From: Crocinitomicaceae bacterium
GTDB lineage: Bacteria; Bacteroidota; Bacteroidia; Flavobacteriales_D; Crocinitomicaceae
Length of the DNA stretch: 43,969 nucleotides
Reading direction: 5' to 3'
Assembly (NCBI GenBank): GCA_023268965.1
Contig: JALRJE010000032.1
Span: 1 to 43,969 of the forward strand
Below are positions 1-43,969 of the stretch, piece after piece (position 1 is the stretch's first letter; each line of letters begins with the position of its first letter). The translations under genes and the position numbers were made by a program. Under the pieces are notes generated by a model. That model ran no database searches and was not told where the DNA came from. It was given only the letters and a program-made list of their open reading frames with translations.

Positions 1-325
1 TGTAACCAACCAACGTACTGCTTCCTGTAGTTTTGAGTTGCCCATCGACATAAATTTCGTAACTGAGCGTAAAACTCTTGTTGCCAATTTTGTTACAAAA
101 CATAAAAATTTTAGGTGTGTGTTCTAAAAAAATAGGTTCAATATACGTTACCTCATTTTGCACCAATACGACTCCGTTTTCCATCCAGTCCCAATCTGAA
201 CCCACCAATTCGTTAAAGTAGTGGATGCGCGTCATCTCAAAATAACTCAGGTAGATCGCGTTATTGACGTGGCCTAGGATGTCGATATCGGTGAGTCGTA
301 CTTGTATTTTTGCAGGCTCAATCAT
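1..325 (-). CDS. acyl-CoA thioesterase, hotdog fold (3' end cut by window)
   Basis: The reading frame starts MIEPAKIQVRLTDIDILGHV and runs about 108 codons off the left edge. The D-x-x-GHVNN pattern near residues 13-22 followed by a long amphipathic helix is typical of the 4-hydroxybenzoyl-CoA/YbgC-like hotdog thioesterases, which hydrolyse acyl-CoA in the cytoplasm. The ATG (325-323) overlaps the TGA of the upstream sugar dehydratase in an ATGA arrangement, so translation is probably coupled. Substrate cannot be predicted. The family call is fairly secure; the C-terminus is not visible. Confidence 0.8.
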   Translation of the reverse strand, partial: MIEPAKIQVRLTDIDILGHVNNAIYLSYFEMTRIHYFNELVGSDWDWMENGVVLVQNEVTYIEPIFLEHTPKIFMFCNKIGNKSFTLSYEIYVDGQLKTTGSSTLVGY

Positions 326-2205
326 TGGTCAAGTTTTTCAAATAAGGAGTTATTAGAAATGTATTCGGGTACGATTTTTTTCATGAGGCGCACGCTGCCT
401 TCGTTGTCTTGTTTGGCAGCAGTTGCAAGCAAGTGATCAATCATTTTACGTTGCGGTGCGGCTACGGGCCGTGTGTTGGCAATTAATATTTGGGGGTGAT
501 AAGTTGGCATGGTATTCTCCGCATTGGCAAGTACTTCTTCATAGCGTTTTTCACCGGGCCTCAGCCCCGTTATTTGGATGTCAATATCTGTATAGGGCCT
601 CAATCCAGAGAGTTGGATCATTTTTTTGGCGAGGTCTAAGATTTTTACAGGCGCACCCATATCAAAGACAAATATTTCACCTCCATGACCCATTGTGGCT
701 GCTTCCAAGACCAACTGACAAGCTTCGGGTATGGTCATGAAAAATCTGGTAATTTCTGCGTCGGTGAGTGTAAGTGGCCCCCCACCAGCAATTTGTTTTT
801 CAAAGACAGGAATAACTGATCCATTGGAGCCGAGTACATTTCCAAAACGAGTAGTAATGTAAGCGGTATGGTGTTGTTCGTTTAGTTCAGTCACCAACAT
901 TTCGGCAATGCGCTTAGAGGCCCCCATTACGTTGGTTGGGTTCACCGCTTTGTCCGTGGAGATCATGATGAATTGCTCGGCTTTGAATTGCGCGGATAGT
1001 TCAGCAATAATTTTGGTGCCGCCTATGTTGTTGCGAATCGCCTCAGCCGGATTGGCCTCCATGAGCGGAACATGTTTGTAGGCTGCTGCATGAAAGACCA
1101 TTTGTGGTCTGTATGTTTCAAAGAGGAGCTGCATGCGAGTAGCGTCGTAGATATCGCCAATGACGTAAGCAATTTCTGTATGGGTTTTGAGTTGCTGGAA
1201 GCGCTGTTCTAATTCAAATAGCGCAGATTCTGCCTGATCAAGTAAGACGAGTTGGGTTGCTTTTTGTGCAATCAGGGCTGCAGCAAGACCGCTACCAATG
1301 CTTCCGGCTGCTCCGGTCATCAGTATGGTTTTGTTCAAAAAGTGCGCTTCCATTTTTGGATTTTCAACTTGTATGACTGGCCGGCCAAGGAGGCTATTAA
1401 TGTCAATTTTTTTGATACTACTCACATTGAATGCGCCATTGACCCAAGCCCTGGCCTCAGGGACTCTTTTGATTTGAATGCCAAGTTCTAAGGCTTGTTC
1501 TGAGATTTCTTTGAGTTTGATGCGTTCTAAATTTTGCACAGCAATGATCAGGGTGCTTATTTGATGCTTGGCTTGTAATTTTTCCAATGAACTAGGTGGG
1601 TACACACGTGTGCCTTCAATACGTTTGCCCTGTAATGATACAGCATCGTCGAGGAAGCCAACAACGTGCTGAAGATTGGCCGTATCCTTTTCAATCAAGC
1701 GTTTGGTGAGTTGTCCGGAAATCCCTGCGCCAAAAATAAGGATAGCTTCTTCTTTGCCTTTGTCTCGGGTGTATTCTAAATATAGTAACTTGACAATAAA
1801 TCTTCCGGAGATGACAAAAGCCGTACTAAAAATGAACTCCATCAGTAAAATAGAGTTTGGAAAAAGAAAGTATCCATCTAGCTTATAGAAGCGAAGCATA
1901 CTTCCTAGAATGAAAATAAGTGAGGTGATCAGTTCGGCGATAAAAATTCTTTTGAAATCCGAGGTAGAGCTGAGCCTAACAAGTCCTTGGTGGATTTGAA
2001 AAACCGCAAATACAAGTACTTTGATAAGTACAAAAAACCAAAGTGATTTGGAAAGTATTGCCCATTCATTGGCAATTAATGAAAAATCCGCCTTTAGGTC
2101 AAAGCGGATTAAATAGGCAAAAAATAGTGCAAAAAGATGAATGAGTAAGTCGAGAACGACAATCACCCATCTTGGAGTATTTTTTTTGAGTTGAAGCACA
2201 TACAA
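322..2205 (-). CDS. membrane-bound nucleoside-diphosphate-sugar 4,6-dehydratase, CapD/WbpM/PglF family
   Basis: About 627 aa, the usual length of the long membrane form. Four hydrophobic segments occupy roughly residues 13-142. A first Rossmann domain carries GAGISG (159-164). The catalytic SDR domain has TGAAGSIGSG (297-306), AAAYKHVPLME (373-383) and STDKAVNPTNVMGASK (416-431). M427-x3-K431 replaces the usual Tyr-x3-Lys, as is known for WbpM/FlaA1-type dehydratases. The expected role is conversion of UDP-GlcNAc (or a related NDP-sugar) to a 4-keto-6-deoxy sugar for surface polysaccharide or glycan. The start is non-ATG: TTG at 2205 or GTG at 2199. A perfect -7 box, TATCTTTG, covers 2210-2203, so the start or leader is unusual. 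The KKNTPRW segment just after the start resembles what I recall of homologues, which argues against a much later start. Confidence 0.93.
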   Translation of the reverse strand: MYVLQLKKNTPRWVIVVLDLLIHLFALFFAYLIRFDLKADFSLIANEWAILSKSLWFFVLIKVLVFAVFQIHQGLVRLSSTSDFKRIFIAELITSLIFILGSMLRFYKLDGYFLFPNSILLMEFIFSTAFVISGRFIVKLLYLEYTRDKGKEEAILIFGAGISGQLTKRLIEKDTANLQHVVGFLDDAVSLQGKRIEGTRVYPPSSLEKLQAKHQISTLIIAVQNLERIKLKEISEQALELGIQIKRVPEARAWVNGAFNVSSIKKIDINSLLGRPVIQVENPKMEAHFLNKTILMTGAAGSIGSGLAAALIAQKATQLVLLDQAESALFELEQRFQQLKTHTEIAYVIGDIYDATRMQLLFETYRPQMVFHAAAYKHVPLMEANPAEAIRNNIGGTKIIAELSAQFKAEQFIMISTDKAVNPTNVMGASKRIAEMLVTELNEQHHTAYITTRFGNVLGSNGSVIPVFEKQIAGGGPLTLTDAEITRFFMTIPEACQLVLEAATMGHGGEIFVFDMGAPVKILDLAKKMIQLSGLRPYTDIDIQITGLRPGEKRYEEVLANAENTMPTYHPQILIANTRPVAAPQRKMIDHLLATAAKQDNEGSVRLMKKIVPEYISNNSLFEKLDQ

Positions 2206-2210
2206 AGATA
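2203..2210 (-). promoter_or_regulatory. -7 box TATCTTTG at the start of the sugar dehydratase gene
   Basis: A perfect match to the Bacteroidota -7 consensus TAnnTTTG on the minus strand. It lies three bases before the GTG at 2199 and overlaps the TTG at 2205. If used, the transcript would have almost no leader. It could be a chance match. Confidence 0.4.
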
Positions 2211-2220
2211 GGAAATATTG

Positions 2221-4467
2221 CTATTCCCTAACGAGATGGACGAGCCCATGCTTTTCAATTTCATCGCCGGCGTTCGTAATTGTTCGGGCGACATAAAAAT
2301 AGACGCCTTCTTCCATAGGATTTCCGTTTTTGTCGGTGCCATCCCATTGGAAGGCTGGATCTGCAAATTCTCGAATGGTGTTGCCCCAACGGTTAATGAT
2401 CATACATTCAAAGGTACTTAGACCGCCATAGAATAGCATTTGAAAGTAATCGTTGTTGCCATCGTTGTTGGGTGTAAAGACATTCGGGAGTTCGATATCA
2501 CAAAAATAGAACTCAACGCTAGCTGTATCGATAAGGGTACCGCACATGTTTGTAGTAGAAATAATGTAGTTACCTGGGGTAGTTACCTGGATGGTTGGTT
2601 CTGTAGCGCCAGTACTCCAGAGATAACTGACATTTTGCGGTTGTTGAATCGCAGCTATAGTCGCCGTTTCTCCAATGCATAGTGTGGTGTCGATCACGGC
2701 AGTGAAAGGATCGGCAACAAACGTGAGGCTAAAAGTTTGATTGTAACTACAAACGGTATCTTGCAAATTGATCAGGTAGATGCCAGCGGTGTCGGCTGTA
2801 ATTAGTGGGTTTGGACTAGTAGGGTCACTAAAGTTAATTTCGTTGGCATTGGCAGACCAATTACTTCCTGTATAGGAAACCACTCCGAAAACTTGTAAGG
2901 TGAGGTTACAGAGTATGGTATCCGTCATTGGCGAAACAGGGGCAGGTATGCTGTCTACGATAATTTGCGTGCTGTCGGCACAGCCGATTTGGTCAATGAC
3001 CGTGACCCAATAGCTTCCGGATTGTAAATTCGGGAAGGCACCATTCGGACTTGTGGCCACTAAAGAGGCGCCTTGGTGCAATACAAAAACGTAAGGACCA
3101 ACACCAGAGGTTGCGCTTGTGGTAATACTACCGTCTTGTAAACTACAGAATTCTAGCGTACTTGTGGTTTGTCCTAGAAGTGGATTGGTTGAAGGGTAGA
3201 TCGTAGCACTTGTTGTATCAAAACAACCATTGGCATCTTCAACGTAAATTTGATAAGATCCCGGAACAAGGTTGTTAAAGACCGGATTCGCTGAGAAAGT
3301 AGTACCGTTATTCAGACTATATTGATATGCTGGCGTCCCTCCAGTGATGGTGAGATCAATAATGCCGTTGTCGAGCCCACAGGTGGTGGTGGTGACTATC
3401 ATATTGCTGACATCAACGGAATCTACCCCGCTTAATGCGGCCTGAAGTGTATCAGAGCAGTTGTTTTGATCAACAAGAATTACTGTATAATTATCGGCAT
3501 TCAGGCCCGTGAAGGTGGCGCTAGGCTGAAAAGTCAAACCTCCGTCAAGGCTGTAGGTGTAGCCGCCCGCTCCTCCTGATGAGCTTGCAACCAAACTTCC
3601 GTTGTTGCTGCCACAAGTTGGGTCGTTTTCTAGGATGTTATCGATTTGTGGATAAGAAATAAATAGCGTGATGGTATCATAACAGATATTCGTGCTATCT
3701 GACATCATGACGATGTAGCTTGTTGTACCAGTTGGCGAAACAGGTGTAGGGTTGTCGCCCGTGTAGACACCAGTGGGGTAGGTGTAGTTGTCGTGTAGCC
3801 AGGTAATGGTATAGTTTGGTATAGTGGCTGAGATGGTGATGTTGTCGAGGCCCCAATGGTCGTAACCAGCACCAGATACTGCGAGTTGGGTCCAACGAAA
3901 TTTTGTTGTGGCTGTTTGAGCTGCAAGCGGAATGGTTTCACAATATTGATTCCAGGCGGTCATGTAGGCGTCATAGCCGCCATTCGGACTCCAGTAATTC
4001 ATGGTTACCCAAGTAAATCCATTATCAGTTGAGTATTGTAAGTAAACGCCTTCGCTTGCGAGGTCAGGACCCTCACAAGGTGAGGCTTGTGCTTGAATGG
4101 CATAGCGCATCTCAAAACAAACATTTCCACCGGAAGATACATCGAGCGAGACGGTAGTCATGACCCGGGGTGCTACAGACTGGTTGCCCATCCACATGAA
4201 ATCTGAACCGTCTAAGCTAGGCACGCCACAGGTGTTGTTGGCGATGGTCACAATTTGAGAAAAATCCCAGCCAACAGGAGAACCATTATTAAAGTTTTCT
4301 CCGAAGGCCAGTACACTGGTGCCAGATCCGTTGACACTAAGTGTGGTGGAGCCGTTGCACGGAACAATAGTATCTTGGGCAATGGCCTGAACAGTACATT
4401 GGGCAACCGTTGTTTGGTGGTAGCCAAAAGCGAATGCGATACCGGCAATAAGTTGCTTGAAGGTCAT
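2221..4467 (-). CDS. secreted multidomain protein with SprB repeats and T9SS type B (gliding-motility type) C-terminal domain
   Basis: Start chosen at MTFKQLIAGIAFAFG, which begins a good signal peptide; an upstream in-frame ATG at 4488 would add seven residues. Residue numbers count from that upstream ATG. Residues about 60-222 look like a reelin-type jelly-roll module (GVYLQYSTDNGFTW, then HWGLDNITI). Three SprB-like repeats follow at about 284-350, 361-430 and 440-512, each with a TCG/xNG...YSL(D/N)xG...PGSYxxxVxDxNGC pattern. The C-terminus (NVFTPNNDGNNDYF, INRWG, WDG, GVYFYV) is the CHU_C/type B sorting domain that directs export through T9SS to the cell surface. It is likely an adhesin-like or mobile surface protein. 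The ligand is unknown. Confidence 0.9.
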   Translation of the reverse strand: MTFKQLIAGIAFAFGYHQTTVAQCTVQAIAQDTIVPCNGSTTLSVNGSGTSVLAFGENFNNGSPVGWDFSQIVTIANNTCGVPSLDGSDFMWMGNQSVAPRVMTTVSLDVSSGGNVCFEMRYAIQAQASPCEGPDLASEGVYLQYSTDNGFTWVTMNYWSPNGGYDAYMTAWNQYCETIPLAAQTATTKFRWTQLAVSGAGYDHWGLDNITISATIPNYTITWLHDNYTYPTGVYTGDNPTPVSPTGTTSYIVMMSDSTNICYDTITLFISYPQIDNILENDPTCGSNNGSLVASSSGGAGGYTYSLDGGLTFQPSATFTGLNADNYTVILVDQNNCSDTLQAALSGVDSVDVSNMIVTTTTCGLDNGIIDLTITGGTPAYQYSLNNGTTFSANPVFNNLVPGSYQIYVEDANGCFDTTSATIYPSTNPLLGQTTSTLEFCSLQDGSITTSATSGVGPYVFVLHQGASLVATSPNGAFPNLQSGSYWVTVIDQIGCADSTQIIVDSIPAPVSPMTDTILCNLTLQVFGVVSYTGSNWSANANEINFSDPTSPNPLITADTAGIYLINLQDTVCSYNQTFSLTFVADPFTAVIDTTLCIGETATIAAIQQPQNVSYLWSTGATEPTIQVTTPGNYIISTTNMCGTLIDTASVEFYFCDIELPNVFTPNNDGNNDYFQMLFYGGLSTFECMIINRWGNTIREFADPAFQWDGTDKNGNPMEEGVYFYVARTITNAGDEIEKHGLVHLVRE

Positions 4468-4489
4468 GTTGTAGTAGTTGGTGTACATA

Positions 4490-4891
4490 TTATTGGACAG
4501 AAACGTTCAAAATATTGAAGTCTGTCAATTGGGTTTTGGTGAGGTGTGCTGGCATGTGGTCAAAAATGGTGAGCCCCATATTGTTGCGGTCTAAACATAC
4601 GCCCTGTAGTGTTTGGTTGGGTTGCAAAGTTTGGGTGTAGAGGTATTCGTCGTGGCCACAAGTTGCACAGTTGTTGTCGTAGTATAATTCAAAGCTGTAA
4701 GAAACCGTTTTTACTTCATTGGTGGTGTTGGTAATAGTCAGTGCAATGAGGTCTGCCTCATAGCCTTCAGAGGGTACATTGCAGTGCAATGGGGCACTTG
4801 TAATTTTGATTCCAGCTTGGGTTACAGATTTTTGAGCAAATAGGGTGCTGCTTCCGAGAAGCAAGAAAAATAAAGAAGTGTAAAGTTTCAT
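4490..4891 (-). CDS. small secreted protein of unknown function
   Basis: 133 aa with a clear Sec signal peptide (MKLYTSLFFLLLGSSTLFAQ). The mature part has a beta-rich pattern (ADLIALTITNTTNEVKTVSY), like a small immunoglobulin-like or cupredoxin-like sandwich. Five cysteines are visible, including the closely spaced NNCATCGHDEY. I do not recognise a family. Its stop lies one base before the possible upstream ATG (4488) of the next gene, a SprB-repeat protein, so the two are probably co-transcribed. A role with that surface protein is inference only. Confidence 0.7.
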   Translation of the reverse strand: MKLYTSLFFLLLGSSTLFAQKSVTQAGIKITSAPLHCNVPSEGYEADLIALTITNTTNEVKTVSYSFELYYDNNCATCGHDEYLYTQTLQPNQTLQGVCLDRNNMGLTIFDHMPAHLTKTQLTDFNILNVSVQ

Positions 4892-4901
4892 ATAGAAAGT
4901 T

Positions 4902-4909
4902 TAGATTTG
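4902..4909 (+). promoter_or_regulatory. -7 box TAGATTTG for the CYTH gene
   Basis: Matches TAnnTTTG and ends 20 bases before the ATG at 4930, inside the 38-bp gap between two divergent genes. No good -33 TTG was seen. Confidence 0.45.
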
Positions 4910-4929
4910 TGCTGTAGACGCATATTGAA

Positions 4930-5424
4930 ATGAATCGGTTGCGTAAGGGTAAAAATAATTCAAAAAATCGAATCTTGAAAGAAATCGAACGCAAGTTTCT
5001 CATCACTAACGATAGCTGGAAATCAGCAAAATGTATTGGGCAAAGAGAACTGAAACAAACTTACTTGTTGCGCGGCACCGATCGATCGGTGCGCATACGC
5101 GTCACAGATAACATGGCATTTTTTACGATTAAATTAGGTACAGGTCTTACCCGCAGTGAATTTGAGTACGAAATTCCTCAAAACGAGGCGAATGATATTA
5201 TTTTGGAGGCAAATTTACCTTGTTTACACAAAACGCGTTATTACATTCAGAACAACAACGATACTTGGGAGCTCGATGTTTTTCATGGTAAACTAGAAGG
5301 TTTGCTTATTGCTGAATTGGAACTTTCTGATGAAGATCAATTTTTTGATAAACCGAGTTGGCTTGGTGCCGAAGTAACGTTTGATCCAGCGTATTTGAAT
5401 TCCAATTTAATGGACCGTCTTTAG
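4930..5424 (+). CDS. CYTH domain protein (triphosphate tunnel metalloenzyme)
   Basis: 164 aa. The family signature ExExK is present as E18-I-E20-R-K22 (KEIERKF), followed by alternating charged strands (RSVRIRV, FFTIKL, RSEFEYEIP, WELDVFHG, LLIAELEL) that line the tunnel binding inorganic or organic triphosphates with Mg2+. Single-domain proteins of this size in Bacteroidota may act as inorganic tripolyphosphatases or thiamine triphosphatases; adenylate cyclase activity is less likely. It is divergent from the secreted-protein operon and its stop lies 4 bp from a convergent gene. Substrate is unassigned. Confidence 0.88.
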   Translation: MNRLRKGKNNSKNRILKEIERKFLITNDSWKSAKCIGQRELKQTYLLRGTDRSVRIRVTDNMAFFTIKLGTGLTRSEFEYEIPQNEANDIILEANLPCLHKTRYYIQNNNDTWELDVFHGKLEGLLIAELELSDEDQFFDKPSWLGAEVTFDPAYLNSNLMDRL

Positions 5425-5428
5425 CACT

Positions 5429-5755
5429 TTAAAAAGGCTGTTTTTGTAAAATTTCTGTGCGCAGGTCTACGCAAGTACAACCCATTTCAATGCTAAAAAA
5501 CGCTTCAAATTCAGTTAAGTCATTCCATTGTGGCCAAACGTTTTGATCTTCAATGATGCTCCCGAATTCATGCTGTGCAATTTTTTTAGCATATTGTTGC
5601 AAGACCAAGTCGTCGTCCCAAAAATCCTCTTCTATTAAATACACACTTCCTTCGGCATTTTCATCGATAACGATCTCAGGATGATTACTTTGAGCCCAGC
5701 AAATAAATGGATTTTTGGGTTTAACAAAAATAAATCCGCGATTGACAATATTCAT
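5429..5755 (-). CDS. conserved hypothetical protein (about 108 aa)
   Basis: Start placed at 5755 (MNIVNRGFIFVKPKNPFICW). This ATG overlaps the TGA of the upstream lipoprotein gene (ATGA); the frame stays open twelve codons further upstream, but that part lies wholly inside the neighbour. The protein is acidic and Trp/Phe-rich (EEDFWDDDLVLQQY, VWPQWNDL, FEAFFSIEMGCTCVDL), with no signal peptide or membrane segment. It looks cytosolic. I do not recognise a family. The C-terminal CTCVD could bind metal, but that is speculation. Confidence 0.75.
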   Translation of the reverse strand: MNIVNRGFIFVKPKNPFICWAQSNHPEIVIDENAEGSVYLIEEDFWDDDLVLQQYAKKIAQHEFGSIIEDQNVWPQWNDLTEFEAFFSIEMGCTCVDLRTEILQKQPF

Positions 5756-6387
5756 AAGGCTTCGATTTGATTGTTGTTGCTCTTGAACCATTTGGTTCGT
5801 TTTTTTGGCTGCACAAACAGTGCATATTTAATAGGAAAGTAATCTTTGGTGCCGCTGTACCATAGAAGCCACTTTTTGTGGTTAAAGTTCCGCGGAGCTT
5901 CGACAAAGAGCACTTCTCGTTGACCAACGATCATTAGTCCATAGTTAGAACTCGATATGCTACCTTCTAATAGCTTTACACTTTCTTTTTGACGTCCAGC
6001 CTGATCGAGCCAGTTGTAAAATGCTTCAAGACAAGCGCTGCTGTCTTTAAAATGCCATTGCTTGTACTGATAGAAAACATTGTTGGAGTCTTGCAATATC
6101 CACTTTTGTCTGGTGGCGCTAAAACGATCGATAAAATGAAGGGACGGTGTACTATCTAGCCTCACTTTCGAAATTTGCATGAAAGCGGAGTCGTTGGCAT
6201 AATAATTGACATACTTGCGCAGCGTATCTTGCTGTTCACCAGCGCTATTTTGTACGTGCTTTTTACCTGAATGCGGTCTAATTGAATCCAAAGTGACAGC
6301 GTCTTTTTCTTGGTGCTGATTGCAACTGTTCACAACCAAGAACATCAGTCCGAAAAGATAGATGGGAAGTTTGGTAAATGCACGCAT
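5752..6387 (-). CDS. putative lipoprotein of unknown function
   Basis: 211 aa. The N-terminus MRAFTKLPIYLFGLMFLVVNSC is a lipoprotein signal with the acylated Cys at position 22. The mature part holds SFIDRF/FYQYKQWHFKDSSACLEAFYNWLDQAG-like segments, suggesting a small alpha/beta domain, and ends in a basic, Lys-rich tail. It is translationally coupled to the following small gene. A minus-strand -7 box (6413-6406) lies just upstream. No family was recognised. Confidence 0.7.
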   Translation of the reverse strand: MRAFTKLPIYLFGLMFLVVNSCNQHQEKDAVTLDSIRPHSGKKHVQNSAGEQQDTLRKYVNYYANDSAFMQISKVRLDSTPSLHFIDRFSATRQKWILQDSNNVFYQYKQWHFKDSSACLEAFYNWLDQAGRQKESVKLLEGSISSSNYGLMIVGQREVLFVEAPRNFNHKKWLLWYSGTKDYFPIKYALFVQPKKRTKWFKSNNNQIEAL

Positions 6388-6395
6388 CTTTTAAT

Positions 6396-6403
6396 TAATT
6401 TTG
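6396..6403 (+). promoter_or_regulatory. -7 box TAATTTTG for the 6420 lipoprotein gene
   Basis: Matches TAnnTTTG and ends 16 bases before the ATG at 6420. It lies almost back-to-back with an opposite-strand box in a 32-bp divergent gap. Confidence 0.45.
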
Positions 6404-6405
6404 AA

Positions 6406-6413
6406 CAAATTTA
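6406..6413 (-). promoter_or_regulatory. -7 box TAAATTTG for the 6387 lipoprotein gene
   Basis: On the minus strand this matches TAnnTTTG and ends 18 bases before the ATG at 6387. It faces the divergent promoter two bases away. Confidence 0.45.
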
Positions 6414-6419
6414 ACAAAC

Positions 6420-6968
6420 ATGAAACAATTAGCACTTTTTATTCTTTTGGCAATTGTCGTTTCTTCTTGCGGAACAAAAATTCCATTTACGACCGCTATT
6501 CGCGACGAATTTACTTTAGATACAGAAGCCAAATTGCGCCAAGTTCAATTTTATACCTCCCATACCATCATCCTCAATCAAATCAACAGACAATCTAGCG
6601 AGCTTACCACTCAAAATGGTGCGCTCGTATCATCTTCTAGCTCACAGTCAGAGTCGGTCGTTATTCCTGCTGGAACACGTTGTATTTTTGAAGATTTTGG
6701 CGATGCAGGCCAATTATTGGTGCGTTTTGAAACCGGAGACCAACGCTTTATTCCCTTTGCTACGAAGTCTGATGGCGCTAGCATCCGACGGTTTTATCTC
6801 GATGCAGATTGGTCGGCTCAAGGGGGTGCACGCTTAAATTATGGTGGCAACGAGTACAAAGTAGATCTCTCAAGAGGGGCGCCACGTGCTGCACATCTTT
6901 TGATAGTAAAGAAAAAATTAGAGCGCACTAAGCGCAAAGAACGCGTCGTACGCGGCTTAAAAGTATAG
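6420..6968 (+). CDS. putative lipoprotein of unknown function
   Basis: 182 aa. MKQLALFILLAIVVSSCG is a textbook lipoprotein signal (Cys17). The mature part contains a Ser-rich linker (SSSSQSESVVIPAGT) and a compact beta-rich domain (ILVRFE-like strands, RFIPFATKSDG, RLNYGGNEYKVDLSRGAP). It ends in a very basic tail (KKKLERTKRKERVVRGLKV). It leads a probable operon with the E1 dehydrogenase five bases downstream, but no functional link is evident. No family was recognised. Confidence 0.72.
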   Translation: MKQLALFILLAIVVSSCGTKIPFTTAIRDEFTLDTEAKLRQVQFYTSHTIILNQINRQSSELTTQNGALVSSSSSQSESVVIPAGTRCIFEDFGDAGQLLVRFETGDQRFIPFATKSDGASIRRFYLDADWSAQGGARLNYGGNEYKVDLSRGAPRAAHLLIVKKKLERTKRKERVVRGLKV

Positions 6969-6973
6969 TTTCT

Positions 6974-8965
6974 ATGCCGTCATCCAATATCCATTACCAA
7001 ATTTCTAGTTTCGGTAACGACGAGCTCGTTTCCATTTATAAAAAACTCGTTCTTCCTCGCCTGATCGAAGAAAAAATGCTTATTTTACTTCGTCAGGGGA
7101 AGATTACCAAATGGTTTTCGGGTTGGGGTCAAGAAGCCGTATCAGTTGGTTGCGCCTACGCTATGCAAGAACACGAGTACATTTTACCAATGCATCGAAA
7201 CCTCGGAGTTTTTACGACGCGTCAAATTCCGCTCGAACGATTATTTGCTCAGTTCCAAGGAAAAGCAAATGGTTACACCAAAGGCCGCGACCGAAGTTTT
7301 CACTTCGGAACGCAAGACCACAAACTAGTGGGCATGATCTCCCACCTCGGTCCTCAATTAGGAATCGCAGATGGTATAGGATTGGCTGCTAAAATTCGCC
7401 AAACCAAAGACGCAACATTGGTATTTACCGGAGACGGTGGGGCATCGGAAGGCGATTTCCATGAGGCCCTCAACGTAGCAGCAGTTTGGCAATTGCCTGT
7501 TATTTTTGCAATTGAAAATAACTGCTGGGGGCTCAGCACGCCTTCATCGGAGCAATTCCGTTGCAAGCAATTTATCGACAAAGGTATAGGTTACGGCATG
7601 GATGCCATCCAAGTAGATGGCAATAATATACTAGCTGTTATTGAAGCTGTCCGAAACATCCGTACTCAAATTCAAGAAAATCCGAGGCCATTTATGCTAG
7701 AACTCATGACTTTTCGCATGCGCGGTCATGAAGAGGCATCCGGAACAAAGTATTATCCTGAAGGATTGCAAACCGAATGGGAACCCAAAGACCCCGTTAC
7801 TAACTTCGAGACCTTTTTATTGGACCAACAAATCTTGGCCCAGGAAAATATAGATCAGATTAAAAAGCAATTTAAATTAGACATTCAGCAAGCTTTTGAT
7901 CTGGCCAATGCTGCACCGCAAATAGTTCCTAACCTTGGAGAAGAGCTATCAGATGTTTATGCGCCTTTCGCGTTTGAACAGATCAATGCGGGCTCTGATA
8001 CACAAGAAGTTCGCTTTATCGATGCCATCCAAGATGGCTTGCGGACAGCCATGCACAAACACGACAACTTGGTGCTAATGGGGCAAGATATCGCCGAATA
8101 TGGTGGTGCATTCAAAGTCACTGAAGGCTTCGTGGAGCTTTTTGGTAAAGACCGTGTGCGCAATACACCACTTTGCGAATCGGCTATTATCGGAGCAGGC
8201 CTCGGGCTCAGTATTGCTGGAATGAAAGCAATGGTCGAAATGCAATTTGCCGATTTTGTAAGTGTTGGCTTTAATCAGATCATTAATAATTTAGCAAAAT
8301 TGCATTGGCGTTGGGGCCAAAACGCAGATGTTGTGGTGCGCATGCCTACCGGTGCAGGCACAGCAGCTGGACCTTTTCATTCGCAAAGTAATGAAGTGTG
8401 GTTTGTTCACACACCAGGCCTTAAAGTTGTATACCCCTCCAATCCTCAAGATGCAAAGGGGCTTTTATTAGCAGCTTTTGAGGATCCTAACCCTGTGTTG
8501 TTCTTTGAGCATAAGTTTTTATACCGTAGTTTAAAAGGCCAAGTGCCAGTGGGTTATTACAATACACCTATCGGAAAAGCAGCAAGTGTGCAGCACGGTA
8601 CAGACCTCACGATCATTACTTATGGTCTTGGCGTACACTGGGCCTTAGAAGCAGCGCAAGCGCGCCCAAATTTTACATTTGAAATTCTAGATTTACGCAC
8701 GCTTTTGCCTTTGGATCTTGAATCTATCATTTCGGCTAGCGTTAAAACTGGAAAGGTTTTGGTCTTACATGAAGACACCCTTACTGCCGGAATCGGTGGG
8801 GAGATCGTCGCGTTGGTAACGGAGCATTGTTTTGATCAGCTTGATGCGCCTGTTTTGCGCGTGGCCTCAATTGATACACCCGTGCCTTTTGCCGCCCAGC
8901 TCGAACAACAATTTTTGGCGCAGCATACCTTACTTCCTACCATAGACAAACTTCTCGCGTATTAA
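6974..8965 (+). CDS. fused alpha/beta E1 component of a 2-oxoacid dehydrogenase (thiamine-diphosphate dependent)
   Basis: 663 aa, combining E1-alpha (about 1-330) and E1-beta (about 345-663) in one chain, an arrangement common in Bacteroidota. The ThDP/Mg motif is G153-DG...E181-NN in the alpha half (GDGGASEGDFHEA). The beta half starts VRFIDAIQDGLRTAMHKHD and continues GQDIAEYGGAFKVT, CESAIIGAGLGLS and EMQFADF. It decarboxylates a 2-oxoacid (pyruvate or branched-chain) and passes the acyl group to E2 lipoate in the cytosol. The substrate cannot be fixed from sequence. E2 and E3 are not in the window. Flanking gaps are 5 bp on each side. Confidence 0.93.
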   Translation: MPSSNIHYQISSFGNDELVSIYKKLVLPRLIEEKMLILLRQGKITKWFSGWGQEAVSVGCAYAMQEHEYILPMHRNLGVFTTRQIPLERLFAQFQGKANGYTKGRDRSFHFGTQDHKLVGMISHLGPQLGIADGIGLAAKIRQTKDATLVFTGDGGASEGDFHEALNVAAVWQLPVIFAIENNCWGLSTPSSEQFRCKQFIDKGIGYGMDAIQVDGNNILAVIEAVRNIRTQIQENPRPFMLELMTFRMRGHEEASGTKYYPEGLQTEWEPKDPVTNFETFLLDQQILAQENIDQIKKQFKLDIQQAFDLANAAPQIVPNLGEELSDVYAPFAFEQINAGSDTQEVRFIDAIQDGLRTAMHKHDNLVLMGQDIAEYGGAFKVTEGFVELFGKDRVRNTPLCESAIIGAGLGLSIAGMKAMVEMQFADFVSVGFNQIINNLAKLHWRWGQNADVVVRMPTGAGTAAGPFHSQSNEVWFVHTPGLKVVYPSNPQDAKGLLLAAFEDPNPVLFFEHKFLYRSLKGQVPVGYYNTPIGKAASVQHGTDLTIITYGLGVHWALEAAQARPNFTFEILDLRTLLPLDLESIISASVKTGKVLVLHEDTLTAGIGGEIVALVTEHCFDQLDAPVLRVASIDTPVPFAAQLEQQFLAQHTLLPTIDKLLAY

Positions 8966-8970
8966 GCAAT

Positions 8971-10812
8971 TTGAAGAATAAACCGCTACTTCTGTATTTT
9001 TTACTGTTGTTACTCTGCATGAGTTTGCTTCGCGTTGCCTTTACTTTACAGAACGCGTCGTTCTTCAATGAGCTAACTGCTTCTCTATTTTTTATAGGTG
9101 TATATTTTGATAGCATCACAATTGCCTATTTGGCTTTGCCAATATTTCTATTAGTCAATCCAATCATCAACACACTAGATCTAAAAGTAAAGAAGGTAGT
9201 CAATCTACTGGTTAAAATTTATCTAGCACTCATAAGCTTACTGATTCTCGTGCTCAATACCTGGGATATCGCTTATTTTTCATACACACAAAAAAGATCG
9301 GGCTTCAGTTACTTTGTGCATTTGCTCACCGGAACAGAGACCAGTTCATTGGCTGGTGAATTTTTAGCTGAGTTTTGGTGGTTACCACTGCTTTTTTTGT
9401 TCATGGCTTCGCTTCTTGGTTGGCTCATTATCAAAATAGAGGTCCAGCAAAAATCCATGACAACCAAGACGGCATGGTTAAAGTTTGTTGTGCTTTGCGG
9501 CGCTATGATCATTATGGCAAGAGGTGGTCTGCAATTGCGTCCGATTGGCATCATTGATGCAACCGCCATGAGCAGTCTCGAACAGGCTCCAATTGTGCTC
9601 AATACTGCCTTTACGGTGCTCAAGACCTCAAATGATGGCGCTACATCACATTTAGAATTTCACCGCCCTCAAGAGCTTGCAGCACTTATACCTGCGAAAG
9701 ATGGAGGAGCCCCTGCTATTTTGCCAAAAAACACCAATGTTGTGGTCCTCATTCTTGAAAGTTTTGGAACCAACTATGCTGGGCCAAATAGTCCAAGGTC
9801 TTATTCGCCATTTTTAGATTCACTCCTGCAAAAAGGACTTTTCTTTGAATACGCTATTGCCAATGGGCGCACCTCCATGGATGCCGTACCGGCCATTTTA
9901 GCTGGGCTCCCCTCATGGCTACCTGAATCTTATATTTTGTCTCCGTATTGCAGCAATCAATTGAATAGTTTGCCTCAAATGCTCAAAGATATTGGTTACC
10001 ATACCTCTTTTTATCATGGTGCCAAGGAAGGATCTATGCATTTCAAGAGTTTTACTCAGGCCATAGGAATTAGTACTTATGTAGGTTTAGAGTCTTATCC
10101 GAATCCGTCGCATTTTGATGGCAATTGGGGCATATGGGATCACCACATGTTGTCCTATTTTGGTCGGCAGTTGGACAAAGAACAGCGTCCTTTTTTCAGC
10201 ACCCTATTTACCTTGAGCTCACACCACCCTTATTTGGTTCCGTCTGCTTTTAAAGGTCAGTTAAAGACCGGGCCAGAGTCGCTTTGTCAGACCATTTCTT
10301 ATACAGATCGGGCGCTGCGTCGTTTCTTTAAACAAAACCAGCATAAAGCATGGTTCAAGAACACCTTATTTGTCATTACTGCAGATCACGTAGGGCCCAC
10401 GCGTCAAGATCAATTTCAAACTTTAGATTGGCGCTATCGCATCCCAATTGGGTTTTACCATCCGAGCTTTGCGCTTCCAAAGCCAATAAAAGGCGTGGTT
10501 TTCCAGCAAATTGATTTGATGCCCACAGTGCTCGATTTATTGGGTATTCAAAAAGCGCCGTTTCAACTTGGCTCTTCTTGTTACGCACAAGAGCAGGGTC
10601 AAAAGATGGTCTATGACAACGGTAATTTGCTTTCCTTCATCTATAATGGCACCAATTTGTTACCTATTGCATGGACGCCTGGTATCGAGCGCTCCTACAC
10701 CCCAGAACAAGCTGTGCTTGCCAAAAAAATGAGTGCACTTTACCAATTTTATTTGAATAGTTTGATCGATAACCGCTGCAGTAAACAAACCATCAAGCCT
10801 CGCTTACCATAG
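8971..10812 (+). CDS. LTA-synthase-like membrane sulfatase/phosphoethanolamine-transferase family protein
   Basis: 613 aa with a TTG start; the next ATG (residue 17) would remove most of the first membrane helix. About five hydrophobic segments lie in residues 1-190. A periplasmic alkaline-phosphatase-fold domain follows, with the metal ligand E263 (ILESFG), the predicted nucleophile T301 (NGRTSMDAVPA), YHGAKEGSMHF (about 348-358) and D472-H473 (TADHVGP). The family (LtaS, YejM/MdoB-like) transfers or hydrolyses phospho- or sulfo-esters on the outer face of the inner membrane. Gram-negative members often modify lipid or glycan headgroups. The substrate here is unknown. Confidence 0.87.
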   Translation: MKNKPLLLYFLLLLLCMSLLRVAFTLQNASFFNELTASLFFIGVYFDSITIAYLALPIFLLVNPIINTLDLKVKKVVNLLVKIYLALISLLILVLNTWDIAYFSYTQKRSGFSYFVHLLTGTETSSLAGEFLAEFWWLPLLFLFMASLLGWLIIKIEVQQKSMTTKTAWLKFVVLCGAMIIMARGGLQLRPIGIIDATAMSSLEQAPIVLNTAFTVLKTSNDGATSHLEFHRPQELAALIPAKDGGAPAILPKNTNVVVLILESFGTNYAGPNSPRSYSPFLDSLLQKGLFFEYAIANGRTSMDAVPAILAGLPSWLPESYILSPYCSNQLNSLPQMLKDIGYHTSFYHGAKEGSMHFKSFTQAIGISTYVGLESYPNPSHFDGNWGIWDHHMLSYFGRQLDKEQRPFFSTLFTLSSHHPYLVPSAFKGQLKTGPESLCQTISYTDRALRRFFKQNQHKAWFKNTLFVITADHVGPTRQDQFQTLDWRYRIPIGFYHPSFALPKPIKGVVFQQIDLMPTVLDLLGIQKAPFQLGSSCYAQEQGQKMVYDNGNLLSFIYNGTNLLPIAWTPGIERSYTPEQAVLAKKMSALYQFYLNSLIDNRCSKQTIKPRLP

Positions 10813-10819
10813 AAATTCC

Positions 10820-10827
10820 TATCTTTG
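10820..10827 (+). promoter_or_regulatory. -7 box TATCTTTG for proS
   Basis: A perfect TAnnTTTG box ending 21 bases before the proS ATG (10849) and starting 7 bases after the upstream stop. proS probably has its own promoter. Confidence 0.6.
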
Positions 10828-10848
10828 TGCTCTCAACCAAAGCATCCT

Positions 10849-12321
10849 ATGGCCGAAAAAAAAGTCACCCGTCAAGAAGATTACGCAACTTGGTACAACG
10901 ACCTCGTTTATAAAGCTGACCTCGCCGAACACTCCGATGTGCGCGGCTGCATGGTCATTAAACCTTATGGCTACGCCATTTGGGAAAACATGCGAGATGT
11001 CCTTGATGTCAAATTCAAGGAAACAGGGCACTCCAACGCTTATTTTCCGCTCTTTATTCCCAAAAGCTACCTGAGTAAAGAGGCAGCTCATGTCGATGGC
11101 TTTGCCAAAGAATGTGCGGTTGTGACACACTATCGCCTCAAAAACGCTGAAGATGGCAGCGGCATTATTATCGATCCAGATGCTAAATTGCAAGAAGAAC
11201 TCATCGTCAGGCCAACTTCTGAAACAATTATCTGGAATTCTTACAAAAACTGGATTCAATCTTACCGTGACCTTCCGATATTAATCAATCAATGGGCCAA
11301 TGTGGTACGTTGGGAGATGCGCACGCGTTTATTTTTAAGAACCACCGAATTTTTATGGCAAGAGGGCCACACTGCCCACGCCACCAAAACAGAAGCAATC
11401 GCAGAAGCGGAGCAAATGCTAGAAGTGTATGCTGATTTTGCTGAAAACTATATGGCAATGCCTGTACTCAAAGGCCGAAAAACGGCAAGTGAACGCTTTG
11501 CAGGCGCGGAAGACACCCTTTGTATTGAAGCGCTTATGCAAGATGGCAAAGCCTTACAAGCCGGGACCAGCCATTTTCTGGGTCAGAATTTTGCCAAAGC
11601 TTTTGAAGTTAAATTTGCTGATAAAGAGGGGAAATTAGATTTTGTTTGGGCTACCTCTTGGGGTGTCTCAACCCGCCTAATGGGTGCACTCATCATGACA
11701 CACTCCGACGACGACGGTTTGGTGCTGCCGCCAGCATTGGCACCAATTCAGGTGGTTGCAGTGCCTATTTATCGAACAGAAGAAGAACTTACACTGATCA
11801 CAGCTAAATTTAAGCAGTTAGCCTCGGATCTTAAAGCCAAAGGAATTCGCTTCAAATACGATGACGACGACAACCGCCGTCCAGGATGGAAATTCGCAGA
11901 ATACGAAACCAAAGGTGTGCCTTTGCGTTTGGCTATGGGCCCTCGCGACCTCGAAAACGGCAAAGTTGAAATAGCCCGCCGCGATATCAAAACCAAAGAA
12001 ACCTTAGATTTCGACAACTTGGTCAGTATCATTGAAACCTTACTTCAAGATATTCAACAAAATCTACTTGAACGTGCCACAGCATTCCGTGCTGCAAATA
12101 CCCATCAAATTGACTCTTACGACGCATTTAAAATCGAAATCGAAAAAGGTGGGTTCTATCTAGCTCATTGGGACGGCACGCCTGAAACTGAGGAGCGCAT
12201 CAAACAAGAGACCAAGGCAACCATCCGTTGCATTCCTTTTGATCAAACTCCAGAACCCGGTGTTTGTATGGTTACAGGCAAGCCTTCTACAGGTCGAGTA
12301 GTTTTTGCAAAAGCTTATTAA
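10849..12321 (+). CDS. proS: prolyl-tRNA synthetase
   Basis: 490 aa from the ATG at 10849 ([19 protein letters not shown]). An upstream in-frame TTG falls inside the -7 box and is rejected. Class II motifs are present: motif 2 in [16 protein letters not shown] and [21 protein letters not shown], motif 3 in [22 protein letters not shown]. The short form without the long editing insertion, and the C-terminal extension ending in Tyr, are those of the archaeal/eukaryotic-like ProRS used by Bacteroidota. It charges tRNA-Pro in the cytosol. Its TAA overlaps the next ATG (TAATG). Confidence 0.97.
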
Positions 12322-13028
12322 TGGCTGATTTTGCTTTTAAAGATTTTGTTGTTCGTCAGGACAGCAGCCCTTTAAAAGTGAATACCGATGCCATCATTCT
12401 TGGTGCTGCAGTGCGTAAAGTTCCTCATAACGCCAAAGTTTTGGAGGTGGGTACGGGTAATGGCACTATTGCCTTGCTGCTTGCACAAAGGTTCAAAAGC
12501 GCAAAGATTACGGGCATAGATCCTCATCCAGGAGCTTTTCAAGATGCGCAGATTAATTTTCAGCACGCCATTTTTTTTGACCGAATCCAAGCCATCAATT
12601 GTTCGCTTGAGCAACTTTCAAAAACAGAAAAATATGATGTAATTGTTTCCAACCCACCATACTTTATCGATGGTTTGTTTGGTCAAAACGAAACACATCA
12701 AGTTGCAAAACACATCACGGAGCCTGCATTCAAACAACTTTTGGATCAAATGCGGATGCGCTTAAAACCGGAAGGTCAGTTATGGCTGATCCTACCACCG
12801 CTTGTAGCGCAGCAAACCATTACTCATTTGGCAAAGAAGGGCTTGAGCTGCACTTTGCAAATGCGCTTTCATGCAAACCCTCAAAAATTAGACAAACGCT
12901 GGGTTGTTTGTTTTGAACGAAAAGAGCAAGGTTGTATTTTTGAGCAGTTTTATATTCGAAATTTAGATGGGTCTTTTCATGAAGATTACCGCCAATTAGC
13001 AGGTGGTTTTCACGACCGACCGATCTAA
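12321..13028 (+). CDS. trmN6: tRNA1(Val) (adenine(37)-N6)-methyltransferase
   Basis: 235 aa starting [20 protein letters not shown] at the ATG overlapping the proS stop. The SAM-binding loop is EVGTGNGTI (42-50) and the N6-adenine methyltransferase catalytic motif is NPPY (111-114). The family (YfiC/TrmN6) methylates A37 of tRNA-Val. Its stop overlaps the stop of the convergent porQ gene by four bases. Pairing with proS makes a small tRNA-function unit. Confidence 0.92.
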   Translation: MADFAFKDFVVRQDSSPLKVNTDAIILGAAVRKVPHNAKVLEVGTGNGTIALLLAQRFKSAKITGIDPHPGAFQDAQINFQHAIFFDRIQAINCSLEQLSKTEKYDVIVSNPPYFIDGLFGQNETHQVAKHITEPAFKQLLDQMRMRLKPEGQLWLILPPLVAQQTITHLAKKGLSCTLQMRFHANPQKLDKRWVVCFERKEQGCIFEQFYIRNLDGSFHEDYRQLAGGFHDRPI

Positions 13029-14062
13029 ATTTTCTTTTTTAAACGAGATAGATCTGAGCTTAGGCCTATTGTTTGTATACTCCCTGCTTTGGAATAATAT
13101 TGAACGGCATAATCGAGATCAAAACGCCTGACATGCATGCGCAGACCAAAAGAAAAACCAGCCAGGCCCGGGAAATCAGTGAGTTTGAGTTGTTGTCTTC
13201 GGTTGTAATCAAATCCTAAACGCATTTGAATGGCGCCTTTTGGAATGAGTTCTAGCTGAAAATGAAGATGATTGGCCATCTTTTCTCCCCAATTAGGGAT
13301 GTAAATAGGAATGGTATCGCCAGTTAAAGGATCAGTACTTTCTTTGGCATTTGGATCGAGCCAAATATTTTCTGGACGATTCAGCGAATGCCCCACAATA
13401 TGGAAGCGAAACGGTGCGTGTGCGAGCCGATAACTGATGCCAGCGTAAATATCTAAAGGTAGAACAGATTGAGCTTGCGCAGTATAATCTTTAAAAATGA
13501 AACCGGCATTGCGTATTCCCACCGACGCCATCAATAATTCATTTGGATGAATAAGGAGGGCAGAGAGGTTGGTCGAGACGCCATAGGCACTAAAGCGCTC
13601 GAGATTTGAACCTAATAGGTTGATTTGAGCACCCATTCTGAAAAAAGGATTTGGCGCATAGCTGTAACTTGTTCCGATATTGTAATCGAGTGCATTAAAA
13701 GTACCTGTTTGTAATCCTTCTACAGTTGTTTGATTGAATGAACCATAGTTCATGTAGCGGATATAAGGCGCAAAAACACCCCACTTGGTTTGTAGGGCTG
13801 TAACAAGTGTGCCGTAATGCACACCACTTGGCAATATTCCAACAGAGGTATGAAATTGCTTGACATTTTGAGCATCGAGCAGTGCAGGTTGGTCTAAAGT
13901 AAGGCTTACTTCTTTGTCGTTGATTGCATATAGCCTTCCACCAACAGCTGCATTCTTTGCATTATGGAGTTGATTCAGGTAGGTAAAAGCGCTCGAGCCC
14001 CAAGTGTACTGAGCCCCTGCAATAAAAGGAAGACCTAATAGAATGAAGCAAAAGATTTTCAT
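13025..14062 (-). CDS. porQ: type IX secretion system protein PorQ
   Basis: 345 aa from the ATG at 14062 (MKIFCFILLGLPFIAGAQ, signal peptide); a TTG three codons upstream is less likely. The mature protein has a PorQ/PorV-like beta-barrel pattern: AFTYLNQLHNAKNAAVGGRLYAINDKEVSLTL near the N-terminus, then repeated amphipathic strands, ending RRFDLDYAVQYYSKAG. PorQ is an outer-membrane partner of the T9SS attachment/sortase complex. The window also encodes type A and type B T9SS cargo (30.8 kb and 2.2 kb). Confidence 0.85.
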   Translation of the reverse strand: MKIFCFILLGLPFIAGAQYTWGSSAFTYLNQLHNAKNAAVGGRLYAINDKEVSLTLDQPALLDAQNVKQFHTSVGILPSGVHYGTLVTALQTKWGVFAPYIRYMNYGSFNQTTVEGLQTGTFNALDYNIGTSYSYAPNPFFRMGAQINLLGSNLERFSAYGVSTNLSALLIHPNELLMASVGIRNAGFIFKDYTAQAQSVLPLDIYAGISYRLAHAPFRFHIVGHSLNRPENIWLDPNAKESTDPLTGDTIPIYIPNWGEKMANHLHFQLELIPKGAIQMRLGFDYNRRQQLKLTDFPGLAGFSFGLRMHVRRFDLDYAVQYYSKAGSIQTIGLSSDLSRLKKKI

Positions 14063-14155
14063 ATTTGTCAAACGTCAGACGGCGAATTAGATTGTGAAAA
14101 TACAATAAAATTTAGCGTCAAATACTTTGGAACAATAATTGTTAGGACTTTGAAT

Positions 14156-14686
14156 ATGAAGCCGACAAGTATACACCAAAGCCAATTTGAAGGCCTATAT
14201 GCAATGCAACAAAGGTTTTTCAAGCAAATTATTGCGCGCTATTTCGATGGACCTCAGCAACAAGATGTGTTACAAGAATTTGCAATTCACTTGTTTGGCT
14301 TATTGCACCTCAAGAAAGACGCAGATGCTCATCTTTTTGAATCCAAAGCCTGGTTGAGAACGGTTTTGGTTCATTTTTGTATTTCGCAGTTGCGAAAAGA
14401 TCAAGCACAAAAAAATATGGTCTGGACAAAAACCAGCACTCAGCATGTTCTAGTTGCCGATGAAATGATACTCGGAAAAGAACAGGCGCTCTCTGAATTA
14501 TACCAAGAGGCCCTGGGCTGTGTATCCAAAAAAGAGGCTTTAGTACTGAAAATGAAATACGAATACAAGTGCAGTGCTAAAGAAATTGAAAGAAGATTAG
14601 GAATCGCCCACGTGGATGTTCTGCTGGGCAGAATCAAAGCAAAAATCAAAAATAAAATGGGTAGAATTGAGCTCGAGTGGTGGTGA
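14156..14686 (+). CDS. divergent sigma-70/ECF-like RNA polymerase sigma factor
   Basis: 176 aa from the ATG at 14156. The region 2-like part covers about residues 15-85 (FFKQIIARYFDGPQQQDVLQEFAIHLF, then WLRTVLVHFCISQLRKDQ). A region 4-like helix-turn-helix lies in about 110-170 (KKEALVLKMKYEYKCSAKEIERRLGIAHVDVLLGRIKAKI). No anti-sigma gene is adjacent. It is divergent from porQ; some Bacteroidota ECF factors such as SigP control T9SS genes, so this is a candidate, but only by position. The sigma assignment rests on overall layout. Confidence 0.72.
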   Translation: MKPTSIHQSQFEGLYAMQQRFFKQIIARYFDGPQQQDVLQEFAIHLFGLLHLKKDADAHLFESKAWLRTVLVHFCISQLRKDQAQKNMVWTKTSTQHVLVADEMILGKEQALSELYQEALGCVSKKEALVLKMKYEYKCSAKEIERRLGIAHVDVLLGRIKAKIKNKMGRIELEWW

Positions 14687-14713
14687 GTTGCTCAAGCATC
14701 AAAAGGACATGAT

Positions 14714-15628
14714 TTAGAACTCTAAATGTCTTTCTTTTTTCTCCAAGAAAATATCTGCAATGGTGACTAAAATCCCGGTTTCTTCGACGTCTCCGAAGTC
14801 TGCATTGACCGCTGTGTCAAAAGTGCGCATAGTGGGGGAGAGGTTCATGTAAATATTCATGAGCGGTGGTATAAAAGTACCGCGCTCCCTTACGTACTGA
14901 TTGAGGATTTTGTATCCCTCCTTGAATTCTAAACCCTCGAGAAGCGCGAGGTAATCCTTTTCATTTATTCTAAAATCTAAAGGATGATAGGCTTTGATCA
15001 GTTGGTCCGGATCTTTAAAATAATGGTGTAAAAAAGTCAATAAGAAATCTCTACTCTCTCTATTGTAATCTGGATACATCGTGACTTTTCCAAAGAAATA
15101 CTTCACTTCCGGATAATATCTGATGAGCGCACCAAGGCCATCCCAGATGTTATCGAGTGCAAATAAGCCTTTTTTGGGGTTGATATTCGGCTGAAAATTT
15201 GGCTGAACCCAGCTTCGGCCTAATTCTATCGTAAAAGGTAAAAAGTCATTTTTAAAAGCGGTGCTGAAGTCAAAATAGTGCACTGTCGATAAATGATAAA
15301 TTCCGCTTTGGTCTCTGGCTTCAGGGCAAACCTTATATCGGTAGCCACCAATAATTTCTTGATCCTCTACCGACCAAACAATGAGTTGTTCATAGGCGTA
15401 AGGGCCGAAGTCGTGAGCGTCGAGATCGACTTCTTCACCTGTCCCTCCACCGGCAGCTCTAAATGTAAGTTCGCGCAAACGGCCAATTTCTTTCAGTACA
15501 TTTGGGGCGTTTTCGGCATTTACTCTGTATATTTCGTTGCCACCTTTTCGGGTTGTGCGCAAAAAACGATCGTTGCTGAGTTCTTTGAGAAGTACAGCTC
15601 TGTCAATAGGGTCAATGAGGTTTTTCAT
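14714..15628 (-). CDS. GNAT-family N-acyltransferase, GlsB/OlsB-like (glycine-lipid synthesis)
   Basis: 304 aa. It has the PF13444-type acyltransferase layout: ELTFRAAGGGTGEEVDLDAHDFGPYAYEQL-type substrate segment (about 53-82), IIGGYRYKVC, then FTIELGRSWVQPNFQ (132-147). In Bacteroides the pair GlsB (this family) and GlsA (PlsC-like) makes glycine lipids by N-acylating glycine with 3-hydroxy fatty acids and then O-acylating. Here the ATG (15628) overlaps the upstream acyltransferase by 17 bp. That pairing supports amino-acid lipid synthesis; ornithine lipid is the alternative. Confidence 0.82.
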   Translation of the reverse strand: MKNLIDPIDRAVLLKELSNDRFLRTTRKGGNEIYRVNAENAPNVLKEIGRLRELTFRAAGGGTGEEVDLDAHDFGPYAYEQLIVWSVEDQEIIGGYRYKVCPEARDQSGIYHLSTVHYFDFSTAFKNDFLPFTIELGRSWVQPNFQPNINPKKGLFALDNIWDGLGALIRYYPEVKYFFGKVTMYPDYNRESRDFLLTFLHHYFKDPDQLIKAYHPLDFRINEKDYLALLEGLEFKEGYKILNQYVRERGTFIPPLMNIYMNLSPTMRTFDTAVNADFGDVEETGILVTIADIFLEKKERHLEF

Positions 15629-16445
15629 GGTTTTCTTTTAGGCTGTAAACGTGGTTTTTTATCCAATTAGCGGTAGCGTAATCGTCAAGTTCAGAGGGTA
15701 GATCATGATCAGTGAGGGGTTTGCCGATCACAAAAGAAATCTTACCTTTTTTTTGTTTGAACATTTCATCGGCGAGTAAGAACATTTCTAAATTCGCCTT
15801 AATGCCAAGTCTCTTACGCCAACGATTAACTCGGTAAAATGTTTTCGATAAACGACCTTCGATATATATAGGAACAATGGGTCTATGCAATTCTCTGGCA
15901 TAGGTCACAAAAGTCTTTTTCCATTCAGGCTCTACAATTTGGCCATAGTGAATCCGTGTAACCATACCTGCCGGAAAAATGATGACGGCTTGTTCTTTCT
16001 CAAACGCACCGCGTATATTTTGACGAACACCTCCATGATTGCGGCCAAATTTATTGATGCCGACAAAAAGATTGGAGAGTTGTTTAATGGACAGTAAAAG
16101 GTCGTTTACAATGAGTACAACATCTGGCCTTGTTTGGCGCAGTGCGTGAATGAGTGCCACGCCGTCCATACCGCCCAAGGGATGATTCAAGGCAAGAATG
16201 ACACCGCCATTTGTCGGAATATGTTCCAAACCTACAATTTCAATTTGGATTTGAAAGTAATCAATGATGGCTTCGCAAAAATCGTGGTCTTTTAGATGCC
16301 CGTTTTCGGCTATAAATGCGTTGATTTCGTCCTGATGTAGTTTTCGTTTTAAAAAAGACAAGACAAAAGAGGGTAATAAACGAAGTAAACGTGGATTTTT
16401 ACTTTTGATGAGCGCAGCGATATCGATAAAATTGGACGAAGACAT
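15612..16445 (-). CDS. PlsC-like 1-acyl transferase, GlsA-like
   Basis: 277 aa. The acyltransferase block is GGVILALNHPLGGMDG (about 83-98), with the catalytic His and Asp separated by five residues instead of the usual four. PAGMV follows further on and PIVPIYIEG supplies a later motif. It is expected to O-acylate the product of the partner N-acyltransferase at the inner membrane, yielding a mature aminolipid. It precedes the glsB-like gene and overlaps it. Only 9 bp separate it from the upstream PhnP-like gene, so both sit in a minus-strand operon reaching back to 18.6 kb. Confidence 0.82.
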   Translation of the reverse strand: MSSSNFIDIAALIKSKNPRLLRLLPSFVLSFLKRKLHQDEINAFIAENGHLKDHDFCEAIIDYFQIQIEIVGLEHIPTNGGVILALNHPLGGMDGVALIHALRQTRPDVVLIVNDLLLSIKQLSNLFVGINKFGRNHGGVRQNIRGAFEKEQAVIIFPAGMVTRIHYGQIVEPEWKKTFVTYARELHRPIVPIYIEGRLSKTFYRVNRWRKRLGIKANLEMFLLADEMFKQKKGKISFVIGKPLTDHDLPSELDDYATANWIKNHVYSLKENHEKPH

Positions 16446-16454
16446 CTTGTAAAA

Positions 16455-17246
16455 TTAATCTGAAAAATCAAATGAAAGTTCGAGTCCGTCGAAAGCTAAA
16501 CTGACATTCGGAGGCAGGGTAGAATTGACCTTTTCATGCAAACCAAAAAGATGTGAAATATGCGTTAAATAGCTCTGTTTAGGTTGTATTTCTGCTATGA
16601 GTTGTAGCGCTTCCTCCAAATTAAAGTGGGAGAGGTGGGTGTATTCGTGCAGCGCATTAATAATGAGTACGTCGAGGTTTAAAAGTTTAAGTTTCTCCTC
16701 TTTGGTGATGGTTTTGGCATCTGTGATATACGCTAATTTACCTATTCTGAATCCTAAGACCTGCATTTTGTGATGCCAAACTTCTATGGCCTCAATGGTG
16801 TAATTGCCCAATTCAAAACGCCCCTTTTCGAGTTTTCTGATCTCAAATCTAGGTACTCCTGGGTACGGATTTTCTTCAAAAGCATAGTAAAATTCTCGTT
16901 TGAGTGCAGTTTCAACCTTTGGTGTGCAATATATTGGAAAATCGGCCTGTCGTCGGTAATTAAAAGCCCGAACGTCGTCTAGGCCTGCGATGTGGTCTTT
17001 GTGCTCGTGGGTAAGCAAAATGCAATCGAGGTGCTGCACCTTAGCGCTTAGCATTTGTTGTCTAAAATCTGGGCCAGCATCTATGGCAAAAGTAAGGTCG
17101 GGTAGTTCAAGGAGTACACTCGATCGGAGTCTTTTGTCTTTGGGGTCTGAAGACTGACAAGTTGGACATTGGCACGCGATAACAGGCACCCCTTGGGAAG
17201 TCCCTGAACCTAAGATGGTTAGTTTACCTGCCGACTGTAAAATCAT
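16455..17246 (-). CDS. PhnP-like metallo-beta-lactamase-fold phosphodiesterase
   Basis: 263 aa. It has the metal site H80-E-H82-K-D84-H85 (THEHKDHIAG), AIDAGPDFR (54-62), and an N-terminal C25-x-C27-x2-C30 cluster resembling the extra zinc site of PhnP, with CPTCQSSDPKDKRLRSS after it. PhnP cleaves phosphoribosyl 1,2-cyclic phosphate in phosphonate breakdown, but no phn genes are here; general cyclic phosphodiester hydrolysis is a safer label. The ATG overlaps the TGA of the exonuclease/GIY-YIG gene (ATGA). Confidence 0.85.
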   Translation of the reverse strand: MILQSAGKLTILGSGTSQGVPVIACQCPTCQSSDPKDKRLRSSVLLELPDLTFAIDAGPDFRQQMLSAKVQHLDCILLTHEHKDHIAGLDDVRAFNYRRQADFPIYCTPKVETALKREFYYAFEENPYPGVPRFEIRKLEKGRFELGNYTIEAIEVWHHKMQVLGFRIGKLAYITDAKTITKEEKLKLLNLDVLIINALHEYTHLSHFNLEEALQLIAEIQPKQSYLTHISHLFGLHEKVNSTLPPNVSLAFDGLELSFDFSD

Positions 17247-18628
17247 CTTGTGATGGGCGTTAAATCGATTCGTTTTTGGCCACTAGGTTTGCGCATAAAT
17301 TGATGCACAATTGACTTGTTGTCTCGGTTTTCTTTTTCGGTCTGGATGTATCTACTCCAGTGCAGCGGTTCTTTGCCATGAAAATGAAAAGGTGCGTAGC
17401 CATATCCACGGTAAATACCGTTTTCGATCCAAACGAGGCTCTTTTCACCTTTATTTCTGCCCTTATCGACCAAAAAGAAGGTATCTCCATTGAATTGAAG
17501 TTGATCAATGTAAGACTGCACTCTTAAGTTGTAAGATGCCGGGTTTTCTTCCTGTATGCAAGCTCCTCTGCATTGTTGAATGGTATATTGGAAACAAGCA
17601 CTTTGTGTAGGATACAAATAACATAGTTTCTGACATAATTCCAATTTTTCAGCCAGATGTTCGAGGTAACCTTGTGCATCTTTGCGAGAAGTGAATTGCA
17701 GAAGCGGTTCTTCATTTTTTTTGGCGGTGCTTTCTATTTTAAGCCGAAGGTAGCCATCGATATCTTGTTGGTCATAGAGCCCATAGGGAAACAAACTCTT
17801 ACGCAATTTGCGATTGTAGATGGGCTTGTGTTCTTTAATGAGCTGAGATTCGAGCAACATGGCAATGAGTTCAGAACCGGTTAGTTCGTATTCTACTCTG
17901 CAAATATCTTGGATCATTTGCTGTCCTTTCGCTGTTTTGGTATTGCGCAAATGTTGTTCAATGCGTTTTTTGATATGAATGCTTTTGCCGATATAAATGA
18001 TTTGGTTGAACTCGTTATACAGTTTATATACACCTGTTTTATTGGGGAGCTCTTCTATACTTTCCAAGCTGAGGTTTGGATGTACTGATTTCGGATTGAG
18101 CACATCTTGAATAAATGTACGCAATTGGTTTTCGTCTTTTTGTATGAGTATACCAAAGAGTTCTGTGGTGGCTTTGGCATCGCCATCGGCACGGTGACGC
18201 GCTGTGTTTGGAATACTGAGGTCGGCGCAAATTTTACCTAGGCTGTACGATGCATGGCCAGGGAGCACGTACCGCGCCGCACGCACTGTGCACAGCTGGG
18301 GCATCCGAAATTCGTAGCCCAAGCGCTTGAATTCACTTTTAAACATGCCGTAGTCAAAGGCAACGTTGTGGGCCACAAAAACACAGCCTTCGCAAAATTC
18401 AATGATTTCTTTGGCCAGTTCATAGAACTTTGGCGCGTTAGCAACCATTTGATCGGTGATGCCTGTCAAACGAACGATGAACTCTGGGATGCGCTGTTCT
18501 GGATTGACTAGGCTCTGGAAATGGTCAATGACTTGTGTTCCGTCGTGCTTGTAGATCGCCAAATCTGTGATTTTGGATTCTTTGGTATGGCCACCTGTTG
18601 TTTCGACGTCGACAATGACAAAATTCAT
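17243..18628 (-). CDS. DnaQ-type 3'-5' exonuclease fused to GIY-YIG (UvrC N-terminal-like) nuclease
   Basis: 461 aa. Residues 1-165 form a DEDDh exonuclease with D7-V-E9, AHNVAFD (86-92) and H145-x4-D150. Residues about 193-275 form a GIY-YIG endonuclease (GVYKLYN at 199-205, YIGKS at 212-216, then E-rich SELIAMLLESQ) like the UvrC N-terminal/Cho domain. The remaining 185 residues include a Cys-bearing segment (CQKLCYLYP, QQCRGACIQEENP). The fusion suggests incision plus trimming in DNA repair. Both active sites look intact. It is the first gene of the minus-strand operon running to the glsB-like gene. Confidence 0.9.
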   Translation of the reverse strand: MNFVIVDVETTGGHTKESKITDLAIYKHDGTQVIDHFQSLVNPEQRIPEFIVRLTGITDQMVANAPKFYELAKEIIEFCEGCVFVAHNVAFDYGMFKSEFKRLGYEFRMPQLCTVRAARYVLPGHASYSLGKICADLSIPNTARHRADGDAKATTELFGILIQKDENQLRTFIQDVLNPKSVHPNLSLESIEELPNKTGVYKLYNEFNQIIYIGKSIHIKKRIEQHLRNTKTAKGQQMIQDICRVEYELTGSELIAMLLESQLIKEHKPIYNRKLRKSLFPYGLYDQQDIDGYLRLKIESTAKKNEEPLLQFTSRKDAQGYLEHLAEKLELCQKLCYLYPTQSACFQYTIQQCRGACIQEENPASYNLRVQSYIDQLQFNGDTFFLVDKGRNKGEKSLVWIENGIYRGYGYAPFHFHGKEPLHWSRYIQTEKENRDNKSIVHQFMRKPSGQKRIDLTPITR

Positions 18629-18710
18629 GCTACGAAGTTAGAAAAAAGCTTCGGTCGGCGTTTTTGTCAGGACCTATTTTTTATTTTTTTAGAATAGGCT
18701 TGCTTGGGCC

Positions 18711-20396
18711 TTAGATCTGTACTGTTTTATCTTTGGCATGGCGCACCTTAAAGTCGTAGTCAAAGGATTGACTTTCCTTGGCTTTGAGTTTCAATTGCCA
18801 TTCGATAAGCCCAGTTTTTTCGTCGATTTTACCTTTGCCTAAATTTGATTTTTCGATGGTAATATCAGGGTTGGTAGTAAGTGGGATTTGATCTTGAATA
18901 AAGAGCTCAATTTCGGAAGACTTCAGATTGCGCACTTCTATGTTATAGGCAAAGCTCCGTTCTTTTTTATCTTGAATAATACGTTCTTTGCTTTGGTTTT
19001 TGAGCAGCGTGCGCTTCACCACAATATTTGGATCTTTGCCCAACGACAAATTGAGGGTGTCGTCCATGGTGGTGGGGTCGAGGTAGGTTTCACCAATGTA
19101 CGTGCCGTCAAAGAAGATATTGGCTTTGGCTGGTACGAGCTGAAGCTCGTCTAGTTTGGTCATTTGGGCCACTAAATAGACGCCTGGGTCGAGTTTAGGC
19201 ACGGCATAGTAACGAAAACTCGTGTTGAGCTCAGACTGCTTGACCAACACCATGCGCACTTGATTGTCTGAGGCAATGCTGTAGTTGAGGTCTATCTTGA
19301 ACTCTGCCGAGATGAGTTGTTGAACAATGGTGGTGAATTGTTCGGCGCCGAGTGCGTTGATTTCTTCAGCTGCATTAGTCGAATACATAAAACCCATGTT
19401 TAAAGCGGTACTATTGACTGCTGGTGCATCGTTGAATGCGTCAAATCGAAGTTTGCCTTTTTCGTCTAGTTGTTTTTTAAATTCTTGGTAGTCGATGTAC
19501 CACGGGTTAAGTTCTGGTTTGGTTTTATTAGCGTAGGGGTTGTTGGTCGAGATGCTGAGCTTGATGTCGTCCCAGTCCAAACCTGTTAGCTGGCGCACTT
19601 GTGCTTTGTATGTGAGGCTGATTTTCCCTGTTGCGGCTTCGCTGCGGATATCGTAGAGAGGTGTCCAGCCGGCGTTTGAAGCTAAATAGCTGAGGTCGAT
19701 GCGGCCACTAGCGGCATCTTTGGCCATAAAAGTGATAATAATGCGTGGGACCCCTTTTTTTTCAGGTGTTTGATTGTTTTGCTCGGCGTAGTTTTGCAAG
19801 TCTTCGAGTCTTGTGTTGAGGTCTGATAAGAGGTCGGTTTTCTTTACTTTTTGACGGTCAAGGCTACTGATTTTTTTATTGAGTTCAGACACCTTGGTGG
19901 TGTAATAATCGACAGTCGCTTTCAATAACTGTATGCTGTCATTGACCTTGCCTTGGCCTTTAACAGCGCCGTTCGAGATGATAATTTTGCGGGCAGCTAT
20001 CAATACTTCAATTTCGTCATTGATATCGCGCAACTCAAAATTGACGTTCCTGATAGAGTCTTTCAACACCCTTATGGCAGATTTTATTTTGGGCGGAAGA
20101 TCTCGAACCACCAATTCCAATTGAGGTTGCGGGTAGTAGTATTCATATTTAGAATCTAAAATGACCACCGCACCGGTTGCTTTCACTTGAATGGTTCCGG
20201 CAGCAATTTGCGGTGAAATGCCTTCTACAATGACCTCGCTGAGGCCCGCTTTAATGGTGTAATTGGCTTTGTGCTTAAGTTGAGCGCCTTGGGTGTAGAC
20301 GGTAACGCTGTGCAAAGTGCTTTTGACGGTAACCTTATCATTGGCAAGGAGGGTGCTGGTCAAAAGGGCAGTGGAAAGGAGTAATTTGATTTTCAT
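18711..20396 (-). CDS. MuiA-family protein (DUF4140/DUF4139)
   Basis: 561 aa with signal peptide MKIKLLLSTALLTSTLLA. The N-terminal DUF4140-like part reads VKSTLHSVTVYTQGAQLKHKANYTIKAG. A coiled coil covers about residues 120-205 (many Lys/Leu/Glu, VSELNKKISSLDRQKVKK). The DUF4139 beta domain begins at about 225 (ASGRIDLSYLASNAGWTPLYDIRSE) and ends LKAKESQSFDYDFKVRHAKD. The family name comes from mucoidy inhibitor A; its biochemical role is unknown. It is periplasmic or envelope-located and divergent from the DEAD-box gene. Confidence 0.88.
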   Translation of the reverse strand: MKIKLLLSTALLTSTLLANDKVTVKSTLHSVTVYTQGAQLKHKANYTIKAGLSEVIVEGISPQIAAGTIQVKATGAVVILDSKYEYYYPQPQLELVVRDLPPKIKSAIRVLKDSIRNVNFELRDINDEIEVLIAARKIIISNGAVKGQGKVNDSIQLLKATVDYYTTKVSELNKKISSLDRQKVKKTDLLSDLNTRLEDLQNYAEQNNQTPEKKGVPRIIITFMAKDAASGRIDLSYLASNAGWTPLYDIRSEAATGKISLTYKAQVRQLTGLDWDDIKLSISTNNPYANKTKPELNPWYIDYQEFKKQLDEKGKLRFDAFNDAPAVNSTALNMGFMYSTNAAEEINALGAEQFTTIVQQLISAEFKIDLNYSIASDNQVRMVLVKQSELNTSFRYYAVPKLDPGVYLVAQMTKLDELQLVPAKANIFFDGTYIGETYLDPTTMDDTLNLSLGKDPNIVVKRTLLKNQSKERIIQDKKERSFAYNIEVRNLKSSEIELFIQDQIPLTTNPDITIEKSNLGKGKIDEKTGLIEWQLKLKAKESQSFDYDFKVRHAKDKTVQI

Positions 20397-20415
20397 TGTT
20401 AAGATTTTGAATTGA

Positions 20416-20423
20416 TAAACGTA
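20416..20423 (-). promoter_or_regulatory. -7-like box TACGTTTA for the MuiA gene
   Basis: One mismatch to TAnnTTTG on the minus strand, 19 bases before the ATG at 20396. Confidence 0.35.
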
Positions 20424-20448
20424 AAAGAAGGGTCTTTATTATTAGTCG

Positions 20449-20456
20449 TATCTTTG
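20449..20456 (+). promoter_or_regulatory. -7 box TATCTTTG for the DEAD-box helicase gene
   Basis: A perfect TAnnTTTG match, ending 5 bases before the ATG at 20462. The implied leader is very short or absent, as in the sugar dehydratase case. Confidence 0.5.
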
Positions 20457-20461
20457 TATTC

Positions 20462-21685
20462 ATGAAATTTGAAGACTACCCTATTGACCAAAAAATTAAG
20501 GACCAACTAGAAGTGCTCGGTTTCAGACGTCCTACAGATATCCAATACCGTGCCATAAAACATATTTTGGATGGTGAAGATGTCATGGCCGTTGCTCAGA
20601 CGGGCACCGGTAAAACGGCAGCGTTTGTTATTCCGGTCCTCAATAAGTTACTTAAATACAAAAAAAACGCCACCAACTCTATTCAAATCCGTTGTATTGT
20701 ACTCGTTCCAACGCGTGAGCTTGCACAACAAATTACGGGTGTTTTTGAGCAAATTGGCGCCCAAACGAAAGTGAAGGTCATCGGTTTGTATGGTGGAGTA
20801 GAGCAAGAAGCGCAAATCAAGCAATTACAAATAGGCGCTGAGGTGCTCATTGCCACACCAGGTCGTATGTTTGATCTCATTGCTCAAGGGCATCTCGATG
20901 TATCAGGTGTGCACACACTTGTCTTGGATGAGGCCGATCTCATGCTCGACCTCGGCTTTAATAAAGACATCCAAGACATTATCAAGAAAATTCCGGCAAA
21001 GCACCAAACCTTATTTTTTACGGCTACTATCGATAAAAAAATCAAATCTTTGGCTTACGACGTGGTGCGCTCGGCCATCCGTATTCAGCTCTCGCCTCAA
21101 AACCCTGTTTCCAAGAATGTCCAGCATGCGGTTGCCTTCATTGAAATGGACGACAAGCGGTTTTTTCTAGAAAACATGATTGGCGAATATCCAGAGGCAC
21201 GATTTTTGGTTTTTGCGCGCACCAAAGTGCGGGTTGAAAGAATCGTGAAGGCCATGGAACGTGTTGGTGTTCATACAGAGGCTCTGCACGGCGGTGTTCC
21301 ACAAAATGAACGCTTTGGTTTACTCGAAAAATTTAGAGAGGGTAAAAACCAAGTGCTCATCACTACTGATGTCGCTTCTAGGGGTATCGATATTCCAAAT
21401 ATGGAATATGTAATCAATTATGACCTCCCTGACAACCCAGAAAATTACGTGCATCGTTGCGGCCGAACGGGAAGAGGCAATGCGCTTGGGCAGGCCATCT
21501 CGTTTTGCAGCAAAGACGAAATCCCATTGCTCGATGCCATTGAGGCCTATACCGGTGAAGAGGTGTTGCGCTATGAAATCTCTGAAGGAGAGTATAAAGC
21601 CATTCTTTTCGATGCAGATGACCCCAACTACAACTGGCAAAAATTACTCGAAGAAAATGGAAACCCCGATTTCTGGGAAGATTGA
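20462..21685 (+). CDS. DEAD-box ATP-dependent RNA helicase
   Basis: 407 aa. Motifs in order: Q motif PTDIQ (24-28), motif I AQTGTGKT (45-52), PTRELA (83-88), TPGR, DEAD (156-159), FTAT at motif III (a variant of SAT), then TDVASRGID and HRCGRTGR near the C-terminus. The C-terminal tail is short and acidic (NYNWQKLLEENGNPDFWED) with no basic RNA-binding extension. It likely acts in RNA remodelling such as ribosome assembly or cold adaptation. It is the gene just upstream of the sulfur island and is not part of its regulon by position. Confidence 0.95.
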   Translation: MKFEDYPIDQKIKDQLEVLGFRRPTDIQYRAIKHILDGEDVMAVAQTGTGKTAAFVIPVLNKLLKYKKNATNSIQIRCIVLVPTRELAQQITGVFEQIGAQTKVKVIGLYGGVEQEAQIKQLQIGAEVLIATPGRMFDLIAQGHLDVSGVHTLVLDEADLMLDLGFNKDIQDIIKKIPAKHQTLFFTATIDKKIKSLAYDVVRSAIRIQLSPQNPVSKNVQHAVAFIEMDDKRFFLENMIGEYPEARFLVFARTKVRVERIVKAMERVGVHTEALHGGVPQNERFGLLEKFREGKNQVLITTDVASRGIDIPNMEYVINYDLPDNPENYVHRCGRTGRGNALGQAISFCSKDEIPLLDAIEAYTGEEVLRYEISEGEYKAILFDADDPNYNWQKLLEENGNPDFWED

Positions 21686-21719
21686 TTAGTTGAAATAAAA
21701 GTCCGTTTCGAACCCTTTG

Positions 21720-21735
21720 TGTAACGCGGGTTACA
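21720..21735 (+). promoter_or_regulatory. CRP/FNR-type operator, copy 1 (TGTAAC-GCGG-GTTACA)
   Basis: A perfect 6+6 inverted repeat with a 4-bp spacer, 16 bp in total. This is the geometry of CRP/FNR sites (TGTxA-N6-TxACA). Its centre is 36.5 bp upstream of the last base of the -7-like box at 21757-21764. The same motif and spacing recur at 23209-23226. Confidence 0.75.
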
Positions 21736-21756
21736 TTCAAATCCTTCATAAGTTTA

Positions 21757-21764
21757 CATTTTTG
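21757..21764 (+). promoter_or_regulatory. -7-like box CATTTTTG of sulfur operon 1
   Basis: One mismatch to TAnnTTTG. It is placed by its identical distance from the operator in operon 2. The start site would lie near 21771, giving a leader of about 15 bases before the ATG at 21786. Confidence 0.55.
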
Positions 21765-21785
21765 CATGATCCTAAATCAAAATAG

Positions 21786-22172
21786 ATGAAAACAATAACT
21801 ATGCTTGCGCTCGTTTTGATGAGCCTAATTTCTTGTTCAACCTCAGCACAATCAGGCTTTAAAAATGCGCCTGTAGCTGAGCTAACCAAAATTAAAAATG
21901 AAAAAATGGCGCTAGTTATCGATGTGCGCACACCGGCCGAATGGCAACAAGGAGTCATTGATGGAGCCGATATTTTTATAGATTACAACGGCGTAAATTT
22001 TAAACAGGAGCTGGCCAAATTGGATAAGTCCAAAACATATGTGGTATATTGCCGCAGTGGCGGCCGTAGTGCCGGGGCAAGCCAAGTGATGGTCGATAAC
22101 GGTTTTAAGCATGTTATTAATATGCAAGGTGGCATCATGTCTTGGACCGGAAAACTTGTGAAGAAACCATAA
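21786..22172 (+). CDS. periplasmic single-domain rhodanese (probable lipoprotein)
   Basis: 128 aa. The N-terminus MKTITMLALVLMSLISCSTSAQ reads as a lipoprotein signal with Cys17. The rhodanese domain has VIDVRTPAEWQQGVIDGA and the active-site loop CRSGGRS, where the Cys carries sulfane sulfur as a persulfide, followed by GGIMSW. It would bind or transfer sulfane sulfur on the periplasmic side. It is the first gene of operon 1, directly below the CRP/FNR-type operator, and ends 17 bp before the YeiH-type transporter gene. Confidence 0.9.
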   Translation: MKTITMLALVLMSLISCSTSAQSGFKNAPVAELTKIKNEKMALVIDVRTPAEWQQGVIDGADIFIDYNGVNFKQELAKLDKSKTYVVYCRSGGRSAGASQVMVDNGFKHVINMQGGIMSWTGKLVKKP

Positions 22173-22189
22173 TTGTAGTTTCTAAACGG

Positions 22190-23143
22190 ATGAAAATTCA
22201 ATTACCAGGAATACTTTTGGCTGCGGTTTTAGGATTTGCAGCCATTTTTTTGTCAGCCTATACGCCTTCCTTTCTCAATTCCTATTTGCTCGCCCTCTTG
22301 GTAGGTATACTGCTCGCCCCGCAGGTGAATAAACTTCCTCAACTAGACGCCGGAATTTCTTTAAGCTCGGCAAAAATGTTAGAGTGGTCGGTGGTGCTAC
22401 TTGCTTTTAGTATGGATTACAAAGCGATTGGCGCGATTGGCGCTGCAGATTTTGTGGTCATCATTATCGTGGTGTTACTTGTCTTGTTAGCGACCTATTA
22501 CCTGTCTAAAGTCTTGTCTTGCCCTGGTAAAACAGGTTGGTTGGTTGGTTTTGGGACGGCCATTTGCGGATCATCCGCTATTGCAGCCCTTGCTCCTAAG
22601 ATTAAATCAGAGAAAGAAGACGTTGCCATTTCTTTGGCAGCAGTCAACCTTTTGGGTTCGGTGGGTATGATTTTATTACCATTGTTATTTCAGTTTTTTC
22701 CGCTCGCAGAAAAGCAAATGGCCTTTTTGATTGGCGCTTCTTTGCACGCCGTTGGTAATGTGGCGGGAGCAGGTTTTTCTGTTTCAGAAGAGGTTGGGCA
22801 ATTGGCACTTGTTTACAAGATGGCGCGTGTAGCGTTGTTGTCTCCGGCATTGTTGTTTATGGTGTGGCTCAATGCACGCAAAACAGAGGGTCAAACTTTT
22901 CAATTTCAATTGCCTTGGTATTTAATCGCTTTTCTTTTGATTTCCATTATGGTGAGCTTATTTCCGTTGCCAGAAGCGCTCATCAATACCAGTGAATTCA
23001 TAGGCAAAATCATGCTCACCATAGCCATGGCTGCAATTGGCTTAAAAGTACACGTTTTGCGTTTGTTAAAGGCTGGGCAAAGGGGCTTGGTCTTTGCGCT
23101 GCTTGTATTTGTATTGCAAATGAGCCTTTTATGGTTTTTATGA
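22190..23143 (+). CDS. YeiH-family putative sulfate exporter
   Basis: 317 aa from the ATG at 22190 (MKIQLPGILLAAVLG); the frame extends further upstream only into the rhodanese gene. About ten hydrophobic segments. Family blocks: GFGTAICGSSAIAALAPKI, a re-entrant-like GASLHAVGNVAGAGFSVSEEVG, then ALVYKMARVALLSPALL. Members are called putative sulfate exporters and their transport is poorly proven. Co-transcription with a rhodanese, and the shared operator with the persulfide dioxygenase operon, make a sulfur oxyanion substrate likely. Confidence 0.87.
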   Translation: MKIQLPGILLAAVLGFAAIFLSAYTPSFLNSYLLALLVGILLAPQVNKLPQLDAGISLSSAKMLEWSVVLLAFSMDYKAIGAIGAADFVVIIIVVLLVLLATYYLSKVLSCPGKTGWLVGFGTAICGSSAIAALAPKIKSEKEDVAISLAAVNLLGSVGMILLPLLFQFFPLAEKQMAFLIGASLHAVGNVAGAGFSVSEEVGQLALVYKMARVALLSPALLFMVWLNARKTEGQTFQFQLPWYLIAFLLISIMVSLFPLPEALINTSEFIGKIMLTIAMAAIGLKVHVLRLLKAGQRGLVFALLVFVLQMSLLWFL

Positions 23144-23208
23144 ACTGAGCTAAGTTCCTTTTTAAATAAAATAGTCACTATCTATTAAATTGCGGGTACT
23201 TTTTAAAT

Positions 23209-23226
23209 ATGTAACACTAGTTACAT
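23209..23226 (+). promoter_or_regulatory. CRP/FNR-type operator, copy 2 (ATGTAAC-ACTA-GTTACAT)
   Basis: A perfect 7+7 inverted repeat with a 4-bp spacer. The core TGTAAC-N4-GTTACA is identical to copy 1. Its centre is about 43 bp upstream of the predicted transcription start, close to the class II activator position of CRP-family proteins. Its right edge touches the -33 region (ATTG, 23225-23228). Confidence 0.8.
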
Positions 23227-23246
23227 TGAATTAAGATTTCTCGTAA

Positions 23247-23254
23247 TACATTTG
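23247..23254 (+). promoter_or_regulatory. -7 box TACATTTG of sulfur operon 2
   Basis: A perfect TAnnTTTG box, with an ATTG -33 element 18 bp upstream. The predicted start is near 23261 and the leader is about 52 bases to the ATG at 23313. Confidence 0.7.
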
Positions 23255-23312
23255 AGACATTCAACATGAGCACATCAGAAATTCAACATTAAATAATTAA
23301 TTAAGTTACAAA

Positions 23313-24728
23313 ATGAAAATAGAACAAATTTACACCGGTTGTTTAGCGCAAGGCGCTTATTATGTAGTGAGTAACAACGAAGCATTTATTATTGACCCAC
23401 TAAGAGAGATTCAGCCATACCTAGACCGTATTGCAGCTGATGGCGTCAAGCTCAAGTATATTTTTGAAACGCATTTTCATGCTGATTTCGTTTCTGGCCA
23501 TCTCGACTTAAGCAAGCAAACAGGTGCACCAATTGTCTACGGACCAACTGCAAAGACCGAATTTGAGGCCATCATTGCCGAAGACGGTCAAGTATTTGAA
23601 ATAGGAGCTGTCAAAATTAAAGTATTGCACACGCCTGGGCACACAATGGAGAGTACAACGTTTTTATTGATCAACGAAGAAGGCAAAGACGAAGCTATTT
23701 TCTCTGGAGATACACTCTTTTTAGGTGATGTAGGCCGCCCTGACCTCGCGCAAAAAGCTGCCGACATGACCCAAGAACAATTGGCAGGTATGCTATATGA
23801 GTCTTTGATGACTAAAATTATGCCATTGGCCGACGACTTGACCGTTTATCCAGCGCATGGTGCGGGTTCTGCTTGCGGTAAAAATATGATGAAAGAAACC
23901 GTGGATACACTCGGCAATCAAAAGAAGATGAATTATGCGCTCAATCAGCCAAACAAAGAGGCGTTCATTGCAGCCGTAACAGACGGTTTATTGCCTCCTC
24001 CAGCTTATTTTGGCCATAATGTAGCCATGAATAAAAAAGGATACGACAGTTTTGAGGCTGTAAAAGAAAAGGCGATGACGCCACTTAGCCCAGCTGCTTT
24101 TGAAACACTTGTCGAGGCTACCGGCGCATTGATTTTAGATACGCGTCCAGCTGCTGATTTTTACCATGGGTTTATTCCACAAGCTGTCAATATTGGCATT
24201 CGCGGTGACTTTGCTCCATGGGTTGGAGCCCTAATTGGCGATGTAAAACAAGAAATTGTATTAATTACAGACGCAGGAATGGAAGAAGAAGTCATTACCC
24301 GCCTTAGCCGCGTTGGCTTCGATAAAGTACTGGGGTACCTACAAGGTGGCTTTGCTGCTTGGCAAGATGCTGGCAAAGAGGTTGATCAAGTGAAGCGCAT
24401 TACAGCCGATGAATTTGCAACACAATTTAAAGCTGGCGAATCTATGGTCATTGACGTTCGCAAAGAAAGCGAGTACGAGGCAGAACATGTCGAAGATGCT
24501 TACAGTAAACCGCTTGCTTATATCAACGACTGGACTAAAGATATTGACCCAAGCCAGCACTTTTTTATGCATTGTGCAGGTGGTTACCGCAGCATGATAG
24601 CCGCTTCTATTTTACAAGCGCGTGGCTACCGCAACTTTACTGAAGTAGACGGTGGTTTTGGAGCGATCTCAAAAACAGAAGTTCCAAGAACTGATTTCGT
24701 TTGTCAGAGTAAAGTAATGAAGCAGTAA
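23313..24728 (+). CDS. persulfide dioxygenase-rhodanese fusion (MBL fold, CstB/Blh-like)
   Basis: 471 aa, cytosolic. The MBL domain (1-240) has H54-F-H56-A-D58 with H63 (THFHADFVSGH), H110 (HTPGH) and D133 (SGDTLFLGDVGRPDL), the mononuclear Fe site pattern of persulfide dioxygenases. Two rhodanese domains follow. The first (about 260-355) has TDAGME where the Cys loop should be, so it is a pseudo-rhodanese. The second (about 370-465) has H-C421-AGGYRS and looks active. The enzyme would oxidise low-molecular-weight persulfides to sulfite or, using the rhodanese, thiosulfate. It heads a seven-gene operon with the split YeeE/YedE pair next. Confidence 0.93.
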   Translation: MKIEQIYTGCLAQGAYYVVSNNEAFIIDPLREIQPYLDRIAADGVKLKYIFETHFHADFVSGHLDLSKQTGAPIVYGPTAKTEFEAIIAEDGQVFEIGAVKIKVLHTPGHTMESTTFLLINEEGKDEAIFSGDTLFLGDVGRPDLAQKAADMTQEQLAGMLYESLMTKIMPLADDLTVYPAHGAGSACGKNMMKETVDTLGNQKKMNYALNQPNKEAFIAAVTDGLLPPPAYFGHNVAMNKKGYDSFEAVKEKAMTPLSPAAFETLVEATGALILDTRPAADFYHGFIPQAVNIGIRGDFAPWVGALIGDVKQEIVLITDAGMEEEVITRLSRVGFDKVLGYLQGGFAAWQDAGKEVDQVKRITADEFATQFKAGESMVIDVRKESEYEAEHVEDAYSKPLAYINDWTKDIDPSQHFFMHCAGGYRSMIAASILQARGYRNFTEVDGGFGAISKTEVPRTDFVCQSKVMKQ

Positions 24729-24770
24729 GTGATTTGGACTATTTTTTTAAACTAACCTAAAACCTAAACT

Positions 24771-25328
24771 ATGCTTGATTTTTTAATGCAACCTTGGCCG
24801 TGGTGGTTCTCCGGAATGATCATTTCAGCCGTTATGTTCTCTATGCTCTTTTTTGGGAAGAGCTTCGGATTCTCTTCGAATTTGCGTACGATTTGCACAA
24901 TTGTTGGTGCCGGAAAGCGCGTTAAATTCTTTGATTTTGACTGGAAAACCCAATCTTGGAATCTCGTATTTTTAGTCGGAGCTATCATTGGTGGCTATAT
25001 TGCTAACAACTACCTGAATGATGGTGCTGCTTTTCGGATTGCTGACAGCACAGCAAAAGATTTGGCGGCACTCGGTTTTGCGCAAGCTCAAGAGATCCAA
25101 CCACTCGAATTATTTAGTTGGGAGGCCATTTTTACCCTTAAAGGATTTGCCATTCTTTCCATTGGCGGAATACTTGTTGGTTTTGGTTCTCGTTATGCAG
25201 GTGGTTGTACCTCAGGGCACGCTATCTCTGGGATTTCTAATTTGCAAATTCCTTCAATTGTTGCCGTTGTGGGCTTTTTTATTGGTGGCCTACTGATGAC
25301 TCATTTTATTTTCCCATTCATTTTTTAA
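24771..25328 (+). CDS. YeeE/YedE-family sulfur transport protein, first half-protein (PmpA-like)
   Basis: 185 aa with about four to five hydrophobic segments. The signature [19 protein letters not shown] (about 140-158) carries the conserved Cys used to relay thiosulfate or sulfane sulfur in YeeE. Full-length YeeE/TsuA is about twice this size; here the halves are separate genes, the next one starting 3 bp downstream. In other bacteria such pairs accompany persulfide dioxygenase genes (the Blh/PmpAB layout). It likely imports thiosulfate or another sulfane-sulfur compound through the inner membrane. Confidence 0.88.
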
Positions 25329-25331
25329 GCC

Positions 25332-25745
25332 ATGAAATTTATTAAGTTTTTAATCGTAGGGATTTTATTTGGTATTGTAATGGCCAAATCCCAAGCCTTA
25401 AGTTGGTACCGCATTCAAGAAATGTTTCGTTTTCAGAGCTTTCATATGTATGGCATCATCGGAACTGCTGTTGTACTTGGTGTTATTGGCACTGCGCTTA
25501 TTAAGCGTTTCAAAATAAATGACGTACAAGGTGAGCCAATCAATTTTGTTCCAAAAGACAAAACGTTTTGGCGCTATTTAATTGGTGGGAGCATTTTTGG
25601 ATTGGGTTGGGCTTTAAGCGGAGCTTGCCCTGGGCCAATGGTTGTCAATATTGGTTATGGTTTTCTCAGTTTTATAGTCGTTGTATTTTTTGCGGTCTTG
25701 GGTACGTATTTATACGGCGTATTGGAAAGCAAATTGCCACATTGA
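25332..25745 (+). CDS. YeeE/YedE-family sulfur transport protein, second half-protein (PmpB/DUF6691-like)
   Basis: 137 aa with four hydrophobic segments. FGLGWALSGACPGPMVVNIG (about 87-106) holds the second conserved Cys motif, SGACPGP. The spacing to its partner is 3 bp and to the cytochrome gene 11 bp. Together the two half-proteins supply the paired GCTSGH and GACPGP motifs found in one chain of YeeE. The inferred substrate is thiosulfate or polysulfide. Confidence 0.87.
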   Translation: MKFIKFLIVGILFGIVMAKSQALSWYRIQEMFRFQSFHMYGIIGTAVVLGVIGTALIKRFKINDVQGEPINFVPKDKTFWRYLIGGSIFGLGWALSGACPGPMVVNIGYGFLSFIVVVFFAVLGTYLYGVLESKLPH

Positions 25746-25756
25746 TTGCGCAGCAT

Positions 25757-26719
25757 ATGAAATCATTATTTTTTATCGCAGCTTTAGGCATACTTGCTTT
25801 TTCTTGCAGTGTTTCCGATGAAAATATGCTGATCAGTCAAAACTCAGAAGAAATCAAAACAAAGCTTACCAGTGAATTTTGGCAACCTAAAGATGTTTTT
25901 GCTATAGCAGCTCTTAAAAAAGCCAAAGAGGTTCAGTATGGCAGAGACCTCATTATTCATACGGCCTATTACTTGGGGCCCAGAGGTAGAATTGCACAGC
26001 AAACAAACGGACTCAATTGTCAAAATTGCCACTTAGATGCAGGCACTAAGCCTTTTGGAAATAATTACGGATCTGTTGCCTCAACTTACCCGAAGGTAAG
26101 AGCGCGCAGCGGCAAGATGGAAAGCATCGAAAAACGCATCAATGATTGTTTTGAACGGAGTTTGAATGGCAAACCACTTCGGGAGAATAGCAAGGAAATG
26201 CAAGCTATGGTTGCTTACATGCAATTTTTGGGTGAAAACGTACCCAAAGGAGAAAAAGCAGCCGGATCAGGTCTCAAAGCCTTACCTTTTTTAAATAGGG
26301 CTGCAGATCCAACAAAAGGAAAAGCAGTATATGACTTGCGCTGTGCAAGTTGCCATCAGTCTAACGGTCGAGGAATCATCGATGGAATTGGCCAGTCTTA
26401 CGTATATCCTCCGCTTTGGGGCCCCCATAGTTTCAATGATGCGGCGGGCCTTAGCAGAATTAGCAATATGGCAAAGTATGTCAAGTACAACATGCCACTC
26501 GGTGTAAATCATGACGATCCTGAGTTGTCTGATGAAGATGCTTGGGATGTTGCAGCCTACATCGAAAGTAAGCCACGTCCACACAAGCCTACACCTAAGG
26601 ATTGGCCCGATATTTCTAAAAAACCAATAGACCATCCATTTGGTCCTTACGCCGATCAATTCTCTGAAATGCAGCACAAATACGGCCCGTTTACTGCCAT
26701 GAAAAAGGCTAAAAAGTAG
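25757..26719 (+). CDS. TsdA-like dihaem cytochrome c (thiosulfate dehydrogenase family), lipoprotein
   Basis: 320 aa from the ATG at 25757 (MKSLFFIAALGILAFSC), a lipoprotein signal with Cys17; the longer open frame overlaps the YedE gene and is rejected. Haem 1 motif is C88-QN-C91-H92 followed by LDAGTKPF. C131 in RINDCFERSLNGK sits where TsdA uses Cys as the distal haem ligand. Haem 2 motif is C196-AS-C199-H200, with M246 (YNMPLG) as probable distal ligand. YPPLWG, SFNDAAG and WDVAAYIESKPRP are family blocks. TsdA oxidises thiosulfate to tetrathionate, or the reverse, in the periplasm. Reaction direction and electron acceptor are unknown. Confidence 0.86.
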   Translation: MKSLFFIAALGILAFSCSVSDENMLISQNSEEIKTKLTSEFWQPKDVFAIAALKKAKEVQYGRDLIIHTAYYLGPRGRIAQQTNGLNCQNCHLDAGTKPFGNNYGSVASTYPKVRARSGKMESIEKRINDCFERSLNGKPLRENSKEMQAMVAYMQFLGENVPKGEKAAGSGLKALPFLNRAADPTKGKAVYDLRCASCHQSNGRGIIDGIGQSYVYPPLWGPHSFNDAAGLSRISNMAKYVKYNMPLGVNHDDPELSDEDAWDVAAYIESKPRPHKPTPKDWPDISKKPIDHPFGPYADQFSEMQHKYGPFTAMKKAKK

Positions 26720-26720
26720 T

Positions 26721-28160
26721 ATGAAATTTAAAGTTAATCCCTTCTTATTCTATTTCGCGATACTTTTGTTTTATACATCGGTTCCAATGTGGGCTCAACA
26801 CCATGAGCTTTCTGATCAGCCCGTGATGTGGAAAGGAAAGCCGCAAGATGTCTTGGATTCTACCTCTTTGTTGTACGCTTTTAAAACCGGAACCACTGCA
26901 GGCCATTTTCGCTATTTCTTCAGTCAGACAACCAATGAAGGAGCACTTTCAGATTACTTTGCCAATGCAGTCGGTGGTGGTCTGCGTTTTGAGACCAATT
27001 CTTTTCATCACTTTCAATTTGCGGTAAGTGGCTTTTACTTTTTTAACATTGGCTCTTCTCAATTACATAATCCAGATCCAATAACTGGTTCTTTAAGCAG
27101 GTATGAAATTGGGCTGTTTGATGTAGAAAATCCGGACAACCATGAGGATATGGATCGCTTGGAAGAATTGTACCTGAAGTATAATTTGAAAAAAGGCCAC
27201 CTCATTTTAGGTAAACAGCTGATCAATACACCGCTGATCAGTATTCAAGATGGTCGCATGCGAGGAACAGGTGTGGAAGGCGTTTGGCTCGACCAAAAAT
27301 TGGGCAAAAAATGGCGTTTTCAGGGTGGTCTGCTCACTTCTATTTCTCCGAGAAGCACCACTAAATGGTACAATGGAGCAGCATCTATTGGTCTGTATAG
27401 TCAAGGTGTGAATCCAGATGGTACGCCTTCCAATTTTAAAGGGAATATTGAAATGCCCTATGTAGCAGTCGCTTCCTTTACTTGGAAACCTCTAGAAAAT
27501 CTTGAATATCAAGCTTGGGATTACCATTTACCGGGCTTGTTAAATAGTACTTTTCATCAGGCAGTGCACCATGCGCATTTCAAGCGCATAAAATGGCAAA
27601 ATGGAGCACAATTCATAAGGCAGTGGGCACTTGCCGATGGCGGTAATGCAGATCAGTCAATGACCTACATTGCTAGAGGTGCAAAATCAATGACTTTTGG
27701 TTTGCGCTCTGAGCTTGAGTTTGTAAATTGGCATTATTCCCTGAATTATAACCACATTACGGCGGAAGGTCGCTTCTTGTTTCCGAGAGAATGGGGCAGA
27801 GACCCGTTTTTTACTTTTATGCCGCGCGAGCGCAATGAAGGGTTGGGCGACGTCCATGCTTTTGTTGCCAAAATTGAAAATCAAGATCCAAGCTCTATTT
27901 GGCGTAAATCAGGTTTTTCTTTTGGTTATTTTCAATTACCAGATGTCCAAAATTTTGCACTCAATAAATACGGAATGCCTAGTTACCTGCAAGCTAATCT
28001 AGACCTGCGTGTTCAATTAGAGAAACTCATGCATGGCTTAGAAGGGCAGTTGTTACTGGTGGCCAAATACGGTGTGGGCGTTACCTACAATAACCCAAAA
28101 TATCAAATTAATAAGGTCAATTTACTCTTGACCAACTTTGTATTGAACTATCACTTTTGA
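26721..28160 (+). CDS. OprD-like outer-membrane porin in the sulfur operon
   Basis: 479 aa. It has a signal peptide (MKFKVNPFLFYFAILLFYTSVPMWAQ) and a beta-barrel pattern of alternating aromatic strands ending in NYHF with a terminal Phe. OprD-type landmarks: LDSTSLLYAFKTGTTAGHFRYFF, FGLRSELEF-like strand, and FPREWGRDPFFTFMPRERNEG (about 353-373). It begins one base after the cytochrome stop, so it is firmly in the operon. It probably admits the sulfur substrate, or releases the product, across the outer membrane. The substrate is inferred from context only. Confidence 0.8.
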   Translation: MKFKVNPFLFYFAILLFYTSVPMWAQHHELSDQPVMWKGKPQDVLDSTSLLYAFKTGTTAGHFRYFFSQTTNEGALSDYFANAVGGGLRFETNSFHHFQFAVSGFYFFNIGSSQLHNPDPITGSLSRYEIGLFDVENPDNHEDMDRLEELYLKYNLKKGHLILGKQLINTPLISIQDGRMRGTGVEGVWLDQKLGKKWRFQGGLLTSISPRSTTKWYNGAASIGLYSQGVNPDGTPSNFKGNIEMPYVAVASFTWKPLENLEYQAWDYHLPGLLNSTFHQAVHHAHFKRIKWQNGAQFIRQWALADGGNADQSMTYIARGAKSMTFGLRSELEFVNWHYSLNYNHITAEGRFLFPREWGRDPFFTFMPRERNEGLGDVHAFVAKIENQDPSSIWRKSGFSFGYFQLPDVQNFALNKYGMPSYLQANLDLRVQLEKLMHGLEGQLLLVAKYGVGVTYNNPKYQINKVNLLLTNFVLNYHF

Positions 28161-28185
28161 TTTTAATAATATTTAACCTATCAAT

Positions 28186-29019
28186 ATGACTTTAGACTTA
28201 CTCACTATTTTTGGTTTATTGGCCAGCTCTGTAATTGGCATTTCTCTTGGTCTCATCGGTGGCGGGGGCTCTATTCTTACGGTTCCTGTTCTTGTTTACC
28301 TATTCAATGTCGACCCCGTTTTAGCAACGGCCTACTCCTTGTTTATTGTTGGTTTGAGTAGTTTGGTAGGGGCTTTTCCTAAATACAAAGCGGGCATGAT
28401 TGACCTCAAGACAGCACTTGTTTTTGGCGTCCCGTCGATTATTGCTGTGTTCTTGACAAGGAAAGTTTTGGTACCTGCTATTCCTGCAACGCTGTTTGAA
28501 GTGGCTGGAATTTCGGTGACTAAGGCGCTTGCCATGATGATTTTATTTGCAGTACTCATGGTTGCGGCCTCCGTTTCTATGATCAGAGACAAAAAGCAAG
28601 AAGAAGAAGATTCCAACGAGCCACGCGTATTTAATTACCCTATGATTTTATTGGAAGGCGCTGTGGTTGGTGTGCTAACAGGTTTGGTTGGTGCCGGCGG
28701 TGGCTTTTTGATCATACCAGCACTCGTCATGCTCAGTAAGCTGCCCATGAAGCAAGCAGTAGGTACGAGTTTATTGATTATTGCCGCTAAATCATTGATC
28801 GGATTTACCGGAGACGTCATGGAAAACGCCGATCAAATGGATTGGACACTATTGTCAGTAGTTACTGCACTTGCCATTATTGGTATTTTTATAGGTAACC
28901 AACTTTCAAAGAAACTAGATGGTGCGGCACTGAAGAAAGGCTTCGGTTGGTTTGTATTGGTAATGGGTATCTATATTATCATCAAAGAACTCGCTTTTCC
29001 TGGTGCAAGTGCACATTAA
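28186..29019 (+). CDS. TauE/SafE-family sulfite exporter
   Basis: 277 aa with about eight hydrophobic segments in two homologous halves. Each half starts with the glycine-rich TauE/SafE signature: [20 protein letters not shown] (about 22-41) and [20 protein letters not shown] (about 165-184). The middle contains a charged cytoplasmic loop ([12 protein letters not shown]). Members export sulfite, sulfoacetate and related anions. In this operon it would remove sulfite made by the persulfide dioxygenase. Transport direction is inferred. Confidence 0.9.
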
Positions 29020-29060
29020 ATAAATTTTAATTTTTGAACCTTTAACCACTCAACTATACT

Positions 29061-30767
29061 ATGAAACCACAACAAAGAAGAAATTTCCTGAAGACGCTGG
29101 GTACAGCCGGCTTAGGAACGCTGCTCGCACCAAATTTATTGGCGCAGCATAACCATGAAGAAACATTAGGTGACCTAAACAATAAGTCATTAGCTCCGGT
29201 AAATAAAGACGGAAAAATTACGCTTCAGTTGTTACAAACTACCGATGTGCATTGTCAGATCTATCCACACGACGAACTCTTTTGGGAGAACGATAAAGCA
29301 GTGTTTAGAAAGACAGGTGGCTATGCTGAATTACAGACTTTCCTAAAGCAATTAAAGAAAACAAATCCGAATACTTTCTTGGTAGATACCGGCGATATGT
29401 TTCAGGGCTCTCAATTGAGTGTAGAAACTACCGGGCAAGCCTTTGTTCCGATATTAAATGCGATGGATTACCATTTGTACTTACCAGGTAATTGGGAGGT
29501 AATTTATGGGAAGCAAAAAATGCAGCAACTCATGGGCGCGCTGCGCGCGCCAAAAGTGTGTACCAATATGTACCATGACTTGGGCAATGGGCAAAAGGGA
29601 GAGCTCATCTTCCAGCCATATCATATTTGGGAGCATGAAGGTATCAAAATAGGATTCTTGGGTTACACCGATCCGTTGGTGCCACTGCGTCAGAGCCCTA
29701 ATTACAGCAGAGGAATTATCTACTCGAAGCCCGAAGAAAACTTGGCGCACTACGTCGATGTATTGCGCAACCAAGAGCAGTGTGCGGTGGTGATTATGCT
29801 TGCTCATTTGGGCTTGTCTCAGCAAATTGCTTTGGCCAATGATCCTTCTTGCGCAGGTGTAGATTATATTTTTGGAGGCGATACCCATGAGCGTGTGCGT
29901 AAACCCATTCAATGTGCTTATTCAAAAGTAGTGGAGCCAGGTGCTTTCGGCTCGTTTGTTGGGTCTTTAGAACTCGATTTTGATAATGGTAAACTTGCTG
30001 CAGAACGCTATGAACTTTTAGAAGTGAAAGCGCAATCACTCAAGCCAGATGCCGAAGTGCAAGCTGTCTTGAAAACCAATGAAGCTACTTTTGCCTCAGA
30101 AATCAATAGGGTGGTGGGTTATAGCACTCTTCCACTTTACCGCTATTTTGTAGTGGAGAATCCAATCGACACCATGATCCTGAATGCTTTAGATTGGCAA
30201 TTTCCAGAAATTGATATTGTGCTCTCGAATGGTTTTAGATTCTGCCCGCCGCGCACAACTCCAGACCACACCGGCAATATTCCGATTACAAAAGGCTTTA
30301 TTTTTGATATGCTGCCTGTAGATGCTACGGTTCGTACCGCCCAGGTAACAGGTCAGCAAATCGCTAATTGGTTGGAGAAAGAGCTCAATAACGTTTTTGC
30401 TAAAGATGCCTCCAAGCGCTTTGGTGGTTGGGTCATCAAATTCAAAGGTATGGAGGTTGAGTTTTTAGCATTTGCAGAACAAGGGAAACGCGTTCAAAAA
30501 GTGCTTGTAGGCGGTCAAGCGTTAGATAAAGACAAAGTCTATAGTATTTTGGCTTGTGAACGCGACGGAGACCCCCTAGATATGCTATGTCGTATCAAAG
30601 GTGTTCAGAATGCACAGAATACTGCCCATACCCTTCATAAAGTAATGGAAAGCTACCTAACTACCCACAAGGTGGTAACACCAACGCCACAAGGCAATGC
30701 AAAAGTGTTAGATGCGCCACAAAATTTACTGACACAAGTAACTGGCGTTCCTTACGAGTTCAAATAA
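29061..30767 (+). CDS. SoxB-like metallophosphatase/5'-nucleotidase-family protein, Tat-exported
   Basis: 568 aa. It has a twin-arginine signal, R6-R7-NFLK. The di-metal motifs are D62-V-H64 (TTDVH), DTGDMFQGS (109-117), GNWE (143-146), LAHLG, and GGDTHER. The classic 5'-nucleotidase GNHE is altered to GNWE; a Trp at this place is the SoxB hallmark (usually HWE). The C-terminal 5'-nucleotidase domain spans about 350-530 and has SNGFRF and the residues KRFGGWVIKFKGME. SoxB hydrolyses the sulfonate from a thiosulfonate carried on SoxY; no soxYZ is here, so the carrier or substrate must differ. It is the last gene of the operon. Confidence 0.8.
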   Translation: MKPQQRRNFLKTLGTAGLGTLLAPNLLAQHNHEETLGDLNNKSLAPVNKDGKITLQLLQTTDVHCQIYPHDELFWENDKAVFRKTGGYAELQTFLKQLKKTNPNTFLVDTGDMFQGSQLSVETTGQAFVPILNAMDYHLYLPGNWEVIYGKQKMQQLMGALRAPKVCTNMYHDLGNGQKGELIFQPYHIWEHEGIKIGFLGYTDPLVPLRQSPNYSRGIIYSKPEENLAHYVDVLRNQEQCAVVIMLAHLGLSQQIALANDPSCAGVDYIFGGDTHERVRKPIQCAYSKVVEPGAFGSFVGSLELDFDNGKLAAERYELLEVKAQSLKPDAEVQAVLKTNEATFASEINRVVGYSTLPLYRYFVVENPIDTMILNALDWQFPEIDIVLSNGFRFCPPRTTPDHTGNIPITKGFIFDMLPVDATVRTAQVTGQQIANWLEKELNNVFAKDASKRFGGWVIKFKGMEVEFLAFAEQGKRVQKVLVGGQALDKDKVYSILACERDGDPLDMLCRIKGVQNAQNTAHTLHKVMESYLTTHKVVTPTPQGNAKVLDAPQNLLTQVTGVPYEFK

Positions 30768-30848
30768 AAAAAAAGATAGTGTTCTTGGGTCTTAATTATT
30801 AAATTAAAAGTAGAGGTTAGTATATTTATATTATTTAAAATCAATAAG

Positions 30849-32459
30849 ATGAGTATTAAATCATTTTTCTTATTATTGCTTTTTTCATTCACTTTTCTTA
30901 TTGATACCCATGCCCAAACGAGCAACTTTCCTTTCGAAATTGCACTCAAAGCGGACTCGATTTCTGGCTTCAATGGTCTGCATTCTTTTGCATACGGGCA
31001 GCGGGATGGAAAATTAATCTTGATTGGCGGAAGGCCTGAAGGCATTCATGCCAGGCAACCTTTTAATGCTTTTCCTGCAAGCCAGAATAACCAGCTCTTA
31101 CAAGTACTAGATTTTCAAACCCATCAATACTGGAGCCGTTCTATTACTGAATTGGCGTTGTCTTTGCAAGAACAATTGCAAAGTACCAACATGAACTTTT
31201 ACCAAGATGGGAATTCCTTAATTCTGGCAGGCGGCTACGCATTCAGCGCTTCGGCCAATGACCATATTACCTTTCCCTATTTGACAAGAATTGACCTCGA
31301 TGGTTTAATCAACGCGCTGATCACCAATCAAGCGCTGGGCCCTTTCTTTGAACAAATTCAGGATGAGCGCTTTGCCGTTACTGGAGGGAATCTCGGAAAA
31401 ATTGGCAGTCAATACTATTTGGTAGGAGGGCACCGCTTTGACGGGCGCTACAATCCTATGAACAACCCTACATTTGTTCAGGCATACGTTGACGGCCTTA
31501 AAAAGTTTGAGTTAAGCGCACCGGGTCAAGGGTTAGCCGTGCTCAATTACCAATTCGCAACGGATCAAGTCAATTTGCATCGCAGAGACTACAATTTGGT
31601 ATCACATGTATATCCAAACGGTGAATTTGGTTACCTCATTTCATCGGGCGTATTTCAACTCAATGCAGATTTACCTTTTTTGTATCCAGTAGAAATTAAA
31701 AGCAGTGGGCATACTGCTGTGAATGGCTTTAGTCAGTACCTCAGTAATTATCACTCGAGTAAGTTTAGTGCTTATGATAGCGCCAGTGGCACCATGCACC
31801 ATTTATTTTTAGGTGGCTTGAGTCAATATTACTATCAAAATGGCTCACTGGTCAATGATCCGAATGTGCCGTTTGTGCGCACCATGAGCCGCTTGGCGCA
31901 GGGCCAAGATGGTGCTTACCAAGAATTTGTGCTCGGAACAGAAATGCCGGCCTTACTTGGCGCAAGTGCGGAGTTCATTCATTTAGAACAAGTGCCACAT
32001 TATGCCTCAGATATTATTGACCTAGCGGCTTTGATTGCCGATTCTATCCTAATTGGGCATGTAGTTGGCGGCATCAAAAGCCCGACAATTAACCCATTTA
32101 CAACCAATAATACCGGAGTTACTGATGCCAGCGCTGTTATTTATCAGGTTTGGTTGAAAAAAAGCACCACAGGGTCCATAGAAGTGCAAATTCCGGTACC
32201 AAATTTCCAAGTGAATTTATTTCCGAATCCATCGAAAGAGATGGCATTTCTGGCATTTGAACTCGATCAGAAAGCCAATGTGGAGTGTTTTATCCTAGAT
32301 GCTGGGGGGAGCTTGGTACATGAGGTCTACTATGAAAAAATCAAGCGTGCTAAAAAGACACTCGATCTAAAAGAACTTGCTTTAAAGCCAGGAACGTACA
32401 CCATTCAACTTATTTTCAACGATCAGCATGTCCTTACTAAACAACTGAGTGTACAATGA
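30849..32459 (+). CDS. secreted kelch-like beta-propeller with T9SS type A sorting domain
   Basis: 536 aa. Signal peptide MSIKSFFLLLLFSFTFLIDTHAQ. Repeats with GKLILIGGRPEG, NSLILAGGYAF, SQYYLVGGHRFDG and HHLFLGGLSQYYY fit kelch-type propeller blades (about 45-380). The last 80 residues begin VNLFPNPSKEMAFLAFE and end GTYTIQLIFNDQHVLTKQL, the type A C-terminal domain for T9SS export and surface anchoring. Function unknown. It lies 81 bp after the sulfur operon; a TATATTTA near 30821 may be its own promoter. Confidence 0.85.
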   Translation: MSIKSFFLLLLFSFTFLIDTHAQTSNFPFEIALKADSISGFNGLHSFAYGQRDGKLILIGGRPEGIHARQPFNAFPASQNNQLLQVLDFQTHQYWSRSITELALSLQEQLQSTNMNFYQDGNSLILAGGYAFSASANDHITFPYLTRIDLDGLINALITNQALGPFFEQIQDERFAVTGGNLGKIGSQYYLVGGHRFDGRYNPMNNPTFVQAYVDGLKKFELSAPGQGLAVLNYQFATDQVNLHRRDYNLVSHVYPNGEFGYLISSGVFQLNADLPFLYPVEIKSSGHTAVNGFSQYLSNYHSSKFSAYDSASGTMHHLFLGGLSQYYYQNGSLVNDPNVPFVRTMSRLAQGQDGAYQEFVLGTEMPALLGASAEFIHLEQVPHYASDIIDLAALIADSILIGHVVGGIKSPTINPFTTNNTGVTDASAVIYQVWLKKSTTGSIEVQIPVPNFQVNLFPNPSKEMAFLAFELDQKANVECFILDAGGSLVHEVYYEKIKRAKKTLDLKELALKPGTYTIQLIFNDQHVLTKQLSVQ

Positions 32460-33049
32460 AAGAATTCTGGAACGAACGCTATGCCGAGGCGGCCTATGCG
32501 TATGGCCAAGAAGCCAATGATTTTTTAAAAGCGCAAGAAATAGGTGCCGCTTTAAAAGTGTTATGCTTGGCAGAGGGCGAGGGTCGAAATGGCGTTTATT
32601 TAGCCAAATTAGGCAATGAGGTCACTTGCGTAGATTATGCAGAGGCGGGTCTTGAAAAGACGAAGACTTTAGCCAAACAAAATGGGGTAGAAGTTACTTG
32701 TGTTTGTGCTGACCTTGGTCAAATGAACTTGCAAGCTGAAACTTGGGATTTAATCGTTGGAATTTTTGCTCATTTTCCAAAATCAGTGAAGGAACATATT
32801 TGGCCACAAGTTTATGCTGCATTGAAACCAGGTGGCCAACTCATTATGGAGGTTTATGATCAAGAACAATTGAGCTTTGGAACTGGCGGCCCGCAGCATC
32901 CTGATCTTTTGTATAGTGTTGATGAATTGCAACTGTTACTTTCTACCAATTTTCAACACATACAAATTGAAAAAGTATATCGCGAGGTGCATGAAGGAGC
33001 CTACCATAATGGGGCATCTGCAACGCTTCAGGTTCTTGCTGTAAAGTAA
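32456..33049 (+). CDS. class I SAM-dependent methyltransferase (TehB-like)
   Basis: 197 aa. SAM-binding motif I is VLCLAEGEGRNGVYLAKLG (about 35-53), motif II VTCVDYAEAGLEK, and motif IV DLIVGIFAHFP, with the post-motif ALKPGGQLIMEVYD. The AEGEGRNG form is typical of small TehB/thiopurine-type methyltransferases, which often act on small oxyanions or thiols. The ATG overlaps the stop of the preceding T9SS gene (ATGA). Substrate unknown. Confidence 0.87.
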   Translation: MKEFWNERYAEAAYAYGQEANDFLKAQEIGAALKVLCLAEGEGRNGVYLAKLGNEVTCVDYAEAGLEKTKTLAKQNGVEVTCVCADLGQMNLQAETWDLIVGIFAHFPKSVKEHIWPQVYAALKPGGQLIMEVYDQEQLSFGTGGPQHPDLLYSVDELQLLLSTNFQHIQIEKVYREVHEGAYHNGASATLQVLAVK

Positions 33050-33056
33050 ATATCGT

Positions 33057-33064
33057 TACTTTTG
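33057..33064 (+). promoter_or_regulatory. -7 box TACTTTTG for the MORN-repeat gene
   Basis: A perfect TAnnTTTG match, 19 bases before the TTG at 33084 and only 1 base before the GTG at 33066. This favours the TTG as the true start. Confidence 0.55.
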
Positions 33065-33083
33065 AGTGTATTCTAAAGATCAA

Positions 33084-34994
33084 TTGAAAACACTATACTT
33101 CTTCTTTTTCATTTTTGTTTTTTCTCAGGCATTTACCCAAGACAACTGCGAATTCAAGTCACATAATAAAAAAGGCGGGCATTACTTGTTCTCAACTTAC
33201 TACGAAGATGATTTGAAAACGCCGCGTGAAGGGGTTTGTCAAATTCTGCATTTAGGCAAAATATACGAGCGCAGAACCTTCGTAAAGGGAAGGCTAACCG
33301 AAGAAACACTCAATACGTTTGAAGGTAATCCTAGGGTTCGGAGTAAATTCTCTATCTGGGACAACGATTCTATACTCATTGATCAAAAAGTATATTACGA
33401 AAACGGTCCACTCCAAACCCACAATATTTATTATTTGAATCAGGAAGGTCGCCGCTGCCTGAAAACTGTGGAGTATGGTTTAAAAGGGCAAAAGCGCTTT
33501 GAAAGGTCTTATGCTTGGATCAGATACAGTGAACTCCAAGAATCGGAGAAAAGTGGGCATCCTCCCCATACGTTAGACGAAGAGGGTTACACGTATTTGA
33601 TGGTTCCATTTGGTGCCGAACTGACTTATTACGACGGTGGTGAATTATTTGAACGCAAACAGCACCAATTTATCAAAGATGGAAATCATGAGCACCGGTC
33701 TTTGAACGGCCCTGTTTTGACGTATTACGAAAATGGAAAGCTCAAAGCAAAAGGAACTTATAAGAATGGCAGCTTAAATGGAATTTTTAAAAGTTATTTT
33801 CAAGACGGAAAAATACAAACAGAGCGTAAGTATCTAAACGATGTTCCTATTGGTGAATGGAAAGGTTGGCATCCAAACGGAAAACCATCCTTTTGGTACA
33901 TCTATGATTTGAATTCGGCCCATCCTTTTGAACCCAATAAAAAAGAATGGGCAGAGAACGGCCAGCTTACTTTAGAGCAAGTATTAGATGAAGGTGCCAA
34001 CGGTTTCTTGCGCGAATGGACGCCAGCAGGTATCAAAACACATGATGTTGACATTCAACTCCTGGATCGCACCAAAGGCATAGAGACATGGTGGTACAAC
34101 GATGGAAAACTGCATAGTCGCCGAGACTACCGCAAGGGGCAAGATACCTCGCTGGTTGAGTTTTATCCGAATGGCGAATGGCAGCGCTTAGAAATTCATA
34201 AAGAAAAGGGTTCAAATAGTTATAAAGAAGTCAAACGTTGGTACCCGAAAATGGTGTTAGAACAGCTTTTTATTGCTGAAACACGCGCTGACGGCTTTTT
34301 TAAACAAGTGCAAGAGCTTTATTACCCGAATGGAAATTTTAAAAGCCGCATCGAATACAAGAACAAAGAGTGTTACAAAGAGTATTATGCGAGCAACGGG
34401 ATCAAAATTCGTACTTTGCATACCATTTTGGATAGCTTGCATGGCCCGTATCAAGAATTAGATTCGACTGGCCAGGTATTGCTTGATTACAGATATAGCG
34501 CAGGTTTGAGAGATGGTTGGTGCCGCCAATACGCTGCAGATGGGCGCTTGATTTTTGAAAAATTCTACGAGATGGGGATTCCTAATCCAAAATATGCATC
34601 GATTCATAAAAGAAAAGACCTACCAAGTCTTACTCTAGAAACCAAACAGGGCTTGGAACGGCTCATCAAAATGCAGCGAATAGATTCGCTGCTCTTTTCC
34701 AAAAAAGAAATAGAAGCAATTGTCTTTTTGGCCTATCAGCATTTTTCGGAACAATTCGAACCCCTTCCTCAGACTGAATATAACGGTCTTCGAGATTTTC
34801 ACCAAGCTGTACGGATTCATTTACGCCGCAACGGCCAAATGATTTTCATGGATATGAGTGCCTATGATTCATCAAGTGTAACCTTTATTATTTACCCTGA
34901 TATGGAAATAGAGATATTTAATCATCGGTATACCAAAGAAGAATTGAACACCGAACAAATGATTACTCCTAAATACTACATGTGGAACGATTGA
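33084..34994 (+). CDS. secreted MORN_2/YwqK-type repeat protein
   Basis: 636 aa from a TTG start at 33084, which gives a compact signal peptide (MKTLYFFFFIFVFSQAFTQ). A GTG six codons upstream almost abuts the -7 box and is less likely. Many YYENGKLKAKGTYKNGSLNG-type repeats of about 23 residues run from about residue 60 to 500, the MORN_2/YwqK antitoxin-repeat signature, predicting an elongated beta-sheet. A distinct C-terminal 110 residues follow (QRIDSLLFSKKEIEAIVFLAY). No toxin is evident. Its stop overlaps the next gene, so the two are translationally coupled. Confidence 0.82.
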   Translation: MKTLYFFFFIFVFSQAFTQDNCEFKSHNKKGGHYLFSTYYEDDLKTPREGVCQILHLGKIYERRTFVKGRLTEETLNTFEGNPRVRSKFSIWDNDSILIDQKVYYENGPLQTHNIYYLNQEGRRCLKTVEYGLKGQKRFERSYAWIRYSELQESEKSGHPPHTLDEEGYTYLMVPFGAELTYYDGGELFERKQHQFIKDGNHEHRSLNGPVLTYYENGKLKAKGTYKNGSLNGIFKSYFQDGKIQTERKYLNDVPIGEWKGWHPNGKPSFWYIYDLNSAHPFEPNKKEWAENGQLTLEQVLDEGANGFLREWTPAGIKTHDVDIQLLDRTKGIETWWYNDGKLHSRRDYRKGQDTSLVEFYPNGEWQRLEIHKEKGSNSYKEVKRWYPKMVLEQLFIAETRADGFFKQVQELYYPNGNFKSRIEYKNKECYKEYYASNGIKIRTLHTILDSLHGPYQELDSTGQVLLDYRYSAGLRDGWCRQYAADGRLIFEKFYEMGIPNPKYASIHKRKDLPSLTLETKQGLERLIKMQRIDSLLFSKKEIEAIVFLAYQHFSEQFEPLPQTEYNGLRDFHQAVRIHLRRNGQMIFMDMSAYDSSSVTFIIYPDMEIEIFNHRYTKEELNTEQMITPKYYMWND

Positions 34995-35896
34995 TTTTTT
35001 ATTTATCCTTAGTACTTCCAGGTGTTTTACTTGCAGACATACTGCCCACCGAGCTGAGTTTGACGCTCAAGCAAGTCCCGACAAGCTCGGATCAGTATAC
35101 TGTTTTGGAGTTAGAGATCAAAAATACTTCTGCCTTACACAACAGCATCCTTATTCCGGGTCATCCGCAATTGGGAATGGGTTTGTTCGAGATTTTGACC
35201 TATGAACGAGGTGAAACAATGAAATGGACCCCTCTAAACGTATATAGTCCTGTGCTCCCGGATTCCGCAGCAGTAGACAAAAAGTATATGCAGTTTTGGA
35301 ATCTAGGCCCATTTGAGAGCTTCAAACAATTATTTGTCATCAACAAGCCGCATTCTTCCGGGAGGGCTTACCAAATTAGATACCAACCACATGTATGCGA
35401 GGCCTATTTCAAGTATGCGTTTCGCTGGTACGATGAAGAGGGCGCTCCAAGTGAGCCAGCCATTGACGGCGACCAACGTTTTGCCTATCAAGGCCCGATG
35501 TATAGTGATTTATGTCAAGTATATCCTATGCCTACGGCTACTTCTTTAACCCTCAAACGAAAGACTAGGGTTTATTATCAAGAGAATTGGTTAAGATTGA
35601 AACAGCAAATTAAACGCAGCCATCATACCCCTCAAACCTGGCCCGTTTTAAGTAAGCAATTACACAGTCAAGCAGTGCAATCTTCTTTGCCAACTTACTC
35701 CCATCAATACTTAATTGTAGAGTCTAAATCAGGTATTTTTTATATTTCTTTGGGTTATCGTTTGGGAAAAGTGTATATCGTAAGAGGTTTTTTGGCTAAG
35801 GTTGCACACATGTGTGGGGCGCGGCGGGTCTTTTGGAAAACCTCATCGACAAAAAAAGTAAAACTAACTCGTTTTGAGATCTCCCAATTTCAATGA
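34982..35896 (+). CDS. secreted protein of unknown function, coupled to the MORN-repeat gene
   Basis: 304 aa from a GTG inside the preceding gene (13-bp overlap); a TTG at 34991 would give a TTGA overlap but loses the basic N-terminal Arg. The signal peptide is MERLIFYLSLVLPGVLLA. The first half reads like a beta-sandwich (LTLKQVPTSSDQYTVLELEIKNTS, LGPFESFKQLFVIN). The second half is basic (KRKTRVYYQENWLRLKQQIKRSHH). No family was recognised. It abuts a convergent gene with no intervening base. Confidence 0.7.
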   Translation: MERLIFYLSLVLPGVLLADILPTELSLTLKQVPTSSDQYTVLELEIKNTSALHNSILIPGHPQLGMGLFEILTYERGETMKWTPLNVYSPVLPDSAAVDKKYMQFWNLGPFESFKQLFVINKPHSSGRAYQIRYQPHVCEAYFKYAFRWYDEEGAPSEPAIDGDQRFAYQGPMYSDLCQVYPMPTATSLTLKRKTRVYYQENWLRLKQQIKRSHHTPQTWPVLSKQLHSQAVQSSLPTYSHQYLIVESKSGIFYISLGYRLGKVYIVRGFLAKVAHMCGARRVFWKTSSTKKVKLTRFEISQFQ

Positions 35897-37150
35897 TTAC
35901 AAACCATTGGCGGCCATGCGCAATTTAAGATCAATATAGGCTTGCTCGTAGGCTTCGCGTTGTTTTTTGTCGCGGTTAGAGATGTCCATACGGCCCATGG
36001 TTTGGAGAATAGCGTCAGCTTCTGTTGTGTTGCGCAAGGCAAAATACGCTTCGAGTAAGTTGAAGTAGATGGCAATCGTGACGTCCTTGTCAATGCGGGC
36101 TTTTTTGTTATCGATTTCAGACTCTTCAAGTGCTTTTTTCCAGATAACAATGGCTTTGTCTAGTTCAGCTTTTCCTTGTGCCTCGTTGGTACCTAGCATT
36201 TTGAAACCCAAAGTTGCCGCATTGTAGGCATCTAAAATGTCGTTATGCGACTCATTTTTTGACTTTACATAATACAACTCAAAAGTTTCATCGGTGCGTT
36301 CAAAACCAATGCGGTCATTGACCATGTGGTTTATTGCTTTGAGGTTTTCTTGTAAACATTTGTCTTCCATTGATTTGACAACCGCACTCACATCCATTGA
36401 AGGTTGCGTTTTGGTAGCTGAACCTTTGTATAACTTGTATTCTGTGAATTCGGCAGGGGCTGCCGCATAAATTTCTTGGTTCATGGCGTTTGAAACGCGG
36501 AAACTCATCGGGTGGCGATACGTAAACTCGATATGGTAGTAAGTAACGTCTCTTGAGGTACTAACGCCGTCTTTTCGCGTGACTTCTTTCTTGACTTCAG
36601 AAATAATCTTTGCTGGAGTAGCCTCAAATCCTTGAAGTGTAACCGTGTAGTTTAGTGCATTGGCAGCACTTTTTTGTAGGCCATCTATAAACAGGTAAGT
36701 TGATGCCAGCGAATTGTAGTCGTATGTTGTTTTCATGATCGGCATGGCAATTGTACGACGATAAGGTTGTGGTACGTAGTCTTTAACAGGGCGGTTGTTT
36801 TCGTTGAGTACTTGCTTCTCTATGATTTTAGAGGCGGTAGATTTTTCGTTCCAAGCTTTCATTTCACGCTCGAATTTATCGTCGGCTGCTTTTTGTTTGT
36901 TGGGTAAATCGGCAAGGTCTCTTTGGTAATCTGCTTCAGCTTGTGCTTTGTCTGCTTCGAACTGAGCGAGTAATCTTTGGTTTTCAGCTTCGTAAGCAGC
37001 AAAAACGCTTGCCATGTAAGCAGTTGGCTTAGGTTGTACCGGGTTGGTGGGTAGTTTGACGTAAGTATAGGTGAGTTGCTCGCTTTTCACAGATTGAGCA
37101 AATGTGTTGAGTCCGAGGGCTAATGCTAAAAATAAGGTAGATTTTTTCAC
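35897..37150 (-). CDS. secreted protein with coiled coil and TPR-like C-terminus, unknown function
   Basis: 417 aa with a GTG start and signal peptide MKKSTLFLALALGLNTFAQ. Residues about 48-105 are Ala/Glu/Lys-rich and coiled-coil-like (YEAENQRLLAQFEADKAQAE). A central beta-rich part follows (TYDYNSLASTYLFIDGLQ). The C-terminal 130 residues have TPR-like helix pairs (AYNAATLGFKMLGTNEAQGKAELDKAIVIW, IAIYFNLLEAYFALRNTTEA). I do not recognise a named family. It is periplasmic or outer-membrane associated. Confidence 0.72.
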   Translation of the reverse strand: MKKSTLFLALALGLNTFAQSVKSEQLTYTYVKLPTNPVQPKPTAYMASVFAAYEAENQRLLAQFEADKAQAEADYQRDLADLPNKQKAADDKFEREMKAWNEKSTASKIIEKQVLNENNRPVKDYVPQPYRRTIAMPIMKTTYDYNSLASTYLFIDGLQKSAANALNYTVTLQGFEATPAKIISEVKKEVTRKDGVSTSRDVTYYHIEFTYRHPMSFRVSNAMNQEIYAAAPAEFTEYKLYKGSATKTQPSMDVSAVVKSMEDKCLQENLKAINHMVNDRIGFERTDETFELYYVKSKNESHNDILDAYNAATLGFKMLGTNEAQGKAELDKAIVIWKKALEESEIDNKKARIDKDVTIAIYFNLLEAYFALRNTTEADAILQTMGRMDISNRDKKQREAYEQAYIDLKLRMAANGL

Positions 37151-37306
37151 AACAAATAATTTTTAAATTCAAGTTTATGTACGTAAAGTTAAGTCAATTG
37201 GTTGCTTCTGTTGCAAAAAAATACAACACTTAACAGATAATGAGGACAATAATTGTGTCGTTTTGAACTTTATTTCTTTTATTTTGTTTAAGTTAAAAAC
37301 AAAAAG

Positions 37307-37996
37307 ATGAAACAAAACGGTTATTCAGTTTCCAATCAACACATTGACATTCTCATAGACGAGCTCGGTGATGAGCACGTCAGTACTTCCGTAGATACAC
37401 CACTCAGAGCAGACGCTTTTGCGCTTTCAGACGATGAAAAAATTGAAAAGATTGCAGCGCATTTTGGTTCCATCATGGATATTCTCGGTTTAGACCGTAC
37501 AGATGATAGCCTCAGCGGAACACCTCGAAGGGTGGCTAAAATGTATGTCAAAGAGATATTTAGTGGGCTCAATCCTGAAAATTTTCCAGATATTAAACTA
37601 TTTGAAAATAAGTATCAATACAATCAGATGCTTGTCGAGAAGAATATCTTATTTTATTCCAACTGCGAGCATCATTTTGTTCCAATTATTGGTAAGGCAC
37701 ACGTAGCTTATATTTCATCAGGTAAGGTGATCGGATTGTCTAAAATCAACCGCATTGTGCAACATTTTGCAAAGCGTCCTCAAGTACAAGAGCGCCTCAC
37801 TATGCAAATCACCAAAGCTTTACAAGAAGCACTCGAAACAACAGACGTTGCCGTAGTAATCGATGCCACGCATCTTTGTGTTTCTTCACGTGGGGTAAAA
37901 GACGTCAATAGCAGTACGGTTACGGCTAATTTCTGCGGCAAGTTTGAAAACGAAGCTACCAAGAACGAGTTTTTGAAGTATATTGAACTGAAGTAG
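37307..37996 (+). CDS. folE: GTP cyclohydrolase I
   Basis: 229 aa. Zn ligands C120 and H123 (SNCEHHFVP) and C191 (THLCVSSRGV) are present. SGTPRRVAKMY (70-80) and VIGLSKINRIVQHFAKRPQVQERL (about 141-164) are the family core. It converts GTP to 7,8-dihydroneopterin triphosphate, the first step of folate and pterin synthesis, as a homodecamer in the cytosol. The N-terminal 40 residues are an extension without clear function. A near-consensus promoter (TTTG then TATTTTG about 16 bp on) lies around 37262-37287. Confidence 0.97.
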   Translation: MKQNGYSVSNQHIDILIDELGDEHVSTSVDTPLRADAFALSDDEKIEKIAAHFGSIMDILGLDRTDDSLSGTPRRVAKMYVKEIFSGLNPENFPDIKLFENKYQYNQMLVEKNILFYSNCEHHFVPIIGKAHVAYISSGKVIGLSKINRIVQHFAKRPQVQERLTMQITKALQEALETTDVAVVIDATHLCVSSRGVKDVNSSTVTANFCGKFENEATKNEFLKYIELK

Positions 37997-38015
37997 AAAC
38001 AATCGAGATTAGGTT

Positions 38016-38023
38016 TATATTTG
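38016..38023 (+). promoter_or_regulatory. -7 box TATATTTG for the 38049 barrel gene
   Basis: A perfect TAnnTTTG match, 25 bases before the TTG start at 38049, between folE and the barrel gene. Confidence 0.5.
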
Positions 38024-38048
38024 CCACTTTGCAAAAACATAAACAATC

Positions 38049-39197
38049 TTGAAACGCCTGCTCATTTTCGGTCTTTTTGCATGGTTTAGCTCTTCAATAG
38101 TTGGGCGGGCCCAAGTCACATTAGATACGCTTAAGAAGCCCAGATCGTTCATGGGTTTTGTGCCGCTGTCTGACACACTTGCAGAAGCCAAAAATGGAGT
38201 TTTTGTATTGCCCTTGCTGTATTTTACACCAGATACGCGCTGGGCAGCCGGAGCCGCTGGTGTATATTATTTCAAGGTACCGCCTTCAGCCTCCAATCCT
38301 ATTCATCCGAGGGTATCGTATATTCAATTTTTAGCTGACTACACCCAAAATAAGCAACTAGATACCTGGGCGTCTTGGCATGTTTTCACACAAGACGAAA
38401 ATTACCTTCTCAAAGGTGATTTGCGCTACCGCGACTTTCCCGATCGATTCTATGGCTTGGGAAATGACTCAGAAATTCTGCAAATAGAACAATATAGCTA
38501 TCAATTGTTTGTGCTCAAAACATTGCAACTTAAAAAAATTAGACCTGGTTTCTTCCTTGGTTTTGATTATGAATTTCGACACGAATACAATTTCAATCAT
38601 GCCGCAAATGGTCAACTTGCGAGTGGCGCTGTAATGGGTTCCAACGGAGGTTTTGGTTCTGCGCTCGGATTGGTTTCCATTCTAGATACTCGAGACAACA
38701 TTATCAATCCGTATCGAGGACACTACGCAGAGTTTTCAACCTATTTTTTCTCACCTTTGCTCAAGAGTACTTTTTCTTTTCAGACGATCAATGCCACCTA
38801 TCAGAAGTACTGGAAATTCAAGCCCAAGCATGTTTTGGCTTGGCAAACTAAAGCAAGATTTTCTTTTGGCGAGGTGCCTTTTTTAGATTTGTCTACTCTG
38901 GGTAACGACGACATCTTGCGCGGTTACCCCAAAAATCGGTTTAGAGATCAGCATTTTTTCGCAAGCCAACTCGAATACCGCTTCCCGCTCTTTTGGCGCT
39001 TTGGCGCAGTAGCCTTTGCAGGTGCAGGCGATGTGTTTGGTCCATCTTCGAATTTAAGTGCCAACAAATTAAAATATTCCGTTGGTACTGGCCTTCGTTT
39101 TGTAGTGGACCCTGCCGAGCGTCTCAATATTCGTCTTGACTACGGCTATGGCCGAGAAGGTGGCTATTTCTATTTTGTGGTAGGAGAGTCGTTTTGA
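38049..39197 (+). CDS. BamA/TamA-family (Omp85 C-terminal barrel) outer-membrane protein
   Basis: 382 aa with a TTG start and signal peptide MKRLLIFGLFAWFSSSIVGRAQ. The protein is nearly all beta-barrel with no POTRA domains. The 'surface antigen' landmarks are GLGLVS-like ALGLVSILDTRDNIINPYRGHYAEFS (about 215-240), LGNDDILRGYPKNRFRDQHFFASQLEYRFPLF (about 285-315) and a C-terminal Phe (VVGESF). The RGY motif corresponds to the L6 VRGF/Y element. POTRA-less members are common in Bacteroidota and their roles are unclear. Confidence 0.85.
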   Translation: MKRLLIFGLFAWFSSSIVGRAQVTLDTLKKPRSFMGFVPLSDTLAEAKNGVFVLPLLYFTPDTRWAAGAAGVYYFKVPPSASNPIHPRVSYIQFLADYTQNKQLDTWASWHVFTQDENYLLKGDLRYRDFPDRFYGLGNDSEILQIEQYSYQLFVLKTLQLKKIRPGFFLGFDYEFRHEYNFNHAANGQLASGAVMGSNGGFGSALGLVSILDTRDNIINPYRGHYAEFSTYFFSPLLKSTFSFQTINATYQKYWKFKPKHVLAWQTKARFSFGEVPFLDLSTLGNDDILRGYPKNRFRDQHFFASQLEYRFPLFWRFGAVAFAGAGDVFGPSSNLSANKLKYSVGTGLRFVVDPAERLNIRLDYGYGREGGYFYFVVGESF

Positions 39198-39226
39198 GCA
39201 GATTGTTTGAATGTTTGAATTTTTGA

Positions 39227-39234
39227 TATATTTA
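39227..39234 (+). promoter_or_regulatory. -7-like box TATATTTA for the 39253 gene
   Basis: One mismatch to TAnnTTTG, with a TTTG 17 bp upstream (39206-39209) and the ATG 18 bases downstream. Confidence 0.4.
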
Positions 39235-39252
39235 CAAAACTAAAACTATACA

Positions 39253-39786
39253 ATGAAGAAGAAAATCTTACTCATACTTACTTCGGTGCTTGTCGTTATT
39301 GCCCTTGGCACTTGGCTAATGAAGCTGCTGAATGCCCCAAAAAACACGAAGTCTTACACGCTCAATGAGATTCAATTTGACTATGCAGGGCCTTTGTTTC
39401 AAGGTTCCAATCCCGCTCAATACGTTGCCAAAATTGACCTCAAAGAAATTCTCGGCGACGACTACAAAGAAGGAATCAAAATTAAAAACGCTGTCCTTAA
39501 GAACGCAACCGTTCAAAGTGAAGAACCGGCAAGTTTTCAGGACATCAATGCCCTAGTATTCAGTTTTGCTTCTGACAATCCAGACCTTTCGATGCAAGAA
39601 TTAGCGGTGATCAATCCAATCAAGGGCAGTTCAAAATCGGTGCAATTAAAGCCTTCAAAAGAGGCGAAAGTCACGGATTACTTTGCAGAAAAACAAATTT
39701 ATGTCATTTTAGATGCCTCATTTGTCAATGATGTGAATGCCAATGTGACCTTAAAAGGCTCCTTTGAATTTGAACTTAAATATTAA
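39253..39786 (+). CDS. membrane-anchored protein of unknown function
   Basis: 177 aa. One N-terminal hydrophobic segment (MKKKILLILTSVLVVIALGTWLM) acts as signal anchor. The rest is a soluble beta-rich domain (TLNEIQFDYAGPLFQGSNPAQYVAKIDL, VTLKGSFEFELKY). No Cys for lipidation and no recognised family. It would face the periplasm. It precedes the DUF2147 and outer-membrane genes and may share their transcript. Confidence 0.7.
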   Translation: MKKKILLILTSVLVVIALGTWLMKLLNAPKNTKSYTLNEIQFDYAGPLFQGSNPAQYVAKIDLKEILGDDYKEGIKIKNAVLKNATVQSEEPASFQDINALVFSFASDNPDLSMQELAVINPIKGSSKSVQLKPSKEAKVTDYFAEKQIYVILDASFVNDVNANVTLKGSFEFELKY

Positions 39787-39837
39787 TGAGTTCCTCAATT
39801 AATGCAAACCAAATACTTAACTAATAAACATATCCCC

Positions 39838-40299
39838 ATGAAAAAGTTATCTTTTATTCTTGTTTTTTCTTTTATTGCGACCTTATTTTGGTCTTTTGCG
39901 CCTACCAATACGGGTGGTGATCGCTTAATTGGTGTTTGGGAACCAAGTAACGGTAGGGCACGTGTTAAAATCGAAAAAATTGGTGCCAAATATTACGGCA
40001 AAATTGTTTGGATCAAGGAGCCTATTGATCCTGTAACCAAGAAACCAAAAACGGACAAAAATAATCCTGATCCGGACCTTCAGAAAGTTCCTTTAATGGG
40101 CTACCGAATGCTTAAAGATTTCACCTACAAAGGCAACGATGAGTGGGCCGACGGCACCATTTACGATGCACTCAACGGCAGCACCTATTCTTGTGTGATC
40201 AAAATGACAAATGAAAATACACTTAACATTCGCGGCTATATTGGCGTTTCTGTTCTTGGTAGAACAGACGTTTGGAAGCGATTAGCTATTAAAAAATAA
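39838..40299 (+). CDS. DUF2147-family secreted protein
   Basis: 153 aa from the ATG at 39838 (MKKLSFILVFSFIATLFWSF, signal peptide). An in-frame ATG 12 codons upstream lacks a signal-like N-terminus. The DUF2147 pattern is clear: LIGVWEPSNGRARVKIEKIGAKYYGKIVWIKEP, then LMGYRMLKDFTY, WADGTIYDALNGSTYSCVI, LNIRGYIGVSVLGRTDVWKR. It is a lipocalin-like beta-barrel domain of unknown ligand, probably periplasmic. It is followed 4 bp later by an outer-membrane protein gene. Confidence 0.9.
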   Translation: MKKLSFILVFSFIATLFWSFAPTNTGGDRLIGVWEPSNGRARVKIEKIGAKYYGKIVWIKEPIDPVTKKPKTDKNNPDPDLQKVPLMGYRMLKDFTYKGNDEWADGTIYDALNGSTYSCVIKMTNENTLNIRGYIGVSVLGRTDVWKRLAIKK

Positions 40300-40303
40300 A
40301 CGT

Positions 40304-41446
40304 ATGTTGTTCCATTCCAAATTTTTGCCATTTACTTTTGTAGTGGCTGCATTCAGTACCGGTAGTACCATTTGGGCTCAGGTTCCTGAAAATACGGATA
40401 CGATCATCGTTGAAGAAGACTACAGTCTCTACGACAACGTTGAATATACCGAAGAGGGCGCGCGCCGTTTTTGTAGCCCCAAAATTGAAGGTCTGAGTCC
40501 GGCCAAGCTCATTAGTATTGGTTACGATTACCAAATGGGATACAACATGTCTGCCGACACCTTGAATTCTATCCAAACGGGTCCTGGTAGTTTTAATTTA
40601 ACTGCCCAAGATGCGCAAGTATTGAGTTCTCATGGCATGAGGATAGGCTTCAATATCCCTGTCATTGCAAAGACCAACTTGGTTTGGCAGCTTGGCGCAA
40701 ATTATTGGGAGCAACGTTACAATTTTGCCGACCCTGCATCATTAGAAAACCCGATGTTGAAGACCTTGAGTGCATATGGGCTAAAAACTGCTGGTTTAAG
40801 CACTACTTTATTCAAGCCGCTGAACGACAAGTATTTTTTACTTTTCCAAGGTTCGGCCGACTACAGTGGTAACTATACTTTAAAGGATATGATGCCGCTC
40901 AATTACCTCAAATATTCTGCAGCTTTGATTTACGGTAAAAGACCATCAGAACTCAAGCAGTGGGGGGTAGGTTTGGCAAGAACTTACAGAGTCGGTGAAA
41001 TCAACTACATTCCTGTCGTACTTTACAACTCAACCGATACCCGAAATAAATGGGGAACAGAAATATTATTTCCTGCTCGTGCCCACGTCAGAAGAACAAT
41101 CAATAGTAGAAACATGTTGTTTGCTGGTTTTGAATTAGAGGGGCAAAGCTACAGAATGTGGAACACCTCGAGTGTAGATGCCTTTCAAATGCGCGACGAC
41201 GAACTCGAAATTCGCAGAGGAGAAATCAGATTGCGAATGGTGTATGAATTTTCATTGAAAGAGTTTATTTGGCTTTCAATCCAAGGAGGTTATAGAATCA
41301 ATTATCGTTTTGATATGGACCGACTCATCAATGGCGAAGAAAATTACCGTGCTTTTGGACTAATAGACCAACCTGGGTATGTGATGATCAATAACCTCAC
41401 CAATCCACTCTATTTCAATATCAGCATAAACTTGGTGAGCCCTTGA
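40304..41446 (+). CDS. outer-membrane beta-barrel protein (DUF6268-like)
   Basis: 380 aa with signal peptide MLFHSKFLPFTFVVAAFSTGSTIWAQ. Many alternating amphipathic strands follow (MRIGFNIPVIAKTNLVWQLGANYW, RRGEIRLRMVYEFSLKEFIWLSIQGGYRINYRF). The sequence ends FNISINLVSP. It resembles the DUF6268 barrels of Bacteroidota; the exact family is from memory and unsure. Function unknown. Its stop lies 5 bp from the convergent helicase gene. Confidence 0.75.
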   Translation: MLFHSKFLPFTFVVAAFSTGSTIWAQVPENTDTIIVEEDYSLYDNVEYTEEGARRFCSPKIEGLSPAKLISIGYDYQMGYNMSADTLNSIQTGPGSFNLTAQDAQVLSSHGMRIGFNIPVIAKTNLVWQLGANYWEQRYNFADPASLENPMLKTLSAYGLKTAGLSTTLFKPLNDKYFLLFQGSADYSGNYTLKDMMPLNYLKYSAALIYGKRPSELKQWGVGLARTYRVGEINYIPVVLYNSTDTRNKWGTEILFPARAHVRRTINSRNMLFAGFELEGQSYRMWNTSSVDAFQMRDDELEIRRGEIRLRMVYEFSLKEFIWLSIQGGYRINYRFDMDRLINGEENYRAFGLIDQPGYVMINNLTNPLYFNISINLVSP

Positions 41447-41451
41447 TGGGC

Positions 41452-43740
41452 TTACTGCAATTGTGCATACGCCTGATACAACTTGAGTTCATCCCAATTT
41501 GCTTTAGCGCCTAGTTTTTCTTTGAGCGGACCTAAAGAGGTGCCTGTAAAGCCATCGAACATACTCTCGAGCTCTCTGATGCGCTTGGGCTGCATAACGT
41601 CGCTCAATTGAATTTGTTCGCTTCTGATCAGGTATACAAAATGGTTGTTGATGGTTTGTTTGGAAACCTGCCGTATACTGGCAATTTCAGCTACATCTTT
41701 ACCTTGTTCGAGGAGTTCTAGGGTGAGTTCGTAAGTCGATTTTTTATGGCTGCCCCCTTTATCTTTCTTGACTGTTTTTTCAAAAATGGTGTCGATGACT
41801 TCATCTTCATCGTCGAGTAGGCTCGGCACCTGCTTCAATTCTTGTTTAACTGCTGCAATTTTTGCGAGTTTGTAAGAAGAGATTTCGGTATTCCACATGG
41901 TGGTTTTGGAAATTTCACGACCTGAGGCTAAGGTTTCAATGATGATGCGTGCTTTTTTAATTTTTAGAATAGTGGCAGTGAGGAGCTCATCTAATTCTTC
42001 TAGTTCTTCAGCATATTGCTTGGTTTTTCTGGCTCTGCTGAGTTCTGCAATTTTTTTAAGGTTACTGCTCAGTACAGCATCGAACAACTTAAAGAAATAA
42101 TGATAAGCGGCCACAACGCGTTCATTTAAAAACGCCAGGTCAAAATTTGGCGCCTGTGCAATTTGGTCTAATTGCTTTCTAAATTTTTGTGCAGGGTCTG
42201 CGGTCGATTGTATGATTTGATTTTGAAGGGCGATCCATTGCTTGTTTTTTGCTTTTTCACTCTTGACACCCACTATTTGATAGCTACTTTCGTGTATAGC
42301 CCATTTGGAACTGAGTTCATACCAGTCAAAGGCTTGCTGTAAGGTATTGATTAAATAGTTTTTGGTATGCTGCGTTAAATATGCTGCGAGTTGGTCTTCA
42401 GGAGCCTTATTTTGGCTAAACGCCACCACTTGTTGGTCATTAGATAGCCCGTTCATGCGCATTGGTTTGGTTAATACCAAGCCATCCAAAGTCCGCAAAC
42501 GCGAAAGTGCAACATAAGCTTGGCCAGGGGCAAAAACATCGGCTACGTCGAGCACGGCCTTATCAAAAGTGAGCCCTTGGCTTTTATGAACGGTTATGGC
42601 CCATGCTAACTTCAATGGATAATGCACGAAAGTACCAAGTGTTTCTTCGGTAATTTCACCTGTAGCCTGGTTCAAGGCATACCGAATGTTGGTCCATTCA
42701 AATTTTTCGACATTAATGGTCTTTTTTTCTTCCGGAAAATAGACGGTGATCTCTTGATCGCTGAGTGCTGCAATTTTCCCCATTTTTCCGTTGAAATAAT
42801 GCTTGTCAAATGACAAATCATTTTTAACAAACATGACTTGGGCACCAATTTTAAGTTCCAGCGTTTCTTCTAGAGGAAAGAGGTGTTTGGGGTAGTCTCC
42901 GGTAATTTCAGCTGCGTAGCTAACTTTTTTCCCTGGTAAGGCTGCCAATGCCTTTGCATTCATCTCGTCGGCCTTCACATTATGGGTGGTGAGTGTAATG
43001 TAGCCCTCGTTGCTTGTTGGGTCAAAATTAGGCTGAACGTAATGATTGAGTATTTCGACATCGGCCGCGCTAATTTCGTTGTTGCGCAGGTTGTTGAGCA
43101 CCTGAATAAAGGCTTGATCTTGTTGGCGGTAAATGGTGGAAAGTTCAATGTAAAGTGGCTGTGTTTCTTGAAAAACCCGCGCATGAAAAAAGAAGATACC
43201 GTTGTAATACCGACTCAAGACCTGCCATTCTTCTTGCTTAACCACCGGCGGAAGCTGCAGTAAATCGCCAATAAAAAGGACCTGAACGCCGCCAAAGGGT
43301 TCATGAATACGGCGCACATTGCGGAGCGTCCAGTCGATGGCGTCAAGGAGGTCAGCGCGCAGCATACTGACTTCATCTATGATCAAAAGTTCGATGTTCC
43401 GGATGAGTTGAATCCGGGTTTTATTCATCGTCATGTGCCGTTTGAGCGTTTCCTTCGTTTCAAACTTCACCGTTTGAGAAAAATCGGGCTGCACACCAAA
43501 TTCAGGAATGAATCCTGCAAACGGTAGCTGAAAAAACGAATGGATAGTTACGCCGCCAGCATTTAGGGCCGCTATGCCGGTCGGCGCCACAATAGCCACA
43601 TTTTTATGGGTCGTCTCTTTGATTTTGCGCAACAGCGTCGTTTTACCTGTCCCGGCCTTGCCCGTCAAAAATATGTTTTGATGGGTCTGGTTGATAAATT
43701 GCTCTGTAAATGCTGCCGCGGAACGCTCTTCTTGACTCAA
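41452..43740 (-). CDS. PIF1-like (RecD-type) DNA helicase with C-terminal helix-turn-helix domain
   Basis: 762 aa from a TTG start (MSQEERSAAAF); no ATG exists before the Walker A motif GKAGTGKTT (27-35). APTGIAALNAGG (52-63) and IDEVSML (121-127) follow, then GDLLQLPPV and, near 390-420, AWAITVHKSQGLTFDKAVLD and AYVALSRLRTLDGL, the SF1B/PIF1 motifs. The last 100 residues (YELTLELLEQGKDVAEIASIRQVSKQTINNHFVYL) form an HTH_40-type domain common on Bacteroidota PIF1-like proteins. It likely unwinds DNA 5'-3' at replication obstacles or G-quadruplexes. Confidence 0.92.
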   Translation of the reverse strand: MSQEERSAAAFTEQFINQTHQNIFLTGKAGTGKTTLLRKIKETTHKNVAIVAPTGIAALNAGGVTIHSFFQLPFAGFIPEFGVQPDFSQTVKFETKETLKRHMTMNKTRIQLIRNIELLIIDEVSMLRADLLDAIDWTLRNVRRIHEPFGGVQVLFIGDLLQLPPVVKQEEWQVLSRYYNGIFFFHARVFQETQPLYIELSTIYRQQDQAFIQVLNNLRNNEISAADVEILNHYVQPNFDPTSNEGYITLTTHNVKADEMNAKALAALPGKKVSYAAEITGDYPKHLFPLEETLELKIGAQVMFVKNDLSFDKHYFNGKMGKIAALSDQEITVYFPEEKKTINVEKFEWTNIRYALNQATGEITEETLGTFVHYPLKLAWAITVHKSQGLTFDKAVLDVADVFAPGQAYVALSRLRTLDGLVLTKPMRMNGLSNDQQVVAFSQNKAPEDQLAAYLTQHTKNYLINTLQQAFDWYELSSKWAIHESSYQIVGVKSEKAKNKQWIALQNQIIQSTADPAQKFRKQLDQIAQAPNFDLAFLNERVVAAYHYFFKLFDAVLSSNLKKIAELSRARKTKQYAEELEELDELLTATILKIKKARIIIETLASGREISKTTMWNTEISSYKLAKIAAVKQELKQVPSLLDDEDEVIDTIFEKTVKKDKGGSHKKSTYELTLELLEQGKDVAEIASIRQVSKQTINNHFVYLIRSEQIQLSDVMQPKRIRELESMFDGFTGTSLGPLKEKLGAKANWDELKLYQAYAQLQ

Positions 43741-43765
43741 AATGTAAGGAGTTGATTAGAATTAG

Positions 43766-43773
43766 CGAAGGTA
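43766..43773 (-). promoter_or_regulatory. -7-like box TACCTTCG for the PIF1-like helicase gene
   Basis: One mismatch to TAnnTTTG on the minus strand, 25 bases before the TTG start at 43740. Confidence 0.4.
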
Positions 43774-43864
43774 CTTATTCTACGTTTAATAACGATAGCT
43801 CGCGAAGGAGGCTTTTGCAAAAGTTGAAGTCGAGTAGGGGAATATACTGAAAACAAGGTTTAAC

Positions 43865-43895
43865 AAAAAAGCCCTCATCCGAGGGCTTTTTTTTT
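43865..43895. terminator. strong bidirectional intrinsic terminator
   Basis: A perfect 6-bp stem GCCCTC/GAGGGC (43871-43876 and 43881-43886) with loop ATCC. It is followed by nine T on the plus strand and preceded by six A, which become T on the minus strand. On the minus strand it lies directly after the tRNA-like 3' end at 43899-43921, as expected for that gene's terminator. Confidence 0.88.
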
Positions 43896-43898
43896 CTT

Positions 43899-43921
43899 TG
43901 TGGAGTCGGAGGGGTTCGAAC
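43899..43921 (-). other. tRNA or tmRNA 3'-end fragment (possible attachment-site scar)
   Basis: Minus strand reads GTTCGAACCCCTCCGACTCC then ACA. The T-loop TTCGAAC, the 3' T-stem CCCTCC and the acceptor 3' strand CGACTCC with discriminator A are recognisable. The 5' T-stem (expected as a GAGGG-type strand) and everything upstream are missing; AT-rich sequence begins at 43922. The acceptor fits a tmRNA or a serine-type tRNA; I cannot decide which. Either the gene is disrupted at its T-loop, or this is the duplicated 3' end left by integration of an element lying to the right. Confidence 0.6.
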
Positions 43922-43969
43922 AAAATAATATTATTTTTTTAATATAATTGAAAATCAATAGATTACAAA

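Follow-up and report, generated by a model that had tools for sequence, protein, structure and literature searches.

Organization of the sulfur gene cluster

The window, by which we mean the whole stretch of DNA analysed (43,969 nucleotides, contig JALRJE010000032.1 of a Crocinitomicaceae bacterium), carries on its forward strand a run of genes with similarity to genes of sulfur metabolism, among them a gene for a SoxB-like protein:

21786..22172, + strand: rhodanese, with which the run of sulfur genes begins; signal-like start (judged by eye)
22184..23143, + strand: YeiH-type putative sulfate exporter, found in 6 of 81 loci, the window included
23313..24728, + strand: MBL-fold protein of the persulfide-dioxygenase type (by family resemblance) with two rhodanese domains
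24771..25328, + strand: YeeE/YedE (Sulf_transp) half
25332..25745, + strand: second YeeE/YedE half (also DUF6691)
25757..26719, + strand: TsdA-like di-heme cytochrome c, thiosulfate dehydrogenase; start placed at the ATG of MKSLFF
26721..28160, + strand: OprD-like outer-membrane porin (weak match to Pfam, 25.4 bits with the cut-off at 25)
28186..29019, + strand: TauE/SafE-type exporter
29061..30767, + strand: SoxB-like di-metal hydrolase of 568 aa (P0001), GNWE/DTHER subfamily; open reading frame with an ATG start

The reverse strand at 29061-30767 contains many stops in the one frame that was translated. The original prediction had described the SoxB-like gene as the last one of a persulfide/thiosulfate operon. 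The operon part of this claim agrees with the gene order, since all the genes from the rhodanese to the TauE exporter precede it on the same strand. "Last" holds for the conserved sulfur genes, but not in the strict sense, because an open reading frame of 536 aa starts only 82 bases downstream. This reading frame (window positions 30849-32459, same strand) has matches in 11 of 81 loci including the window and is present in several same-genus relatives, and by eye its C-terminus looks like a type IX sorting signal. Scans of regulatory sequences returned promoter-like sites near the number expected by chance (22 versus 19.3) and terminator-like sites above it (21 versus 10.1), the latter mostly inside genes; operon boundaries were not drawn from these scans.

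A scan of genome contigs yielded 280 relatives of the SoxB-like gene, and the best 80 of these 280, which share 65-89% identity, were kept; by their titles, where recognised, they come from Bacteroidota groups, except for one MAG labelled Streptomyces griseus. When the 81 loci (the window plus these 80) were searched by tblastn, the TsdA-like cytochrome was found in 64, the YeeE halves in 56 and 53, the porin in 52, the rhodanese and the MBL-rhodanese protein in 44 each, TauE in 42 and YeiH in 6, counts that include the window, loci on short contigs and partial matches, with three Flavobacterium genomes contributing two loci each. Conversely, a TsdA match is missing from the fetched stretch in 17 of the 81 loci.

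The association with the cytochrome was also seen at the level of whole genomes. A cytochrome of the SoxA/TsdA family (PF21342, a profile that does not separate SoxA from TsdA) is encoded in 14 of 19 genomes with a family gene, against 25 of 357 other genomes without true SoxB (13 of 18 against 26 of 358 without the genome G251). Counted by genus, the figures are 9 of 12 against 12 of 156; in these Fisher tests relatedness is addressed by the genus count alone, in which the two genes may lie in different genomes of a genus. The cytochrome is missing from the whole genome in 5 of the 19 family genomes, and in G133, G168 and G251 it lies on another contig or about 80 kb away from the family gene.

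The TsdA-like protein of the window aligns with the thiosulfate dehydrogenase of PDB entry 4wqc over 201 residues (E 1.3e-48), the two CxxCH motifs and the Cys of DCFERSLNG being aligned. At the place where PDB 4wq7 (five entries) has Lys (KHKMPLG), the protein encoded at 25757-26719 has Asn (KYNMPLG); chain 4wqc has Asn at this place too, which may bear on the ligation of the second heme.

Motifs and predicted active site of the SoxB-like protein

The following elements were located within the gene:

29076..29093, + strand: twin-arginine motif RRNFLK, residues 6-11, Tat-type signal (motif search)
29244..29252, + strand: DVH, residues 62-64; D62 and H64 correspond to UshA D41 and H43, metal ligands by alignment
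29385..29396, + strand: DTGD, residues 109-112; D112 corresponds to UshA D84 by alignment
29487..29498, + strand: GNWE, residues 143-146; N144 is nucleotidase-like, and W145 replaces UshA His117 and is SoxB-like
29805..29807, + strand: H249, corresponding to UshA H217 by alignment, within LAHLG (residues 247-251)
29874..29894, + strand: GGDTHER, residues 272-278; D274 is aligned with UshA H252, a position that is His in both nucleotidases and SoxB

N144-W145-E146, the Tat signal and the DVH, DTGD and GGDTHER motifs were thus all found in the translation as the original prediction had described them; it listed GGDTHER as a metal motif and left the Asp inside it, D274, unremarked. Of 108 family rows, selected in this case by motif, 97 have RRxF[LIVMF] among their first 60 residues, and TatC is encoded in the genome from which the window comes.

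In the alignment to E. coli UshA, the residues D41, H43, D84 and H217 are retained and N116 corresponds to N144, while Q254 is replaced by H276 and H252 by D274. His117 and Asp120 of UshA, which we take to be its catalytic dyad, are replaced by W145 and I148, and the GNH[DE] dyad motif of the 5'-nucleotidases is absent. Phe429, which in UshA presumably stacks on the base, is replaced by V420; in the tree rows described below, all 15 family rows have Val at this place, whereas the 20 nucleotidase-like rows all have Phe, Tyr or His. The aligned places of UshA Arg375, Arg379, Arg410, Gly458, Phe498 and Asp504 were too uncertain and were left unused. On our assumption that N144 and D274 fall on ligands of one and the same metal site of UshA, three ligand sets can be distinguished: His/His in SoxB, Asn/His in the nucleotidases and Asn/Asp in the family studied here. 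As predicted from these alignments, the metal site of the GNWE/DTHER family would differ from those of its known relatives.

The same replacements bear on the possibility that the protein is a 5'-nucleotidase or a broad metallophosphatase. RefSeq names the relatives on plasmids of Runella and Pontibacter "bifunctional metallophosphatase/5'-nucleotidase", and the two-domain fold is indeed the one that UshA and CD73 have; Pfam finds both Metallophos (PF00149) and 5_nucleotid_C (PF02872) in the window protein; moreover, D62, H64, D112, N144 and H249 are as in UshA. However, the family has Trp and Ile/Val instead of the His-Asp dyad, no counterpart of Phe429 and Asp-274 instead of His, and its members lie outside the nucleotidase-like rows of the tree and in a sulfur gene neighbourhood. 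We therefore consider a nucleotidase function highly improbable, and the RefSeq name of the plasmid relatives is probably wrong.

Conservation of Asn-144, Trp-145 and Asp-274

Family rows were picked solely by their similarity to the window protein (at least 400 bits). Asn-144, Trp-145 and Asp-274 are present together in 107 of 107 such aligned rows, the window excluded, and the gene at each of the 80 loci and in the window is of this type, which we denote NW+D. Two members were fetched later, one of which reads N-W-D and the other, from G251, N-W-G; the assignment of G396 and G251 to the family came from their scores and was checked afterwards. The G251 member (L191, G251:C32) is 66% identical and has GGGTHER, with Gly at position 274, which indicates, at the level of sequence, that D274 can be lost. 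With the window included, Asn-144 and Trp-145 are found in 110 of 110 similarity-picked rows and D274 in 109 of 110. Trp in place of the catalytic His, as in SoxB, is accordingly found in the window protein and in 109 of 109 other rows.

The contrast that the original prediction drew between GNH[DE] in nucleotidases and HWE in SoxB holds as well: the 78 rows that scored below 400 bits read H-W-H in 37 cases, N-H-H in 37 and N-W-H in 4. Position 148, which corresponds to UshA Asp120, follows the same division among 172 distinct sequences: the 98 N-W-D rows have Ile or Val, the 33 H-W rows have Thr or Ala, and all but one of the 37 N-H rows have Asp.

Sampling 395 genomes from across the phylum added more distant members of the family, at 41-48% identity. 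Within the window's own genus the gene is present in 8 of 37 genomes, one fragment counted, so its distribution is patchy. Judging from these sequences, the GNWE/DTHER proteins are a widespread Bacteroidota subfamily; our searches of open-licence papers turned up no description of it, and we know of no biochemistry on it.

Separately from this family, GNWD proteins with His at position 274 are encoded at L146 2492-4276 and at L153, L143 and L144, in Haloarcula, in one genome of the Bacteroidota phylum and in two Bacillota; they have the Trp together with neither the second His ligand nor the Asp.

Relationship to SoxB and to the nucleotidases

The best NCBIfam match of the window protein is the SoxB model TIGR04486, at 253.3 bits versus a curated cut-off of 550; the true SoxB L101 reaches 858 bits. 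GNHD nucleotidase-like proteins of G251 and G187 obtain 267 bits (268.5 in a second scoring) and 278 bits, respectively, on the same model, above the 253 of the window protein, and because such neighbours score higher, the SoxB score was dropped as evidence. The best match by sequence in the PDB is Thermus SoxB (E 9e-30). An AlphaFold2 model of the window protein (mean pLDDT 85.6) has as its best structural match SoxB of Thermus thermophilus (2wdc; Z 38.1, rmsd 2.2 A over 482 residues, 26% identity), and the best nucleotidase, 3ive, follows with Z 35.3 and rmsd 3.1 A. In the disulfide-linked SoxB-SoxYZ complex 4uwq, a Cys is aligned with W145. If this Cys is an engineered Trp-to-Cys link, the alignment suggests that the Trp faces the reactive arm of the carrier.

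In a first tree of 50 rows, the branches of E. coli UshA and CpdB, Deinococcus and Haloarcula were long; we omitted these rows and added nucleotidase-like ones from the Bacteroidota phylum. The resulting maximum-likelihood tree has 53 rows: 20 nucleotidase-like, 6 true SoxB, 9 HW SoxB-like, 15 of the NW+D family and 3 NW+H. Group names refer to the motif letters, and "nucleotidase" here describes a sequence motif without implying a function. The nucleotidase-like, true SoxB, HW SoxB-like and NW+D rows each form one side of a branch with both supports at or above 98, and the three NW+H rows form no single group. Support for the NW+D clade is 100/99, and 100/100 when the columns of residues 143-148 and 272-278 are removed; the expectation of a separate subfamily is thereby borne out. 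The combination of Asn and Asp at the metal site occurs in no row outside this clade.

The position "between nucleotidases and true SoxB" that had been proposed for the protein did not hold. Trp-bearing sequences, that is, true SoxB, the other SoxB-like rows and the NW+D family, form one clade (100/98; 97/97 without the motif columns) on which a single change suffices to account for Trp-145, and 20 of 20 nucleotidase-like rows lie outside it; removal of columns 143-148 and 272-278 leaves the single-change result unaltered. The window protein is inside this clade with SoxB and the nucleotidases are outside, which places it on the sulfur side of the divide. Neither of the outcomes that would have spoken against the prediction was observed: the protein does not fall among the nucleotidase rows, and W145 is invariant in the close homologues.

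Within the Trp-bearing clade, true SoxB forms a clade of its own (100/100) that excludes the window protein, and the NW+D family groups with the HW SoxB-like and NW+H rows and not with true SoxB (96/88). Constraining the NW+D family and true SoxB to a single group costs 11.8 log units, a weak rejection (p-AU 0.043). If the tree is rooted among the nucleotidases, the sequences suggest that Trp-145 appeared while residue 144 was still Asn and that the second His ligand was gained later. So rooted, NH+H, NW+H, NW+D and HW+H would form a natural series in which to study the conversion of a phosphatase site into a sulfur-sulfur hydrolase.

That the protein might nevertheless be an ordinary SoxB and part of a Sox system deserves consideration, as SoxB provides its top matches in both NCBIfam and the PDB, and the two share the fold, the Trp that replaces the nucleotidase His and the sulfur gene neighbourhood. 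In contrast to SoxB, which has [GS]HWE and GHTHD, the family has GNWE and GGDTHER, so that N144 and D274 stand in the place of two His residues and the HWE and GHTH metal motifs are absent. In addition, no Sox carrier was found in the genome. SoxZ was found in 0 of 19 family genomes, that of the window included, against 45 of the 395 sampled genomes and 18 of 19 genomes with true SoxB, and SoxY in 0 of 20 family genomes, again including that of the window, in a search in which 3 of 3 positive controls answered. Given a score of 253 against 550 bits, a position outside the SoxB clade (weak as the rejection of the forced union is) and no SoxYZ found in the genome, we conclude that the window protein is not SoxB, and we regard the ordinary-SoxB explanation as the least probable of those discussed here.

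A DsrE-like candidate carrier

The failure to find SoxYZ raises the question of whether another protein could take its place. One candidate is a DsrE-like protein, in which case the hydrolase would act on a thiosulfonate bound to a protein carrier. A DsrE-like open reading frame with the same orientation is found no more than 700 bp away in 31 of the 81 loci and in 11 further ones. The gap is shorter than 20 bp in 23 of these 42 cases, and all 42 sequences share one invariant Cys; those read by eye have a signal-like start. Examples with a signal-like start and the single invariant Cys are found at L131 8483-8899, L182 6510-7067, L184 9103-9528 and L185 8740-9159, among others. The matches come from a profile search with seven seeds and E values up to 1e-4; Pfam support is weak for the four seeds that were checked, one of which is below the cut-off, and 1 of the 62 matches is annotated as DoxX.

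A deep subclade (L182-L185) is also relevant in this respect. Its motif is GNDTHER, no TsdA was found in the fetched stretches by tblastn, no twin-arginine motif is present, and DoxX and DsrE-like genes occupy the loci next to the family gene. By eye, several members of the GNDTHER subclade have lipoprotein-like starts.

On the other hand, no DsrE-like gene lies near the window gene, and none was found in the window genome, which is 95% complete, by a search with one member as query, which gave matches in 3 of 9 genomes, including the one that supplied the query. For the window protein we therefore view a carrier-bound substrate as rather unlikely. The broader version of this idea appears equally doubtful: here NW+D would be a third catalytic type with an Asn/Asp metal site, and a secreted single-Cys DsrE-like sulfur carrier, loaded by TsdA or by a DoxX protein, would replace SoxYZ in many Bacteroidota. 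The Gly at position 274 in G251 lowers its odds slightly. If true, it would mean that there is a carrier-based oxidation of thiosulfate independent of Sox, of which the window would be a carrier-less form.

A proposed role in tetrathionate hydrolysis

Most likely, the product of this gene releases sulfate from an oxidised sulfur compound, as part of a thiosulfate-oxidising gene cluster of many Bacteroidota. More specifically, we propose, with a probability of about 0.58, that it is a Tat-exported periplasmic di-metal hydrolase that removes sulfate from free tetrathionate made by TsdA; the substrate and the metals, like the reaction, the roles of the ligands and the directions of transport, are inferred. 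The pathway would start with TsdA, which would couple two thiosulfates to tetrathionate and pass the electrons to cytochrome c. The SoxB-like enzyme would then hydrolyse the terminal S-SO3 bond of free tetrathionate to give sulfate and a sulfane-sulfur product, using water activated by two metal ions bound to D62, H64, D112, N144, H249, D274 and H276, and W145, in place of the nucleotidase His-Asp dyad, would shape the pocket for the sulfane sulfur. Oxidation of this sulfane sulfur to sulfite may be the task of the persulfide-dioxygenase/rhodanese protein, with YeeE/YedE, TauE and YeiH as candidate transporters of sulfur species.

The presence of TsdA near the gene in 64 of the 81 loci makes tetrathionate the obvious supply, and a TsdA-type dehydrogenase, a SoxB homologue and, by family resemblance, a persulfide dioxygenase are all encoded in the window. 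This is the set of genes of the TsdA-SoxB-Sdo pathway of Erythrobacter flavus 21-3, in which TsdA, a SoxB homologue and a sulfur dioxygenase occur together without the Sox carrier cycle (cited part of PMC7608252). According to that part of the source, deletion of tsdA in this strain leaves thiosulfate constant, with neither tetrathionate nor sulfur, and deletion of soxB makes tetrathionate rise, with no sulfur detected in the medium and a little on plates, and the authors propose that SoxB acts there on tetrathionate and not on SoxYZ (PMC7608252). As the same part also reports tsdA and soxB homologues in Bacteroidetes, the idea of a tetrathionate pathway in Bacteroidota is not new (PMC7608252). 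The present analysis adds the NW+D subfamily, the features of its site and the distinction from SoxB. The two systems differ in the type of hydrolase, since the genes on alphaproteobacterial plasmids in our set (L134-L136, L142) are HW+H whereas the Bacteroidota gene is NW+D, and the E. flavus SoxB probably belongs to the HW group.

Several observations weigh against the tetrathionate proposal. The E. flavus evidence is genetic, and a little sulfur does form on plates in the soxB deletion (cited part of PMC7608252). TsdA is not always at hand, as described above for 17 of the 81 loci, 5 of the 19 genomes and the distant copies of G133, G168 and G251; L182-L185 adjoin DoxX and DsrE instead; and D274 is not absolute, given the Gly of G251. 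In addition, purified SoxB, although active on trithionate, leaves its carrier-bound substrates unconverted on its own (cited part of PMC5336275).

The tetrathionate hydrolases of the acidophiles (TetH/TTH) belong to a different protein family. What they have in common with the window protein is the proposed substrate (cited part of PMC10859504).

A sulfohydrolase acting on another thiosulfonate, such as S-sulfocysteine, glutathione S-sulfonate or trithionate, would be compatible with the fold and the Trp group, which suit any S-SO3 substrate, and with the 17 loci that have no TsdA match nearby. Trithionate is also a small-molecule substrate analogue for SoxB, as stated in the cited part of PMC5336275. 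A thiosulfonate substrate of the protein's own, as originally suggested, is plausible. However, TsdA lies near the gene in most loci, and no gene for making S-sulfocysteine was recognised in the window cluster, and we consider these other substrates possible but clearly less probable than free tetrathionate.

Plasmid-borne clusters and implications

Clusters of the thiosulfate type are located on plasmids in three Bacteroidota, namely L131 (Runella pRUNSL04), L132 (Pontibacter Paks1) and L133 (Hymenobacter NBH84), and may therefore move horizontally. As annotated, a Hymenobacter plasmid has a closely similar set of genes, in which an HW-type SoxB-like gene replaces the GNWE type, and alphaproteobacterial plasmids carry HW-type genes together with some of the YeeE, TauE, MBL and c-type cytochrome genes. 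The occurrence of the HW type in similar gene sets on plasmids suggests that the groups may substitute for each other.

If the tetrathionate proposal is true, many Bacteroidota genes, some of them named 5'-nucleotidase by RefSeq, belong to the oxidation of thiosulfate and tetrathionate, and surveys that count SoxB may consequently miss them. In a study of sediments, Proteobacteria accounted for 607 of the 608 SoxB-bearing genome bins, and its introduction mentions that Flavobacteria oxidise thiosulfate (cited parts of PMC12345210).

Finally, GNHD nucleotidase-like genes lie beside HW SoxB-like genes at L132 (- strand), at L169 and at L170 8129-9736.
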